From Tetraselmis striata (taxonomy: Eukaryota > Chlorophyta > Chlorodendrophyceae > Chlorodendrales > Chlorodendraceae): DNA of 64,000 nucleotides. Positions 1 through 64,000 of this stretch are shown here, piece after piece. Each line of letters starts with the position of its first letter. Position 1 is the stretch's first letter. Position numbers and translations under genes: made by a program. The stretch is from assembly GCA_006384855.1 (NCBI GenBank), contig VCJN01002541.1, positions 23,419 through 87,418 of the forward strand, read 5' to 3'. The notes beneath the pieces were generated by a model. The model did not search any database and was not told the origin of the DNA. It saw nothing but the letters and a program-made list of their open reading frames with translations.

Positions 1-390
1 TGACCAGGCTGTTTCGCAGCGACAGCAACAGCGGCAGCGCATATAAGAGGCTCGATCACCTTGCGGCAGGCACTCTTTTGTGAGACTTCGAGCAGTGAGG
101 CCGAATACGGATGTGGTGACGCTGCCCTGCAATCCAGCAGGTGGTTGACGCCGGTTGCCGATGCCCCGGTTGAGGCCGGTCTCGTGCTGCGGTGGCAGCA
201 GCCCGCGCGCGCCCGCACCGTCCAGCTAGATGACGACGCATTTTTTTTCATGCTTATTATCTTGTGCTGGTAGTGATGGTCAGGATGATTAGTCGCTACT
301 GGTACTGGTACTGATGATGGTATTTATTAAACTCATTTGATAATAATGGTATTTATTATATGGTATTTTGATGGTATTTATTTAACATAT
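1..390. other. No recognisable gene
   Basis: Only short, mutually overlapping frames are present and none has a recognisable motif. The right half (about 240-390) is AT-rich with ATGGTATTTATT-like simple repetition. I see no RNA gene or element end. Confidence 0.5.
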
Positions 391-1096
391 GCGACTTCCC
401 TGGCGGTCCTTCCGCCCCGACCTCATGCTTCCTTCGTGGCCAGTCCGTTCAGGCACTTCGGAACTTCGCCGCTAGCCAACCTGCTGAGTTCCGCCGTCAC
501 ATGTCGCGCACACGGCGGGGGCTGTTGCAGCGGGTCTCTGCTTGCGTGCATGGTGCCATGGGCGGCATTCTCTCTGCCGGTGTGCATGTGGCCAAGTATG
601 ATGCGTGCGTGGGCTCGTGCCCATACATTCTGCATCTCCTCTTGCTACTGCTTCCACTTCGTAGTAGTTGTAGAGGACCTTTTCGATGGTCCTTTTTGGT
701 GATTTCCTGATATCGCCTTCTGCAGCTAGCTCATGTAAATAAATTAAGCATATGGTTACATGAGCTAGCTGCAAAAGGCGATCAAGGAAACCACCCGAAA
801 AGGCAATGGGAAATGTCCACTACATCAGTTGCGCGGTGGAAGCAGCACCAGAAGAGAGTGCGGAATGAGCACGAGCAGACGCATCAGACTTGGCCGTCTG
901 CACTCCGGCAGAGAGAATGCCGCCCAAGGCACCATGCACGCAAGCAGAGACTCGCTGCAACAACCCCCGCCAAGTGCGCGACAAGTGATGGCGGAACTCA
1001 GCGGGCTGGCTGGCAACAAAGTTCCGAAGAGCCTGGACGGACTGACCACGAAGGAAGCATGAAGTCGGGGCGGAAGGACCGCCAGGGAAGTTGCGC
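391..1096. repeat. Large foldback (inverted) repeat, two ~345-bp arms
   Basis: Bases 391-738 and the reverse complement of 755-1096 align over their whole length at roughly 80% by eye. A spacer of only 16 bases separates the arms. Both inner ends carry the same motif, GCAGCTAGCTCATGTAA (722-738; inverted at 755-771). Both arms share the same open frame reading inward to the spacer, with peptides such as VSACVHGAMGGILSAGV on the left and VSACVHGALGGILSAGV on the right. This suggests two copies of one element joined head to head, or a foldback transposon. I do not recognise the peptide. A third, shorter copy lies at 17.4-17.6 kb. Confidence 0.8.
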
Positions 1097-4000
1097 ACAG
1101 CAAGAAACACCGCGAAGATGTAGACCACCGTTAAAACGGATTTTCCGAGGCGGCCGCGGTCCACAACCACAAAAGAGTAGTAGCGGTGAACACCCTGCAC
1201 TGGGGCGGAAGACACCCGGCCCGCCGCGAGCTTTTTGTGCTCCGCCTCGGTCGCCGCGATCCCCGGGGTGCACCAGCGGGGTCGTTGCCCCAAGTGGGGG
1301 TCGTGGAGGACACGCACGCGAAATCGATCATGTAATCGCCCGGCCCCCCCCCCCCCCCCTCAATATATGGTATTGATTTTTAAAACGTATCTTCTCATCA
1401 CGACCTGCTGAGAAGCATATATTCCCGAGCCGGACACTGAGCCGCGCGGTGCGCGCTTGTGTACTCCGGTCCTCGCCCTCCCTGCGCCCCTCGCGGGGTG
1501 CATAGAACCTAGCCCCCCCCCCCCCCCCACACACACACACCCCCGCACAGCTAGCTTACACGCCCTGCCGCGCGGTGCAACGATATCGCGGTGCAAATAT
1601 CGCAGTCGTGGGCGTTTTGAGACACCGCCCGTCGTCGACTTCGTTCAGTTTCAAATTCGAAACGCCCGACGCAAGAAAGAGCACCTAGTACCCACAAGGT
1701 GTACTACGGCTCCGCCCGCTCTGGGAATTGGCGGTTGTACCTCATGTTCGACATATAAAAGCTATCTTCCGGAGATGTTTGTCGAGGCGACAGGGGGGGG
1801 GGGGGGGGTTACTTCGGCGGTAGGGGTAGTGGCCGACCCGTCTTCCGTAGCGGCACCATGTGTCGTAGATAGTCGGCCGTGGGGGATCCTCTCCGGTAGA
1901 TGACGGCGCGCGTCCCGCGGAAGGCACGCCGCGCAGTGAGGGGGAGGGCCGACCCCTCTCCAGTCCCAAGCGCCCCCACTTGGATACATGGCATGGCACT
2001 ATTGAACACCATATGTGCGTCTATATGGCATGGCTGCAAAATCATGGGACCAACTGTGCGTAGCGCGCAAATGCGTGTCAGCGATTCATTGCATACACAA
2101 CAAAGCGTGTTGGAGTCGTATCTTGTCGGTATGGATCTGACGCCACCCACCCACCGAATCGCACCTAATCGTCGCACCCACAGGAGAATATGGACAACGC
2201 TCTCGGTTGACATTATCGTCCTTGCGTTCCCATCGCCCGAGCCCTCCCGAGCCCAGCCAGACGCCCAACTGCCGGCCATGTTCCAGTGTTTCCATCACCG
2301 GGAATAGAAGCCTTACTCTCACCGGAAATGCGAGTGTGGCATGTATTGCCTTAGCCGGAACCCCGACCACTCGGCGCCCACGGGTGCGTGCCCTCCTCCC
2401 CTCGAGGTCGGCAGTTATTGTACTCAATTCGTCCTTTGAAATCTGATGTAATATGCTGAGGAACTACAATGCGTTGGATGGCACATTTTATCGTGTCGCC
2501 CCTCGCACGACCCCCCCCCCCCCCCCCCCCCGGGAAACGACGACCGCCCGTATTTCCTTCCAAAGGAACGGGGGGCGACAGTTTTATATTGAGGGAGGGC
2601 ATCATGTTGGATAATCATAGGCAGCCGTGAAGGCCGCAACCTCAGGCAACAACATCTGCGGCGGAGCGGAGCTGCCAACCCTGCAGTGTACCGCCAATTT
2701 CCACCCCCAAAGATTGTGACAAGCTAGCCACATGGATCGGCGTGATGCTGCTTCGCTTGGACCCGCGCAAAATTACACGGATCTTCGCACTTGGCAAGAA
2801 GTTGTGATGAGAATCGCTGGTGGCAGTAAATGCACGCGCATCGCCGTGCGGATGTAAAGATCCGTGACCGCCAGTTACTCCCCCCCCCCCCCCCCCCACC
2901 CACCCACCACCACCACCACCACTGCCACCACCACCTACCCCCGCCCCCACCCTAACCCCCACTATCGGCGGTTTGTAATGGGCGTGCCTACTCATGAAGG
3001 GCATGCATGCGAGCATATTATTTGCTCTTTAATCGGCGCCCGCCGCCAGGCAGCGGCCCAACACCATGAGCGGAGGATCTTGGGTGCGGCAAGCCTGGCG
3101 GCACCACCCCCACCTCCACGTGGTGGGCGCTGGTAACCCCTAAGACCCATGCCCGATTGGGTGCGGCAGGAGGCGAAGCGGGGTGGTCGGTTGTGGCGGG
3201 TCCTCGGATCCTGCGACGACCGGCGAGCCCTAGGGGGGGCTTTTCAAATAATACTCGTAGTCCCGGCAGCGCATGCTGGCGCCGCCGGGCAGCAACCGTG
3301 TACGGGGGGCTGCTAAAAATAATTCATGTTTGACCTCGGCCTCGCGTCGGCCTCTCAAAGATCCGCCTACAGGTGGGGATTGGGGTCTGCACGACTTGGA
3401 CGGGGGCAGCCTACTCGCCATGGTTGTTCGAAATAACATCGTGTTGTCATAGCACGGTACGACCCGCGACCGACATGCAGAAGATCTGGCGTACGGGACC
3501 CCCCCCCCCCCCCCCCGCCCCCCGTATGTGTTCCACCTGTGAATCACTCGAATACCGGCCTAGTAGTACAATGGAGTGTTTGGCGCGCCCTACGGCCGAC
3601 CCGTTGGGAACACCCGCCGGGAAACCCTCAACCGTCCCCTGAGAAAGGGCGAGGGCGGCGAGCGCAAGGAGACGGGAGCCCGTCACTTAAAGCCGGGGCG
3701 GGTGTTCGGGGGTGGAGAGGCCGGGCATGGCAGCGACGCAGGGGTCAGGAGACAGGAGCCGGAGTGCCCGAAGGGAGTCGCAGCCATCACTAGACTCCCA
3801 GACTGTCTCGTTATTATATTGCAATAACCCGTAATATCAATTTCTCCACGGAATGGACGTATAATCGCCGTATATACCGTGCAATCGCCACTACTCTGCT
3901 AGGCCCGGTAGTCGCAATGGCGTGCCCGGCTCGCCCGCGTTCCGTGATATGCTACCATTAGCATGTTGTGCCATCCCCATAGGACATTAGACCCACATGC

Positions 4001-4725
4001 ATCGCGCATCGTGCGGCTACCCGTAATCGTTGGGACTTTCGCCACACTATACGTTAACGCCTCACAAGCTCCGTGACAACGCAACGGCCAACGGTACCGT
4101 AGGTCTCAAACCGGCTAAGCTGCAGTCGCGCGAACACTGAACCATGCATCGCAGCAGCGCCGGAGCGCAAGTGACTAGCCCCTATCAACCCCCGCCGTTG
4201 CGAGCCGACAGTGCCGAGTAGTGGTGTGCCATGGGGAGTCACAACTCCAAGCGCCGTATTCCCGAGGGCAAGGAGGGCGGGATGTCTGCCGAGGGGATTC
4301 AGGAAGAGGTGATAAAGAGAATGTGCTGCCGCGCGTATGAAGCATGTTTATCGAGGACTCACTTTTACGACAATCACAGATAGACAAGCCTCCGGACACC
4401 GCCTCGCCCGTCGCAGCCGGCGATGATCGCGCCTCTGTTGCACCGTACGTCCGTCACGCCTCTGCTCCGTCCGGACCCGGTCAGACCGAAACGCGGGCGA
4501 GCCGGGTGATGCATCGATACCGTCGCCGCCGCCATCGCCCCCGCCTTCCTCTCCACCGCTCCCGTCTTAGACATGCGAGGACTTCTTGCACCTTGCGGAG
4601 ACTGTGGTAGTGCGGGTTCTTGGGTGAGGCGCCCTCGCTGCTATTGCTAGGAGTAACACATCCTAGCTCCGTTATAGTGGGGTGTTGTCTACTGAGTACG
4701 CGACCCGCGCGGAAATTCCTGCAGG
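1097..4725. other. Gene-free GC-rich stretch with C/G homopolymers
   Basis: No coding region could be supported. The stretch is marked by runs of about 12-20 C or G near 1,340, 1,515, 1,795, 2,512, 2,880 and 3,500. Frames covering them encode only meaningless poly-Pro or poly-Gly. From about 1,140 to 1,330 a minus-strand frame continues from the foldback arm without a recognisable domain. From 3,830 to 4,700 the base composition is more even and equally featureless. Confidence 0.5.
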
Positions 4726-5500
4726 GATATGTTTGACAACGCAGAGCATCAACACATGGCAGTCATGTGGCATATGATGCATGGAGCGGTCATCCACTAC
4801 CTGAGAGACTGCGAGGAGTGTGACGCTCCTGCTGACAGTGAGGAGTGCCAGCGTGTCAACGAGTACATACATCAAGAAGCAGCGGGAGGAGGGCTTCAAC
4901 TGCCTGCTGACCTATGCGCAGATGTGCAACAAGTATTTGCCTGATGAGATGATGAAACTGAACATGCACAATATGGTCTGCCGAGTCAGAGCCCATGAGG
5001 CAGCCAAGAGCGGCACTGCCCGCGACTCAGAGCTTTGGATGGAGCGTACCGTGCCCCCCCCCCCCCCCCCCCGCTTGCTCTCATACGCAATGTGTCTTGA
5101 CTGTTGTCATATGAATGCATGCCCTATGTCATATGCATATGCTTGACGTGAAGTGCGTGGCTAGAGGCAGTGGGACTACTGACACGTAGCGGGCATACGG
5201 GCGGTAGCTCTTATTTGAGGCACGCATCATCAAGTTCCTGCGTGCAGGCCAGGACTCAGACTTCCCTAGCCTGCCTTTGTGGCTTCCAGGCTTTGCTGGA
5301 CAGTGGGAGGCCGCTGGCGCAGACGATGCGGTGGATATGTTTGAGGGCACGGGCGGGGCCGGGCTGCACAGGCGCCGCCGTGCAGCTAGAAACCTCAGCC
5401 GCCCCCGCCCGCCATCTGGGCAGCCTGCGCAATGGCGCTGGATAAGTACTGTCAAGGAACTGGCACACTGGAGTATGGGAGGGCTGCGAGGTGGCACTGG
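4726..5500 (+). pseudogene. Degraded TNP2-like (CACTA) transposase fragment
   Basis: This is a remnant of the C-terminal part of a CACTA/En-Spm (TNP2-type) transposase. The peptide LNMHNMVCRVRAHE, followed by SELWMERT, parallels SNLHVLVCRLAAQEK followed by VEMFLERG in the intact transposase at 50.6-55.7 kb. The frame shifts once near 4,870, within NEYI/KKQREEGF, so the copy is broken. After WMER comes a GT donor and a run of 18 C (5,055-5,072), at the same relative position as an intron start in the intact gene. Frames after the C run (about 5,210-5,500) may be later exons but are not convincing. It probably belongs to the same remnant as the next feature. Confidence 0.6.
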
Positions 5501-6123
5501 CTAAGTATTGTGAAGGAGCTGGCACACTGGAGCATGAGCTGGCCTGGCTGAAGGACGAATATTACGCAAGGGGGCTCGACTCCCATGACATCAAGTGACC
5601 CCCTCCCCCCCGCCGCCCTCCCCCCCCCCCGGCCCCATGCGGCCCTCTACCAATTAGCGGGAATCGTATCGCAGGCGCATGTCATAGGTCATTATCTTAA
5701 CGCAGCATGTTCCGGGTATATACTCAACTTCCTACTACCATTTGAACCGCCTATTTACTACATACCCAGCTGCGCGTTCTACCCCGGCCGGCGCGCTGGC
5801 GCCCCGCTGCCCCGGCCTCGCTAGCAAAGGAAATGCGGTTTGTGAAATCGACGGACACGAGTCGATTTCACTCTTGTCTGTGGTCAAGAATGGTTTATTC
5901 TGATTTTTCATTATGATTAATGAGGTTGTTGCACTATCCCGCAGGCACAACCTGTATCACCATTGCAAGACAAGGTAGGGGACATCATTCTCAGCTACCT
6001 CTGTATCGTACACTAGGACACAAGGACGGAGCGCAACTACTGGATAAAGGCACCCCCTCCTCCCACGCATGACTCCAAACTGCCTACATAGTGTAGCCCT
6101 GCTGAGTTTCGGTATATATACAC

Positions 6124-6597
6124 ATGCAGGTTGTGCATGAGAAGCCCGAGACACGGAGGCATGTGGTGTTCAAGCACAAGACATGGGACGAGCAGTGGGT
6201 GCCCATTGATGAGTACGGCAAGCAAGCCATACTGCGAGACATGCCTGCCGAGGTGGAGGAGCATGACAACGGCGTGAATGTTTGGAAAGTGTTGTACTTC
6301 CTAGAGGTGACCCACACCAGCCCTTCGCTGCCGGACCTCACCCTCGCAGTGTGCCGACTGCACGCATTTGACCGCATGGTGATATACGGTCCCCCCTCGG
6401 CACCGGTGTGTGGCAGAGCAAGGCGCCCTTTCGGCCAAACATTCGCAAGGGGCATGACGCCTTCCTTGTCGCGCTGAAGCACACCGAGGAGAAACTGTGT
6501 TGCTTCTATGATGATACGGACATAGTGACAGACCAGCACTTATCCAAGTTTGGCATGTCCTCACATGATGTGGGGGCAGTATGCGTGGTGCACATAT
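6124..6597 (+). pseudogene. C-terminal exon of TNP2-like transposase, broken
   Basis: The frame starts MQVVHEKPETRRHVVFKHKT and shifts once near 6,400 into a second frame ending in SKFGMSSHDVG. The equivalent stretch in copy B (39,115-39,620) keeps the same peptide order: EKPETRRHVVF, YFLEVTHT, PDLTLVVCRL, VVWQSNA, KHIEEKLRCF, SRFGMSSHDVG. The middle resembles the last exon of the intact CACTA transposase (YFVVAERH, then PPVVFAVGDAH, then LWEGPINTVFQQDF). I therefore infer the C-terminal domain of a related transposase. The frameshift makes this copy non-functional. Confidence 0.55.
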
Positions 6598-7322
6598 AAC
6601 ACAGTGACCATGCACTACTAGCTGAATTCCCGTATAGTTTGTAACTGTAATTGATCAAAGTTCTGCTGCCCAGCAATTCCGCGCAGCGCCCCGGCGCCGC
6701 TGATGATGCCATGCGCACCCACCGCCCAAATAAACCTAGCCCCCTTAGCAATCTGAATCGACGGCGGTTCTTAAGCAGCCCCTGCAGGCAGTCTGCTAGG
6801 TACGAGGGACTGCAAAGGGAGGTGGCACAGTTGGGACAGTCATAGGGATAAGGCTTGCCATACTGTCACACAATGCTAAAATTACAGCACTTGTGCGTGC
6901 TTCTACTCGCTATTTTACGTGCAATAACTATGTGCGAGGACGTGCAACTATGCCTCACCTCTACCTCGAAGCACTTTGGTTGATGGCTCAGGCAACTATG
7001 CCTCATATGTCCGCAGTCTACTCTCCCCAGGGGGGGTGGAGCATCTCATGAGCTGATTTCACTGCAAACTTTTGTGAGTCGACCAGCATTATATAGTACA
7101 AGGTCATGGCTGCCGGACGGTATCTATCCGCCCATTGCAGGATTGGAGTCATTACGGCGGCCGCTCGCCCAGTGCCCTCGTCGTCCACGCCCCACGGGAT
7201 GATGGGGTACGGAAAGAAGCCCGCCCCGAGTGCTGCAGCTCCACTTGCTGGGTGCGTGGAATCGGGGACGATGCCACCTGCCAGGCCGGCTTCCCAAGCA
7301 ATTATTGGCAGCCTCCATCAGT

Positions 7323-7820
7323 CTATCTGCGCACATTGATCACCGTGTCACGGGGATGGTTCAAGTGCATGGAGCGGGACAGCATGGCCGTAGCCGCGAG
7401 CGCCATTGCCGTGAGCAGCTTGAACTGGTCGACGAAGACTTCCCGCAGCTTTGGGTTCCCTTCTGGGTCCTTCTCGATGCACACCTCCAGGGCGCGGTAC
7501 ATCTCAGCCCGCGCCGCAGCGAGCCATATCCGGTCGACTTCGCTAAACATGTCTCTATCAGAAACCCGGGTATCGTCCGGCGCGGCTATGAGGACGAACT
7601 TCCAGCCCCGGAGACCCTCTGCCCCAACGGCGAGGATGCCCGGCCATGATTGTTCCTTGTCAAGACTTGCATACATGTTGGTGTCGGTCATGCGGGTTGG
7701 AACCCAACCTGGCCCGAGATGGGTGCACCCCCTCTCCACCAGTTCATTGGTGAGGTAATGGCTGAACTCCGTAGGGACGCCGTCATACGCTTCGTGCTCC
7801 CGGCGGTGGCGCTTGGCCAT
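7323..7820 (-). CDS. Hypothetical ORF of the CACTA-related element (copy A)
   Basis: This 165-residue frame starts MAKRHRREHEAYDGVPTEF. I do not recognise the family. The central part (LRGWKFVLIAAPDDTRVSD, then AEMYRALEVCIEKDPEGNPK) is conserved at 42,652-42,933 on the minus strand of copy B (LRGWKFFTLDAPDDTPVSD, ASEVCIVKNPLGNLK). Conservation of the protein between two diverged copies argues that it is or was coding. It is convergent with the transposase remnant upstream, so it may be the second gene of that element. A GC-rich start region and the lack of clear splice sites leave the true ends uncertain. Confidence 0.45.
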   Translation of the reverse strand: MAKRHRREHEAYDGVPTEFSHYLTNELVERGCTHLGPGWVPTRMTDTNMYASLDKEQSWPGILAVGAEGLRGWKFVLIAAPDDTRVSDRDMFSEVDRIWLAAARAEMYRALEVCIEKDPEGNPKLREVFVDQFKLLTAMALAATAMLSRSMHLNHPRDTVINVRR

Positions 7821-8910
7821 AGTGGGCGAGGCGAGGAACCGTGGATATGGTGGGTAACGATGGGTGCCGGCGGCGGGTGGGTGCTGGTGGACCAGCTAGG
7901 TTTGCTTTGGGTTCGGTAGCTGGGAGAAGCCGACAATTTTGATGCACTACTACGACAAGTCGTCGGCAACCCTGACCGCCAACGTGTCTCAGCCGCTTCT
8001 TTCACTATTTGGGCTTGTGCAGACGCGAAAAGTCGATTAGCGGAGCGGAGTAAGCCAGATATCGCGACCCATTCCCCGATAAGGGGTGCCTAAGCGGCCG
8101 AATTACGATTCTGTAGAAAGTGTGTGTCAAATGTCTCGACGTGTAAACGCTAAATACGGTAAATTGTACGGGACATTACGCGATGGCTACCCAGCAAGCC
8201 GGAGTGGGGTATATAACATCGGAGCGCGATGAGAAGTCGTCCAGGCGCGGCGCCGGACTTAGATCTTTTAAAACCAGCATATGCGCCCACCTGATGCACA
8301 CTCGCACCCCCTAGACAATACCGTAGCTGCTCGTCCCCCAACACGCACCTTCCATCACGGCCACCCACGCCAAGCGAATTCCAGGCACCCTCTACGGCAA
8401 AGCTGTGACGAGGGGGCATGAGGGCATGACCAGCATACCACTCGGTGCTCTGTGCAGCACGGGCCGCATCGTTGAGGACGGGAGGCACTGTTCCGCGGCC
8501 AAGCGACCAACAGCCATATCCGCGTTTACCCAGAGCAACCCCAGTAGGGCGAGGACGTGCTCGGCTATGCTTTCGCGGACCAACTGAACAACTGCGCTGA
8601 GCAAAGCAGTACGGCGCGGGCGGCAAGAAGCACATGCTTGAGGCAGGTTTTCAAGTGTCCGATTCGGCGGTCGTCACGCTGTATTTTACCTCGTGCGTAC
8701 CCGACGCGACGCGTGCCCAGATATTGAACCTAGCACCCGAGGCGGCGCCCCCCCCCCCCCCCCCCCCGCGCGCAGGAACTGACATCGGCACTGGCGTTAA
8801 GAACGCCTCCGCCGACGGTCCACCCCATACTCGCACTACGAGCCGGGGGCTGGAGTCCACCATGAAAGCGACCCTACGACCCTTTAGGGTCCCCTTACAC
8901 TGAGTCCGCG

Positions 8911-10268
8911 GGTGGCTGACATGTCTTCGTGGAGGATTTGAATTTCACAGGCGTTGACCGCCCCATGCCGTGTTTTTGTTGTTGCTCACGCGGCCAAGGA
9001 CAAGGCGGTGCTGTCGGATGTCACCTTTGGCGAATGTCAACCGCGCGACACTCAGACGGGAATCCCTTTCCCACTGGAGAAGACGTCGAAGTTTCCCGTC
9101 GCCGCGCCCCCGTACATCGAGCGGATCTGCTACGCTACCTTCAACTACCGTAGTGGCTACACAGCCGCAAGCCACATCTACGCCAAGGAGACCGTCATGG
9201 CCGGGTTCCGAGCAGAATACACCCCCTCTCAACCCCACTGCGACCATTTCCTTGTGGGTTGTGCTGACGGTGCACCTTGTGATGTCCATGAAGCAGAGGA
9301 ACGTGACGAACTACCTCGCTCGGCACTGCTTCCAGGATGAGGGCAAGGAGCCAAGGACGGCCAAGGATGAGATAGGAAGAAGGGGCCATTGCCGAGCGAG
9401 GACCGACTCGCGAAGGCCCTCGACCTTGCAGAGGCATGGCAGCAGAGCCAATCGGGAAGGTACTACATACCAACAAGCCGGCAAGTGCCCCCCTTTAGAC
9501 GTGATGTTCAAGGACGAGGAGGAGGTGTGCGAGGTGACGCCGCAATGGGAAGCCGTAGGTGAGTCGCATTTGTTTTCGCACTCGTTCGATTACACAACCA
9601 CCACCGTAACGCAATCAACACGCATACTGACTTTCGCAGTTGCTATGTCAGATAGATCCCCGCCCAGTCCCTAGCTACGTTTGGCGGTAAGCCGATCGTA
9701 TCGAATGTTTAGCGCAACAAGGTCGTGTCGCTGCCGCTGGCGTGCACCTACCGCCGCGTCGCCAAGGCTCCACGGCTTGCTGGCGGGCGTGCTGGCGCAG
9801 CAACAGAAGAGGGCGGGCGGCATCATCAAGCACAACACCAACGCGGTCAAGAACCTGGCCGCCACGCAAGCCGTCTCCGGCGACAACGTCGACGAGGGCA
9901 GTAGCCCGGAGCCCCCGGCCAAGAAGGCCCAGCAGCCCGCCAAGCCGGCGGCTGGAGTGCCGGCCCGGGGCCTTGGTGGTGCCGGGGCTAGGGCGGACGG
10001 TGGGGCGTTCGGGTCGTGGGCCGGCCGCCATGCCGCCGTAGCCGCTGCCTCCACCCGCGAGCAGCAGGCCGGGCGCCGTGGCGGTCCTGGCCGAAACCGG
10101 ATGTACATGATTTATTCCGCTCGCCCATTGCCGGCGCGCGCCTCGTTGCCCACTGCCGCTTACCCGCTCACTGGCACTGCCGCGCTCGCGCTATCGCGGA
10201 ATAGGCCAGAGCGCAGCGAGACTGTCGGACTTTTAGAGGCAGATCCTGAAATAGTAGTCCGCTGTTGA
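8911..10268 (+). pseudogene. Possible coding remnant, unrecognised
   Basis: Two stretches look more gene-like than their surroundings. One, at about 8,954-9,340, contains TSKFPVAAPPYIERICYATF and HIYAKETVMAGFRAEY. The other, at about 9,780-9,970, reads LAQQQKRAGGIIKHNTNAV and then a Lys/Pro/Ala-rich segment. A GTGAGT donor-like site follows 9,550. I could not join these into one reading frame and recognise no domain. They may be exons of a decayed gene, or chance. Confidence 0.25.
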
Positions 10269-12160
10269 TTATGCGCCGTGATGATGAATGATATGCGCCT
10301 GATGCACTTTAATACGAGTATGTCACGAAATGATGACTACATATACGAGTATAGGGCATACGGTTTGTAAGATTACATGATAAATATAGGGTACTACAAT
10401 ATAATTACGAAGTCGCGCGGGAGCCCAGTGATGCATGCATCACATGCCTCGCTCGTTGCAGAGCACATGGCCCCTTATTCGGTATGCAGCAACTAATAGC
10501 CTTGCCAATACACTGAAGCCACTGATCGCGTTGATAGGTATGGATGAATAACGATGCGGAACTAGGGGGGGGGGTGCCTGGGGTGATGGGGGGTGTTCCG
10601 GCGCAGCCGTAGCGACAACTCAGCGTACGGGTACTAATTCGGCTAATAACGCCCCTGTGCAGGCTGCCACGATACGTACGGGTACTAATTCGTGTACTAA
10701 TTCACCCCAGCGAGGGCTGACAGGCCGCCATTTCGGCGAGTTTTTAGTACGGGTACTAATTCGTGTACTAATTCGCCGAATTACCTGGTATTGGCCAATC
10801 ATCGTGCGCCAAGGATATGAAATAGAAGCCCGCCGTACAGTTCAGACCGTGGGATGCTGAATTAGTTTATACGGATCTTGGCATCGCGCTCAGCTGCCGT
10901 CAGATCCTCGCCTCGAACCTAACCGAAGCAGGGTCCCGGAGGGAGTACAGGGTAGTTCGGGTACCAGAAGATAAGACGCGAGTTCCGAGCATCTGAGATT
11001 AACGTATAATCCCTAATCGCCTCCTGCTGCTTGCTCATGTAAATATATCATCCCAAAAAGCTTCTAATAGAACTACGGTAGATAACATGGTCGCTACCTG
11101 CATGAGATACTAAGGATTACACATATGGGGATAGATGGACATATGGATTCGTCGCTGCTGGAATTGTATAGATCGAGCCTGGGATGTATAGATACAGTTG
11201 ATGGCAGCAACGGCGCAGCAGCACAATGTCTGCGGAATCATCGTCAACTCACACCCTCCGTACAGAGCAGAACGCGTGTCCGATCCCTGCCGCCCGTCAT
11301 CTCTCGGGCTCGCGTGCCTGTTATCGTAGCGCTGTCCTAGCTAGAAGTCGGTAGTTCGATAGTGCTCCTGCTGCCGTGCCATGGCGGCCGCCCATGTATC
11401 ACCTCTGTATCGGGCCGGTGCTGAGCGTCTAAGCAATCTAGACAAGCCGTCATGGCAGCGTCCAAGTCCAGCGAGGCTCAGCAGCCCCGACCTGCGTGGA
11501 GTTTGGGGGCAGGAATCGAGGACCTTAACCTGAAGGCTGGCCATGTTCTCTAGGATTGGGCGCGCTCAAAGGTGGATTCGATTCCAAAGCGCGGCAAGGG
11601 AACAAAGAACTCAGTAGGTAAAGCCCGTCGCGCGAGAACGCAGGCCGCCGCCACATTTACTGCTGCGACTTGGCGCGACTGGGTTCTCTTGCCGCTCAAT
11701 CCAGTGCTCTGGGTGATAGGTACGTTTCTGTTAAACCGAGGGTAACCTGACTCATCGTCTCGTGCATAGTCATACCTGAGGACAACAAGGGCAGCCATAG
11801 TTGCCCCGTAACGTTGTACACCAAGGTATTTAACCGCATGACGCGCACTAAGCTAAAAAGCTACGGGTACAGCGGCTGGTGCGTCAGTAATATCATTCCC
11901 GGTAGCGAGCGAGGGGGTAACCTCTTCTGACAACCGCCAAGCACTTGTGTATGAGTAATAACATATTCAACTGCAATCCCATACCGTTGTGGCCGGTGCC
12001 TGCACTCCATCCCGTAGGATGTATTTACTGAGATAAAGAATCCTGGCGTTGCTCTTGCAGACAATTTCTCATCCCCTGCTGTGAAGCCTGCATCGGCTGA
12101 GCGCATAGTTTACAGCGAAAGGATGCCGGCATTGCCTTCTGTTTCCCCTTCTCCCCTTTT
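10269..12160. other. No recognisable gene; one short repeat cluster
   Basis: No open frame here has a recognisable motif. Between 10,620 and 10,790 the motif GTACGGGTACTAATTCG occurs three times, two copies being followed by TGTACTAATTC. At 11,017-11,043 a diverged copy of the TCGCCTTCTGCAGCTAGC…CATGTAA motif occurs. The rest is featureless. Confidence 0.5.
10620..10790. repeat. Short repeats of GTACGGGTACTAATTCG
   Basis: Three copies lie at about 10,625, 10,675 and 10,748, two of them extended by TGTACTAATTC. Spacing is irregular (about 50 and 73 bases). Similar GTAC-rich motifs (GTACGGGTACT, GGGTACTCG) cluster inside both ends of the CACTA element at 47.8 and 55.8-56.0 kb and near 63,570. 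The cluster could be a relic of a related element's end. Confidence 0.6.
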
Positions 12161-12407
12161 CCAGCATGTGAGAGCGTCAAGGCAAGATGCATCAGATGTG
12201 GCGAATTCACCGGTGTGGAGCGGAATGGCCCCACTGACTATCTCAGGTATGTAAAATACATCTTAGAACTCAGCTTAGATACGTATGTCCTTCATAGTGG
12301 ACAGTATCCTACTGGGCCAGGTGGGGGGAGACTTCTGGACCCGCATCAGCCAGGCTCGTTATTGCATGCCTGTGGCGCATGTCTAGTCGTGCCTGCGCTT
12401 CTGACCC

Positions 12408-12438
<31 letters not shown>

Positions 12439-13331
12439 ACACACTACTTCCTTGCATTGCTAGCGCCGATGTTGCCTGCCCCACTGGGCTCGCTGGCGGA
12501 GCACGCTGTGCGTGTCTGGCGAACCCTAAAAGAAACCTACTTAGACACGGTAGTGACTAGCGCCGCCTCGGCGCTGCCCGCCTAACCTGCCGCCTCGATG
12601 GGCGCCTTCACAGCGCCGCCAGGGATGCTGCTGACACAGGGCGTGGTAGGCCCGCGCGACATGGGCCGTTCGCAGCCGCTCTTTGATGACGACAGCTGGT
12701 GGTGGTGAGCGCGATGGGCCGCAAGCTGCGGCACGCGATGGTGTGCGATGCGCAGGTGCGGACTTGCCCCCACCGTCTCTTCCCTTCTCCCCTCATCGAT
12801 TACCTCCTGGTGCTGGGCGCCGCAGGCTGTTCTGATATCACCTTCATGGCGATATCAGATATATATTTAGCGTAGTAAGTTTGGTGGCACATGTTTGCTG
12901 TGCATCTATTCTGCGCCCAACCGCACAGATCATTTGTATACTCGCAACGCCCGGGCGCAGGCACTGTTGTGGGCAGATTCAATGTGGCTGCTGGTTCCCA
13001 AATTAGCGGCGCGCCGGCAGCACCATCATTGTATCTAAGTGGCGCACAACAGGTTGCCCCTCACGTCATGGGAGCGTCTCAGCAGGCGGAGCGGGAATCT
13101 GCGGCTTCAACTGCTGCGCAATTCCTCTGTCATGAGCTATATGTTGCTGCCGGCAGCTTGCCATACCCTGCAACACCAATGCCAGGGGCAGGGGGGCTCC
13201 TGAACTGGCTAGGTGTCGCGCATGTGCACAACCCAGGAGCAGAGACAACAAATCTGAGTAGGGTGGAAAACGTGAGGGTGTGTGAAATGGATACGGGCCG
13301 CCATGTGGCGGCTTATTGTGATGCAATGTAA
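12161..13331 (+). pseudogene. Possible exons of a decayed gene
   Basis: Bases 12,164-12,245 lie between a good acceptor (CCCCTTTTCCAG) and a good donor (CTCAG|GTATGTAA). They can be read as CESVKARCIRCGEFTGVE followed by RNGPTDYLR, which has a CxxC and looks a little like a zinc finger of a transposon protein. After a C run plus a (CA)n tract (12,406-12,442) comes a frame containing SLAEHAVRVWRTLKETYLD, ending at 12,585. A further 146-residue frame covers 12,891-13,331. The parts cannot be assembled confidently and no family is recognised. Confidence 0.25.
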
Positions 13332-13559
13332 CATTTTCATAAATCAACCTCAGTGTGGCTACTGCGTTGCATACATATATGCATATTGAGCGGCTCCATC
13401 CCGTCTCATCCCTGCTGGCCGTTGGTGCATGTCTGAGCAGCAGCGCTTTACTCGCAATATCTTCTCAATCATATCCCTGTTGCCCACCTGCGGTGTTGCC
13501 CTCTATCCATCATACCGCTGCGGTGCAGCTTTGTGATATCGTGGTTGCCAAATCTCACG

Positions 13560-13610
13560 GTGTCTCTCTCTCTCTCTCTCTCTCCCTCTCTCATTCCCTC
13601 TCTTTCATTT
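13560..13610. repeat. (TC)n microsatellite
   Basis: An interrupted TC/CTCT tract reading TCTCTCTC then CCTCTCTCATTCCCTCTC. No gene context is evident. Confidence 0.85.
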
Positions 13611-13789
13611 TGTTTTCAGTCTAAATGGCAGCTTCTCACTTGCTCTAGCAGCCTCCTGCCGGCCAGGTGCAAATCCTTGCAATGCTGTGGACAGTACATG
13701 CAATGGTATGGCGGTCTGACAACGCTGGTCAGAAGCAGCAGGCTGCGCGGCACGCGGTGATATGTGGCGTACTGATGTACACTTCTCCA

Positions 13790-16700
13790 CACATCTTATA
13801 CTACTGCATTAATGTGTAGTAATAATATTCGTGAATCGGGCATCATATATACTAGGATTACTAGCTAGCGCGTACGTGGCAATTAATGTATAACGGCGGT
13901 GCCTGGCCGTGTCTAAATTTGCCACCCTTCTAGCGTGTTACAATAAACTGCTTGCGATAAACCTGATTACTCAAATACTTGTATAAATAGGAAGATATAT
14001 TATCATAAGGGCCTTGTACTCATCGTACTAGTGACGCGTATTTAGGAATATTGTCAGCGTAATCTCATTGTCGTGCATTGGTCCGCGTTCCTTTCTTGCT
14101 ATCTATTTCAAACAATGTAAGTAACCTTTCCTGAAAAAATGGGCAATACACAATAATAAAGATGTCCCGGCGCTATCCGACATCAATTCGCAATAATAAC
14201 ATGATTGATTTATCCGCATAGTTCATTCCTTTCAAGAAAAGCCAAATTATCAGGGCATTTCTATGATTTCTATCTCTACTTCTATGTTCATTCTATTCGT
14301 CCAATTCCCAACGTACTTCCATCCCAATAGTATGCGGTGCCTATTAAAATCATGGTGTTGCAGCGCTGCTGGCGAAGACGGGACTATGTACAAGTAGCAC
14401 ATTGATGGCACAGTAGTAGCATGGTTTACAACTCAAAATGTGCCAATTTTTAATTGATATCTGAGAATCTTTAGGGTTTGATTCACACTCTTCCCTTATC
14501 CGTAGCATTTGCTACCGCGCAGACTACTTACCATTGCGCAATACTAACAGTGTATGATGTATCGCACCAAGCAGCAAAAAAAAGTGTGCATATATTTTGG
14601 CTCCGCGCCAGGAATTACTAGTGGACTATATTGTCGTCTATATACATGTGACTATATACTCAGTTTGGGTAGCAAAGAGAGGGACCTCACGCGCGAAATG
14701 CCTCAATATCAACGGGATGGTGGGGTTTTGCTGAAACTGCTCCGAAACCAGCAGCAGCCCGTAAAGCAGCAGTGAGTCAGAATGGTGTTGCTGCGTTGCC
14801 GGAACATACATCACAACCGAACAGGATTGTGGATGGTATATTTGCTGTCGTCGGCCCACCTTTGTAAGGGGCTGGCGGCGGAAGGGATAGGTCTGCATTG
14901 CGGCGGAAGAAATCAGTTCGTTATTATTGCTCGTTTAACATTGTATGTGGAGAAATTGCTTATACTCGGAACCGAGACAACAATGTGACTGTTTATTAAT
15001 GGAACCGCCGCCGGATACAGCGCGTACGGCCAATGCACATACTGCAGGGCGGGCAGCACCCAACAGTAGTGTCTGCATCATGATGCCTTATTCGGCAGCG
15101 TCGTTGTAGTAGTATTGATACAAGAGTAGGAGAGACGCGGCCGATCACTTCGCTAAATTATGGCTCCGAAACCAACACTGAAGCTACCCCCCCCCCCCCC
15201 CCCTCGCAAATACTCACCGCTCACAGGTTGTATTGCCTGAAAATGGGTCAATAATTATCAGCTATATCCGAGCATGAATTTTATCAATTCTGTTGATATC
15301 ATCATTCTTATACACAATGTGTGATAACAATATGCTGTTGATATGAAAATTAATATATGTCGTGCGCTGCATTGTTTCGTGATATCTAGTGACCCGTGAT
15401 ATCTAGTCACCCGTGCGTGCGCAATCATAGCAGCAAACGTATCATATAATAGCATAATGTATCATATAATAGCGTATACACGTGTCGTATAATAGCAAAC
15501 GTAACATTATAAACGATGTCATATGCTATCTATAACGGAATTGTATTTTTGCATATATGTGATATCATATGCTGGTGACGCGGTTGTACATAGGTAGATA
15601 GATAAATAAACAGAAGTAGTGATATACCGCCGGTACAGCATAAATGATATGAGCTGTAATGTAATGTAGTATTCGTATTGTATGTAAAATGATAACTACG
15701 GCATTTATAATCACCATCATAGCTTTCTGTCACAGACAAAGAGGGAGAGGGAGTAAGCGATTGAAAATGAAAAACGCGCGCTGAACGTTGTATGAACTGA
15801 CCGCCGACTGCACGCTGGTGCGGGCAATGCACCGGAATGATAATCGCCGAAGTGGCGGAATGGCAATATCAATCTATCAATTAGTATATTGATGACGCCC
15901 ATTGGGTGAATGCCAATGCGAGATTGACTGATATTGAGAAAAGTGCCGTGTATATTCTAGTCTTTCCAATTATTATGTTTTGGACCATCGGAGTGGAGAG
16001 AGGGAGGGATGGAGGGAGTAGAGTGCACAGGGAGAGTAGAGTGCATAGGGAGAGAAGGTACGTTATTCAATAAATACATAATGTATATTAGATGTATCGG
16101 CAGAGTAGCAGTACAATGCACTACTGTACAATAGTAGTACAGTAATGCAATGCTATTGTTGTTGCTGCCAAATGCATACAACTATGATGCCGAGGTCGTC
16201 ATAATGAAACAATGGTGTATATAAATCAGCCACGCATATACAGCAATAGCCGCGCAATTTGGTCAATGGTATATGTCGTTTTTAAATCAATGTATATTGA
16301 TAAATATCGGTCTGTGGTGTGCTGTACCGCCGGTATATCTACTCCACGTCTACTCATTGTCAGCATTTTTAGGACACAAACAAATACTCACGGGAGATAA
16401 CGGGCACATTATAACTAACAATCCGTAAACTAAAATGATTTTCTGGTGGCTTCTGACATCGGACAAAAATCGTACATCCTCGTAAACAATGCAATTGAGA
16501 ACCAAAATCATTTGACAGGGATGCTACGGATTTTACCCACTAAGTGGACCCGCCTGGAAATTCAATAATTAGACGATACACGGAGGATAATTATACCCCC
16601 CCATGATTTATTTTTCTTGGACAAATCATCAAAATACCCCCCATAATTTAAAAAATTTCCACCCCTAGCACAACATGTAATCATATCACAGTATTGATAA

Positions 16701-17097
16701 CATTTACCGGTAACTCATCAACCGGTTGAAACGTTGATTGAAACCGCCAGCAGATCGTTCGGGTTGCATAGAAGGACAGTTGCGGGGTAACCACGTTGCA
16801 TAGAAGGACCATTGCGGGGTAACCACGCAAACATGTTATTTAGTATATAATTACATGAGCTATAGCTGCAATTAAATAGGGAATGATTTGCAGCTAATGT
16901 TTAGCAAATTTGTAGGAAATGACAGCAATGACCAAGAAATCAACGGAATAGGAAGCGTCCACTACAGCCCTACTACAGATTTAGTAGAACAATTCATTGC
17001 AACAATAAATAAATCATCGAGCACTGCGACAACAAAATAATAGCAGAAGCGGTATCACAATAGTAGCGCCGTCACTCAGTGCGCGCGATATCATTAA
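13790..17097. other. AT-rich gene desert
   Basis: Base composition changes sharply here from GC-rich to AT-rich. No frame longer than about 100 codons occurs and none has a recognisable domain. Short local repeats are present, such as ATCATATAATAGC (about 15,440-15,490) and GATATCTAGT (15,380-15,410). I found no rRNA, tRNA or organelle gene, so an organellar insertion is not supported. Confidence 0.5.
16763..16826. repeat. Two tandem 32-bp units
   Basis: The unit starting GTTGCATAGAAGGAC and ending GCGGGGTAACCAC occurs twice in direct succession (16,763-16,794 and 16,795-16,826) with a two-base difference. Confidence 0.9.
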
Positions 17098-17110
17098 TAC
17101 TGCTTATTAG

Positions 17111-17328
17111 CTAGTGTGCGAGAGACCCGGGTTCGATTCCTGGCCGATGTATTTCGGCAATATCGGCCCGGCGTGTCCCGGGTTTACCCGGTTGATGCAC
17201 TAGCCCTTCGGGGTTCGAATGAGGCAATTGTCTTTGCGCTATGTCAGACCTACGACTGCAGTTGGCGCACGATGTCAAGTGTTGGGGCGGCTTCGGCCGA
17301 TGTCCCGGGGCGAACTTTACTTTACTTT
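17111..17328 (+). mobile_element. tRNA-derived SINE with 13-bp target duplication
   Basis: The body is flanked by perfect direct repeats TACTGCTTATTAG (17,098-17,110 and 17,329-17,341). Near its left end is GGTTCGATTCC (17,130-17,140), a canonical RNA polymerase III B box within a tRNA-like T arm. No A box is visible between the left duplication and the B box, so the copy appears 5'-truncated. The right end is TTTACTTTACTTTTA, a short repetitive tail typical of SINEs. At 218 bp, with target duplication, B box and tail all present, a SINE is well supported. The family name cannot be given without a search. Confidence 0.9.
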
Positions 17329-17341
17329 TACTGCTTATTAG

Positions 17342-17700
17342 TGTGGAACAACTCGACGTACATGCATGGGACACTACTACTCGTACCCTTTTATATATTT
17401 ACGTGCATGGTACCTTTGGCGGCATTCTCTCTGCGGCCGGAGTGCAGACGGCCAGGTCTGGTCATCTGGTGCGTCTGCCCGTGCTCCTTCCGCACCCTCT
17501 TGTGGACTTGTGGTGCTGCTTCCACCGCATACAATTGCTGTGGACCTTTCCGATTGTCCTTTTTCTGGTGATTTTCTGATATCGCCTTCTGCGCACTGCA
17601 GCTGGCTCATGTAACAATTGCTGTAGAGGACGTTTCCTTTTCGTTTTCTTTTCGGGTGGTTTCCTGATCGCCTTTTGCGGCGAGCTCATGTATTAACTAA
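17342..17700 (+). repeat. Third copy of the foldback-arm repeat, with tandem tail
   Basis: From about 17,380 the sequence matches the arms at 0.4-1.1 kb; the peptide HGTFGGILSAAGVQTA parallels HGALGGILSAGVQTA. It ends with the same tail, TGATATCGCCTTCTG then GCTGGCTCATGTAA (to 17,614). A second, diverged copy of the tail follows at once (17,616-17,692). Confidence 0.75.
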
Positions 17701-18300
17701 ATACAGTTTGCGACTGGTTTGAATTACAAAAGCGTAAGCAACAAGAGCCTACCGCGTAGTACAACGTCACGGACAACTTCAATAAAGCTGCCTGCTTCCC
17801 ACGCGAGGATGAGCACCGCCTCCTTCATCATGTCTGCGACTGGTATAGTACATATATTTGTCTAAGGATATAACGTGAACTATCACGTTCGTTCGCCACA
17901 TCCGCGAAAGATGCATTTGTCTAAGGATTGTACGAGCATCACATCCGGGTCCGCCGTGTACTGCTACAGCAATGCCGCGCGCGCGCCGCCGTGTACTGTA
18001 CAGGTAGTATGCCGTTAGCTTCATCCACCCCTAATGAGCAGCGCGGTTGCTCATCAACCACTACTGGTAGCGACAACGAAGTCGCGTACTCCCACCGCGC
18101 AGCGAACACCCTTAAAACGGCGGGCTGATACCGCTCGTCCTGTCGTCCCCAAAGCGGTCGACAGATAAGCCTCATCGAGCAGAAGCCTGGCTGTTGAGCG
18201 CCCAAGCAGTTTTGCCGCCCCTGAATCGGCTGGCCTGTTGATCACGTCTAGGAAAGTGCTTGATACCTTGGGACGAAGGAGTAAGCCTGGCCGTCATATA
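17701..18300. other. Upstream region of the SDR gene
   Basis: No gene is recognised. The region lies between repeat DNA and the first supported SDR exon. It could contain the 5' UTR or an unrecognised exon for an organelle transit peptide. I see no unambiguous TATA box. Confidence 0.4.
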
Positions 18301-20403
18301 ATGCCAGACATGCAACAGGCTGAAGCGCCAATCGGCTTTGGAACGCGGCATTCCTCGCATGAAGAAACATGCCAGGATTCTGGCGGAAAGCCGAGAGATG
18401 CTGTGTTGGTTGCGGGGGCCACCGGGTACCTGGGAACGTGAGCCCCTGGTTTGCCTAAATACGGTCGCGGGGCGGCGCGCCCTTCTGCAACTCCCATCTT
18501 CGCTCAGACTTGGCGCCCTTATTACAATTATTTCTGCTCTATTTCCGCATGACGTTGGTTGAACTTCAGGCGTGGCAATCGCAGGCGTGTGGTGAAGGCG
18601 CTCGCCGCAGAGAGGTTCCGCGTCAAAAGCTTATGTCGCCCCTCAAGCAACCACAAACATCTGGAGGTATGCTCACGCGAGCGAGTATCAGTGTTGGACT
18701 ATCAAGTTCTCTTCTGATATGAGTATCGCAGTATTCCTTGTTTTTTGTTCCTGTCTATGGGTGGCAGTAGTAGGATTTCTTGACAGGCCCAGGTGTGTGT
18801 GTGTGTGTGTGTGCGTGTGCGTGCGTGCGCGCACACGTTCACTCGATAAACAAAAGGATTTATGATACTGCCTGACGATGCGGCTAGACTTGTGCTTTTA
18901 GCCACTTTGTTTACTATTTGACAGGAGGATAGCACAATCGTGTTTGGAGACGTCGCGGCACAACATGAAGGCGGCCTTGTAGATCATTTATCGGATGTCA
19001 AGGTTGTCATCTCCTGCCTTGGGTCATCAATCGTATGCCCCCCCCCCCTCCCCCTGGTTTCTCGTTTTGCCGCCGCTGTGCTGGCCTGCGCTGGAGCATA
19101 TCAATGCACATATGCTGCTGTTTCCATCCTTTTGTTACACTGCCATTGCCTTTGGCAGACCAGCGGGGATGCAGAGGCGATCGACCGGGATGGAAACATA
19201 TGGCTGCTAAATGAGGCTAAGGACGCCGGGGTGGAGCACCTCATCGTGGTTGCTGTGTTCAACGGCCCAAACATGTGCAACAGAGTGCGAATCGTGAGGT
19301 GACCCCACCAGAATTCCCGATGTCGTTGCTTGCCACTGAAACTCGCACGTGCATGCTTAAGACTTCAGGAGGTGCATTGAAGCATTGCTGTGGGGGCGCC
19401 CATGCCCACAGGCTGAAAGAGGAAGCGGTGAACGTCGTCACCAAAGTGGCCCGCTTGTGCGGCATGAAATACACGATTGTGCGTCCAACAGGGTTCTTCA
19501 AGGTCAGCCACTCATCGGCAGGACCTGTCGCTCACTGGACCGTGAGTGTTTATTTACAACAGGGTCATGACCATAATTGCGTGCATGCAGGACATGGAGG
19601 AGTTGTTCATGCAGACAGTGAAGACAGGGAAATTCCCCCTTATCTCCAATGGATCGGCCAAAGTGAACCCTATCAGCGGCGAGGATCTTGCTCGTCGCAT
19701 CTGCAAATGCATATCAACGCCGCTAGACTGGAACACATCGGTGGATGTTGGAGGTGGGCATACATGCTGCATTGGGTCCTCAGATGGTGTCCTCAGACCC
19801 CCTTCAAATCAGCACTCACTGCATCCAAGCGCGATTGCCTGAGTTGCGTAAATGCGCTGATGTGCATATTTAATTCTCCTACCCACCCTACGCACAGTCG
19901 TTGAAAAGTGTGTACAAGCCCACTGGCTTACCCTGAGTCTGGTGCTATTCGTACCTCATATTGTTGCAGGACCTGACGTCTTCAGCATGAGGCAGATTGG
20001 CCTCCTTGCGTGTGAGGCCTTGAAGAAGCCGCCACAGTTTCAACAAGCACCAGCCTGGGTTGTCCAGGTCGCGCGATGGATCCTGGGGGCATTCGGCTCT
20101 GTAGGTGCGTTCATTGATGTACAGCGTATGCTAGATGCTACTGTTTTGATGCGCTCTCAAAGGCAACCATGCCCTACACCTTGCCAATGCCCAGGTATAG
20201 CCCTTGCCTGCGTTCGATGTTTAAATTGCTAGCCATCTGACACCTCCCCCATGGTGGTAAAAGTCCCCATTTTCAGGAAGTATTTGGACGCCCTGCAGTT
20301 CATTGATTATGTATCCACACATGACAATGTGGCTGTTTCATTCGGCTCGGATCATCTGAAGGAGTACTATGAGAAGCTAGCTTCGCGCATCTGCGGTTTG
20401 TGA
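18301..20403 (+). CDS. Atypical short-chain dehydrogenase/reductase, nine exons
   Basis: Probably an NAD(P)-binding oxidoreductase of the atypical (NmrA/DVR-like) SDR group; the substrate is unknown. Exons that join in frame are 18301-18437, 18570-18666, 18925-19032, 19159-19298, 19412-19502, 19591-19753, 19970-20100, 20163-20194 and 20277-20403. All introns are GT-AG and the product is 341 residues. Residues 39-45 read GATGYLG, the Rossmann dinucleotide motif. Later come VVISCLGS, VVAVFNGPNM, YTIVRPTGFFK (to residue 191), KVNPISGEDLA, DVGGPDVFS and a C-terminal FGSDHLKEYYEKLA, in the family's usual order. No classical YxxxK is needed in this group. The first ATG of the open frame is used; upstream exons, for example for a chloroplast transit peptide, cannot be excluded. 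Intron 2 holds a (TG)n tract and intron 3 a C run. The gene is convergent with the LHCII gene. Confidence 0.85.
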
Positions 20404-20488
20404 CATTCCTCTACCATACCCCATGAGTTCCTTCCCAGTGATGGTGCACTGGAAGCGAAATAGCACTGGAAGTAGACAACAGGACATG

Positions 20489-20493
20489 TGTAA
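20489..20493 (+). terminator. Candidate poly(A) signal of the SDR gene
   Basis: TGTAA, the usual polyadenylation signal of green algae, lies 86 bases after the stop codon. Confidence 0.4.
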
Positions 20494-20544
20494 CCACTTC
20501 CAGCATAAGTTGACTGGGGCAGTTGTTTCGAGATCTGTATATTT

Positions 20545-20557
20545 TTACAAGATTACA
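20545..20557 (-). terminator. Candidate poly(A) signals of the LHCII gene
   Basis: Two TGTAA motifs on the minus strand (20,553-20,557 and 20,545-20,549) begin about 40 bases after the LHCII stop. They lie in the short space between the convergent genes. Confidence 0.5.
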
Positions 20558-20596
20558 CCATATGTATTGCGAGGTTTTTGGGAAGCAGCTGGGTAT

Positions 20597-21316
20597 CTAG
20601 TTACCGGGGGTGAACTTGGTGGCGTAGTTGAATGCCTGCACGCCAGAGGGGTCCGCAATGTGCTCAGCCCAGTTCTCGACGGGGCCCTTGCCAGTGACGA
20701 TTGCCTGCACGAAGAAGCCGAACATGGAGAACATAGCCAGCCGGCCGTTCTTGATCTCCTTCACCTTCAGCTCTGCGAAGGTATCGGGGTCGTCGGCCAG
20801 GCCCAGGGGATCGAATGACTCACCAGGGTAGAGCTTGTCGAGACCCTCGCCAGCGGGGCCGCCGTTCACGCGGTACCCCTCGATGATGCCCATCAGCACC
20901 ACCTGGAAACCGAGAACAGCCAGGATAGACTGCGCGTGCACAAGGCTAGGGTTGCCCAGGTAGTCGAGGCCGCCGTCGGCGAAGATCTGGCCACCAGCCT
21001 TGAACCACACGGGCTCGGGGAAAGCGACGCCGCCGTACTTGGCCAGCAGCTCGGGGGTGACACACCCCAGGGCGCCCAGCATAGCCCAGCGGGCGTGGAT
21101 GACCTCAAGCTCGCGGTAGCGGCGGAAGGTCTCGGGGTCGGACGACAGGCCGGCGGTGTCCCAGCCGTAGTCACCGGGGAACTCGCCGGTCAGGTACGAG
21201 GGGCCCTCGCCGGAGAAAGGTCCGAGCCACTTCGGGCGGTCCGGGCCGTACCACATGCTGTCGGGAGCGGACTTCACCGGCTTCTTGACGGTGCGGCGCA
21301 TGGTAGTCTCCGCCCT
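20597..21316 (-). CDS. Major light-harvesting chlorophyll a/b-binding protein (LHCII, LHCBM type)
   Basis: This is a thylakoid antenna protein that binds chlorophyll a, chlorophyll b and carotenoids in the photosystem II trimeric antenna. Numbered from the ATG at 21,301, the frame has 234 residues. W17-Y18-G19…R22 is the WYGxxR trimerisation motif. Helix B carries E66xxxxR71 with H69 ([11 protein letters not shown]). Helix C spans about 120-142 ([14 protein letters not shown]). Helix A carries KEIKNGR (181-187). The lumenal loop motif [11 protein letters not shown] is present, and so is the C-terminal KFTP. The frame continues five codons upstream to an acceptor (TTTTTTGCAG), so an upstream exon must supply most of the transit peptide; I could not place it. 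The strong match to the family and intact helices indicate a working gene. Confidence 0.95.
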
Positions 21317-21447
21317 CTGCAAAAAACGAACAATGGCAGCCGATCAACGCGTGGTTCTCGCCACTGTTTAGAGGGTCGACGAGACACAGAGACGATCGTG
21401 TCGGTCATGGGGTGGCGGGAAACCCAAACCCGCGAGTGTTTGCGAGA

Positions 21448-21456
21448 GTTATACTC
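21448..21456 (-). promoter_or_regulatory. Possible TATA box of the LHCII gene
   Basis: On the minus strand GAGTATAACTC lies about 130 bases upstream of the second exon. That leaves room for a short first exon and an intron. This is weak positional evidence only. Confidence 0.3.
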
Positions 21457-21499
21457 GAGCCCCTCATGAACATCGCGAACAACATATCGCAACATAGGT

Positions 21500-22925
21500 A
21501 ACCCTGTGTAGAATCAAAGCCACTCGGTGGGTCAGCTTGCCGATCTGTGGCGTATGAACTGATGGACGGGATAAGAGTGACAGTGCGAGGTTTCGGTAAT
21601 CGTAATATAAATATATCAGGCTCCACATTGGATGGGGTCGTCGTGACTTCGAAGCGTTGGCACACTCTGCGCTGGGCCTCGACGGAGGGTGCTTGCACAC
21701 GTGGGTTAAGAAGTAGACTTTATTTATGCTACCGGGGAGGAGGGTAGCAGTAGCCATAAAGGTCGAATGGTCGAAAGCTCGTCCACAATATTTGTTATGT
21801 TGTCGGGGAGGAGGATTGCCGTAGCCAGAAAGGTCGAAAGGTCGTCCACAATAAGGTGTGTGGAGAAGGGGGAGCACCTTGGAAGAGGTAGCGGAAGACA
21901 CGCGGGCCGTGAGGCCCGCGGTAGAACCGAGGAAGGTGGCGGCCATAGCTGCGACTGTTGGGAAGAGATTGGATTGTGGCTGTAGGTGATGTATGGGCGT
22001 GAACTGATTCTCGGCGAGGGTTGGGTTGGCTCATATAGCACTGCCGACTACCACTGGACAGTTCCAGCGACGGGTTCGCCGTGCATAACCCGAGCCGAAC
22101 CTGCCTCGTTCGTCAGGCAGCACGCGATTTGCGCGCGCCCCGGTTGGCGCGAGTGTGCCAGCCAGGCGCTTGGCCTGGTCCGTAACTACGTTCGTTGGAA
22201 TAGCAATGATACGGAAATAAGTACTATGCTCTGCGACACGGTGTCACCAGCCGGCCAACAGGTGAGCCCCGTTATTCGGCGGGCGGGCGATCTCGAGGGA
22301 TCTCCGCAAGATTCCGCTACAGTAGAATCAGGAATGATGATTACATGTGAATCAGGAGTAGAATCCAAGAATAATACTAACTAATCGTCGTTGTAGTAGA
22401 ATCATGCCCCAGCAGGGGCCGGAAAAAAACTGGCAGAATCCGCCTGCCCTGCTGGCGGAAGAATAATAACCCAACTCGTTCTACGGGTATCCGTGCCAGT
22501 AGTAGAATCCAGTTACTGCCCTTTTTCCCGCCCCCGGGACAGGACTGGTAGCGTCTCTGCGACGGCCGTTTTTGCAGCAATCCAGCTACGCAAAGCCCTT
22601 GGGTAGGCGACGCTCGGTTAAAGTCATTAAGCAAATTCCCGAGGTATTCTGCACGACTAATTTGGTCCAGTGACAGAATTTTCAACACAGTTATTGGATC
22701 ACCGTCTAAAACACTGCCAGCATGAAAATACCCGGCAGTGACCACGCAGGGTCCGCCCTACCCGTTTGGGCATCGGCCCATTCGAGTAATGCGAGTTGGG
22801 GCAAGCCCCAACCCGCGGAGCAAAGCATTTCGGGAGTGCGATACATGTGCAACAACGAAGGCAATGTGAGGGAGGGCCCGACGCCATAGCTGGAAAAGTT
22901 TCCCATTCCCAGTAAAATCCAGGGC
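21500..22925. other. No recognisable gene; repeat fragments
   Basis: At 21,725-21,860 a unit of about 70 bases containing GGGGAGGAGG…GTCGTCCACAATA occurs twice. From 22,320 to 22,530 the motif AGTAGAATC recurs, and CCAGTTACTGCCC appears once. Related text (CCAGTAGAATCC, GTTACTGCCC) lies on the far side of the LINE nest at 37,340-37,510, so the LINE seems to have inserted into one copy of this repeat. Confidence 0.5.
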
Positions 22926-22933
22926 GCCGTGAA

Positions 22934-22983
<50 letters not shown>
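22934..22983. repeat. 50-base G run (C run on the LINE strand)
   Basis: An uninterrupted run of 50 G. On the minus strand it is a C50 tract lying directly after the 3' region of the LINE. Confidence 0.95.
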
Positions 22984-22987
<4 letters not shown>

Positions 22988-23095
22988 TGCTCAAAACAAA
23001 GGCAGTTTAGTCCTCGGGTGTTGACGCAATAGCCTTACTACTAATAAAATCCATGAACTCCGGAACTAACAACCCAAAATTATGACGGTGATACC

Positions 23096-25019
23096 CTACT
23101 GCGGGCACTCCACCAACATATGTTCGATAGTCTCAGATTCACCTCCGCCACATGCAGGGCAGTGTTCCAGGAACCGCTTAGGCATGGCATGAATCCGGGC
23201 CAATCGGTGAGCGGTGGGAAATACTCGGGTGCGTAATTGTATCATAATTACGCATTGCAGCCCGGCCACGACCCCCGCGGGGACACCCACACCGTACTGT
23301 GGCAACGGGTTTGACGCATAAGACGCATGGACATATATACTCCAGGTTTTCTTGCGTGCTAACGATGCCGACGATTCGTAACGCGCCCACACCGATGCCT
23401 TTACTAGTTTAGCAGCATCGCGCGCGGCTAGTGACCTCCACTCAAGTGGAAGGTGCGCCCCCTCAGCTAGTAGCCTTACGTTCGCCCTAGCTAGTCGATC
23501 TAACCACCGCACAGTCCCCGACGTCCACGGGTTAGGGCGCGCCCGACTTGGCTGATGATCTACTTAATGGGTTATACATGATGAATTCAAGTCGGATGCT
23601 ATAAGGAACGCCCGAGCCCGTGCCGCAGCGGCCGTAGCCTCTATGGGCGCAATATCCAACTACCGCGCGCATCATCGGTGCAGTGGCCACCCCAGGGGAG
23701 TTTTTACCCACCCCCATGAGGCACCGCAAGCACTGATTGAGTACGCACGGTTTGTAATTTATTCGCGCCGCTAGTTCTACAGTGACTATACCGATATAAT
23801 AAACATTGCGTCCCCCCCCCCCCCGTTCACTATATCGGTATGTTCACTATATCGGTGTTCATTATAAGCAGGCCCACCCGACCTCTATAGTAAACGGTTT
23901 ACTAAATCGGTACTATTGTTTATTGTAACGGTGACCCCGTTCACTGTAGCAGTCTGTGCCCATGCAAGGCAACATGTGACTCTGGATTTGTGTTTCAAGA
24001 GTTCTTGATTACTTTACATGGCTTTCTAAGGTGGCGATGGCGACAGACGCGGTGGGGCAGTTGAGTGGCGGTGGGCGCAATGTGCCGCAGTGTGCCGCCG
24101 CCGCCGCCGCCGCCGAGTGGCTGTAGAGGCCTCTGCGCCCGTACTGGAACGGTACCGGCTATCGGAACACGCCAACGGCCGGGTTCGGCGTCGGCAACAC
24201 TGCCGTTATGTAGAGAAGTTTACTATATCGGTATAGTTTGGGGCATTGTGTCCCCCCCCCCCGTTCACTATAGCGGTAAGTTTATTATATTGGTAAGTTT
24301 ATTATAGGGGTATACATAGGGATTTTTCCCGGTGTTAAGAATCCGTCCCCCCCCCCCCGTTCACTATATCGGTATGTTCACTATATCGGTATTCATTATA
24401 TCGGTATAGTCACTGTATCCATGCCTCATACTTCACACCCGGCCGTATGTTAAAGACAGACACACGCACATTAATAGGAATTATGTCCCGTCCACCGACT
24501 AATACCGAATCGAGCGCCTCAATGGCGCGCTTACCCTTCTTAACCCGGTCGTCTACTATGTGTTGCATACATAAATCCGACTTAATGACCGTACCCAAAT
24601 ACCTTTATTCATTTAAAACCGGTACCCGCCGTCCCCCCCCAAGCTGCCATCGGGCAGCTTGTTTGCATAACGCGGTCTCGTCGGAATATCGGCCTAATGC
24701 CATCACCCCACACTTAAGCAGTACCCCAAACCCCATGAAATGGTCCTCCGCCCACTGCGAGAAGTGGGCGAACATGGCATGCAGGTTATCGAACGAGCAT
24801 GTGATACCAATAGCGTCGTCCGCGTATAACTGACTTGGCACCCTTAGTGGTGGTTGCCTTGCCACTAATGTGTCGATGCACTCTGGTACATCACACCCTA
24901 GATGTTTGCCCCATCGAATATATCGTTAATAAATATGTTAAATAGGATGGGGGAAGCGGGGCATCCCTATCGGAGGCCACGCTCTATGGGTATGGGGTCT
25001 GATAGTGTTCCCGGGGCCA
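23096..25019 (-). pseudogene. LINE ORF2, reverse-transcriptase second half and C terminus
   Basis: Reading leftwards, the visible RT motifs are PIPIERGLR-stop-GCPASP then ILFNIFINDIFDG (motif B region, about 25,000-24,900), and QLYADDAIGI (the YxDD catalytic box, about 24,820). Then come a palm/thumb-like segment (DRVKKGKRAIEALDSVLVG) and VKYEAW. That frame resumes as ELAARINYKPCVLNQCL after the MITE is removed with one TA. A C-terminal CPACGGGESETIEHMLVEC gives the Cys/His knuckle (about 23,110-23,160). At least one stop (in RGLR*GCP) and a frameshift near 23,530 make it inactive. Confidence 0.85.
23780..24415. mobile_element. Tc1/mariner-type MITE, copy 1 (636 bp)
   Basis: The ends are inverted copies of CAGTGACTATACCGATATAA, flanked by TA on both sides (23,778-23,779 and 24,416-24,417). 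Inside are several shorter inverted or direct copies of ACTATATCGGTA, a (GCC)n tract and C runs. It has no coding capacity. It sits in the LINE ORF, and removing it with one TA rejoins the frame. Copy 2 at 35,009 is nearly identical. Confidence 0.93.
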
Positions 25020-25105
25020 AGACTTCTCACTTTTTAGCCGGCCCTTAACACCGGGCGAAATACTGCCTATGTACTAAATCCGGGCGAGCCGGCGCGGCTC
25101 TACTG

Positions 25106-26609
25106 GTGATGATAGTGTGCTCCTGTGAAACGGTGGACCGCCCGGCAACCGGCCGACCCACCGCCAAACATGCCCCACAAGAGGTCATCACTACAGCCAC
25201 CATGGAGATCAACATACCCGAGGAGCAACATAAGGCCGCGGTCGGCGTCGGCGCCGCTCTCGATGCGCCGCGCGGCGGCAAGACCCAACTTCCCGAGATC
25301 CGAACCGCCATCATTGCGGAACAAATCGCAGGCACCCGACTTTCACCGGCTGCCCGCCCCAGGCCAACTGACGGCCAGCGCCCTCCGCGGCGTGAAGATC
25401 AAGCTCCGCAGGAGACTACCACAACAGCCAACATTAACATCAACAGACCCAAGGAACACCAAGAGGCCGAGGTCGGCGCCACTATCGATGCGCCGCGCAA
25501 CGGCAGAGCCGAACCCCCCAAGACCTCATCAACCATTGCCGCGAAAAAAAATCACATACACCCGCCTCGGCCAGGAGGCCGAGGTCCGCCTCCGCGTCTC
25601 GAGCGGCCAGTCCCGCCAGTCCCCAATCGATCTCCCCCTTGATATCGACTGTGCCACGCAAGTCGCCATGCTATTCGGCAATCTGGCGACCCGCACCCGT
25701 GCGACGGGGGTCGACTTGCTCCGCAACCGTGAGTTCCGGAACCCGATCCGTGCCCTCGGCCCCAAGCTCAGGGTATACACATCAACCCACAACGTCCAGG
25801 CGGTGACCCGTCGCGCCCCTATACCGGCTGCCGCCGCTCCGGCAGGGGTGAGCATAGCCGGACTCGCCACTAACACGGGATCCAACGCGAAACTCGTCGC
25901 AGCCAGTATCACGCACCTATATGGGCGCCGGGAGAAGATCGCGACTGATCACCACCCGCGCCGCCTACAGCCGACCAGTCGGCGATGCACCACGGCCAGC
26001 TCCCCCAAGAGCTCCAACCACCACCAACTACCCAGCTACAAGTGGCCCACGCCCCGGCCGCGGCAGCCCCTCAAGCCACGGAGATGGACAGCAACGAGCG
26101 ACTCGCCACCGGCAGTCAAGCAGCCGGCGACAAGCGTCGATCCAGCCCCACACCCCGAGCCGGCTCCACCGGCCGCAGCCCAAGCCCCCACCGTGACAAG
26201 AGAGGCCTCGGAGGCCACCAACCCCTCGAGCATAACCCCACATCCAGCACACCAGCCCAGGCGTCCCGCCTGGCCCAACTCGCGGCAGAGGCGCATCGCC
26301 CCCGCCGCCCCCCACGCCGGACGGCTCCCTTGCAGCCGCAGGTGGATCGTATGTGGATGCTCCGCAGGCAAGGCACCCAACCCCAAACTGGAAGCACGCC
26401 CGAGACTACGGACGTTTCTAGCCGGTATGCCCGGAACGCATTTTTCGAATTTACCGCACTATTCCCCGCAAGTATTACAAACAGTGTATCGGCCGACCCA
26501 CGGGCTTGGTACCGGTACATACACGAGACGAAGTCATCATACCATTAAACGCGGTATACTGTGCCAAAAAGAAAAAATATATCTATTTGAGAAATGGAGG
26601 GCATTGTAG
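25106..26609 (+). CDS. Hypothetical Pro/Arg-rich ORF in the 11.8-kb insert
   Basis: One frame is open for 494 codons (25,125-26,609), with a second overlapping open frame at 25,106-25,642. The second contains an imperfect internal duplication (EEQHKAAVGVGAALDAPRGG and KEHQEAEVGATIDAPRNGRA). The region about 25,560-25,910 gives a more protein-like segment, QEAEVRLRVSSGQSRQSPID then DCATQVAMLFGNLATRTRAT. The rest is low-complexity Pro/Ala/Arg. I do not recognise a domain. GC-rich composition makes long chance frames likely, so true coding status is uncertain. If real it could be a structural or DNA-binding accessory protein. Confidence 0.35.
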
Positions 26610-26909
26610 CCCCGCCCCCCCAAGCTAGCCGGCTCAGCGGTACATAAATACTGAGCACAATATAGCTAATCCGGTTGGCTCCCCTCCCCCATCACACCTC
26701 AGTAGCAGCATGCGGGACGCCTCTGGCTGCCTTAGCGTGCCCGGTGAGCTCTGGATGGGATGGGTCTGACTTAGGTAGGGACAGCAGGGGGGCGCTGCTG
26801 TCTTAGCTATAGCCCACTGGAAGGTGGAGGGGCTAGGAAACATTGGAGGATGGCCGGTAGCTTGAGCTGTGATAACACTTCGTGTTCCAACAGTAGTTTA
26901 ACCTATTTT

Positions 26910-27107
26910 GCGCCGTGGAATTCATTTTGCACCGTAGGGTTTGTTTATACCCTAGTTCCCGGGTTTACTATCAGTACTTAAGACTCACTGGTGATGTAGC
27001 TTGGGTTTGTAGACCTTGGGTGCAGTGCAGCATTCAACAGCATGAAGGCCAGCCGCGACGCATATCTAATGTTGGTTTTGGAGCATTTTGTCCAAAATGG
27101 GACAAGA
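26910..27107. repeat. Left subterminal repeats of the 11.8-kb insert
   Basis: TTTTGCGCCGTGG and TTTTGCACCGTAG lie near 26,912-26,940, and TTTTGTCCAAAATGGGACAA lies at about 27,085-27,104. The same motif pair (TTTGYGCC…, then GTCCAAA…GGGACAAAA) occurs in inverted orientation on the right side at 36.4-36.6 kb. Confidence 0.55.
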
Positions 27108-27139
27108 TGAGGCCATGAAATCAATATTTATTATGATTA

Positions 27140-27144
27140 TTACA
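27140..27144 (-). terminator. Candidate poly(A) signal of the DUF7869-type gene
   Basis: TGTAA on the minus strand, about 40 bases after the stop codon. Confidence 0.45.
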
Positions 27145-27181
27145 TCCAGCGGCTAGCTAGCCACAAGACGTTGCTGATAGT

Positions 27182-30100
27182 TTATTCGTTGAGCATCCCC
27201 AACTCAAGCAAGTCCTTCTTCGTGGCTGCGTTAAACTTGACGACTCCGCCGGGTTTGCGTTGCCCTGGGGTGGTTGACATGACGTGGACGCAGTTGTTTC
27301 GTGGCTGGCTGATTTGCCACCCAGTTTGCGCATATGTCTTCACGACTTGGACGCTTTTACCGTACCACTTCTTTCTGACCATGGTGCCGTCCTCGTTGAA
27401 CACCTCTCGACTTCCCGACGCGTCGTGGATGGCCTTCGCGTACGATAGGGGGACGGCTTCAACAAGCTTCCAAGGAAGCGTCAGGCACTTCTCCCAACTT
27501 GTGTCAACTGGCTTCTTCCCTCCTTTTGTCTGCGCGTACAACCATAGGGGCATGAGGGGTTTGCCCTTTGCATCGGCATGGAAGGGCTCGTATACGGCCA
27601 CGGTCAACGTGTCTTCGGTAGTCTCGCGCGACTTCACAAGCCCGATGACGAATCTCGACTCCCAATCACCAAGAGTTTCAGGACACTTGTCTTCCTCATG
27701 CACCTAACGATGACCAAGACCGCGAGCTATGTTAGTCCCGAGCGAGACGCCACGCCATTTTTGTCCCAGCTGGGACAAAATAACAAGCAAGGTAAAAGAA
27801 CCAAATGTTTTGTCCCGTAAAGGACAAAAATGACAAACAATGGGACTCACATCGGAGACGTCGATGACAACGAGGTTCGAGCCCTTTGCATCGCTGGGCG
27901 ATGTGTTGTCATGAAGCCTCTCCTTGGCGCCGGCGTGAACTCCCCGGAAGGCGCTGTCATCTTGAAGCACTTGAGCACGAACCTCGGCTTCAACGCGAGC
28001 GGCTTCGGCATTGTTGAGGTCTGCGTTGGTAGCCATCGTGTGACGTGCCTCAGCAGGCGCGGTCTGCCCGTGCTCGCGCAAGAAATCGTCAACTTCCTCT
28101 TTCCGTTGCGGCCAGAACCCGGAGAAAGCTGCCGAAGGAGCAGTTTGCATCTCATCCAAGTCGTCGAGCAGATTCTTCCAGCTCTCGCGCTCGACTAGGG
28201 AGAAGTGCCACTGGACCGCCAGGTCCGTGATGTACGACCTGACCTTCTTGAAATCATCCAAGTACCTCTGGACCTTCACCGCGTCGGGCTTCTTTTTGTC
28301 GCACAGAGCGTACAAAAGGGGCCGGCCCGCACGAATCTCGGGCGTCCCAGTTGGCGCGCTCTTCAAGATCTGCACGGGCTCAGAAAGCGGTGTGTTGGAC
28401 CACAAGGCGGTGCGCAACGAGCCGCCAGACGCGGCGGCGTCGTCACGGGTGAACTCGAATTTGTGCGGCTTACTGATGTCCTGAATGTGGTCTTGGAAAT
28501 GGGGCCTTAACCACTCAGAGAAGTCGAGGGAGAATGAGAGCTCAGCAATCTCCGGAGTGGGCGAGAATGCCTTCGCCACCAAGTCAAGAAAGGCCTCGAT
28601 TGTGTAGGCGGAGCTGCGAGATAGCGCAAGACTAATGCGGCTGAAGATCTTGTCAACCCGTTCGTGAGTGTGCCCGACAGGCAAGAAGACCAAATGAATG
28701 ACGTCGCAGATGCCGATAGACACAAGCCAATTGCAGAGGGCCGCCACGTTCCTATTCTTGTTCTCCCTGACGGTGTTGTCCATCTGGATTCTGATGTACG
28801 GAATCTTTCTACCACGGTGTTGAATTTCCTGCATCGCAGACCAGATTTCATCAGTCCATGGCTACCGGACAACCACGGCGAACCTATCGGGAGGGTAACG
28901 AGCTCACCTTCATGATCGTGATCCATATCAGAGTGCACGTCGTGGACGAATCGTGGGGGATGGTGTTGGTGTAGTAGTAGATGTCGTCCGGGCGGTATCC
29001 GTCGTACTTCACACAGGTGAGGTGGTACTTGAGGAGCATGTCGGGCTTCACAGTCTTGGGGATGCGAACCCAGTGAGGCAGCAGGGTCTTCGCGGAGTCC
29101 ATGCTATCAATTTCGAAGAAGAAGAAGTTTCCATGGCCAAGGCGCGACTGGAAGACGGCGTTGTTCAGATCCCTTCGTTCCTGGCGCACTCTCTCGAGGT
29201 GTACCTTCTGCTCAGCTCTGACCTGACGCCTCACCGGCTGCTGATGTTGACGGTGCACTAGACGTTCCTCTGGCGTCATGTCCTTTGTGCAAATCTCGCG
29301 AGCTTGGTCTCTGAGTGCTTTTCCCGCCGCGCATATGGGAGAGTGGCTGAATCGCTTCACCTTCGGCGTGGTGACATCCGGGAAGTCTTCCTTCCAATTC
29401 CGGCGGAAAGTGTCGAACGATGCGAGCTTCACTTCGCTCTCGGTAGCCAAATCTACAAAGGGGCAGGGGCATGATAGGTCGGTATACAAATAAGGTCTCA
29501 TACTGCGAGACAGAAAAGTTCGGTCTAAAGTGGGTCGAAATAATTATATCGGTAGTTGGTGAATAATTCTGTAATCCGCATGGCGAAACAATCTGTCATC
29601 AGTGTGACGAAACGGTATGTCAGTAGTGGGACAAAACCGTCTCTCATCAGTGGGACAAGACGTTCTCTCTGCAGGGGGACGATATCGGCTAATTATGTGG
29701 GACAAATACTTTTGTGGTCGGTGGGACGAAACGGTATGCCATGAGCGGTGCGAAACGTTCTGTCATCAGTGGGACGAAATCGGTCGGGCGTCGGTGGGAC
29801 TAAACGTTTTGGCGATAGCGGGACGAAACGGTTTGTCATCAGCGGGACGAAACGGTCTGTCATCAGCGGGACAAAACGGCATGTCATCAGTGGGACGAAA
29901 CGGCATGTCATCAGTGGGACAAAACGGTCTGTCATCAGCGGGACGAAACGGTTTGTCATCAGCGGGACGAAACGGTTTCTCATCAGTGGGACGAAACGGT
30001 TTCTCATCAGTGGGACGAAACGGTTTGTCATCAGTGGCACGAAACGGTTTGTCATCAGCGGGACAAAAACGGTCTGTCGTCAGCGGGACGAAACGGTATG

Positions 30101-31079
30101 TCATCAGTGGCCATGGGACAAAACGGTCTGTCATCAGCGGGACAAAACGGTTTGTCCTCAGTGGGACGAAACGGTTTGTCATCAGCGGGACGAAACGGTC
30201 TGTCGTCAGCGGGACGAAACGGTATGTCATCAGTGGGACAAAATGGGCCTCACCACGGAGAATGGCGTTGTCGTCCTCGGCCCACGACTTGTAGTAGTAG
30301 TAGACGCAAATCTTGGTCATCCAGGGAGGTAGGTGCTTCTTGAAGGTCTCGCTGTTTCCGTCATGAAAAGGCATGATCTCGACGTGACCGAGGTCATCCG
30401 AGAAGAAGTGCTCGAGAAACATGCGCACATGCTCCCTCGGTCCGGTCTGTCTGCTCTCGTATTGCTTGCGCTGCCTGATGTACGTGGGTTCGTTATCCAC
30501 CACCGACCGCTGGATCACGAGACGTCTGTGTTTCGAGACCTCATGCAAGACCTCCCACGCACGCCCACACGTGTAGATGGGGCCGCGATGATCGAAAGAT
30601 CGCAAATAGCCACCGTGATCGAACATGTAATCGAACTTGTCGGATGCCGACTCGTAGCCACCCCTAAGAACCTGAGCGAGCCGGTCAAAGGAGCGGTTCT
30701 GATTGCCAGAGTATACGGTCAACGCACGGTCCAACACGGCATCAACGAGGGCCTCTCCGCACTGTGTGTATAGCTTGTGCACGCACTTGCGCGAACAGCA
30801 TGGCGACTGCTCGCTAGCCTCCTTGGCGAGCATGAGGCGGATACAATCGCGAGAGGTGCGCTTGCTGATCAGAGACGAGACCTTGCCATTACCGCTTTCG
30901 GCGACCTCATCGCAGCCCTTGCCCCACGTGTACTTCCTTTTCTCAGGCTCCTTACGATCACTCGCACGCGCGTCGCAATCACACGAGTACCCGTTGCGGC
31001 ACGAACACAGCGGTAATGTAACTGTAGTGTCCGACTCGCCGGATCCTGGAGAAGAGGCCATGCTTTCGACCGCCGCCAT
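27182..31079 (-). CDS. DUF7869-type DDE/RNase H-like protein, 956 aa, four exons
   Basis: Probably the catalytic protein of the 11.8-kb insert. Exons 31079-30254, 29452-28908, 28828-27851 and 27703-27182 join in frame with GT-AG introns and no stop, giving 956 residues. The N-terminal region has a Cys cluster (CCSRKCVHKL). Candidate acidic residues are D391 in FEIDSMDS, D474 in IQMDNTVRENKNR and E513/D516 in LPVGHTHERVDKIFS. The DN..RENKNR and FLPVGHTHE.VD boxes are, from memory, the signature of DUF7869, a family expanded in algae and protists and usually regarded as transposase-like but uncharacterised. The C terminus (exon 4) is a separate conserved-looking domain (KKWYGKSVQVVKTYAQTGW). 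Intron 1 (801 bp) is filled by a 24-bp minisatellite. A nearby ATG (MASSPGSGES, 31,061) is an alternative start. It is divergent from the methyltransferase-like gene. Confidence 0.75.
29576..30243. repeat. 24-bp minisatellite, array 1 (~27 units)
   Basis: The unit reads GGGACGAAACGG followed by TTTGTCATCAGT, with small substitutions (A/G, C/T) between units. Because the period is a multiple of three, all frames stay open and give false proteins of repeating VISGTKRF on one strand and FVPLMTNR on the other. The array lies wholly inside intron 1 of the DUF7869-type gene, ending right beside the 5' splice site at 30,253. Confidence 0.95.
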
Positions 31080-31627
31080 GCAGCGCGGGGCGAGTGGGTG
31101 GGGGGGGGGGGGGGGGGGGGTGAAGGACTGTGATCTGTGGTGAGGAAGAGTGACGGCCGATGACCGTTCTCGGACGGGCCATTGACCGGGGTGCATAATA
31201 CCCAGCTACGGGTCAAAATAATTGATGACTCAAATACCGTGTTATTTCGTGCTTCTCTGGTATGTCGGAAATAGTTCTATACTAGTAAGTACACCCGAAT
31301 CCAATCCAAGGAATCTATCATCCCATGAAGGAATATTATTGCCACGCCACTTTACTCTCGTACCGTTATGACTCTCGAGTAGGGAATATTTTATCTTCCA
31401 GTAATAGTAATATATAGTCGCAGTAGTTAGCCCTGTATATTCGTCGCGGTGCAAAATACATGAACCTGATGACGACGACGAGGTACACTATAGTGTGCGC
31501 ACGCGCGTCGTTGGTCCAGCAGGGGTCAGAGCGGCGGCAGACAGAAACCACGTCATTTCCAACTCTCCCTCACCGCTTCCCACCAAGAAACCCGCTCATC
31601 TACCGCGTCAACCTACCTACCGCCAGA
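31080..31627. promoter_or_regulatory. Divergent intergenic region of the gene pair
   Basis: About 550 bases separate the starts of the DUF7869-type gene (-) and the methyltransferase-like gene (+). The region includes a run of about 20 G (31,101-31,120) and an AT-rich core (about 31,210-31,460). It probably contains promoters for both genes, but no specific box can be assigned. Confidence 0.4.
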
Positions 31628-31701
31628 ATGGCGCCGAAGAAGAACGAGCCTGCCAAGGACAAGGAAGACAAGGACGACGCCACCCTAGATGAGTTGCGCG
31701 C

Positions 31702-32062
31702 GCGTACAGTAGCCGCATGCCTGCTCGACGCGTGATACGGCCAGATCTAGCGAGTTCGGTTAGGGTACACTGTAGAAGCGGTGTAATCTAGGACCACTCG
31801 AGGTGTAGGCAGACGAGTGGCAGCGTACAGTAGCCGCCTGCCTGCTCGACGCGTGATACGGCCAGATCTAGCGAGTTCGGTTAGGGTTCACTGTAGAAGC
31901 GGTGTAATCTAGGACCACTCGAGGTGTAGGCAGACGAGTGGCAGCGTACAGTAGCCGCCTGCCTGCTCGACGCGTGATGCGGCCAGATCTAGCGAGTTCG
32001 GTTAGGGTTCCCTGTAGAAGCGGTGTAATCTAGGACCGCTCGAGGTGTAGGCAGACGAGTGG
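31702..32062. repeat. Three tandem 121-bp units
   Basis: Units begin at 31,702, 31,823 and 31,944 with GCGTACAGTAGCCGC and are almost identical. The first unit starts at the 3' end of the putative first exon of the methyltransferase-like gene, so the exon end seems to have been copied into the intron. Confidence 0.95.
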
Positions 32063-32302
32063 AAATAGAAACCCAAACGAGACGAGCGGCATCAGGGTCC
32101 TGCAGGGTAGTATTACGTCCCGTCGAGGCAGCTGCGGCAAGCATTAGGATGCTAATTGGTGGTGGGAGGGGGTGGGGGTGAAGAGCGGCCAGGGGGAACC
32201 TCTGCCTGTACTCCGCCGTAAGGAGTGGTTAAATATTAGTGTGAAGCGCAGTACTTAAAGACATTACATTATTAAACCGCAGTACATAATGTATTGAAAA
32301 TA

Positions 32303-32893
32303 GTTTTGTCATCAGTGGGACGAAACGGTTTGTCATCAGTGGGACGAAACGGTTTGTCATCAGTGGGACGAAACGGTCTGTCATCAGTGGGACGAAACGG
32401 TTTGTCATCAGTGGGACGAAACGGTTTGTCATCAGCGGGACGAAACGGTTTGTCATCAGTGGGACGAAACGGTTTGTCATCAGTGGGACGAAACGGTTTG
32501 TCATCAGTGGGACGAAACGGTTTGTGAGCAGTGGGACGAAACGGTTTGTCATCAGCGGGACGAAATAAACGTTCTGTCATCAGTGGGACAAAACGGTTTG
32601 TGAGCAGTGGGACGAAACGGTTTGTCATCAGCGGGACGAAACGTTCTGTCATCAGTGGGACGAAACGTTCTGTCATCAGTGGGACGAAACGGTCTGTCAT
32701 CAGTGGGACGAAACGGTCTGTCATCAGTGGGACGAAACGTTTTGTCATCAGTGGGACGAAACCGTCTGTCATCAGTGGGACGAAACGGTATGTCATAAGT
32801 GGGACGAAACGGTCTGTCATCAGTGGGACGAAACGGTCTGTCGTCAGTGGGACGAAACGGTCTGTCATCAGCGGGACGAAACGGTTTGTCATC
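32303..32893. repeat. 24-bp minisatellite, array 2 (~24 units)
   Basis: Same unit and same plus-strand orientation as array 1 at 29.6-30.2 kb, now within the first large intron of the methyltransferase-like gene. It ends about 50 bases before the acceptor TTTCTGCAG (32,941). Confidence 0.95.
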
Positions 32894-35008
32894 GAGGTAC
32901 AATCGTTCGGAATTTTGAAATCGGTGCAATTGTTTCTGCAGAACCTTCGCAGATGTTTCGAGAGCCGGTATGCAGAACAGGATGCAAATCGCCCCGGCTT
33001 TAGGGCACTTCCGCAAATCAGGGTAGTGAAGGAGTTCAAGAAGTCTGAAGTTCTTCAAGTTGAACTTGAGAAGATCGGCATCAAAGATGAGAAGAGCAGC
33101 GAGTTCTCAAATTTGATTGACCTCTGCTCGCGCCCACAACGGTGAGCTGCGTACATGATGAAAATTTATCGTGTTGTTGATGCTGCTAGATTCTGACAAA
33201 TGATTTGCGCAGTGTTTTTGAGCCCCTTGAGCAGATTTCTGAAGCCTACCGGCATGTGGACCTCGGGGTTCGAGGATGGGACGAAGCCAGAACCAAACTC
33301 CGAGACCTATTTGTGTACTACCAGCAAGAACTCGATAGAGTCGAGCGTCTCAATTACGGCAGGCAACTCACCCAGAAGGAAGTGAGGAAGGTTTACGAAG
33401 CAATTCGGAAGCATATCAATACAATCCTCGATAACAAGAAGTACGGCTTCGGGAAAGACAGAGCTCACTTCCGAGTCGCCCTCATGGAGGTAAGTTGTGA
33501 CCGACCCCAGTGTCTTAATCACATGGAATACTATCATTCCTTTCTCCGTACTGAAGTTTGTTTTTCGGCCCAGGATGTTGGCTTTGGACCCCATGCGCCC
33601 TGGCTAGACGAGCCGTCTCTTGCCAAGCAGAGCGATTGCGCGGATCTCCCTGTGGGCCAGATGTACCTGGTGGTTGGACTGCTCATCCAAGGCGAGCACA
33701 GTGTGACCCCTTGCCTCTACGAGCTGGTGGATGACATTAAGCACGCCGGCGACAATGGCCCCATGGCTGTTACGCACACCAACGCGGAGTGGCTCGCGAT
33801 GATTGAGACCTGGAGGTTTCGCGATCTCTTGCGTCGAGCAAGCATCAAGCTCATGAATGTCATTGACACGGCCAAGGGCAGGGAGACAATCCAACTGCTG
33901 ACGCCGGACGAACCGGCCAGGAATTGGGGGAAATATCTCTCGGACCACATCATCGATTGGGATGTGCAAGACAAAGTGTCGGATGAGCAAGCGGCCGCTC
34001 GCCTTGACGCCATCACCAAGTTCCGAGCCAAGGTTGATGACCTCGGCCCAACAGGCTTCCCTAGAAAGTTCCAGGATTTGTTCAAAGGTGCTCATCGCTC
34101 CGGTCCGTTGATGGTCTTGCTGACCCCTCCTGTCAGATGGGGGGACATGAAATCCGCCGATTGTCTCACACCACTACCGGTTCGAGAGCATATCGCGGCC
34201 ACCAACACCACCATCAGGAGTGAGGCGTATCGCATCAAGAATCAGATGCCGGACTTGGTCATCTCCTTCTTCACAGAGTTTGCTCTTTTGGCATGTGCGC
34301 CGGAGCTTATCGCGGTTTCCGCTCCGAATGTTTCTAATGAGCTGTGGATATCGATGAAGGTAACTAAGATCTTGTGCAACCACAAATGCTCTTCTGAATT
34401 TTCGTTGTGAGCTATTAACCCGAATCTGTTTTCTAATACACACAGGCCGAGGAACTTCCGGTGATGCCCAAGGGAGAAGGGGTCGACAAGGATGACAAGG
34501 TGTGGTTGAACACGGAGCTTTGCAAGACTTGCATTGTGGAGGGGAACTTCAAGGCTCCCGCGACAAAACAATTCGTCGCGGACGCCGTGTCGGCAGTTCG
34601 TGCCAAAAAGGCAACAGTCTTCATTGCCGACGCGCTGGGTTTTCGGAGCTAGTTCGCACACATGGGACTCGAAGGATGCTGCGTGGGGTACGGACGACTT
34701 CAACGACGTGTTTGCTTTCGCCAGGCAAGACAACCCCCACAACCCCGGTGCGTACTAGATGACTGTGCTTTCATTTATCTCATTCCCGATTTACCCCCGC
34801 GCAGGCAGTTGAATATCCAGACTGGATCTTCTGACGTCCACACTGCTCTCGATGGGTGCCATTTCTTCATTCACCTCTCGGACCAGCAACTTGGATCCGC
34901 AATCACAGCCGTTCAAAAACAAGCTGAGGACCTCATCTATCACGTCCTGACTTGGGCTAAGGATTGCGGGATGAAGATGGGCAGCTCTCTGCGTCACGAC
35001 GCCGAGTA

Positions 35009-35653
35009 CAGTGACTATACCGATATAATAAACATTGCGTCCCCCCCCCCCCCCCCCGTTCACTATATCGGTATGTTCACTATATCGGTGTTCATTATAA
35101 GCAGGCCCACCCGACCGCTATAGTAAACGGTTTACTAAATCGGTACTATTGTTTATTGTAACGGTGACCCCGTTCACTGTAGCAGTCTGTGCCCATGCAA
35201 GGCAACATGTGACTATCCTGCAGTTGTCTAGATAGGAACAGCGCTGCTCGGTGGGCGTCGCCATGGCGCGATGGCGACAGACGCGGTGGGGCAGTTGAGT
35301 GGCGGTGGGCGCAATGTGCCGCAGTGTGCCGCCGCCGCCGCCGCCGCCGAGCGGCTGTAGAGGCCTCTGCGCCCGTACTGGAACGGTACCGGCTATCGGA
35401 ACACGCCAACGGCCGGGTTCGGCGTCGGCAACACTGCCGTTATGTAGAGAAGTTTACTATATCGGTATAGTTTGGGGCATTGTGTCCCCCCCCCCCCCGT
35501 TCACTATAGCGGTAAGTTTATTATATTGGTAAGTTTATTATAGGGGTATACATAGGGATTTTTCCCGGTGTTAAGAATCCGTCCCCCCCCCCCCCCGTTC
35601 ACTATATCGGTATGTTCACTATATCGGTATTCATTATATCGGTATAGTCACTG
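35009..35653. mobile_element. Tc1/mariner-type MITE, copy 2 (645 bp)
   Basis: Its inverted ends are identical to those of copy 1, with flanking TA at 35,007-35,008 and 35,654-35,655. It interrupts a coding exon: GCCGAG-TA joins to CTACCTCTACG, restoring AEYYLYVRKPPPS. It differs from copy 1 mainly in C-run length and in a short segment near 35,215-35,270. Near identity of the two copies suggests recent activity. Confidence 0.93.
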
Positions 35654-36408
35654 TACTACCTCTACGTTAGGAAGCCTCCGCCAAGCATCATAGCTGACAA
35701 CATCCGTTTCGATGATCCCCGAAGGTGAGATTTGATCCGTGGAAAATAGCCGGCTTGTATTTATTTACTCGCTAAGCCGGTTGTGCCTTTCCAGGTTCTC
35801 TACATCCATCATGTTGGGTCACTTCAAAGACAGTTCGAAATTGAAGGACGAGAACAGACAGACGGTGAACAAGTACCAAAAGCCTATCGCTCTCTTCGCT
35901 AAGCACCTTAAGATGGCGGCAACAGACGGGACAACAATCGTCGACGTCACAGCCGGAACCGGGACAACCGCGGTGCGTGAGGGGTGCAACCCGGGTGAGT
36001 GTCTTAATGGGGTCAGCATAAAAAATTAACGCCTTGTGCGGTTTGCCACGCCTTGTCCAGGTCGCTGCGGCCTTTTCCGTGTGGTGGGACCATATGGATC
36101 ATACCTACTCGTTCACACACAGGAACTTGAAGACGATCCTCATTGACAACCAGAAGACGCAAATCGCTGGGATGAAGTCCAGGATGACCTCATGGTTCAA
36201 AGAGAAACCATGGGACGAGACTCAAAGACTGCGTCCAAGTGACTTCGAGAAGTGGCCGGGTCTACCGCATCCAATGACCGTGTCAGAGGAGTTCGCAGAG
36301 CGTCTTGCGGCAGCGAAGAAGAGGCAAGAGGCGGCAGAGCGCCGAGGGGATTATGTGATCGAAGATGATGATATGTAGTACAATTCCGCAAAATTAGCCG
36401 CTCATATG

Positions 36409-36608
36409 TTTTGTCCCGGCTTTGACAGAGTTTCAGCCCCGGACGGCACAAACTACTTGTAGCCATCACGGCCCCCGCTCTTTTTTGTCCCAGTTTGGAC
36501 AGATTTTCAGCCCCCGATGGCGCAAACTTCCTGTAACCATCCCGTTTCCTTCACTCTTTTGATTTGTCCCTGCTTGGACGGAATTGGTTTCCCCGACTTG
36601 GCACAAAA
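36409..36608. repeat. Right subterminal repeats of the 11.8-kb insert
   Basis: Three copies of a ~45-bp unit (36,409-36,452; 36,483-36,527; 36,562-36,608). On the minus strand each runs TTTGYGCC…GGGGCTGAAA…TCTGTC…GGGACAAAA with some change. They lie 200-400 bases inside the right edge and are inverted relative to the motifs at 26.9-27.1 kb. Confidence 0.7.
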
Positions 36609-36813
36609 TGAACCAACCGGCATTCATATTAGCTTTCAATCCCACTGCTGCCCCCAAACCCTAATTTAGACTAACCACAATGCACCGCGTGCCTCGGGGC
36701 AAAATAGCTTGCATTACTGTTTTCCCCACTGTGGTTAGAGATAGCAGGCCATCAGAGCAACTCAGTCTGAGCGAGTGGATGCAGCAGACTAGACGTTGTA
36801 ACAAATTTCAAAT

Positions 36814-37340
36814 TTCCCGGGGCCACCCATGTCTTGACATGTACCATACTATCCATGCATAAAGTTTTAATGAAGGTAAGCATATGACCCATGACTTTTA
36901 TGGCTTGTAGTTTTATGAATAAAAGCTCATGAGGTACGGTGTCATATGCCTTCTTAAAGTCAATAAAACCCGCGTACGTGGGTAGACCTGCCGCTTGGCG
37001 ACGAGCCGCGATATCGAACAAGCTGGCGACTTGCATGGGGCCCTCCTCATTCCGCATAAAACCTGCTTGCCAACGGCGGATTATCCCTTTAGTTTGGCAG
37101 ACGTCTTGCAAGCGTTGGGCAACGCAATGATTGTCATAAGGAGGTTCATAGCAACACCGAGTGACCCATAATCGAAATACCCCTATAATTGTCCAAAACG
37201 GTCGCGTCGCCTATCTTGGGCACCGATACTATGGCCGAGCTACGCCACTGCTGGGGGATATAGTTCTTTGCCCATATCCCGTTAATTAAGGCCCGCAATG
37301 CCTTGCCAAAATGGCTATTTAGGGCGTATATCGCCAATTA
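36814..37340 (-). pseudogene. LINE ORF2, reverse-transcriptase first half
   Basis: The N-terminal half of the RT of the same LINE whose 3' part is at 22.98-25.02 kb. Visible motifs are WRSSAIVSVPKIGDATVLDN then YRGISIMG (near 37,190), KGIIRRWQAGFMRNEEGP, and GFIDFKKAYDTVPHELLF (the F.D..KAYD catalytic box, about 36,950). The frame then runs to VKTWVAPG at the junction. A frameshift near 37,140 and truncation at about 37,340 show a 5'-truncated dead copy. Confidence 0.88.
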
Positions 37341-38735
37341 CTGCCCTTGTTGTTTGTTACTGCCCTTCTTGGAATTCACACCAGTAGAATCCAGTAGAAG
37401 CTTTTAGGCGGCTTCCTATGTTGATTTCTTAGTACAAACTTTTTAGCAGTATACTAGTCTCACAAGGAGACAGGTGGATTTGTTACTGCCTTTTTGTAAT
37501 TCACACCAGTAGAATCAATTTTATTTTTGTTGATGGATATAAAAAATCAAAGCATAGTAGAATTCGGTAGTGTGGTTTCCAGACACGTGCGCCCAAAGTC
37601 GCTTTACATTTTTGCCATGGCTTTGCAGCTGGGACTTTTTTGAGTGGCGATGCGCAAGGTATGGGATTAGAGCTGTGGGGTCCCCGTTTGGAGGGTTTAG
37701 ACATCAACACCCGAAGTCGAGGCGCATTACGGGCTTTTGTGGGCTCCCGCCTCCCGCAGCGGAGCAACTTCTCGCATTAGTCAGCTCTTGAGGTTAGGTT
37801 GGGCGGACGGGCTCGGTACCATGCATGGCCACTGCTCGTTACGGTTGTCCAGAACGACGACAACTACGACTACCGCGCAACAATGAAACCGGCGCGGACG
37901 GAGGAGGACGTCCGTGTCGTCAGGATTCACGACCGCTTTCCGTCTTGCAAAACACTTCGACCCGGTCCGCGTGTCCTCGCAAGATGGCGTCGTGGCATCG
38001 GCGGTAGCTACACGTTATGGTTTTTCAAAACTACCCGCGTAATGGGTCCGTTTCGGGGATGGCGCCGCTTATGCGACTCATTGTGTTTTGAGAGGGCCCG
38101 TTGCCTCGCCCAAACGACCGTGCCGCAACGTTTGTTGTGGCTGCAGTGGAAAGCGATTGCGCGCGGCTCGGTCCGGCGCGTCTCCGACGCTTCCTACTGC
38201 AACGGTGCCATCGTCACAAGGACAACGATCAGATTGTTGGCGATTATTGGGCGCATTGGTTGGTTGCGATGCGAGTGGAGGCTGCCGCCTCCTGCTCGAC
38301 ATCTTGCGGCGGGATGTGTTGTGCCTCAGACTCGGAGGCTACGGGAGTGGATTGGCAGCGGCCTCTCCCCCGGCCGGGGGCGCTGCCTCAGCCGCCGTTT
38401 TGGCCACGGCCTTGGCCGCGACCGGAGCGAGCGGCGCCGTCGGAGGAAGGCGACCCGGGTGAGAGCTTCAGGGATCTGTGGGTTTTTGCGTTTTGGCCTT
38501 GCGGTTGGTGACGACGGTGGTCCGGCCAATGAGTCGGGCCATCACGGTTTTTTCGAGTTCGGTGCGCTCGGTTTCGGTATGTGTGGATTTGGTATAGGCC
38601 TACAATTGTCCGCCTCCATAGGCGCCCAGGGAGATATCAAGCAAGCGGAGGTCGATGCCGCTTGTGCCATGGATGACGGGGAGGGGCCATGCAAGGCGGC
38701 GGGAAGACTTGCCTTCGGCCGTTGCGCGCGGGCGG
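37341..38735 (+). other. Repeat flank and possible decayed coding remnant
   Basis: From 37,341 to 37,570 the motifs GTTACTGCCC and CACCAGTAGAATC repeat, matching text left of the LINE. From about 37,900 to 38,460 protein-like pieces occur in three frames (DGVVASAVATRYGFSKLP; LLQRCHRHKDNDQIVGDYWA), ending at a GTGAGA donor-like site. No domain is recognised and the frame is broken, so I treat it as a relic. Confidence 0.35.
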
Positions 38736-39114
38736 GGGCGCAGGGGGGGGGGGGGGGCGCGGCGCATTGGCGCCCCGCTGCCCCGGCCGCGCTAGCAAAG
38801 GAAATGCGCTTTGTGAAATCGATGGGCAAGAGTTGATTCAACTCTTATCTGCGATCAAAAATGATATGCTACTATCGGTGATTGTGATTATGAGGTTGTT
38901 GTACTACCATCCAGGTACAACATGTATCAACAGTGCAGGGGGGGGGGGGGGGCATCATTCCTTGCTACCGTTGTATCGTACACCATGGCACAAGGACGGA
39001 AGAGCAACGTATATATGGATGAAGGCAACCCACCCCCCCCCCCCCCCCCCCCGCCCGACTCCAAACTGCCTACATTGTGTTACCCTGCTGCTGAGTTATG
39101 GTATACACACGCAT

Positions 39115-39623
39115 GCAGGTTGTGCTTGAGAAGCCCGAGACACGGAGGCATGTGGTGTTCGGGCACAATACATGGGACGAGCGGCGGGTGCCCACTGATG
39201 AGTACGGCAAACATGCCATACTGCGTGCGAGACATGCGTGCCGAGGTGGAGAAGCATGACAACCACGCACATGGTGCGGAAGTGCATTAGTGCAGTACTT
39301 CCTAGAGGTGACCCACACCGACCCTTTATTTGGTGCCGGACCTCACCCTCGTTGTGTGCCGACTGCAAGCAGCTGAGAGCATGGTGATAGGGTCCCCCAT
39401 CGGCAGTGTTGTGTGGCAGAGCAATGCGCTCCTTTGGCCAAACATTCGCAGGGGGCATCACGACTTCCATATAGCGCTGAAGCACATCGAGGAGAAACTG
39501 CGATGCTTCAATATTGATCCGGACATATTGATAGACCAACACTTATCCCGGTTTGGCATGTCCTCACATGATGTGGGGCAATATGTGTGTTGCACATATA
39601 ACACAATGACCTTGCACTACTAG
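39115..39623 (+). pseudogene. TNP2-like transposase C-terminal exon, copy B
   Basis: Same peptide order as 6,124-6,597, but with frameshifts near 39,240 and 39,300. The best-preserved piece is PDLTLVVCRLQAAESMVIG to SRFGMSSHDVGQYVCC. Since both copies are broken at different places, each decayed independently. Confidence 0.55.
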
Positions 39624-40930
39624 CTTAATTTCCAAGTAGCTGGTATTAGATGTCATCGATCAAAGTTGTGCTTCCCATCAATTTTGCCCAGCGCCCCGGC
39701 GCCGCTGCCCTGCGTACCCAGCGCCCACCGCTCGAAACCTACCCCCTTGCGGCTTTGATCATCGGCGGCTGTGCACAACACTTCCCGCGGTAACCCGTAC
39801 GACATTTCGCGACCCGAATACGGTACGAATAATCTGTCCGCGCGCGCCGTGCCCCTGCGCCGCGGGATCCCCGTCGCCGCCCGAAGCACCCGCCTGGCAC
39901 TTCGGGCGGCGAATCATGCATCCACTAGCACACCCTCGTCCCGCCCACTAGCTCCCGCCCACCCCGTAGCCCTACCTCCTGCCCCCTTTGAGGACACAAG
40001 GCGATCATGCTTGGCTCGGGGCGCGTGTAAGTCATGGGCTTGACGGCGGCCGCGAGGTCCACCCTCGCAATTGCCGCCCGATTGACCAACCCCATTCGGG
40101 ATTCGCGTTTTGCTGACACCATACGCCTTTAGGGCCAAAACCGCTCGGATAGAAAGGCAGCTTAGTCAAAATAGAAGGCCTGAAAAAAAAACCTATTCAG
40201 TGCACGTTATTCCCTAAGTAGCTCGTCCGACCGAGCATGTGCCATCGATCGGTGCGAAGTTAATGGTTGAGGCGGCGCCCTGATTGGCTGTTGCATGGTC
40301 ACCACGGTGATCCCGCAGCACGCCGCCTGCGTGCCTTAGTGGTCGCGACCCGCCAACCATCGCCGCATAAAGACGTACTGTCGCGCTACGGGCGGTCGCG
40401 GTGTCGGTAGTGCTTGATAGTCGCGGGTTTGCTAGAGGCAAGAGCATGGGCAATGGGCCGCGCGATGTGCGCGTCGCCCTTCCGCATGTGCACATTGTAC
40501 CAACGGCACGAACCGCATATCGGATAGTATAATCGGGAAGTTTCCGCAATATCGTACGGGTTAACGCGGGAAGTGATGTGTGAGGTCTCCACCATATCAG
40601 AATCGACGGCGGCGCTTAAAACCGCCCATGCTAGCAGTCGGCTACGTGGGAATGCTTGGGGAGGTGAAACGCTTGGGACAGTCATCTAGGGGTAAGGCTT
40701 GTCAGATTATTACACCATGCTAAAACTCTAGCACATTTGCGTGTTGCTACTCGCTCCCCTCCTGGCTATGGACAACTATGCTTCATCAGTACCTCTAAGC
40801 ACTTTGGTTGGTGGCCTAACTATGCTCATTTGTCCGGAGCCTACTCTCCCAAGAAGTGGAAGGTGCAGCATCTCATGAGCAGGTCTTAGTGCACAATGTC
40901 GTGATTGAGTCGACCAGTATAGAACAATAT

Positions 40931-42340
40931 CCTGGTCGCCTTTTGCAGCTAGCTCATGTAACTAGACCACTCCACATAAGTCTTTGCAAATAGAAATCTG
41001 TGCGTATCCTCGCCTCGGTGCCCAAGCCATGGGGCCACGGGGCCATGGAGCCTTGTAATCAAGTTTTTGCAAGCCTGCGCTACGCCAAGGAGGCAGCCGT
41101 TTCTCTCGGTTATTGCACTTTTAGAATTGTTCTTTGGCAATGGCATTGTTAGGCACGTGACTAAAATCACAAATAACCCGCGATGAATAGGGGGCAACTT
41201 GTTGGCGGCGTAGCTACCATCCGTCGCATATATGCCCGCGCGCTGCCGGTGGTGGTGGACGTATACATGCGTTGTAATACGACCGAGCTTGAGCCCAACC
41301 CATGCATGCTACCGATGCAATGCACGGCATTCCCATGATGAGAGTAATATGCCAGTAATGCCGTCGTCGTGATGGGGCCAATCATCCCACACTTTCCAAG
41401 CTGCAAGATTAGCGTCGTTGGCCGCGCCTCGTGAAAGTACCACACATAAAGGTGACTTCGATTCCATAGATGCATGCTTATACCGCCCGCACCGTAGGCT
41501 AAGCGCGGCATGGCCCCCTTGACAGCAATGCCGCCACTGTTGCACAAGTATGCGCGCATGTTGTAACACATGTCACCCATCATCCAAGGGGAAAAGCCAA
41601 AATGATGACGCGGTCCGCGCGAGGTAGTGGAGACCTATCCAAGGGGTCCTCGCGCCTGGGAGTCTGCATGCAAGGGCATATTACATGCCCCCATCATACG
41701 CCCCCACCCACAGCGTGGGCTGGCTTGGATACCAGACTAAGGGCGCCAGGGCCGTAACTTTGACAGGCCATAACATTTCCACGTTTTACTGGATTGGGTT
41801 GAAAATTAGTGCGCTGAAAAGCGCGGGTAACGGGTTTTCTAGCGTACTAATTTTCAACCCAGCTTGATAAAACGCCGAAGTGTTATGAATTAAAACGTGA
41901 TTGCAATAATACTGCTTCTTGCAGGGCGAACATCTAGTTCGCGAATGTCGCATGCAGCCCGCTAGCTGACCACAGACTCCAAACCATGCGCCGCGCGGCA
42001 TGGGGTAGGTGGCCAACACATGTATTTCGCTGATCATGGGAGAAAAACACGTTCTTTACGTCCAAATGTCGGCGTGCCGTGCGCTCAAACCGTTCACATC
42101 CCGGTCGTGCAGCACATGTTACACTAGTGGTGCCGCACAACAGGCGCCGCGCACGCCTTGCACGCCATCGCATTGCCCCTAGCACACCATGTGCACGCTC
42201 CCTCATGGTTATCCTCGCAATGGATGCAACGGCGTAGACTGTGCTTGGGTTTATTACCGACTAGAAGCGACCGAACCGAAATCATACCCTTAAAAACATG
42301 CATAGACTTTTGTGGGCTGCTGTAACATACTATAAGTATG
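40931..42340. mobile_element. 1.41-kb insertion with 9-bp target duplication
   Basis: GAACAATAT flanks the segment (40,922-40,930 and 42,341-42,349), and the segment is absent from copy A at the matching place. A 9-bp duplication is usual for Mutator-like or hAT-size (8-bp) elements. The left end begins CCTGGTCGCCTTTTG and carries GCAGCTAGCTCATGTAA. No matching inverted repeat is seen at the right end. Inside are an unrecognised 138-codon minus-strand frame (41,167-41,583) and a strong hairpin at 41.77-41.89 kb. Confidence 0.7.
41769..41888. repeat. Inverted repeat / hairpin (~42-base arms)
   Basis: GGGTTGAAAATTAGT (41,796-41,810) is perfectly inverted at 41,846-41,860. Imperfect pairing extends outward on both sides to about 41,769 and 41,888, with a loop of 35 bases. 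Confidence 0.85.
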
Positions 42341-42651
42341 GAACAATATACTGCCGGCCAGTATCTATCTGCTCATTGCATGATGGGAGTCATTACGGAG
42401 GCCGCTGGCCGCTGGCCTCGTCCAGGCCCCACGGCATGTTGGGGTACGGCAAGAAGGTTGCCATGAGTGTTACACCTGCACCAGTTGGGTGCAAATTCCT
42501 TGCGGATAATAGGCGCAGATGCCACCCGCTTGGTCGGCTTCCCAAGTCTTGGCAACCTCGCTCATTCACATTGGTCGCCGTGTCATGGCTAGTGACCGTG
42601 CGGAAGGAGCGTGGCCGTAGCCGCGAGCGGCATTGCCATGAACATCTTGAA

Positions 42652-42933
42652 CTAGTCCACAAAGGCGTCCCGTAGCTTTAGGTTGCCTAGGGGATTCTTC
42701 ACGATGCACACTTCCGAGGCGAGGTACAGCCGAGCCCGCGCCGCAGTGAGCCATGTCCGGTCGTCTTTGCTGAACATGCGTCCATCAGAAACCGGGGTAT
42801 CGTCCGGCGCGTCTAACGTGAAGAACTTCCAGCCCCGGAGTTCCCCTGCCCCAACTAACGGTGAGGATGCCCGGCCATGTATGTTCCGTGTCGAGAGAGA
42901 TATACGTGTTGGTGCCGCTCGTGCGGGTTGCAA
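42652..42933 (-). pseudogene. Homologue of the 7.3-7.8 kb ORF (copy B)
   Basis: LRGWKFFTLDAPDDTPVSD and ASEVCIVKNPLGNLKLRDAF match the copy A protein. The upstream part shifts frame near 42,860 (continuing at 42,785-42,973 as ERGCIHLAPEWVATRTSGTN), so the copy is broken. Confidence 0.5.
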
Positions 42934-43554
42934 CCCACTCCGGCGCGAGATGGATGCAACCCCTCTCGACCAATCGGTGGTCGAGGTAACGAGTGAACTT
43001 CGTCGGGACGCGGTCGTACCTTGCGGGCAGCTAGTTGGCCTTACTCGGCGAGGAGAATAAATAAGAACCTTTGGATGGTGGGTACCGCTGGCTGCCGGCG
43101 GCAGGTGGGTGTTGGTTGAATAGGGTACATGGGTCGTTTGGATTCAGTAGGTAAGAGAAGCCGACAATTTTGCTGCACCGTGTGCCAACCGGCCCCTTGC
43201 GGCACTACAAACCGTCGGCAGCCCCGACGTAGCAGTCAGTCGCTTGTCTCACTGTTTGGCGTGTGCGCGCGCGTACCGTCGAATTAAAAGCTCACTCCGG
43301 GACTCTTCCCCGTTAAGGGGTAGTTCCGGGCGAATTCCGACCATGGAGCACGTCTGTGTCATCCAGCGACACGTGTGTCCTCCTTTACTACACGATAATT
43401 ACGGTCGCCAGACGGGATATGGCTAAGCAGGAATTAACACGGTCACGCGGATATCTGGTATGGATACGCACCAAGCCAAATACTCGTACTGCTACGACTT
43501 GCGCTATATAATAATGGAGCGCGAGTCGTCCAGGCGCGGCGCCGGACTTATTGG

Positions 43555-43938
43555 ATGTTTTTGAAAGCAGTTGCGCCTACCCAACGCACACTCGCACACC
43601 CGCCAGACAGTACCGTAGTTGCTCCTCCTCCAGCACCCACCATCATGCCCAAGCAAGCCAAGCTGCTTCCATGCACCCCCCGGGGCAAAAAAGTGAAGCC
43701 TAAAGGCATTACCATGCATGTCGGCTGTCTGTGCAACAAGGACCGCATCCATGCGGACGTGCGGCAGCGGACATTGTTCCTGGGCGAGGCGACCGACTGC
43801 AATATATGTATTCACGCAACGCAATTCCGGGGCCGCGACGCTTTCGGCTATGCTGTTGGGAACATACGGGATTACTGCGCTGAGCAACAAAAGCACTACG
43901 ATGAAGCCGGGAAAAGCTGCGTGCCGCAGGTTTTCTAG
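43555..43938 (+). CDS. Hypothetical 127-aa ORF, CACTA-related copy B
   Basis: The frame contains MHVGCLCNKDRIHADVRQRT and LFLGEATDCNICIHATQFRG, ending SCVPQVF. The matching stretch of copy A (8,400-8,660) is visible only in pieces (FADQLNNCAEQ and RQVFKCPIRRSS). Conservation hints at a former coding exon. Several Cys residues (GCLCNK, DCNIC) might bind metal. The family is unknown. Confidence 0.35.
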   Translation: MFLKAVAPTQRTLAHPPDSTVVAPPPAPTIMPKQAKLLPCTPRGKKVKPKGITMHVGCLCNKDRIHADVRQRTLFLGEATDCNICIHATQFRGRDAFGYAVGNIRDYCAEQQKHYDEAGKSCVPQVF

Positions 43939-44110
43939 TGTCCGATGATGATGCCGTCTCGTTGTGTTCTACCTCGTCCGTACCGACGCGTTGAGTGTCC
44001 AAATCTTGAACCCAGAATCCAAGGCAGCCCCCCCCCCCCCCCTGCGGGATCTGACATTGGCACTCACGGCGCACCCGCACGGTGTTTAAAATCGGCGATA
44101 CAGCGCACGT

Positions 44111-45090
44111 ACGAGATCTTATGTACCCGTACAAGCCCACCTCCATCCCACCCCCGAATCAGCCACAAGCAGTGCCCCGCGACGAGAACCATCACAAAAG
44201 AACACCAGCCATGGCTCCTTAGAGGTCAGGAGTGGGATATGGGCCGAGTCGTGTGGGATTTGGTGAGGCACGGGTAAAGAATCGCGCGATTCATCCCGTG
44301 TCTCACCTCCGCCCGTTAACCGTATTTCCGCTATTTTTAGATTGTCACAGCTACCCGTCACTCCATCGGCTCCCGGTGTACCTACATGCAGGCGAATCGA
44401 CCCATATTGGTCTCTATCGCTAGCGTATGGGTATAGTGGCCTTCAGGTAGATGGGTGGCGCGTCGGCCACTCATCTTCGGGCGGTGGTTGATGACCGGCC
44501 CCCCATTCAGCCCGTTTATCTAATCTCGGCTCAAGAATACGGGGAGAGATGGGGGGGCGCGCACCGACTACCTCTTGGGCCACTCATGGGCTCTACCGCA
44601 CCCCTAGGAGCTAGGCCATGTGATGGTACATGTGCGGCGGGCTAAATAGTAAGCTGCGGGTGGGGGGGGGGGGGATGCCTATGCGGGAGGGGGTCGAGAG
44701 CGCGGAAAATCCGGGTCAGTCGGCCCCATCGGGCCGCCATCGACCGAGATTGACCGCAAACTTCCCGCCATCGGGCGTCACCCCTGCGTATGGGCCTCTA
44801 TTACTGGTGCTCATATGATCGATAAGTAGAGGGCTGCCTCAGCCGCTCCCGCGGGAGGGGTTGAAGCCGGGATGCATTTCCGAAAACGCGAGTTCCAAGA
44901 TCGGACGGTTTCTTGAATCGGGGGCACATGGGGCACCGTCCTTGGACCCCCCGAGCTCTAGATTTATGTGTGTATATCATCCCTATGAGATAAGCTATGG
45001 ATCTATCATGTTTCCAGGGCAGGTGGTGCCCGTTCGGCTCGGGCATGAGACCGTGAGCATCGCCCCCCTCCGTGAGCCGAACGAGCACGA
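44111..45090. other. No recognisable gene
   Basis: No frame with a recognisable domain. A G run at 44,660 is present. The interval may hold the 5' end of the DIRS-like element that follows, but no terminal repeat was identified. Confidence 0.4.
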
Positions 45091-45267
45091 CGCCCGGTCA
45101 GCCGCTGCTACGGGGGCGGGGGGGGGGGGGGGGGGGGGGGTGGGCATTACAATCGTGTTCATCGACCCGCGGGATTGGGAAGACCTCTTGCCCCGGGCGT
45201 ACCAAGATTGCCCCCCCCCCCCCCCCCCCTTCAAGCGCCACACACCCGAGCCTATGGCGGCCGTGTA

Positions 45268-45860
45268 ACGACGAGGCCAACCCCTACCTCAGCATTGAAG
45301 CCAACAAGACCGCGTCACACGACGAGTACCGCCACATGTTATGCGATGGCGTCTACCGCGCCGCCGATAACATGGCGGCTAAGACAGCTATGGCTACGCT
45401 TCGCGCGTCCGATACCCCCACCCAAGACGGCGTAGACGCCCTCGACCGACTCGATACCGCCCATCGCACGCTTGAAGCAGTGGGCGACGCGGACGAGGCT
45501 TGGCTCACCCATATCGCCTTCGACGCTTCCATGCCAAGAAGGCTCTCACCCCCGAGGAGCAAATGGCCGAGCGACTCATCTACTCCCGCCGAGTCTTCGA
45601 CACCGCCAAGCATTAGCGCTCCGCCAACGTCATCGACGGCCTCGTGGCAGTGCTCGAGGACAAGCGGCTCGAAGTTGGCCTCGCGGCGGCGGCCAAGGCA
45701 TAGCCGTCAACGATCTTCAAGGGACAGGCAACGGAGGGCGACACCGACCGCGACAAGCGCGGAAAGAAAATGACAAGGCAGCGCGCCAGAGGCGGGGGCA
45801 GCAACGCCGCGAGGCGGACGCCAAGAACCGCGACAAGAACGGCGGCAAGACCGGCGACTG
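45268..45860 (+). pseudogene. Gag-like 5' part of the DIRS-like element
   Basis: The frame NDEANPYLSIEANKTASHDE, YRHMLCDGVYRAADNMAAKT and VDALDRLDTAHRTLEA is helical, Ala-rich and charged. It shifts near 45,530 into KALTPEEQMAERLIYSRRVF, with further stops. The position just before the reverse transcriptase suggests the gag-like region; sequence alone would not identify it. Confidence 0.45.
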
Positions 45861-45964
45861 ACGGTGTGGCGCGCCGCGCCGACAGCTATTGCCCCGGCGG
45901 CAAGACCGGCGACTGACGGTGTGGCGCGCCGCGCCGACATTGTTGCCCCGACTCCTGCTATATG

Positions 45965-47647
45965 CGTCACCACGTAAGGCACAGTTGGCGGTACTGGCAA
46001 GACATCGGCGCGAGCCCGCTAGTGCCAAGTTGGATACGGGATGGCGTACGCGCACCTTTCCGCTACAAGGGGCCACCCCCAAGGTTCTACCAAGGCGTCT
46101 CGTTCAACGACGCGACCCCTGCCCAACTCAAGTTCCTCACCGCCGACCTAAGACGCTTTAGGGCGGCCGGGCATGGGAGAAGTCCTCGTGCGCATGGTGG
46201 GTGTACCGAGCGCTCTTCGTCCCGAAGCCCGGCGACAACCACTGACGTTTTATCGTCGACCTCCGCGTATTCAGCACCTATTGCGCACGCATGCGACTAC
46301 GAATGGAGACACTCATGGGCGTCCGACACCTGACCGCGAAAGGGGAGTGCATGTTTTCGTTCGACCTTCAAGACGGCTTATATGCCATGGCATCGCGCCC
46401 TCCGACCGCGACTACTTCACCGTCAACATCCGCGGGACCCTCTACCGGCTGTGCGGTCTCCTTATGGGCTGGTCGCTCAGCCCTTACTACTTCACGACGT
46501 TCGCGATGACGTTCGTCAAGCACATGCGCTCTCCGACTATCCCTGCTGCGCCGGACAGCGTCCCTCTGTCGCGCCGCTGGCTGCGCCGCGGGCGGTGGAG
46601 GGGCGCACGCAACTTACCATACGTCGACCACTTCTTGTTGTTCGCCTCGTCGGAGCCGGAGGCGCTGGAACTCCGCCAGCGCGTCGCCAACTTGCTAGAC
46701 AGCCTGGGCCTGCCCCGCCACCCCGCCAAAGGGCAATGGGAGCCGGTCCAGTACGGCCAGCACCCACGGCCACGGGATATTTAAATGCCCCTGCGGAAAA
46801 ACTGCAACGGCTCGCGCGTAAAGCCAAGCAACTGCTGTAACGCGCGAACCGCGACGCCCGTTGGCTGCCCATGCGGGAGTTGCAGTCGCTCGCATGGCGG
46901 GCTCAATACATGTACTTGGCGATCCCGGCCGCGCGCTTCTACCTGCGGGAGCTCCACGACGTGGTGGGCTTCAAGAGGGGCGGCCGAGTGCGCATGGTGC
47001 ACCAGCTACGGCGCGACCTGCACCCGCCGTGCCGACTTTGTCCAACGGCCGCCCTATCCACCGCCCGCCGTGGAGACGCGGCCTACGTGCACTGCGACAG
47101 CTCCGGCTACGGTTGGGGTGCGGTGCTAAATGCCAGACTCGAAGCGCGGGGGTCCATCACCTGGAAAGATCTGAAAGCCGTCCGGCTGGCAGTGGAGTCT
47201 TTCCTGCCGCACCTTGCCGGTCGCTGCGTTATTGCAATTGTTGCACGAGGACAACCGGGCGGTGTGTAGCGGCCTTGCCGGCCTCACCTCCCGCTCTCTA
47301 GAGATGATGGCGGAACTCCGCAAGCTATGCTAACTACTGGACACCACCGGCGTGCAGTAGATCAGAGCCCGCTACATCCGGTCGGCCACAAACGTTTGGG
47401 CGGATCGACTGAGCCGACACCTCGACAGCGACGACTGGCAATTGGACCCCGTCCTACTCGCAGAGTTGTATGGCCTTTGGGGTGCGCACTCCGTCGACCG
47501 ATTCGCGTCGGCACTGAACGCGGTGCTACCACGCTACAAGGTTGCGTGGTTGGACCCCAGCTGCGACGCGGTGGACTCCTTGCACCTGTCCGACCGGAGT
47601 GGCGTTGCGAGAACAACTACTGCAACCCCCCTTGGCCGCTTCTGCCG
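45965..47647 (+). pseudogene. DIRS-like reverse transcriptase and RNase H, first part
   Basis: Order along the strand: SWRYWQDIGASPLVPSWIRD (45,985-), FSFDLQDGLYAM (RT catalytic box, about 46,350), GLLMGWSLSPYYFTTF (about 46,460), YVDHFLLFAS (about 46,620), LGLPRHPAKGQWEP, ELQSLAWRAQYMYLAIPAAR (about 46,870), YVHCDSSGYGWGAVLN (RNase H, about 47,085), HEDNRAV (about 47,245), DRFASALNAVLPRY (about 47,500) and NNYCNPPWPLLP at the CACTA junction. The last two boxes are typical of DIRS/Ngaro-type elements. The second Asp of YVDD is His here, and several frameshifts and stops occur, so it is dead. Confidence 0.85.
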
Positions 47648-47678
47648 CACTCGTCGAAACTGGGTCCGCCTAACCGCG

Positions 47679-48254
47679 TTTAACGACTACCACGCGCGAT
47701 TAGTCGCCTGTATATATCGCGCCTAACGTTAGGCGTCACAGTACTTTAAACTTGGCGGTAAGGATGAGTACGGCAGCGGAGCCCTGCATCAAAGTACTAT
47801 AGCGAGTAGCGGGTACTCGGTAGTCACGAGTGCACAAAGTACGACACGAGTACACGAGTCACTGTACTTTACGGGAATCGCCGCCCTTCATATCTGCTAT
47901 TAGGCGCGCGCCTCCTCACGAGTACGCGCGGAAGATACCCGCGTGATGACGAGTGATGATGACGAGCAGGCGGGGCAGTAGGGTACTGGTCGATACACAA
48001 CAAAGGCTCCAAAAATGCATTACACGGTAGTCACGGTTTGTTTTGTGATTTAATAAAGGTGAGGTGCCAGGCTGGATCAGCGGCCAATGAGCGTCGAGCT
48101 TCGGGGTGTGGTTAAGCGGACATGGGCGCGCCTACTCCTAGCTGGCAAATTTAACGTCAAGGCATCGGACATTTTCGGATTTATGGCGGAGGGGTCGGCA
48201 AATGCATAAAGTATTAGGGAAATACTAGAAATTTAATTACAATGGGTCTATCTA
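47679..48254. other. 3' subterminal region of the CACTA element
   Basis: No gene. GTAC-containing motifs (CAGTACTTTAAAC, GCGGGTACTCGG, CTGTACTTTACGGG) recur, and the last ~200 bases before gene 2 are AT-rich. Confidence 0.5.
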
Positions 48255-49930
48255 CTACCGCCCCCGCCTGGCCCCGCCCCGGCGGCCGGCTGGCTCCGCT
48301 GCCGCCGGCCTCTTCCTGCCGCCGGCCTGTGGTGCTATGCCCGCTGCCGGCTCGGGAGCTGACTGCCCCTTGCTGCCTGCAGCTACTTCTGCGGGTATGC
48401 TATTCATGACAGCTGCTGCCATCTGCGCCCCACGGCTAAGGGGCTTGTATGACGGGGCTGGCCTGGATGCCGCCGCGCGCGCCTGTTGCGCTTGCTTCTT
48501 TTGGCGTCCAGCCTGCATCCTCGCAGTATCCGCAAAGTTGGAAGTGACACGCACATGGGTTCCATGAACTACATGCTTCCGGTTAGTAGCGTCCTGAAGC
48601 GCTGGGGCTTGAGTAGCACGGGGAACATGAGCTGATCGAGCGAACGGGGGAGGGGGGCTGGAGCCGGTAGACAGGTCTTGCACCGGTGCGCCGTTCTGGT
48701 CGATTCCGGACCTGCGGTAGTGATGTAAGAAAAAACACTAAGTCGCCGACACTCAGGCAGCAACAACATCAGCAGATACACAATGAGCAGGTAAGGCAGC
48801 CGGCAAGCGCACCTTTGCACTGGGGGTGTGGGAGGGTCGGGAACCCTTGTTGTATGCGTCGGCGTCACCGAGTTAAGCAGGGCAGCTTGCTCCTCCTCCA
48901 CGGTCAAATAGGGTGGGGGGACGGCGGTCGTCCCTTTGGTGACGGACTCCGTGTAGTACCTGCCCCACAACGTTGCTGCCCAAAGCTGGATGACCCGAGT
49001 CTTCCTCTCCGGCCACTTCTTGGAAAGTGGCCAGTTTCTCCTGCGGCTGCGGGCGGCCTTTTGAATCTGCTTGCGCAGGACGTAGTCGGTGGGCGCGCCG
49101 GGAATGATGTCGTAGGCGAGGCCGGTGGCAGTCGCAGCGAGCTCTTTGAAGCGCTTGATAATGTGGCCCTTTGTATACCCTGGGATTTCTGCGTCCATGT
49201 AGGGCAGTCCGGTGACACCGTCGATGGGGTAGAACGCGTCGAAAGCGGTATCGAAGTGGTGCTTGAGCGCCGCTGCTCGGGAAGGAGTAGCAGGCGGATT
49301 CGTTTTTAAGGTTCGTCTTTATTTTATTGAACTGGAAATAACAAGAACACGCCGGATACGGGGGGGGGGGGGGGGGGGGGGGGCACCTGGGACGGCGCGT
49401 TCAGACCGCTGCCTCTCCGTGCCGGCGATCGCCTGCTGCGCGACGGCGCTGCCGAGTCCGGTTACCGACGCTGAAGACATACGCGACACCGCGGTCGGGC
49501 GAGTGTAGAGCTGGATAAGACCACCGCCGGCCACGCGAAACCCGGCTTCCTCTAGCTGTGACAAATCGCAGCTGCACACGTACGCCGCGTCGAAGCCTAG
49601 ATCTGTCTCGTCTTGCGCCTCCGCTAGGGAAGTGAATACGTACACCCCTTGCGCAGCCTGGTTGGCGGTGCTGCTGGCCTCGCAAAGGCGGGCGGTGGTC
49701 AAGGGGCCGTTCAGCTTGACCCCGTCAGAAACATTCGACGAGCGGTCGGCGCTGACGGTCGTGAGGTAGTAGCGCAGGGGCGGGCCGCGCGGGGCAGGCG
49801 GGGGCTCGGGCGACCCGCTTTGCAGCATGAAGCCTTTCCACGAGGCGTCATCCGGGCCGGCAGCGGTATGGAAGGTGCTGGCGGAGGCCATGGTGGCAGT
49901 GGGGGGCGAGCAGGGCAATTTGTTGTTCAT
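48255..49930 (-). CDS. CACTA element second protein, unrecognised (multi-exon)
   Basis: Exon 1 probably starts at an ATG near 49,890 (MASASTFHTAAGPDDASWKG). It runs to a donor at about 49,386 that is followed at once by a 24-base C run. The next exon begins near 49,290 and contains DTAFDAFYPIDGVTGLPYMD, YTKGHIIKRFKEL and WAATLWGRYYTESVTKGTTA. A last exon (about 48,690-48,255) is basic and Ala/Arg-rich (MQAGRQKKQAQQARAAA…RRGGARRGR). CACTA elements commonly carry an accessory DNA-binding protein beside the transposase; the basic tail fits this, but no homology to TNPA is visible. Exon borders are approximate. Confidence 0.55.
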
Positions 49931-50560
49931 GCGAGGCGGTCAATATGCGATGCGAGTGCGCGGCTGTCCGCGCTTGGTTCAGCGGTGAGCGGCGGTGACC
50001 GTCAGCAGGCGACCCCGTACTTCATGCGCGTACATGGATGTGCAACGGATGTCCAGCAGATGTGCATCGATGTGCAGCGATGTGCAGCGATGTATGTGCG
50101 GGGATGTGCATGGATGTGCAACGAATGTCCAGCGGATGTGCAGGGATGTGCAGCGATGTGCACAGCGATGTGCACAGCGATGTGCAGGGATGTGCAGGGA
50201 TGTGCATGGAGTACGTGCAGCCGCCTGTACTTAGCCCGGAGGCTCCGCGTCGGCGCGCGACACGCGAGCCCGCGTGCGCATATCAATTTGATGAAATTAT
50301 CGAAACGAGAAATTCGTACGGTACTTTACAATATATATGCTCAATTCACAAACGCCACTGTTGCTGCCTAGATGCTACTATTGCCAAGCATCAACACCGC
50401 CATCATCCTCATCAAGGGCGGCGATGTCCTTGGCATGGGAGTGCTTCACGTAGGAGCACCACCTGTGCCGGGCAGCAACATCAACATCAGCGCAAAGTGC
50501 AGCAAAGCAATAACAACATCAGCATGTAGGACGCTATTGCAATAATATATAACACAGGTG
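49931..50560. other. Intergenic region between the two CACTA genes
   Basis: Contains the GATGTGCA repeat array and no supported gene. The likely 3' end of the transposase gene and the promoter of the second gene fall here. Confidence 0.5.
50032..50212. repeat. Array of ~10-bp GATGTGCAGS repeats
   Basis: About 16 copies of GATGTGCA followed by a variable 2-4 bases (GC, GG, TG, CAGC), spaced 10-14 bases. Clustered short motifs of this kind are known binding sites for the accessory protein in En/Spm, though there they are subterminal. Confidence 0.85.
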
Positions 50561-50565
50561 GCCCA

Positions 50566-53500
50566 TCACCTGATCATCTGCCTGGGCGCAGCATCAGCAG
50601 CGGCCCTTTGCCGCCGCCCCCTGCCAGCAGTGTTGATGGCCTCTGTCCATGTGTATGTGACCAGTCTGCCATGCACAATGCTGGGCGGGAAGACGAAGTC
50701 CTGCTGGAAGACAGTGTTGATCGGGCCCTCCCACAGTCCAGTGCTGATAGGCGCTGATGGCACGCGGCTTCCACGGTGGGCATCTCCAACTGCAAAGACA
50801 ACGGGAGGCACAGCCAGCGCGTTGTCTTTGCGGTGGCGCTCAGCGACAACGAAATAACTTACCTCGACCTGCAGGATCTCTTGGAACATGTCCTGGTTCT
50901 CGGCCTCTGCAGAGCCGGTTGGCATGAATGCCAGGTCCTTCCGTTGTTCAGTAGTCTGACGGATGTAGAAGTCCACCGGCACGAGCCCTGCACCCCAGTT
51001 CTCCCATCGCTGGGCGGTGAGCACCCACGCGTTGCCTTTCGGCAGACGGTTGTAGGCACGGGAGCAGTACACCGTGTAGGACTCATGGTCGGGCTTCAAG
51101 GCCTCCATTCGGCCATAGTAGGTCATCCTGGGGGGGGGGGGGGGGGGGAGTGACATAATCGGACAGATGATGGATGTAAGATATTGTATACTAATGTAAT
51201 AATTATATATCTTGAATAAGACACAGGGACCCTGGCAGACACGGATGCCAACAACAACACTTACTTTATGTTGGTTGTATCCTCCCTTATGTCCTGCACC
51301 TTCAGCCCGTCTGGGCCAAACTCCTCCACATACGTCTTGAAGAGAGCAACGGTGTGTGCGTGGACATCAACCCCCTCCTCGCAGAACTCTTCCTGCACCC
51401 GCGCCTTGCTGACTGCCCCCCCAACAGCACCCAAAGCTGCGTGTGCCTTCTTCGCTGTTGTTGACATACTGCCCCGGTCCCGGCGCATGCTGGTGACCAT
51501 GTCATTGTAAAGGAGCTCAAAGTCCTCTAGCCTCATCTGCATAGCAACATGGGCAATGAGACAAATGACAGCATAGGGGCAGCGGGACAGAGGGCGGGGG
51601 GGGGGGGGGGGGGTGGCACACCTGCTTCATGACCTCCACAGCGAAAGCCCTTTCTGGGTCCTTGCTGCACTTGCCAACAATGACCTTCCGGAAGTACCTG
51701 ACCTGCACGCAGCAAGCAGTTCTTTGATGTCAGCGACCACATGACATCGCGCACAGGGGCAGCAAGGGGGGGCGGGGGGGGGGGGGCTGACCCCCCTCTC
51801 CAGAAACATCTCAACTTCCCGGGCTGTGCAGCCCAGTGCCTTCTCCTGAGCTGCCAACCTGCACACAAGCACATGCAGGTTGCTGCACATCAAGCGGAAG
51901 TCCCCGCAGAGATGCTCGCATATCTTCGCGAAGCGTATCAGGTTGGCTGCGCCATCGAGGCGACGGTTGTCGATGGCGTTGTCCGTCTCCAGTATCCGCC
52001 CAAGCAACGACGCCTCTGTCTCACCAGGCTTGGCATATACTGCCGCATCTGCCTTTAGGTAATGACGGCATACAGCAGTTAGGCACATGAAAGCGGTGTG
52101 CCAGTGCTTCGGCAGCTTCTTCAAGAGGTCGCTGCGCACAGCACGGCAACATGCATGTGCAGTTAGTGGTCCGCATCAGGCACAGTAATCTACAAAGGAG
52201 AAGCATGAAATGTTAGAAGTGGGGGGGGCGGCGCACTCCATGGCCGAGTGCGAGTATGTAAGGATGAAGTCTTGAAAGCTCTCCGCTGTCCAGTTCGGAA
52301 ACATAGAAGAGCCGCCCATGATGATGATGGGAGGCCGCCCGAAGTCATTGGTCACCTTGATGTTTTTCACGCGCTGATCGTATATCTGCAAGCATCACAA
52401 AAGAAGCAGTCACATGTCAGTCGCCGGCCTACAACACTGTATTGACAATAATATACACGCAGGTATGCATGCAGGCAAGGGCGTCACACCCGATAGAAAT
52501 TCTTGAACTTGATCATGGCGCTGCCAGGGCCACGGGACCGCACCTGCACCTCCCCCATCCTAAGCAAAAACGTCTTCACCACCCCCAGCAGGAGGGCATG
52601 ATGTAACGGCAGAGCGTGGGAGTTCACGATACTGAATGTGGCGCCCAGAATGTCATATGCAGCATGCACATGGGCGGAGCCAGTAAGTCCCTTGGGCAGC
52701 TTGCCAGCGGCGGAGGCGCGCTGGAGCGCTTCCAGCTCGGTGTCCGTGAGCATGGAGCCATCCGCGCCGGCAAAGCACGACTGGACGCATTGCCGTCCGG
52801 GGTCTCGCAGAACCTCCGTGATGCATCGCTTCTGCGCTTCGCCCTCCTGCCGCGCCCGCGTATCCCTCACTCCGTTCCCCGGGGGCAGAATAGGGTTGAA
52901 CGCTTGATGCCATAGTGTCTGCGCAGCGGCTGCGAAGTACCCTAGGAAGCGCACAGCTCCGTCCAAGTGGATGCCCTGGAAGAGGCACCACATGCAGGCA
53001 AAGAAAGCCGCGTGGTAGCCCCTGCCAGTCAGCTTGTACCTGGCAGGAGAGTCATTGTGAAGCGCTCCAAGGAACACTTTACTGCGGCCACCGGGGGGGG
53101 CGGCGGCATCTGCATTTGCACAAGCCACACATACGATGGTTGAGTATATTTTATAATAGCATATATGCATATATATGTCATACCGTTTAGCATGAGAGAG
53201 CACTTTATATTAGCACATCTTGCACATAAATGGAGAAGGTAAGGGGGGGGGGTACCATCAGTAGTTGGCGGTGCATCAGCAGCACTTGACGACGATGGCG
53301 CGGCACAGCGCCGGCCAAACGGAAGGGGTTCCTCCTGTGATTGCTTCATCGCAGCGAAGGTCTCCTTCAAGAAAATCCCAGTGTTGGGCGCTTCATGCGG
53401 CCCAGGCACCACAATCAGGATTTCAGAATTGGACGCTCCAGCTGCACAGTGCCTGTCAGCAAAGTGGCATGGTATCAGAGGGGATATATATTCAGTAAAC

Positions 53501-55675
53501 GTTAGCCCTACAATCAAAACAAGGGGCATCAACACCACATGCACGCATGCATATACAGCCTTACCGCGGGACATTGGCTACCCGTGACACATACACAGTC
53601 GCGGAGTGATGCTTGAACTTGGTGAGCTGGACCCCGTCGATCCCAACGTCCATGATGAGGTTTGCCGCGTCGGCTATGGCTCCGTCAGTTGCCTCCTTCA
53701 ACTGCCTCCCGAAGTCAGAGTTCAGGAACGCATTTTTGGACAGGTCCTGCCTGTACGGCTGGTTGGCGGCGGAGTCGGGGCGCCGCAGCATTCGCCACAG
53801 GATCTCTATGATGCCGAAGTCAAAGTAGATGCCATCTGGTTCCAGGATGATCTTCCTATTCTTGCGAACCTGAACGAAACGCGGGGCTTCGCACTCCATG
53901 CAGGAGGCGACGCCAAGCTCGTCGGCTGCGAGGTGCAGCCGTAACAACACAACATTTAGTCAGCCGAAAATGTGACAATAATAAGAGCATGCATTGCGAG
54001 CAATCTAATGGTGGGGAGTCGACGAGCAGGGGTGGGCAAGGATACTCACCGCTGTCGTGCAGTCTCCAACGGCCCTCTTGCGTGGAAAAGCTGTGCTCAG
54101 GGTCAGACATCATGTCGATGTCAGCGGGCGGCGGGTAAACATACTGCCCGCAGCTCCGACACCAATGCCTCTCGAATCGAGATATGTCGCTGTCGATGCC
54201 TAACGCCTTCAGCGACGCTGGCTCTGTCTTCGGAAACCTGTCGTTGCCTAGGGCGGTGTTTAGAATGTAGAGTATCTCTTCATAGGCAGCGGTGGGCAGC
54301 TCGTAGTCGGCTTTGACGCCTAGAAGGTCGACAAGCACACCCCCGATGCTCGAGTTCTTGGGGGGCTTGCCAATCAGCTCGTGGCTGAAGCACTCGGGTA
54401 GCTCGCGGTCGTCATCGGGGTCCCTCGTACCATTGCCCACCTGATACCGGCAAAACACACGTCGTCAGTGTGGGCAAGAAAGGGCGGTGCAAGCCAGGTA
54501 GGGTGCAAGCAGTTTCAGCGGGCAGTTGGATGATGATGAGCACTACGCCGAAGACGGGGCCTACCTCTTCGGCACCGCCTTCCTGCGTCGCTGCCTCGGG
54601 TTGTTGCCGTTGTTCTCCCTCCTGCTCCTCGTCTTCCTCCTCTGCTGGCTCCTCATCCGTCGTATCATCGTCGCTGCCGTTCAAGCTTGATAGAAACCCT
54701 GCCGGTTCGCCTTCTTGCAGTTCGTTGTCCTCCCAGAAATTGTCGTCCAGTAGCCTACCAGCACGATCCGGCTCGCCCATCGCACCCGCGTGAGCGGCCA
54801 CAACCGGACCGCCCGGAACCGGTTCCTCCTCCCCGTTGCTACCGAGGTCGTTCCGGTTGCCGGCAACGTTGTCGACTTCCATAGGGGCGGGCGGCTCCTC
54901 CGAGCTGCCACCGTCCAAGGTAAACCATCGAGAAAATATTTGTTCGCGAACGACTGACAGTTGCATCACGCGTGTGCTGTAAAGGCGGCCACAGGGAAAG
55001 CACATAACAAGGCGATGTCATCTAGTGGTGGGTCGAAGGTTAAAGTGGCTGGGAGTTGAAGCAGTAGGCCAGCAAGAGGGCTTGGGGCGAGGCACAAGTG
55101 GGGCATTACCGTCCGTCGTGATGCCGCACCCTAACCTTGTCGTTGGGGAGCGTCGCAGTGATGACCAGCTCATTATGGTTTGACATGAACCGAACACCAA
55201 CCCATCGGCCGACGTCATTCCTCTGGTCAGGAACGCTGCGATGGGCTGCCCGAGTTCGGGTTCGGCGCGGACGAGCGGGTGTCGGTGTCGCGGGGGGAGA
55301 CGCAGGGGCGGACGGTTCGAGCGACGCTGCTGGCTCATCGAGCGCTTGCGACGGCGAAGAGCCTACTGTTTTTTTCATCTGAGAAAAGGGGCGGGAGGTG
55401 ACCGTTACGTTGAGGGCTGTGCATTCATGCGTGCACTCCATACATCGCAGACCTACGTGTTAGCACTAACGGGCACTTGCCAGTAAGCGGGCTTGCTCTG
55501 CCGAGCAGGCAGGGTTCGCCGCAGATTTGAGATGGCGCTCTCTGAAGTGGCGGCTGGTCCCGCCGAGTGTCTTCTTGCACACACGGCACTGCACCCCAAC
55601 GACCTTGCCATGTGCATCCTTGCTATGTTGAAAGATGGTCCTCGAACTGACTCCTCGCTGGCCGCCGCGAGGCAT
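50566..55675 (-). CDS. TNP2-like CACTA transposase, multi-exon
   Basis: The first exon (about 55,675) encodes a BED-like finger, CRVCKKTLGGTSRHFRERHL. An acidic linker follows (54,500-54,900; EEPAEEEDEEQEGEQ). The core has DVGIDGVQLTKFKHHSATVY (first candidate Asp, about 53,640), LGALHNDSPARYKL (second, about 53,060) and AAFFACMWC, then LPLHHALLLGVVKTFLLRMG and KHWHTAFMCLTAVCRHYLKA. Well-supported 3' exons are 51702-51622, 51536-51265 and 51127-50566, preceded by one ending at 51,792; these join in frame. The last exon has PPVVFAVGDAH. These blocks match the TNP2/Transposase_21 and DUF4218-like order. C runs follow the donors at 53,253, 51,791 and 51,621 and precede the acceptor at 51,128. 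I saw no certain stop inside exons, so it may be functional. Some middle exon borders are unresolved. Confidence 0.8.
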
Positions 55676-56068
55676 CGCACGAAGCCAGTCGCGGGTTACG
55701 CACGGTGAGCAGGTGGGAAAATGGGAATGAGCGGCACTTCCGTCGGACTTGTATCACTACAAGCACTTCGTCAGAACCGGTACGGTACCGGTACTCGCGC
55801 CGCGTCAGCTTCTGGCCGACTAGCGCCGAGCGCCCTCGCGCGCCCGTGTAGCGGGTACTCGAGGGGCGAAAAGTGCGCAAGGGACTATATCACGTACCGT
55901 TAGCGTACGGGTACTGCCATGGCAGTCATGGCTCGGCGCGGGTACTCGCGACCACCGCCGGATAGGCGGAGATAAGAGGATATAGGCGCGGTAAGGCGCG
56001 GGGTGATACAGAATACAGTAATCGTACAGTAAAATTGAGTACGGATACAGTACAAGTACCGTGTTAGT
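55676..56068. other. 5' subterminal region of the CACTA element
   Basis: Contains GGTACGGTACCGGTACTCG near 55,770, GCGGGTACTCG, GTACGGGTACT and GCGCGGGTACTCGCG. These are likely protein-binding repeats. The transposase promoter must lie here. Confidence 0.5.
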
Positions 56069-56099
56069 CGCGGTTAGGCGGACCCCGTTTCGACGAGTG

Positions 56100-56291
56100 C
56101 GGACCAGGTGCAGAAGCTACGTCAAAGCCGCGCGGCCGCTGCCGTTGTGGCCCCTCGCTGAGAGGGCAAGGTGTGGCACCAAGCATTTACCGAGACGGCG
56201 GTGGCGGAGCGCGTGGTAGTGCTTCGCTGCATCTTTTCCGGCCGGGGCGGAAGGCGGGCCACGATATGCCCGGAGCGCCGCGCTGGGCAGT
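56100..56291 (+). pseudogene. DIRS-like RNase H/C-terminal region, second part
   Basis: Continues the frame broken at 47,647: DQVQKLRQSRAAAAVVAPR, a stop, then EGKVWHQAFTETAVAERVVV. The pattern (VVxP followed by W) is the usual end of this domain in DIRS-type elements. It proves that the RT at 45.9-47.6 kb and the recombinase at 56.4-58.6 kb once belonged to one element. Confidence 0.8.
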
Positions 56292-56654
56292 GAGTATCTT
56301 CCCAGTGCCATTCCGTCATGGTTGCACCTGCGCCGCGGCTCAATGAGCGCAACCTTGGCGATGTTCCCCGTACGAGGTGCTACACAGGTCATCATGCCCG
56401 CGCGCACGCCACGCACGCGTGCCGCCGGCAAAGTACTTGTTGTACATCGAGATGAGCGGCACGAACCCGTGGGCAGCTACTATGCGTCCGTACGTACACT
56501 CATGTACATGCGTTCAGTACTAGGCAGCGACCAACTCGGCGAAACATGGCTCCATTTGTACGCGTCGGCGTGGGCACATACTGCCGCCAGTACGTACGGC
56601 GGTGCCATCCGCACGTTCCTACAATTCTGCGTTGAGCAGGGTGTTACCCCCCCT

Positions 56655-56920
56655 GTCATGCGCAACCTCCCCGCAACCGACGTGTTGGTCCATGTCGCAC
56701 GTCGGGGTTGGGAGGCAGAAGCCCATAGCCGGGAGAGTGTCCGGTTACAGAGTAGTGAGCAGGCCCGGTGCGCCGAACGCCTATATGACGGGCGCGATGC
56801 GGTGCCCGCGGCGCGTGCGTAGCGCGGTAGGTGGTCGTACCACTCAGATATGTGCTTAAGTACTAATACGCATACCCTAGCTACAGTGTGTGATGTACCA
56901 CAGTGGCAGCAGCACTGGTG
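56655..56920. repeat. Direct repeat, copy 1 (partner 57,476-57,741)
   Basis: The two copies are about 97% alike by eye and 821 bases apart. Both start CCTGTCATGCGCAACCTCC and run through TAATACGCATACCCTAGCTAC. The second leads directly into the recombinase core. It may be a local duplication or an internal split direct repeat of the DIRS element. Confidence 0.9.
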
Positions 56921-57475
56921 TCAACATCCCCTCCCAATGTCGCAAGGGGATGCGCCAAGCAGAGGTTTCGGCTGCTAACGCTAGTCGCTAGCCTAGAGAG
57001 GCATCCCGCCAGGCCCTGACCTCGGCATGGGTCGGGGCAGGTCCTCTAGGGAGTCTGACGGCGCCGGCTGTCGAGCGGGTAAAAGTCGCGGGTGGCCACT
57101 TCTCCTTGGCGCTGGTGTGCCGAGCTTCGCATGCGACTTCATACTAGTCGACGAGCGTTGCCCGAATTTTCCGGTCGGCCGAGCCGAGAATCTCTTCGGG
57201 CGGGAATGCGGTACGCGGCAGTCGCCGGCGTTGTGGTAGCTGGCGAGGGAGCCCGCGCCGTACATGGCGGTCGCTGGCGTCATGGTAGCCAGCGTCCGGG
57301 TGTGCGCTTTAGATGTAGGTGCGCAAACAACATGTCGAGTGTCGAGGCCCCTTTCTGGCTGCGGTGGTCTCGGTTTTACGTCCGGGCTTCCCGCCTAGAC
57401 GGACTTCCTGCGAGGTCTAGCGTCAGACCATTCTCACTAGTGTCCGACATATAGAGGCTGTAGAGGGCCCATAAC

Positions 57476-57741
57476 CTGTCATGCGCAACCTCCCCGCAAC
57501 CGACGTGCTGGTCCATGTCGCACGTCGGGGTTGGGAGGCAGAAGCCCATAGCCGGGAGAGTGTCGGATTACAGAGAAGTGAGCAGGCCCGGTGCGCCGAA
57601 CGCCTATATGGCGGGCGCGATGCGGTGCCCACGGCGCGTGCGTAGCGCGGTAGGTGGTCGTACCACTCAGATATGTGCTTAAGTACTAATACGCATACCC
57701 TAGCTACATTGTCTGGTGTACAGCAGCTGCAGCATCACTGG
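57476..57741. repeat. Direct repeat, copy 2 (partner 56,655-56,920)
   Basis: Second copy of the duplication. Bases between the copies (56,945-57,475) contain no recognised coding sequence. Confidence 0.9.
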
Positions 57742-58611
57742 TGTCAACAACCCCCCTCCCCTTAGGTGCCTCGGCGGCAACTGTCGCGTGCTACATCGCA
57801 TGGCAGGGTTTGCGGGGGACTGTCCAGGCAACCAGTTTGCAGCCTTACCTTTCCGCGACCAACGGTTTCTACTGCGACCACGGCGCGGAGCCGGTGGCGC
57901 AAGGCGACCTCATCAGCAAGGTGAGGAAGGGCTTCGCGGCATCGCAGGTTGAGCAAGACCCGCATGGGGTCCGCACCGACGTGCATGTGCGGTTGATCAC
58001 ACGGACATTGCGGTTGGCGGAGTCCCTGCGTGAGGAGTTGGGACCCACGTAGACCCGCGACCATCATCATCGTATCCTCTTGTTCCGCGCCGCGGTGGCA
58101 ATCTTTGCCACGTACGTGTTCTACGCGCGTGGCAAGGCCGGCGTATGTTGCCAAACGGGCGATCTGACGCTTACTTCAGATGGTGCAATCCTCGTGTACC
58201 ATCGGGACCGAAAAGGAAGAAGAGGGCAACACCGTGACCGCGAGTTACGGTGCCAGATTCCGGCGCGCGCGCAGCCCCGATTGCGCTTTGCTGCTATATT
58301 CCGATGCCGCACGCGCAGCCTACTGCGGTCAGCGCGGACTGCTTGCAGCCCGGTGGGCAGTGACCCACGACGAGTCGGCGGCATCGTGGACATTGGCCAC
58401 CGTTACATACCGGTTGCAGCTAGTGGCACATATTTTGGAGGAGCTCCCGGGTTTATGGACGTCACACTCTCTCCGCCAAGGCGCGGCCACTGCGGCGTAC
58501 GCCATCGGCGTGGTGCTGCAAAAGATCAAGCACTTTGGCGGTTGGGCGTACTTGTCCAACGTCGTGCTCGACTACATCAATCCTACGGCGCTTGCGTGTG
58601 AGGCATCGTAG

Positions 58612-59200
58612 CAGCTCTTCGGTTGGCTTACACCTACGGGTGGGCCGCCGGCCACAGGCTGCCCGCCCATGGGCGGCAGGAGGGCTAATGCGCCCCCACA
58701 TACAATGATTAAATGGTCATATGGGTAATATAGAGGTTTGATTACACTGGGCTATTCTGTCACCGGTACTGGTACCGTTAAGATTCTAGTTTGAATGTTA
58801 GCTTCCTGTACTCGCAGTACGCGTACCGCTTGGACTTCCCGATGTTTAACGGTGCTAGCGACAGCCTGCGACAGCCCTACCTGCTACATGACGCACCCGC
58901 ACCCCGAGGACAGTCCACCTTCTGCCTTTGCGCCATCTGACTAGCTAGCGCAACCCACCCACCTCGCTATGCTATTCTTTTCAATGCGGACAGCGATACG
59001 CCCCGTGGGCCTACTCACACCCAAAAATGTGTGAGATTCACAAATGCGGCAAATGCGGCCCCACAACGGGTTAAATTTATAATAGAGCTATAATAAATAA
59101 ATAAATAAGATGCATCTGGACGGAACTACCATTACCACCTATTGGTAATGGTAGTGGTACTATTGGTACCTACCACTACTACCACTACCACGTACCATAT
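58612..59200. other. No recognisable gene; simple repeats
   Basis: Holds (AATA)n near 59,090-59,106 and a GGTAGTGGTACTATTGG/CCACTACTACC complementary tract at 59,140-59,190. GGTACTGGTACC-like motifs occur near 58,760. The right end of the DIRS-like element must lie somewhere here. Confidence 0.45.
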
Positions 59201-59453
59201 ACCACTCGGATTTCCTTCTGGATTTCTGTGTGGATTTCTTGAATGTTGCGTCTAGCTGATGTAATCATATATCCCACCCACCCACCGCCGCATGGGCGGG
59301 CCCGACGACCGTCCTCGGCCCTCGGAATCGCGGGCCCTTCCTCCGCCTCCACCCCTGGCCGGGGATGGGGGCGGGGATCGTGCACGGGTGGCGCCTTGGT
59401 TGCCTTGGCCCCGCCCGTGCTGCCACTGCCGCGGAGGAGCAGTGTGAGCTGCA

Positions 59454-60140
59454 CACCGGCGTCTTACGTCGTTGCTGGTCCGGTCAAGTCCCCGTTCGTT
59501 GTTCTTTGAGCACCCTCTCCCTTCCTGTCCTGTCGGCGCCTCCACATTACATTCGGCCTAGTGCCGCTATTGGAGTGGCCCGGGATGTTGTGCTGGGAAG
59601 GGAGTTCTACGTTCGGCGGAAGGGGACGCGACCGAGCTGGCGGCGGATCTGGCGATGGGCGGAACAACGTGCGCTGCACACCGGCGTCTTACGCCGTTGC
59701 TGGTCCGGTCAAGTCCCTGTTCGCTGTTCTTTGAGCACCCTCTCCCTTCCTGTCCTGTCGGCGCCTCCACATTACATTCGGCCTAGCGCCGCTATTGGAG
59801 TGGCCCGGGATGTTGTGCTGGGAAGGGAGTTCTACGTTCGGCGGAAGGGGACGCGACCGAGCTGGCGGCGGATCTGGCGCTGGGCGGAACAAAGCGCGCT
59901 GGACACCGGCGTCTTACGTCGTTGCTGGCCCGGTCGCCTCTGCATTCCCTACTCGTTGAGCACTTTCTCCCTTCCTGTCCTGTCGGCGCCTCCACATTAC
60001 ATTCGGCCTAGTGCCGCTATTGGAGTGGCCCGGGATGTTGTGCTGGGGAAGGCGTTCTACGTTTGGCGGAAAAGGACGCGACCGAGCTGGCGGCGCATCT
60101 GGCGTTGGGTGGCCTGCGTCTGTTGCACGCCCGTGGCGCC
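59454..60140 (+). repeat. 225-bp tandem repeat, open in one frame
   Basis: Units begin at 59,454, 59,679 and 59,904 with ACACCGGCGTCTTACG, and a fourth diverged unit follows. The period is 75 codons, so a 333-codon frame (59,365-60,366) stays open with repeated peptides such as SAPPHYIRPSAAIGVARDVV and FYVRRKGTRPSWRRIWRW. No known domain. It is flanked by CTGGATTTCCTTCTGGATTT-type tails. Confidence 0.9.
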
Positions 60141-60231
60141 CCGTTCTGGGTTGGACCCCCCCACTTCCGCTCCTTGCTGCGAGACCTCAACTTCGAAGCT
60201 CCTTTCCTGCCGGCGCCTTCACATTACATTC

Positions 60232-60760
60232 GGCCTAGTGCCGCTATTGGAGTGGCCCGGGATTGTGTGCTGGGGAGAGCGTCCCTACTGCGTGGAGCGG
60301 CGGCTGGCTGGTGGCGATGCCTGGTCGGAGGCTACCATGGTGGTTCCTGCCTCTGTTGGCCCGTAGCTGGATTTCCTTCTGGATTTCCTTCTGGATTTCT
60401 GTGTGGATTTCTTGAATGTTGCGTCTAGCTCATGTAATCAATCATATACCACTCGGACCTTTCCGATTGTCCTTTTCTGGTGATTTTCTGATATCGCCTT
60501 CAGCAGCTAGCCCGTGTAATTGATACCTACCTACATCATTGATACCTACATCACATTCGGCATAGTGCCGCTATTGGAGTGGCCCGGGATTGTGTTCTGG
60601 GGAGAGCGTCCCTACTGCGTGGAGCGGCGGCTGGCTGGTGGCGATGCATGGTCGGTGGCTGTCATGGCGGTTCCCGCCTCTTGTGGCCCGTACCTGGATT
60701 TTCTTCTGGATTTCTGCATGGATTTCTTGAATTTTGCAGCTAGCACATGTAATCACAATT
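60232..60760. repeat. Duplicated 210-bp segment with GCTAGCTCATGTAAT tails
   Basis: 60,232-60,437 and 60,548-60,752 are near-copies (CATTCGGCCTAGTGCCGCTA … GGATTTCTTGAATGTTGCGTC). Each ends in a CTAGC(T/A)CATGTAAT tail. The same tail ends a segment at 59,265. Between them, 60,455-60,519 matches the tail of the foldback repeat family. Confidence 0.85.
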
Positions 60761-61422
60761 AACACCTACCACTACCACTTCTTACATCAGCAGATAGAAC
60801 GAACATATGACCGAGGGAAAATCCTGATATATTTCATATATTACCACTGCTCCGGTGGATGGTCGCTAGAGACTACAGTCGCGAGTGAGAAGGAATGTAT
60901 GCATGTATCACTGCATCATAATCCTTGTTTATCTTTCCGGCTAACGCTAGATTGGTGTACCCGGGTTCACTAAACAGATACATGTCGTCGACCGGCCATA
61001 TCACACTCAAGGTTTAATCGTTTTTCCTCGTCCTTCCAGTATGTTGATGCTAACTCATCTCTCTAGCTGCGGTAGAGAGTACAAACCCTAACAGGGTTTC
61101 AGGACCGTCATCTGGAAACCCTAAAATCGGGATATCGGCCAGATTTCGGCGATAATCTCAGCGAAAAACTTTATGCGCTGATTCCTCTATCACCCAGGGG
61201 GAGTGCCGCACCCAAACCACCATGATTCCCGGGCCTTTTGGTTCCTATTGGCCATGGAAGATGGGATGTTGGTACAGTGGGCGGGGTGGCGGCCATCGTC
61301 GGGGTCGACGGCGGCCGATAAATTATCGACAAAAGACAGAAAAATGCAAAAAATACGTAAAATATTTCTGAAAATGCAAGACACTCATATAATGATAACC
61401 ATCAATGCCCAGAAAGATAGGA

Positions 61423-61427
61423 TTACA
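61423..61427 (-). terminator. Candidate poly(A) signal of the piggyBac gene
   Basis: TGTAA on the minus strand, 14 bases past the stop codon. Confidence 0.35.
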
Positions 61428-61440
61428 CAGAGGGATGAGT

Positions 61441-63346
61441 TTACATGTCCAGTACACGGTTGGTGTTGATGGTGGGAGGGTTGGCGGGTCCAATCTTGGC
61501 CCATCCATCCGCCTGCAGGTGGGCTGCAACATGCCTGGCGAAGCATGGGCGGGTGCAGAGGGATGAGCACACAGGGGCGCCGCAGTCAGAGCAAATGCTA
61601 CGGACCAGGTTGCGGCGGCATTCCACACACTGCCTACGCTTGGCGCGTTCTTTGCCATCCTTGAACTTGCTGGGGGTGTTCTCAGGGTTGGGAGCGGAGT
61701 ACATCGTAGCTGTGCGCTTGGTGCCTTTTGTGCGCCAGCCCTCATCAAACGCGCGGGGCACTCCAGAGGGTCCGTCACATGTCTCAGTATCAAAGGGACT
61801 AGGAGCACTGCAATGAGAGCTGTTTGAGCTGCGGGTAGTTGCACGGCTGCGGGGGACAGGCGAGGTGCTGTGCAGGCCAGATGCAGAGCCCATCATCTCA
61901 GCCCTCCCCTCCGCAACCAGCGCGTCCACCATGGCGCACTTCCACTCATGACGCGTCATGTCCTTGTTGTTGGTGAAAGAAGTGTAGCACAGGTAGGCGT
62001 TGGATTCGACCACTGCAGCGGTGTACAGCCAGAACCGGAGCACAGCACTACGGGGGCCCCAGCCAGTGGCAACAGAGTGGGGGCCCACACTCAGCTTGTT
62101 GTTGATGTCCACCGCGTTGAAGTGCTGCCGATAGGTGGCGTGGCTCTCCCGTTGCTCCACCTCGTAGCGGTACTTGTGTACGCGGCCGTCCTTGTACTTG
62201 GACTTCAGTCGCTCCACAGGCGGTGTGATAGCATCACTGCAGCATGGATGCACAAGGAGCATGGGTTGGGTATCCTGCCAGGCGGAGGCATAGACCATGC
62301 AGCGCTCACCAGGCTTGCCAGGAACATCATGCTCCTTTTGCAGTGACGCGAAGTTGATGCGCGCTCCTGCCACAGCACTAATGAGGCGTTGCTGATTCCT
62401 CTATCACCCAGTCCTGGCATGTCTCGCTGTACTGACTGTCAGGCAGGTCCCCAGGGTCGCCCCAGAAGCGAAAGTACGCGCGCCACTCGTTGAAGCGGCG
62501 CTGTGTCATCAGCGCAGCGAAGCCATAGCGGGTGGGCATCGCCTTGATGGAGGGCACTGCAGGGTTGTCCCACAGCTCCTCCAGCGATACCGTCGAGTGA
62601 AGCGTCATCGCGAGTAGAACCGCCAGGAAGACCTTGAACTCCGCCAGGGAGAAGGGGACGACACTGCTCCCCCCCTTCTCGGTGTGGCGGCGCTGGTTCA
62701 TGGCATCGACGGCGCGCGACATCGCGCTGAGGGGGAACCACTGCCAGAAGTGCCATGCCACGCCCGCCTGCGCCGCCTCACTGTGGTTGCGGCGGTAGTG
62801 GCCGGAACGTGGGGGGTACGCTCTGGCCTGCTCACGCTGACAGCGGTAGCAAGAGGCGGGTTCCCATTCAGGCGGCGGAAGCTCGGTGGGGGTGGGGCGA
62901 GGGGTTGGTGCCGCGGGATATTCGTCGGGTTCGGCGGAGTCACCAGCGGGCTCGGCATCGGCGTCCGCAAACGCATCCAGCAGCTGCTGGTTGGCCGCCT
63001 GCACCTCCTCCAAGTCAACGGTGGTCGGACCCACCCGCCTGTGCTCCGCGGGGGCCGCTGCTGGGGCGGGGGGGACGAGGGCGGCAGCCTTGAGGCTGAC
63101 CTCACGCTCTATCTCAGGGTGATCTTTGGCGAAAGTGACGCGATGCCACGCGCCAGAGTGGCCACAGACGACGCCGCGCAGCGTGACACCCGCCACGGGC
63201 TCCCCTGGGTGGGCAGCAACCCATACCTTCTTGGCGGCGTCGGTTATATCACCGAAACGGACAGTAATGGCCGTTCCGAGGGGCAGCCGCATGGTGGGCA
63301 GGTGGTGGTGGTGGCGGCGGCGGAGCCCGCGATCTGCTGGGCCCAT
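61441..63346 (-). pseudogene. piggyBac-like transposase with deleted catalytic core
   Basis: The N-terminal part (63,290-62,378) has an acidic/Pro-rich region, then FSLAEFKVFLAVLLAMTLHS, ELWDNPAVPSIKAMPTRYGF and RRFNEWRAYFRFW, the usual start of the piggyBac DDE_Tnp_1_7 domain. It stops after CQDWVIEESA. The C-terminal part (62,370-61,441) resumes at GARINFASLQKEHDVPGKPG, then YASAWQDTQPMLLV (the third Asp region), YRQHFNAVDINNKLSVGP, ATGWGPRSAVLRFWLYTAAV and a Cys-rich zinc domain (CVECRRNLVRSICSDCGAPV). The segment with the first two catalytic Asp residues (roughly 150-200 residues) is missing and the frame is broken at the join, so it cannot be autonomous. Confidence 0.88.
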
Positions 63347-63544
63347 CGCATGCGCATTGTGGGTATCTGGCCCACCCCCGCCGCGAAAACTATATCCCAG
63401 CTGCCTTGGGGTGTCAGCTACGAGGCCTGACCGTTGGTTACGGTTGGGACGACCTCCGTTGCTCAGAAATTCTATTTAACTAGTTAGTGCACCAAGGTGC
63501 ACTATAGGTGTACCGGGGTTCACGTCCGTTAGCCGGAAAGTTAT

Positions 63545-64000
63545 ACATATCAATTATAAAGACAATATGCTGTACCCGTACTGTAGCGCCTTCGACCCTT
63601 CGTAGTTGGCGGCGGGAGTTTGCAATACCGCAGCACCAAAACAACTTCCTCGCAACAACAAATGATCGTCAGCCCGCGGGTGACTCGCGCCCACTGCCTG
63701 AGTTCCCACCCGCGCAAGCTGAAGTGGCTTGCTGCGGTGGACTGCGACGGAGTGGGCTCTCGCCTAGCGGCGGCGCAACTCGGGCGCGGAGTAGGCGGAG
63801 TATACCGTTATTAAGGACTGCCAAGCGCGCCCCTGACCACGACGACCCTGGCGACTGCGAGATGACAGCGGCGCCCAGCGAGGCGGACGTCCGCCAGGCG
63901 GTCGACCAGAACGCGGCGCGCCTCCTCGCGGACAAGGAGTAAGCAGCTGTCCGGGGATGGGGTGATTGCCGCGCATGCCTTGGGGTGTCGGGGTGTCGGG
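63545..64000. other. No firmly supported gene
   Basis: A 144-codon plus-strand frame (63,508-63,942) begins inside the piggyBac end and finishes with MTAAPSEADVRQAVDQNAAR, which could be the start of a small protein at 63,862. Only the last 26 codons look protein-like. CTGTACCCGTACTGTAG near 63,570 resembles the GTAC motifs elsewhere. Confidence 0.3.

Follow-up and report, generated by a model that had tools for sequence, protein, structure and literature searches.

Nested insertions within a LINE of Tetraselmis striata include an apparently undescribed DNA transposon with DUF7869 and methyltransferase-like genes

The interval from 25,008 to 36,825 in the analysed stretch of Tetraselmis striata DNA (the window, 64,000 nucleotides) is almost certainly a stack of separate insertions in a LINE, which comprises a probable outer retroposon, a DNA transposon with DUF7869 and methyltransferase-like genes, and a 645-bp element with a TA duplication. 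A sequence-only reading had proposed that the interval is an undescribed mobile element that arrived as a single insertion and produced a 12-bp target duplication. The insert does contain a mobile element that is apparently undescribed, but the 12-bp duplication belongs to a different element. The features are as follows.

23,096-25,019, minus strand: host LINE, remaining RT to a zinc-knuckle-like ORF, CPACGGGESETIEHMLVECPQ; decayed; supported by empty LINE sites
23,780-24,415, unstranded: second copy of the TA-element, within the LINE; site empty at C48
25,008-25,019, unstranded: outer element's 12-bp target duplication, left copy, TTCCCGGGGCCA
25,020-26,888, plus strand: outer non-autonomous retroposon, 5' part, with an open frame of about 500 aa
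26,885-26,888, unstranded: left 4-bp target duplication of the inner transposon, TTCC; sites uninterrupted in C672 and C48
26,889-36,721, unstranded: inner DNA transposon (DUF7869/methyltransferase-like type), 9,833 bp; deletion derivative
26,889-26,918, plus strand: left TIR of the inner transposon, beginning AACAGTAGTTTAACCTATTTTGCGCCG
27,182-27,703, minus strand: gene 1, exon 4
27,851-28,861, minus strand: gene 1, exon 3, with most of the DUF7869 domain (QMDN...GHTHERVD); Pfam PF25273, 5.5e-37
28,908-29,452, minus strand: gene 1, exon 2, where DUF7869 starts, with the first candidate catalytic D
29,580-30,260, unstranded: 24-bp minisatellite, TGTCATCAGTGGGACGAAACGGTT-like, within intron 1 of gene 1
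30,254-31,079, minus strand: gene 1 (transposase-like), exon 1; relatives P0001-P0053
31,628-36,378, plus strand: gene 2 (methyltransferase-like, multi-exon), broken in the window copy
32,290-32,900, unstranded: 24-bp minisatellite in gene 2
35,009-35,653, unstranded: 645-bp TIR element inside the inner transposon; TA duplication at 35,007-35,008 and 35,654-35,655
36,692-36,721, minus strand: right TIR of the inner transposon, beginning AACAGTAATGCAAGCTATTTTGCCCCG in the minus-strand reading
36,722-36,725, unstranded: right 4-bp target duplication of the inner transposon, TTCC
36,726-36,813, plus strand: 3' end of the outer retroposon, TTTCAA-type tail; copies uninterrupted at C672 and C48
36,814-36,825, unstranded: outer element's 12-bp target duplication, right copy, TTCCCGGGGCCA
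36,826-37,210, minus strand: host LINE, N-terminal part of the RT up to ...VKTWVAPG; supported by Pfam RVT_1 and empty LINE sites

The RT of the host LINE is interrupted at 36,826 and continues at 25,019 on the same strand, and the 12-bp repeat is present at both break points, as the sequence-only reading had stated. The insert between them is 11,794 bp long. The LINE RT is matched by Pfam RVT_1 (4.6e-7, 30.2 bits; cut-off 29.6), and the zinc-knuckle-like ORF was identified by eye. When the LINE flanks are fused across a single 12-mer, they match 42 rows (from the best 40 of 553 candidates) with 93-94% identity, all of which span the junction and 37 of which cover all 314 bases. Both halves therefore belong to one LINE, and an origin from two different copies is ruled out. 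The insert also lacks a detectable reverse transcriptase, as first proposed, since none of its seven scanned ORFs has an RT match at E <= 1. An Rfam scan of the window gave no matches at gathering scores.

The edges of the insert constitute a 1.96-kb repeat, and a genome search with both edges finds them together elsewhere (C672, C48), but there they occur without the middle. The middle forms a repeat in its own right, bounded by distinct ends with TIRs and by a 4-bp target-site duplication (TSD). A single composite element of 11.8 kb with a 12-bp duplication would fit the presence of both outer edges in one LINE, flanked by the 12-bp repeat. However, the probability of this explanation is negligible: it is ruled out by the uninterrupted outer copies, by the ends of the middle, which are found about 500 times in the genome, and by 16 other copies of the middle read with both flanks, in which these ends adjoin unrelated sequence and mostly carry a 4-bp duplication. 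The 12-bp duplication, once attributed to the element with the DUF7869 and methyltransferase-like genes, was made by the outer element. A DNA transposon that duplicates 12 bp need not be invoked.

The left end of the outer element, used as the query, is found in at least 40 places, including the window, and the right end is present in all 40 places scored. Target duplications of 14, 12, 11, 11, 11, 10 and 10 bp occur in seven of 11 copies, two of which (C366 and C596) share one site. One further copy (C48) has an 8-bp duplication, and three give no clear duplication; 106 mismatched flank pairs, analysed as a control, reach at most 7. Direct repeats of 9-12 bp had been anticipated at other copies, and six of the 10 other copies do carry repeats, with lengths of 10-14 bp. 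The 3' tails are simple repeats resembling (TTTCAA)n or consisting of (AATATC)n, and differ in length and sequence among copies. Duplications of variable length and simple-repeat 3' tails that vary in this way are hallmarks of target-primed reverse transcription. On account of these features, the outer element looks like a non-autonomous, LINE-mobilised retroposon. It was the first to arrive, most likely copied into the LINE through target-primed reverse transcription by enzymes borrowed from a LINE. Alternatively, it might be a DNA transposon or a member of another class with variable duplication length. No RT was detected in the element, and its copies, retrieved with the left end, share that end, unlike typical 5'-truncated LINE copies. 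Nevertheless, the tails and duplications argue against this alternative, which we regard as very unlikely.

The LINE-mobilised retroposon remains the preferred reading. The outer element resembles other such non-autonomous retroposons (HAL1-like half-LINEs, long SINE-like elements) in having no detected RT, variable duplications of 10-14 bp and a simple-repeat 3' tail, and its 1.96-kb length and open frame distinguish it from them. No match was found between the element and the window's host LINE. The frame has no Pfam match at E <= 1 and is at least 467 aa long in five of seven copies read. It is only 224 and 297 aa long in the other two, and opposite-strand frames are also long (up to 333 aa), which leaves it in doubt whether the frame is coding.

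The inner element apparently represents an abundant, undescribed DNA transposon. Its 23-bp ends have 534 (left) and 515 (right) matches in the genome, and reversed controls have none. The TIRs are about 30 bp long, and of 30 end positions 26 agree in one copy (C238) and 24 in that of the window; the earlier statement that there is no obvious TIR thus holds for the outer edges only. The TSD is exact in 10 of 17 copies, has one mismatch in four more, is shifted by one base in one and is absent from two. The element has the TIRs and TSD of fixed length expected of a DDE cut-and-paste transposon. It was the second to arrive, leaving the TTCC duplication in the outer element, most likely through DDE cut-and-paste catalysis on its TIRs. 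Full-length copies are about 12.3 kb, and fuller copies contain an additional array and about 3 kb more at the gene-2 minisatellite.

The 645-bp element is missing at the same site in all six other copies of the inner transposon that were read. Both TA-elements in the window have TIRs and a TA duplication, and each has an empty site elsewhere. The 645-bp element is thus a TA-duplicating TIR element (MITE), and was the third to insert.

Gene 1 contains the DUF7869 domain noticed in the sequence-only reading. From alignment and structure prediction, DUF7869 has a putative D, D, E/D triad within an RNase H fold: its core, as predicted, follows the DDE order of integrases and mariner, and a fold ranking of this core puts integrases first. 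The candidate triad is D385-D468-E507, with 38 residues between the second D and the E. At E <= 0.001, no match was found in a BFVD fold search or in a Foldseek search of the PDB, in which the top rows are NurA, followed by SPARDA, Mili and Mos1. Segregating sites in exons 1-3 number 26/40/57 by codon position (12, 4 and 4 copies), and those in a non-coding stretch number 9/14/11. Among other copies of these exons, stops or frameshifts are flagged in 5 of 11, 1 of 3 and 1 of 3, although such flags may be false where a match begins out of frame. Proteins with the same domain (34-40% identity) occur in three echinoderms and a hemichordate and share the invariant D, D, E/D residues with gene 1; sources call them only 'uncharacterised', and the comparison is at the protein level.

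In their passages on these groups, published accounts provide several points of comparison. Ginger1 has a 4-bp duplication, like the inner transposon, and Ginger2 has 4 or 5 bp (PMC10045372). The Ginger1/2 core is Gypsy-integrase-like (PMC2836005); for DUF7869 an integrase-like core is predicted, but an integrase-core Pfam match is absent at E <= 1. The inner transposon differs from Ginger in its methyltransferase-like partner gene. The CMCT group (CACTA/Mirage/Chapaev/Transib) has C(2)C and H(3-4)H between the second D and last E (PMC12730594); the 38 residues available, if the candidate triad is correct, contain no CxxC in the first sequence. A C/DxxH motif lies between the second D and E in hAT, P, MuDR, Kolobok and Dada (PMC3706591), and the Tetraselmis DVIH, whose placement depends on the triad, is not conserved over 13 aligned proteins. 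The KDZ group (Kyakuja/Dileera/Zisupton) has a KDZ transposase domain, with an 8-bp duplication in Zisupton (PMC12730594); the inner transposon has no KDZ Pfam match at E <= 1 and duplicates 4 bp. A literature search that covered few subscription papers found neither DUF7869 described as a transposase nor an algal DNA transposon with a methyltransferase like that of gene 2.

Gene 2 is broken in the window by a deletion of about 3 kb, a frameshift and stop near 34.65 kb, and the TA-element. The earlier recognition of a methyltransferase-like gene is upheld by another copy (C2384), in which the spliced C-terminus matches PF01555 (31.8 bits, cut-off 26.7; 1.8e-7); two other gene models fall slightly under the cut-off (25.4 and 26.2 bits). 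The N6_N4 methyltransferase domain is permuted, with AdoMet motif I towards the C-terminus. Catalytic motif IV of permuted (beta) amino-methyltransferases is (D/N/S)PP(Y/F/W), and gene 2 has DALF at the expected DPPY position in all 10 aligned rows. Gene 2 is a degenerate bacterial-type DNA-methyltransferase-like gene. Among the matches listed (best 7997 candidates by shared words), all 43 are from Tetraselmis. A gene-2 protein (P0064) has no match to sequences of solved structures at E <= 1. The genome also contains a second, diverged methyltransferase family, of which one locus (C761) has 9.5 kb without a match to four DUF7869/gene-2 queries, the methyltransferase itself excepted.

Perhaps gene 2 encodes an enzymatically active DNA methyltransferase that allows the transposon to mark itself or the DNA of its host. 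The PF01555 score, the retention of motif I (VVDVTAGTGTTAV) and QKPIALF, and the same motif order in the second family (29% identity over 209 aa) favor this possibility. However, it is unlikely in view of the DALF sequence, the DSNY that replaces DPPY in the second family, and a fold prediction with a mean pLDDT of 31. Moreover, segregating sites in gene-2 exons C3 and C7 are nearly equal across codon positions (66/62/72; 18 and 21 copies), and among other copies stops or frameshifts are flagged in 8 of 17 and 4 of 20, with the same caveat on false flags as for gene 1; constraint is thus not apparent. Alternatively, the methyltransferase fold may be catalytically dead and retained as a subunit that binds DNA or forms complexes in transposition, a reading with somewhat less than an even chance. 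Degeneration of motif IV while motif I is intact, and linkage to the transposase gene, are consistent with this putative role, against which purifying selection is not visible in the sampled copies. Gene 2 is a putative accessory factor of the inner transposon.

Partial parallels are found in the relevant passages of other reports. N4CMT of bdelloid rotifers is an active permuted PF01555 amino-methyltransferase of bacterial origin in a eukaryotic genome (PMC8885841), whereas gene 2 is carried by a DNA transposon of high copy number and its motif IV is aberrant. Certain fungal DNA transposons carry TET/JBP genes beside the transposase, which is similarly a DNA-modification-related arrangement, but the enzyme and transposases are different and no 4-bp duplication is named in those passages (PMC12730594).

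The seemingly rule-breaking 12-bp duplication therefore reduces to ordinary nesting. The nest reveals a family of DNA transposons with clear boundaries, each end having about 500 matches, whose transposase domain has been filed only as DUF7869. This domain of unknown function would thus become testable as a transposase. Tentatively, and with the odds against it, DUF7869 might define an undescribed eukaryotic DDE superfamily that occurs in both animals and green algae, has a D-38-E spacing that is short, and duplicates 4 bp. In Tetraselmis, this superfamily would have acquired a permuted DNA methyltransferase of bacterial type, whose role, whether enzymatic or that of a catalytically dead subunit that binds DNA, would lie in transposition or in evading silencing. 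The family raises the question of what a bacterial-type DNA-methyltransferase fold is doing in a DNA transposon.

The LINE in the window is interrupted, as the sequence-only reading had proposed: strand and frame are the same on both sides, and the 12-bp repeat TTCCCGGGGCCA is present at both break points (25,008-25,019 and 36,814-36,825). A 314-base query, in which the LINE flanks are joined by one 12-mer, was searched against the genome (224 Mb, 2903 contigs) of Tetraselmis striata, a chlorodendrophyte green alga. It matched 42 rows at 93-94% identity; all 42 cross the junction and 37 are full-length (40 of 553 candidates scored). Because the joined flanks match across the junction at this identity, the halves belong to one LINE, and derivation from two copies is not upheld.

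The 11.8-kb insert had also been taken for one mobile element. The observation is real, but the insert is a composite of a presumed retroposon (outer element) and a DNA transposon nested inside it (inner transposon). A TIR element (TA-element), 645 bp long in the copy inside the inner transposon, has a second copy in the LINE.

Mobile elements at the interrupted LINE (window positions)
25,020-26,888 and 36,726-36,813: outer element, about 1.96 kb
26,889-36,721: inner transposon, 9,833 bp
35,009-35,653: TA-element, copy 1, with a TA duplication
23,780-24,415: TA-element, copy 2

Contig C48, which is either an allele or a duplicate of the window locus, has the same LINE site and the same outer insertion without the inner transposon, and its 23,780-24,415 TA-element site is empty. 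In copy C672, the left part is continuous with the sequence right of 36,725. The left edge occurs in at least 40 places including the window (40 of 645 candidates scored), and a query of 26,800-27,100 matches 39 other places, starting at 26,880-26,889 (40 of 1160 scored). Right-edge matches in 39 other places stop about 90 bp before the LINE, ending at 36,721-36,724 in 38 and at 36,738 in one (40 of 1543 scored). A single 11.8-kb element is rejected because C672 and C48 lack the middle and edge matches stop at the inner boundaries. The TA-element site at 35,009-35,653 is empty in all six other inner copies read.

For each of 11 outer copies, the left flank was compared with the sequence that follows the start of the tail. 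The longest exact repeat is 14, 12, 11, 11, 11, 10 and 10 bp in seven of them, 8 bp in C48 (which shares the window's insertion site and has an indel), and 6, 5 and 4 bp in the remaining three; it is at most 7 bp in 106 mismatched control pairs. C366 and C596 are inserted at the same position. The copies end in (TTTCAA)n or (AATATC)n tails. Target-primed reverse transcription characteristically leaves duplications and tails of this kind. The 12-bp duplication, previously regarded as a poor fit to DNA transposons, is ordinary for a LINE-mobilised element. The outer frame is open for 467-546 aa in five of seven copies read and shorter in two; the window copy's frame has no Pfam match, and the driving LINE was not found. 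Downstream of the host LINE's zinc-knuckle-like ORF is a run of about 50 C (22934-22983, minus strand), and an open frame at 20597-21343 (minus strand) resembles, by eye, a light-harvesting chlorophyll a/b-binding protein.

The inner transposon has TIRs of about 30 bp, matching at 26 of 30 positions in C238 and 24 of 30 in the window. Its 23-bp end patterns (at most two mismatches) occur 534 (left) and 515 (right) times genome-wide, and their reversed controls have no match in the same genome. Among 100 left ends and 72 of 100 right ends listed, 18 pairs lie less than 16 kb apart, of which 16 span 11.9-12.8 kb and two span 7.3 and 10.6 kb. Because paired copies are mostly 11.9-12.8 kb, the window copy, which lacks about 3 kb between minisatellite arrays, is a deletion derivative. 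Both flanks were read in 17 copies: the window, C2384 and 15 of the 18 pairs (all but C70, C154 and C809). A 4-bp duplication is exact in 10 of these copies, has one mismatch in four, is shifted by one base in C914, and is absent from C226 and C58. The right-hand 1.07 kb differs by a mean of 3.2% (0.1-5.6%; 19 sequences including the window). The motif GGGAC(A/G)AAA occurs 49 times in the inner element, on both strands, and nowhere in the window's other 52 kb. Five occurrences lie outside the 24-bp arrays, each less than 1 kb from one end or the other. These may be transposase-binding sites. A 121-bp unit is repeated three times in tandem at 31702-32064, directly past the start of gene 2.

Gene 1, on the minus strand, encodes the DUF7869 transposase-like protein. 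All 53 relatives found carry Tetraselmis striata JGI names, at 50-99% identity (best rows, 89-99%). A profile of DUF7869 proteins (positions 702-804, the C-terminal columns of protein alignment A1) matches the final ~100 residues of NIPBL (Nipped-B-like) chains 6wge_E and 6wg3_E (E=1e-9); the plant chromatin protein EBS matches weakly (E=0.06-0.09). The C-terminus of NIPBL may have a domain in common with the DUF7869 proteins. P0049 (TSEL_033511), perhaps a merged gene model, fuses DUF7869-type sequence with phage-integrase-like SAM domains (PF13495, PF02899).

Gene 2 lies on the plus strand in many exons. Of five models read, three begin MAPKKNEPAKDKEDKDDATP and four finish in a methyltransferase-like region. 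The spliced C-terminus from C2384 scores 31.8 bits against PF01555 (cut-off 26.7), and two models fall below the cut-off (25.4 and 26.2 bits). The catalytic region is followed by QKPIALF and then by motif I, VVDVTAGTGTTAV, the motif order of permuted amino-methyltransferases. At the expected DPPY position, all ten rows of alignment A2 read DALF; the window copy has a frameshift there. This register is supported by a second, diverged PF01555 methyltransferase-like family in the same genome (209 residues aligned, 29% identity), whose alignment places DSNY there. That family scores 37.9-39.1 bits in the 16 rows listed; of the three loci read (L089, L090 and L091, on C761, C2208 and C893), two have DSNY, and the family has an acidic tail. 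No DUF7869 match was found near the C761 gene within the 9.5 kb read. The genome's best PF01555 match (C1010:99804-100724; 117 bits) is nearly full-length (profile 1-203) in a 637-aa open frame.

Variable sites in gene-2 exons C3 and C7 are spread evenly over codon positions (66/62/72), so no constraint is visible on gene 2; those in gene-1 exons lean to the third position (26/40/57). Gene-2 representatives (n=42) lie within two JGI numbers of 16 of the 53 transposase representatives, against a shifted-number mean of 0.23. The papers searched yielded no description of the inner transposon. It is the noteworthy part of the insertion: a bounded, abundant element that pairs an unclassified DDE-like transposase with a methyltransferase-like partner.
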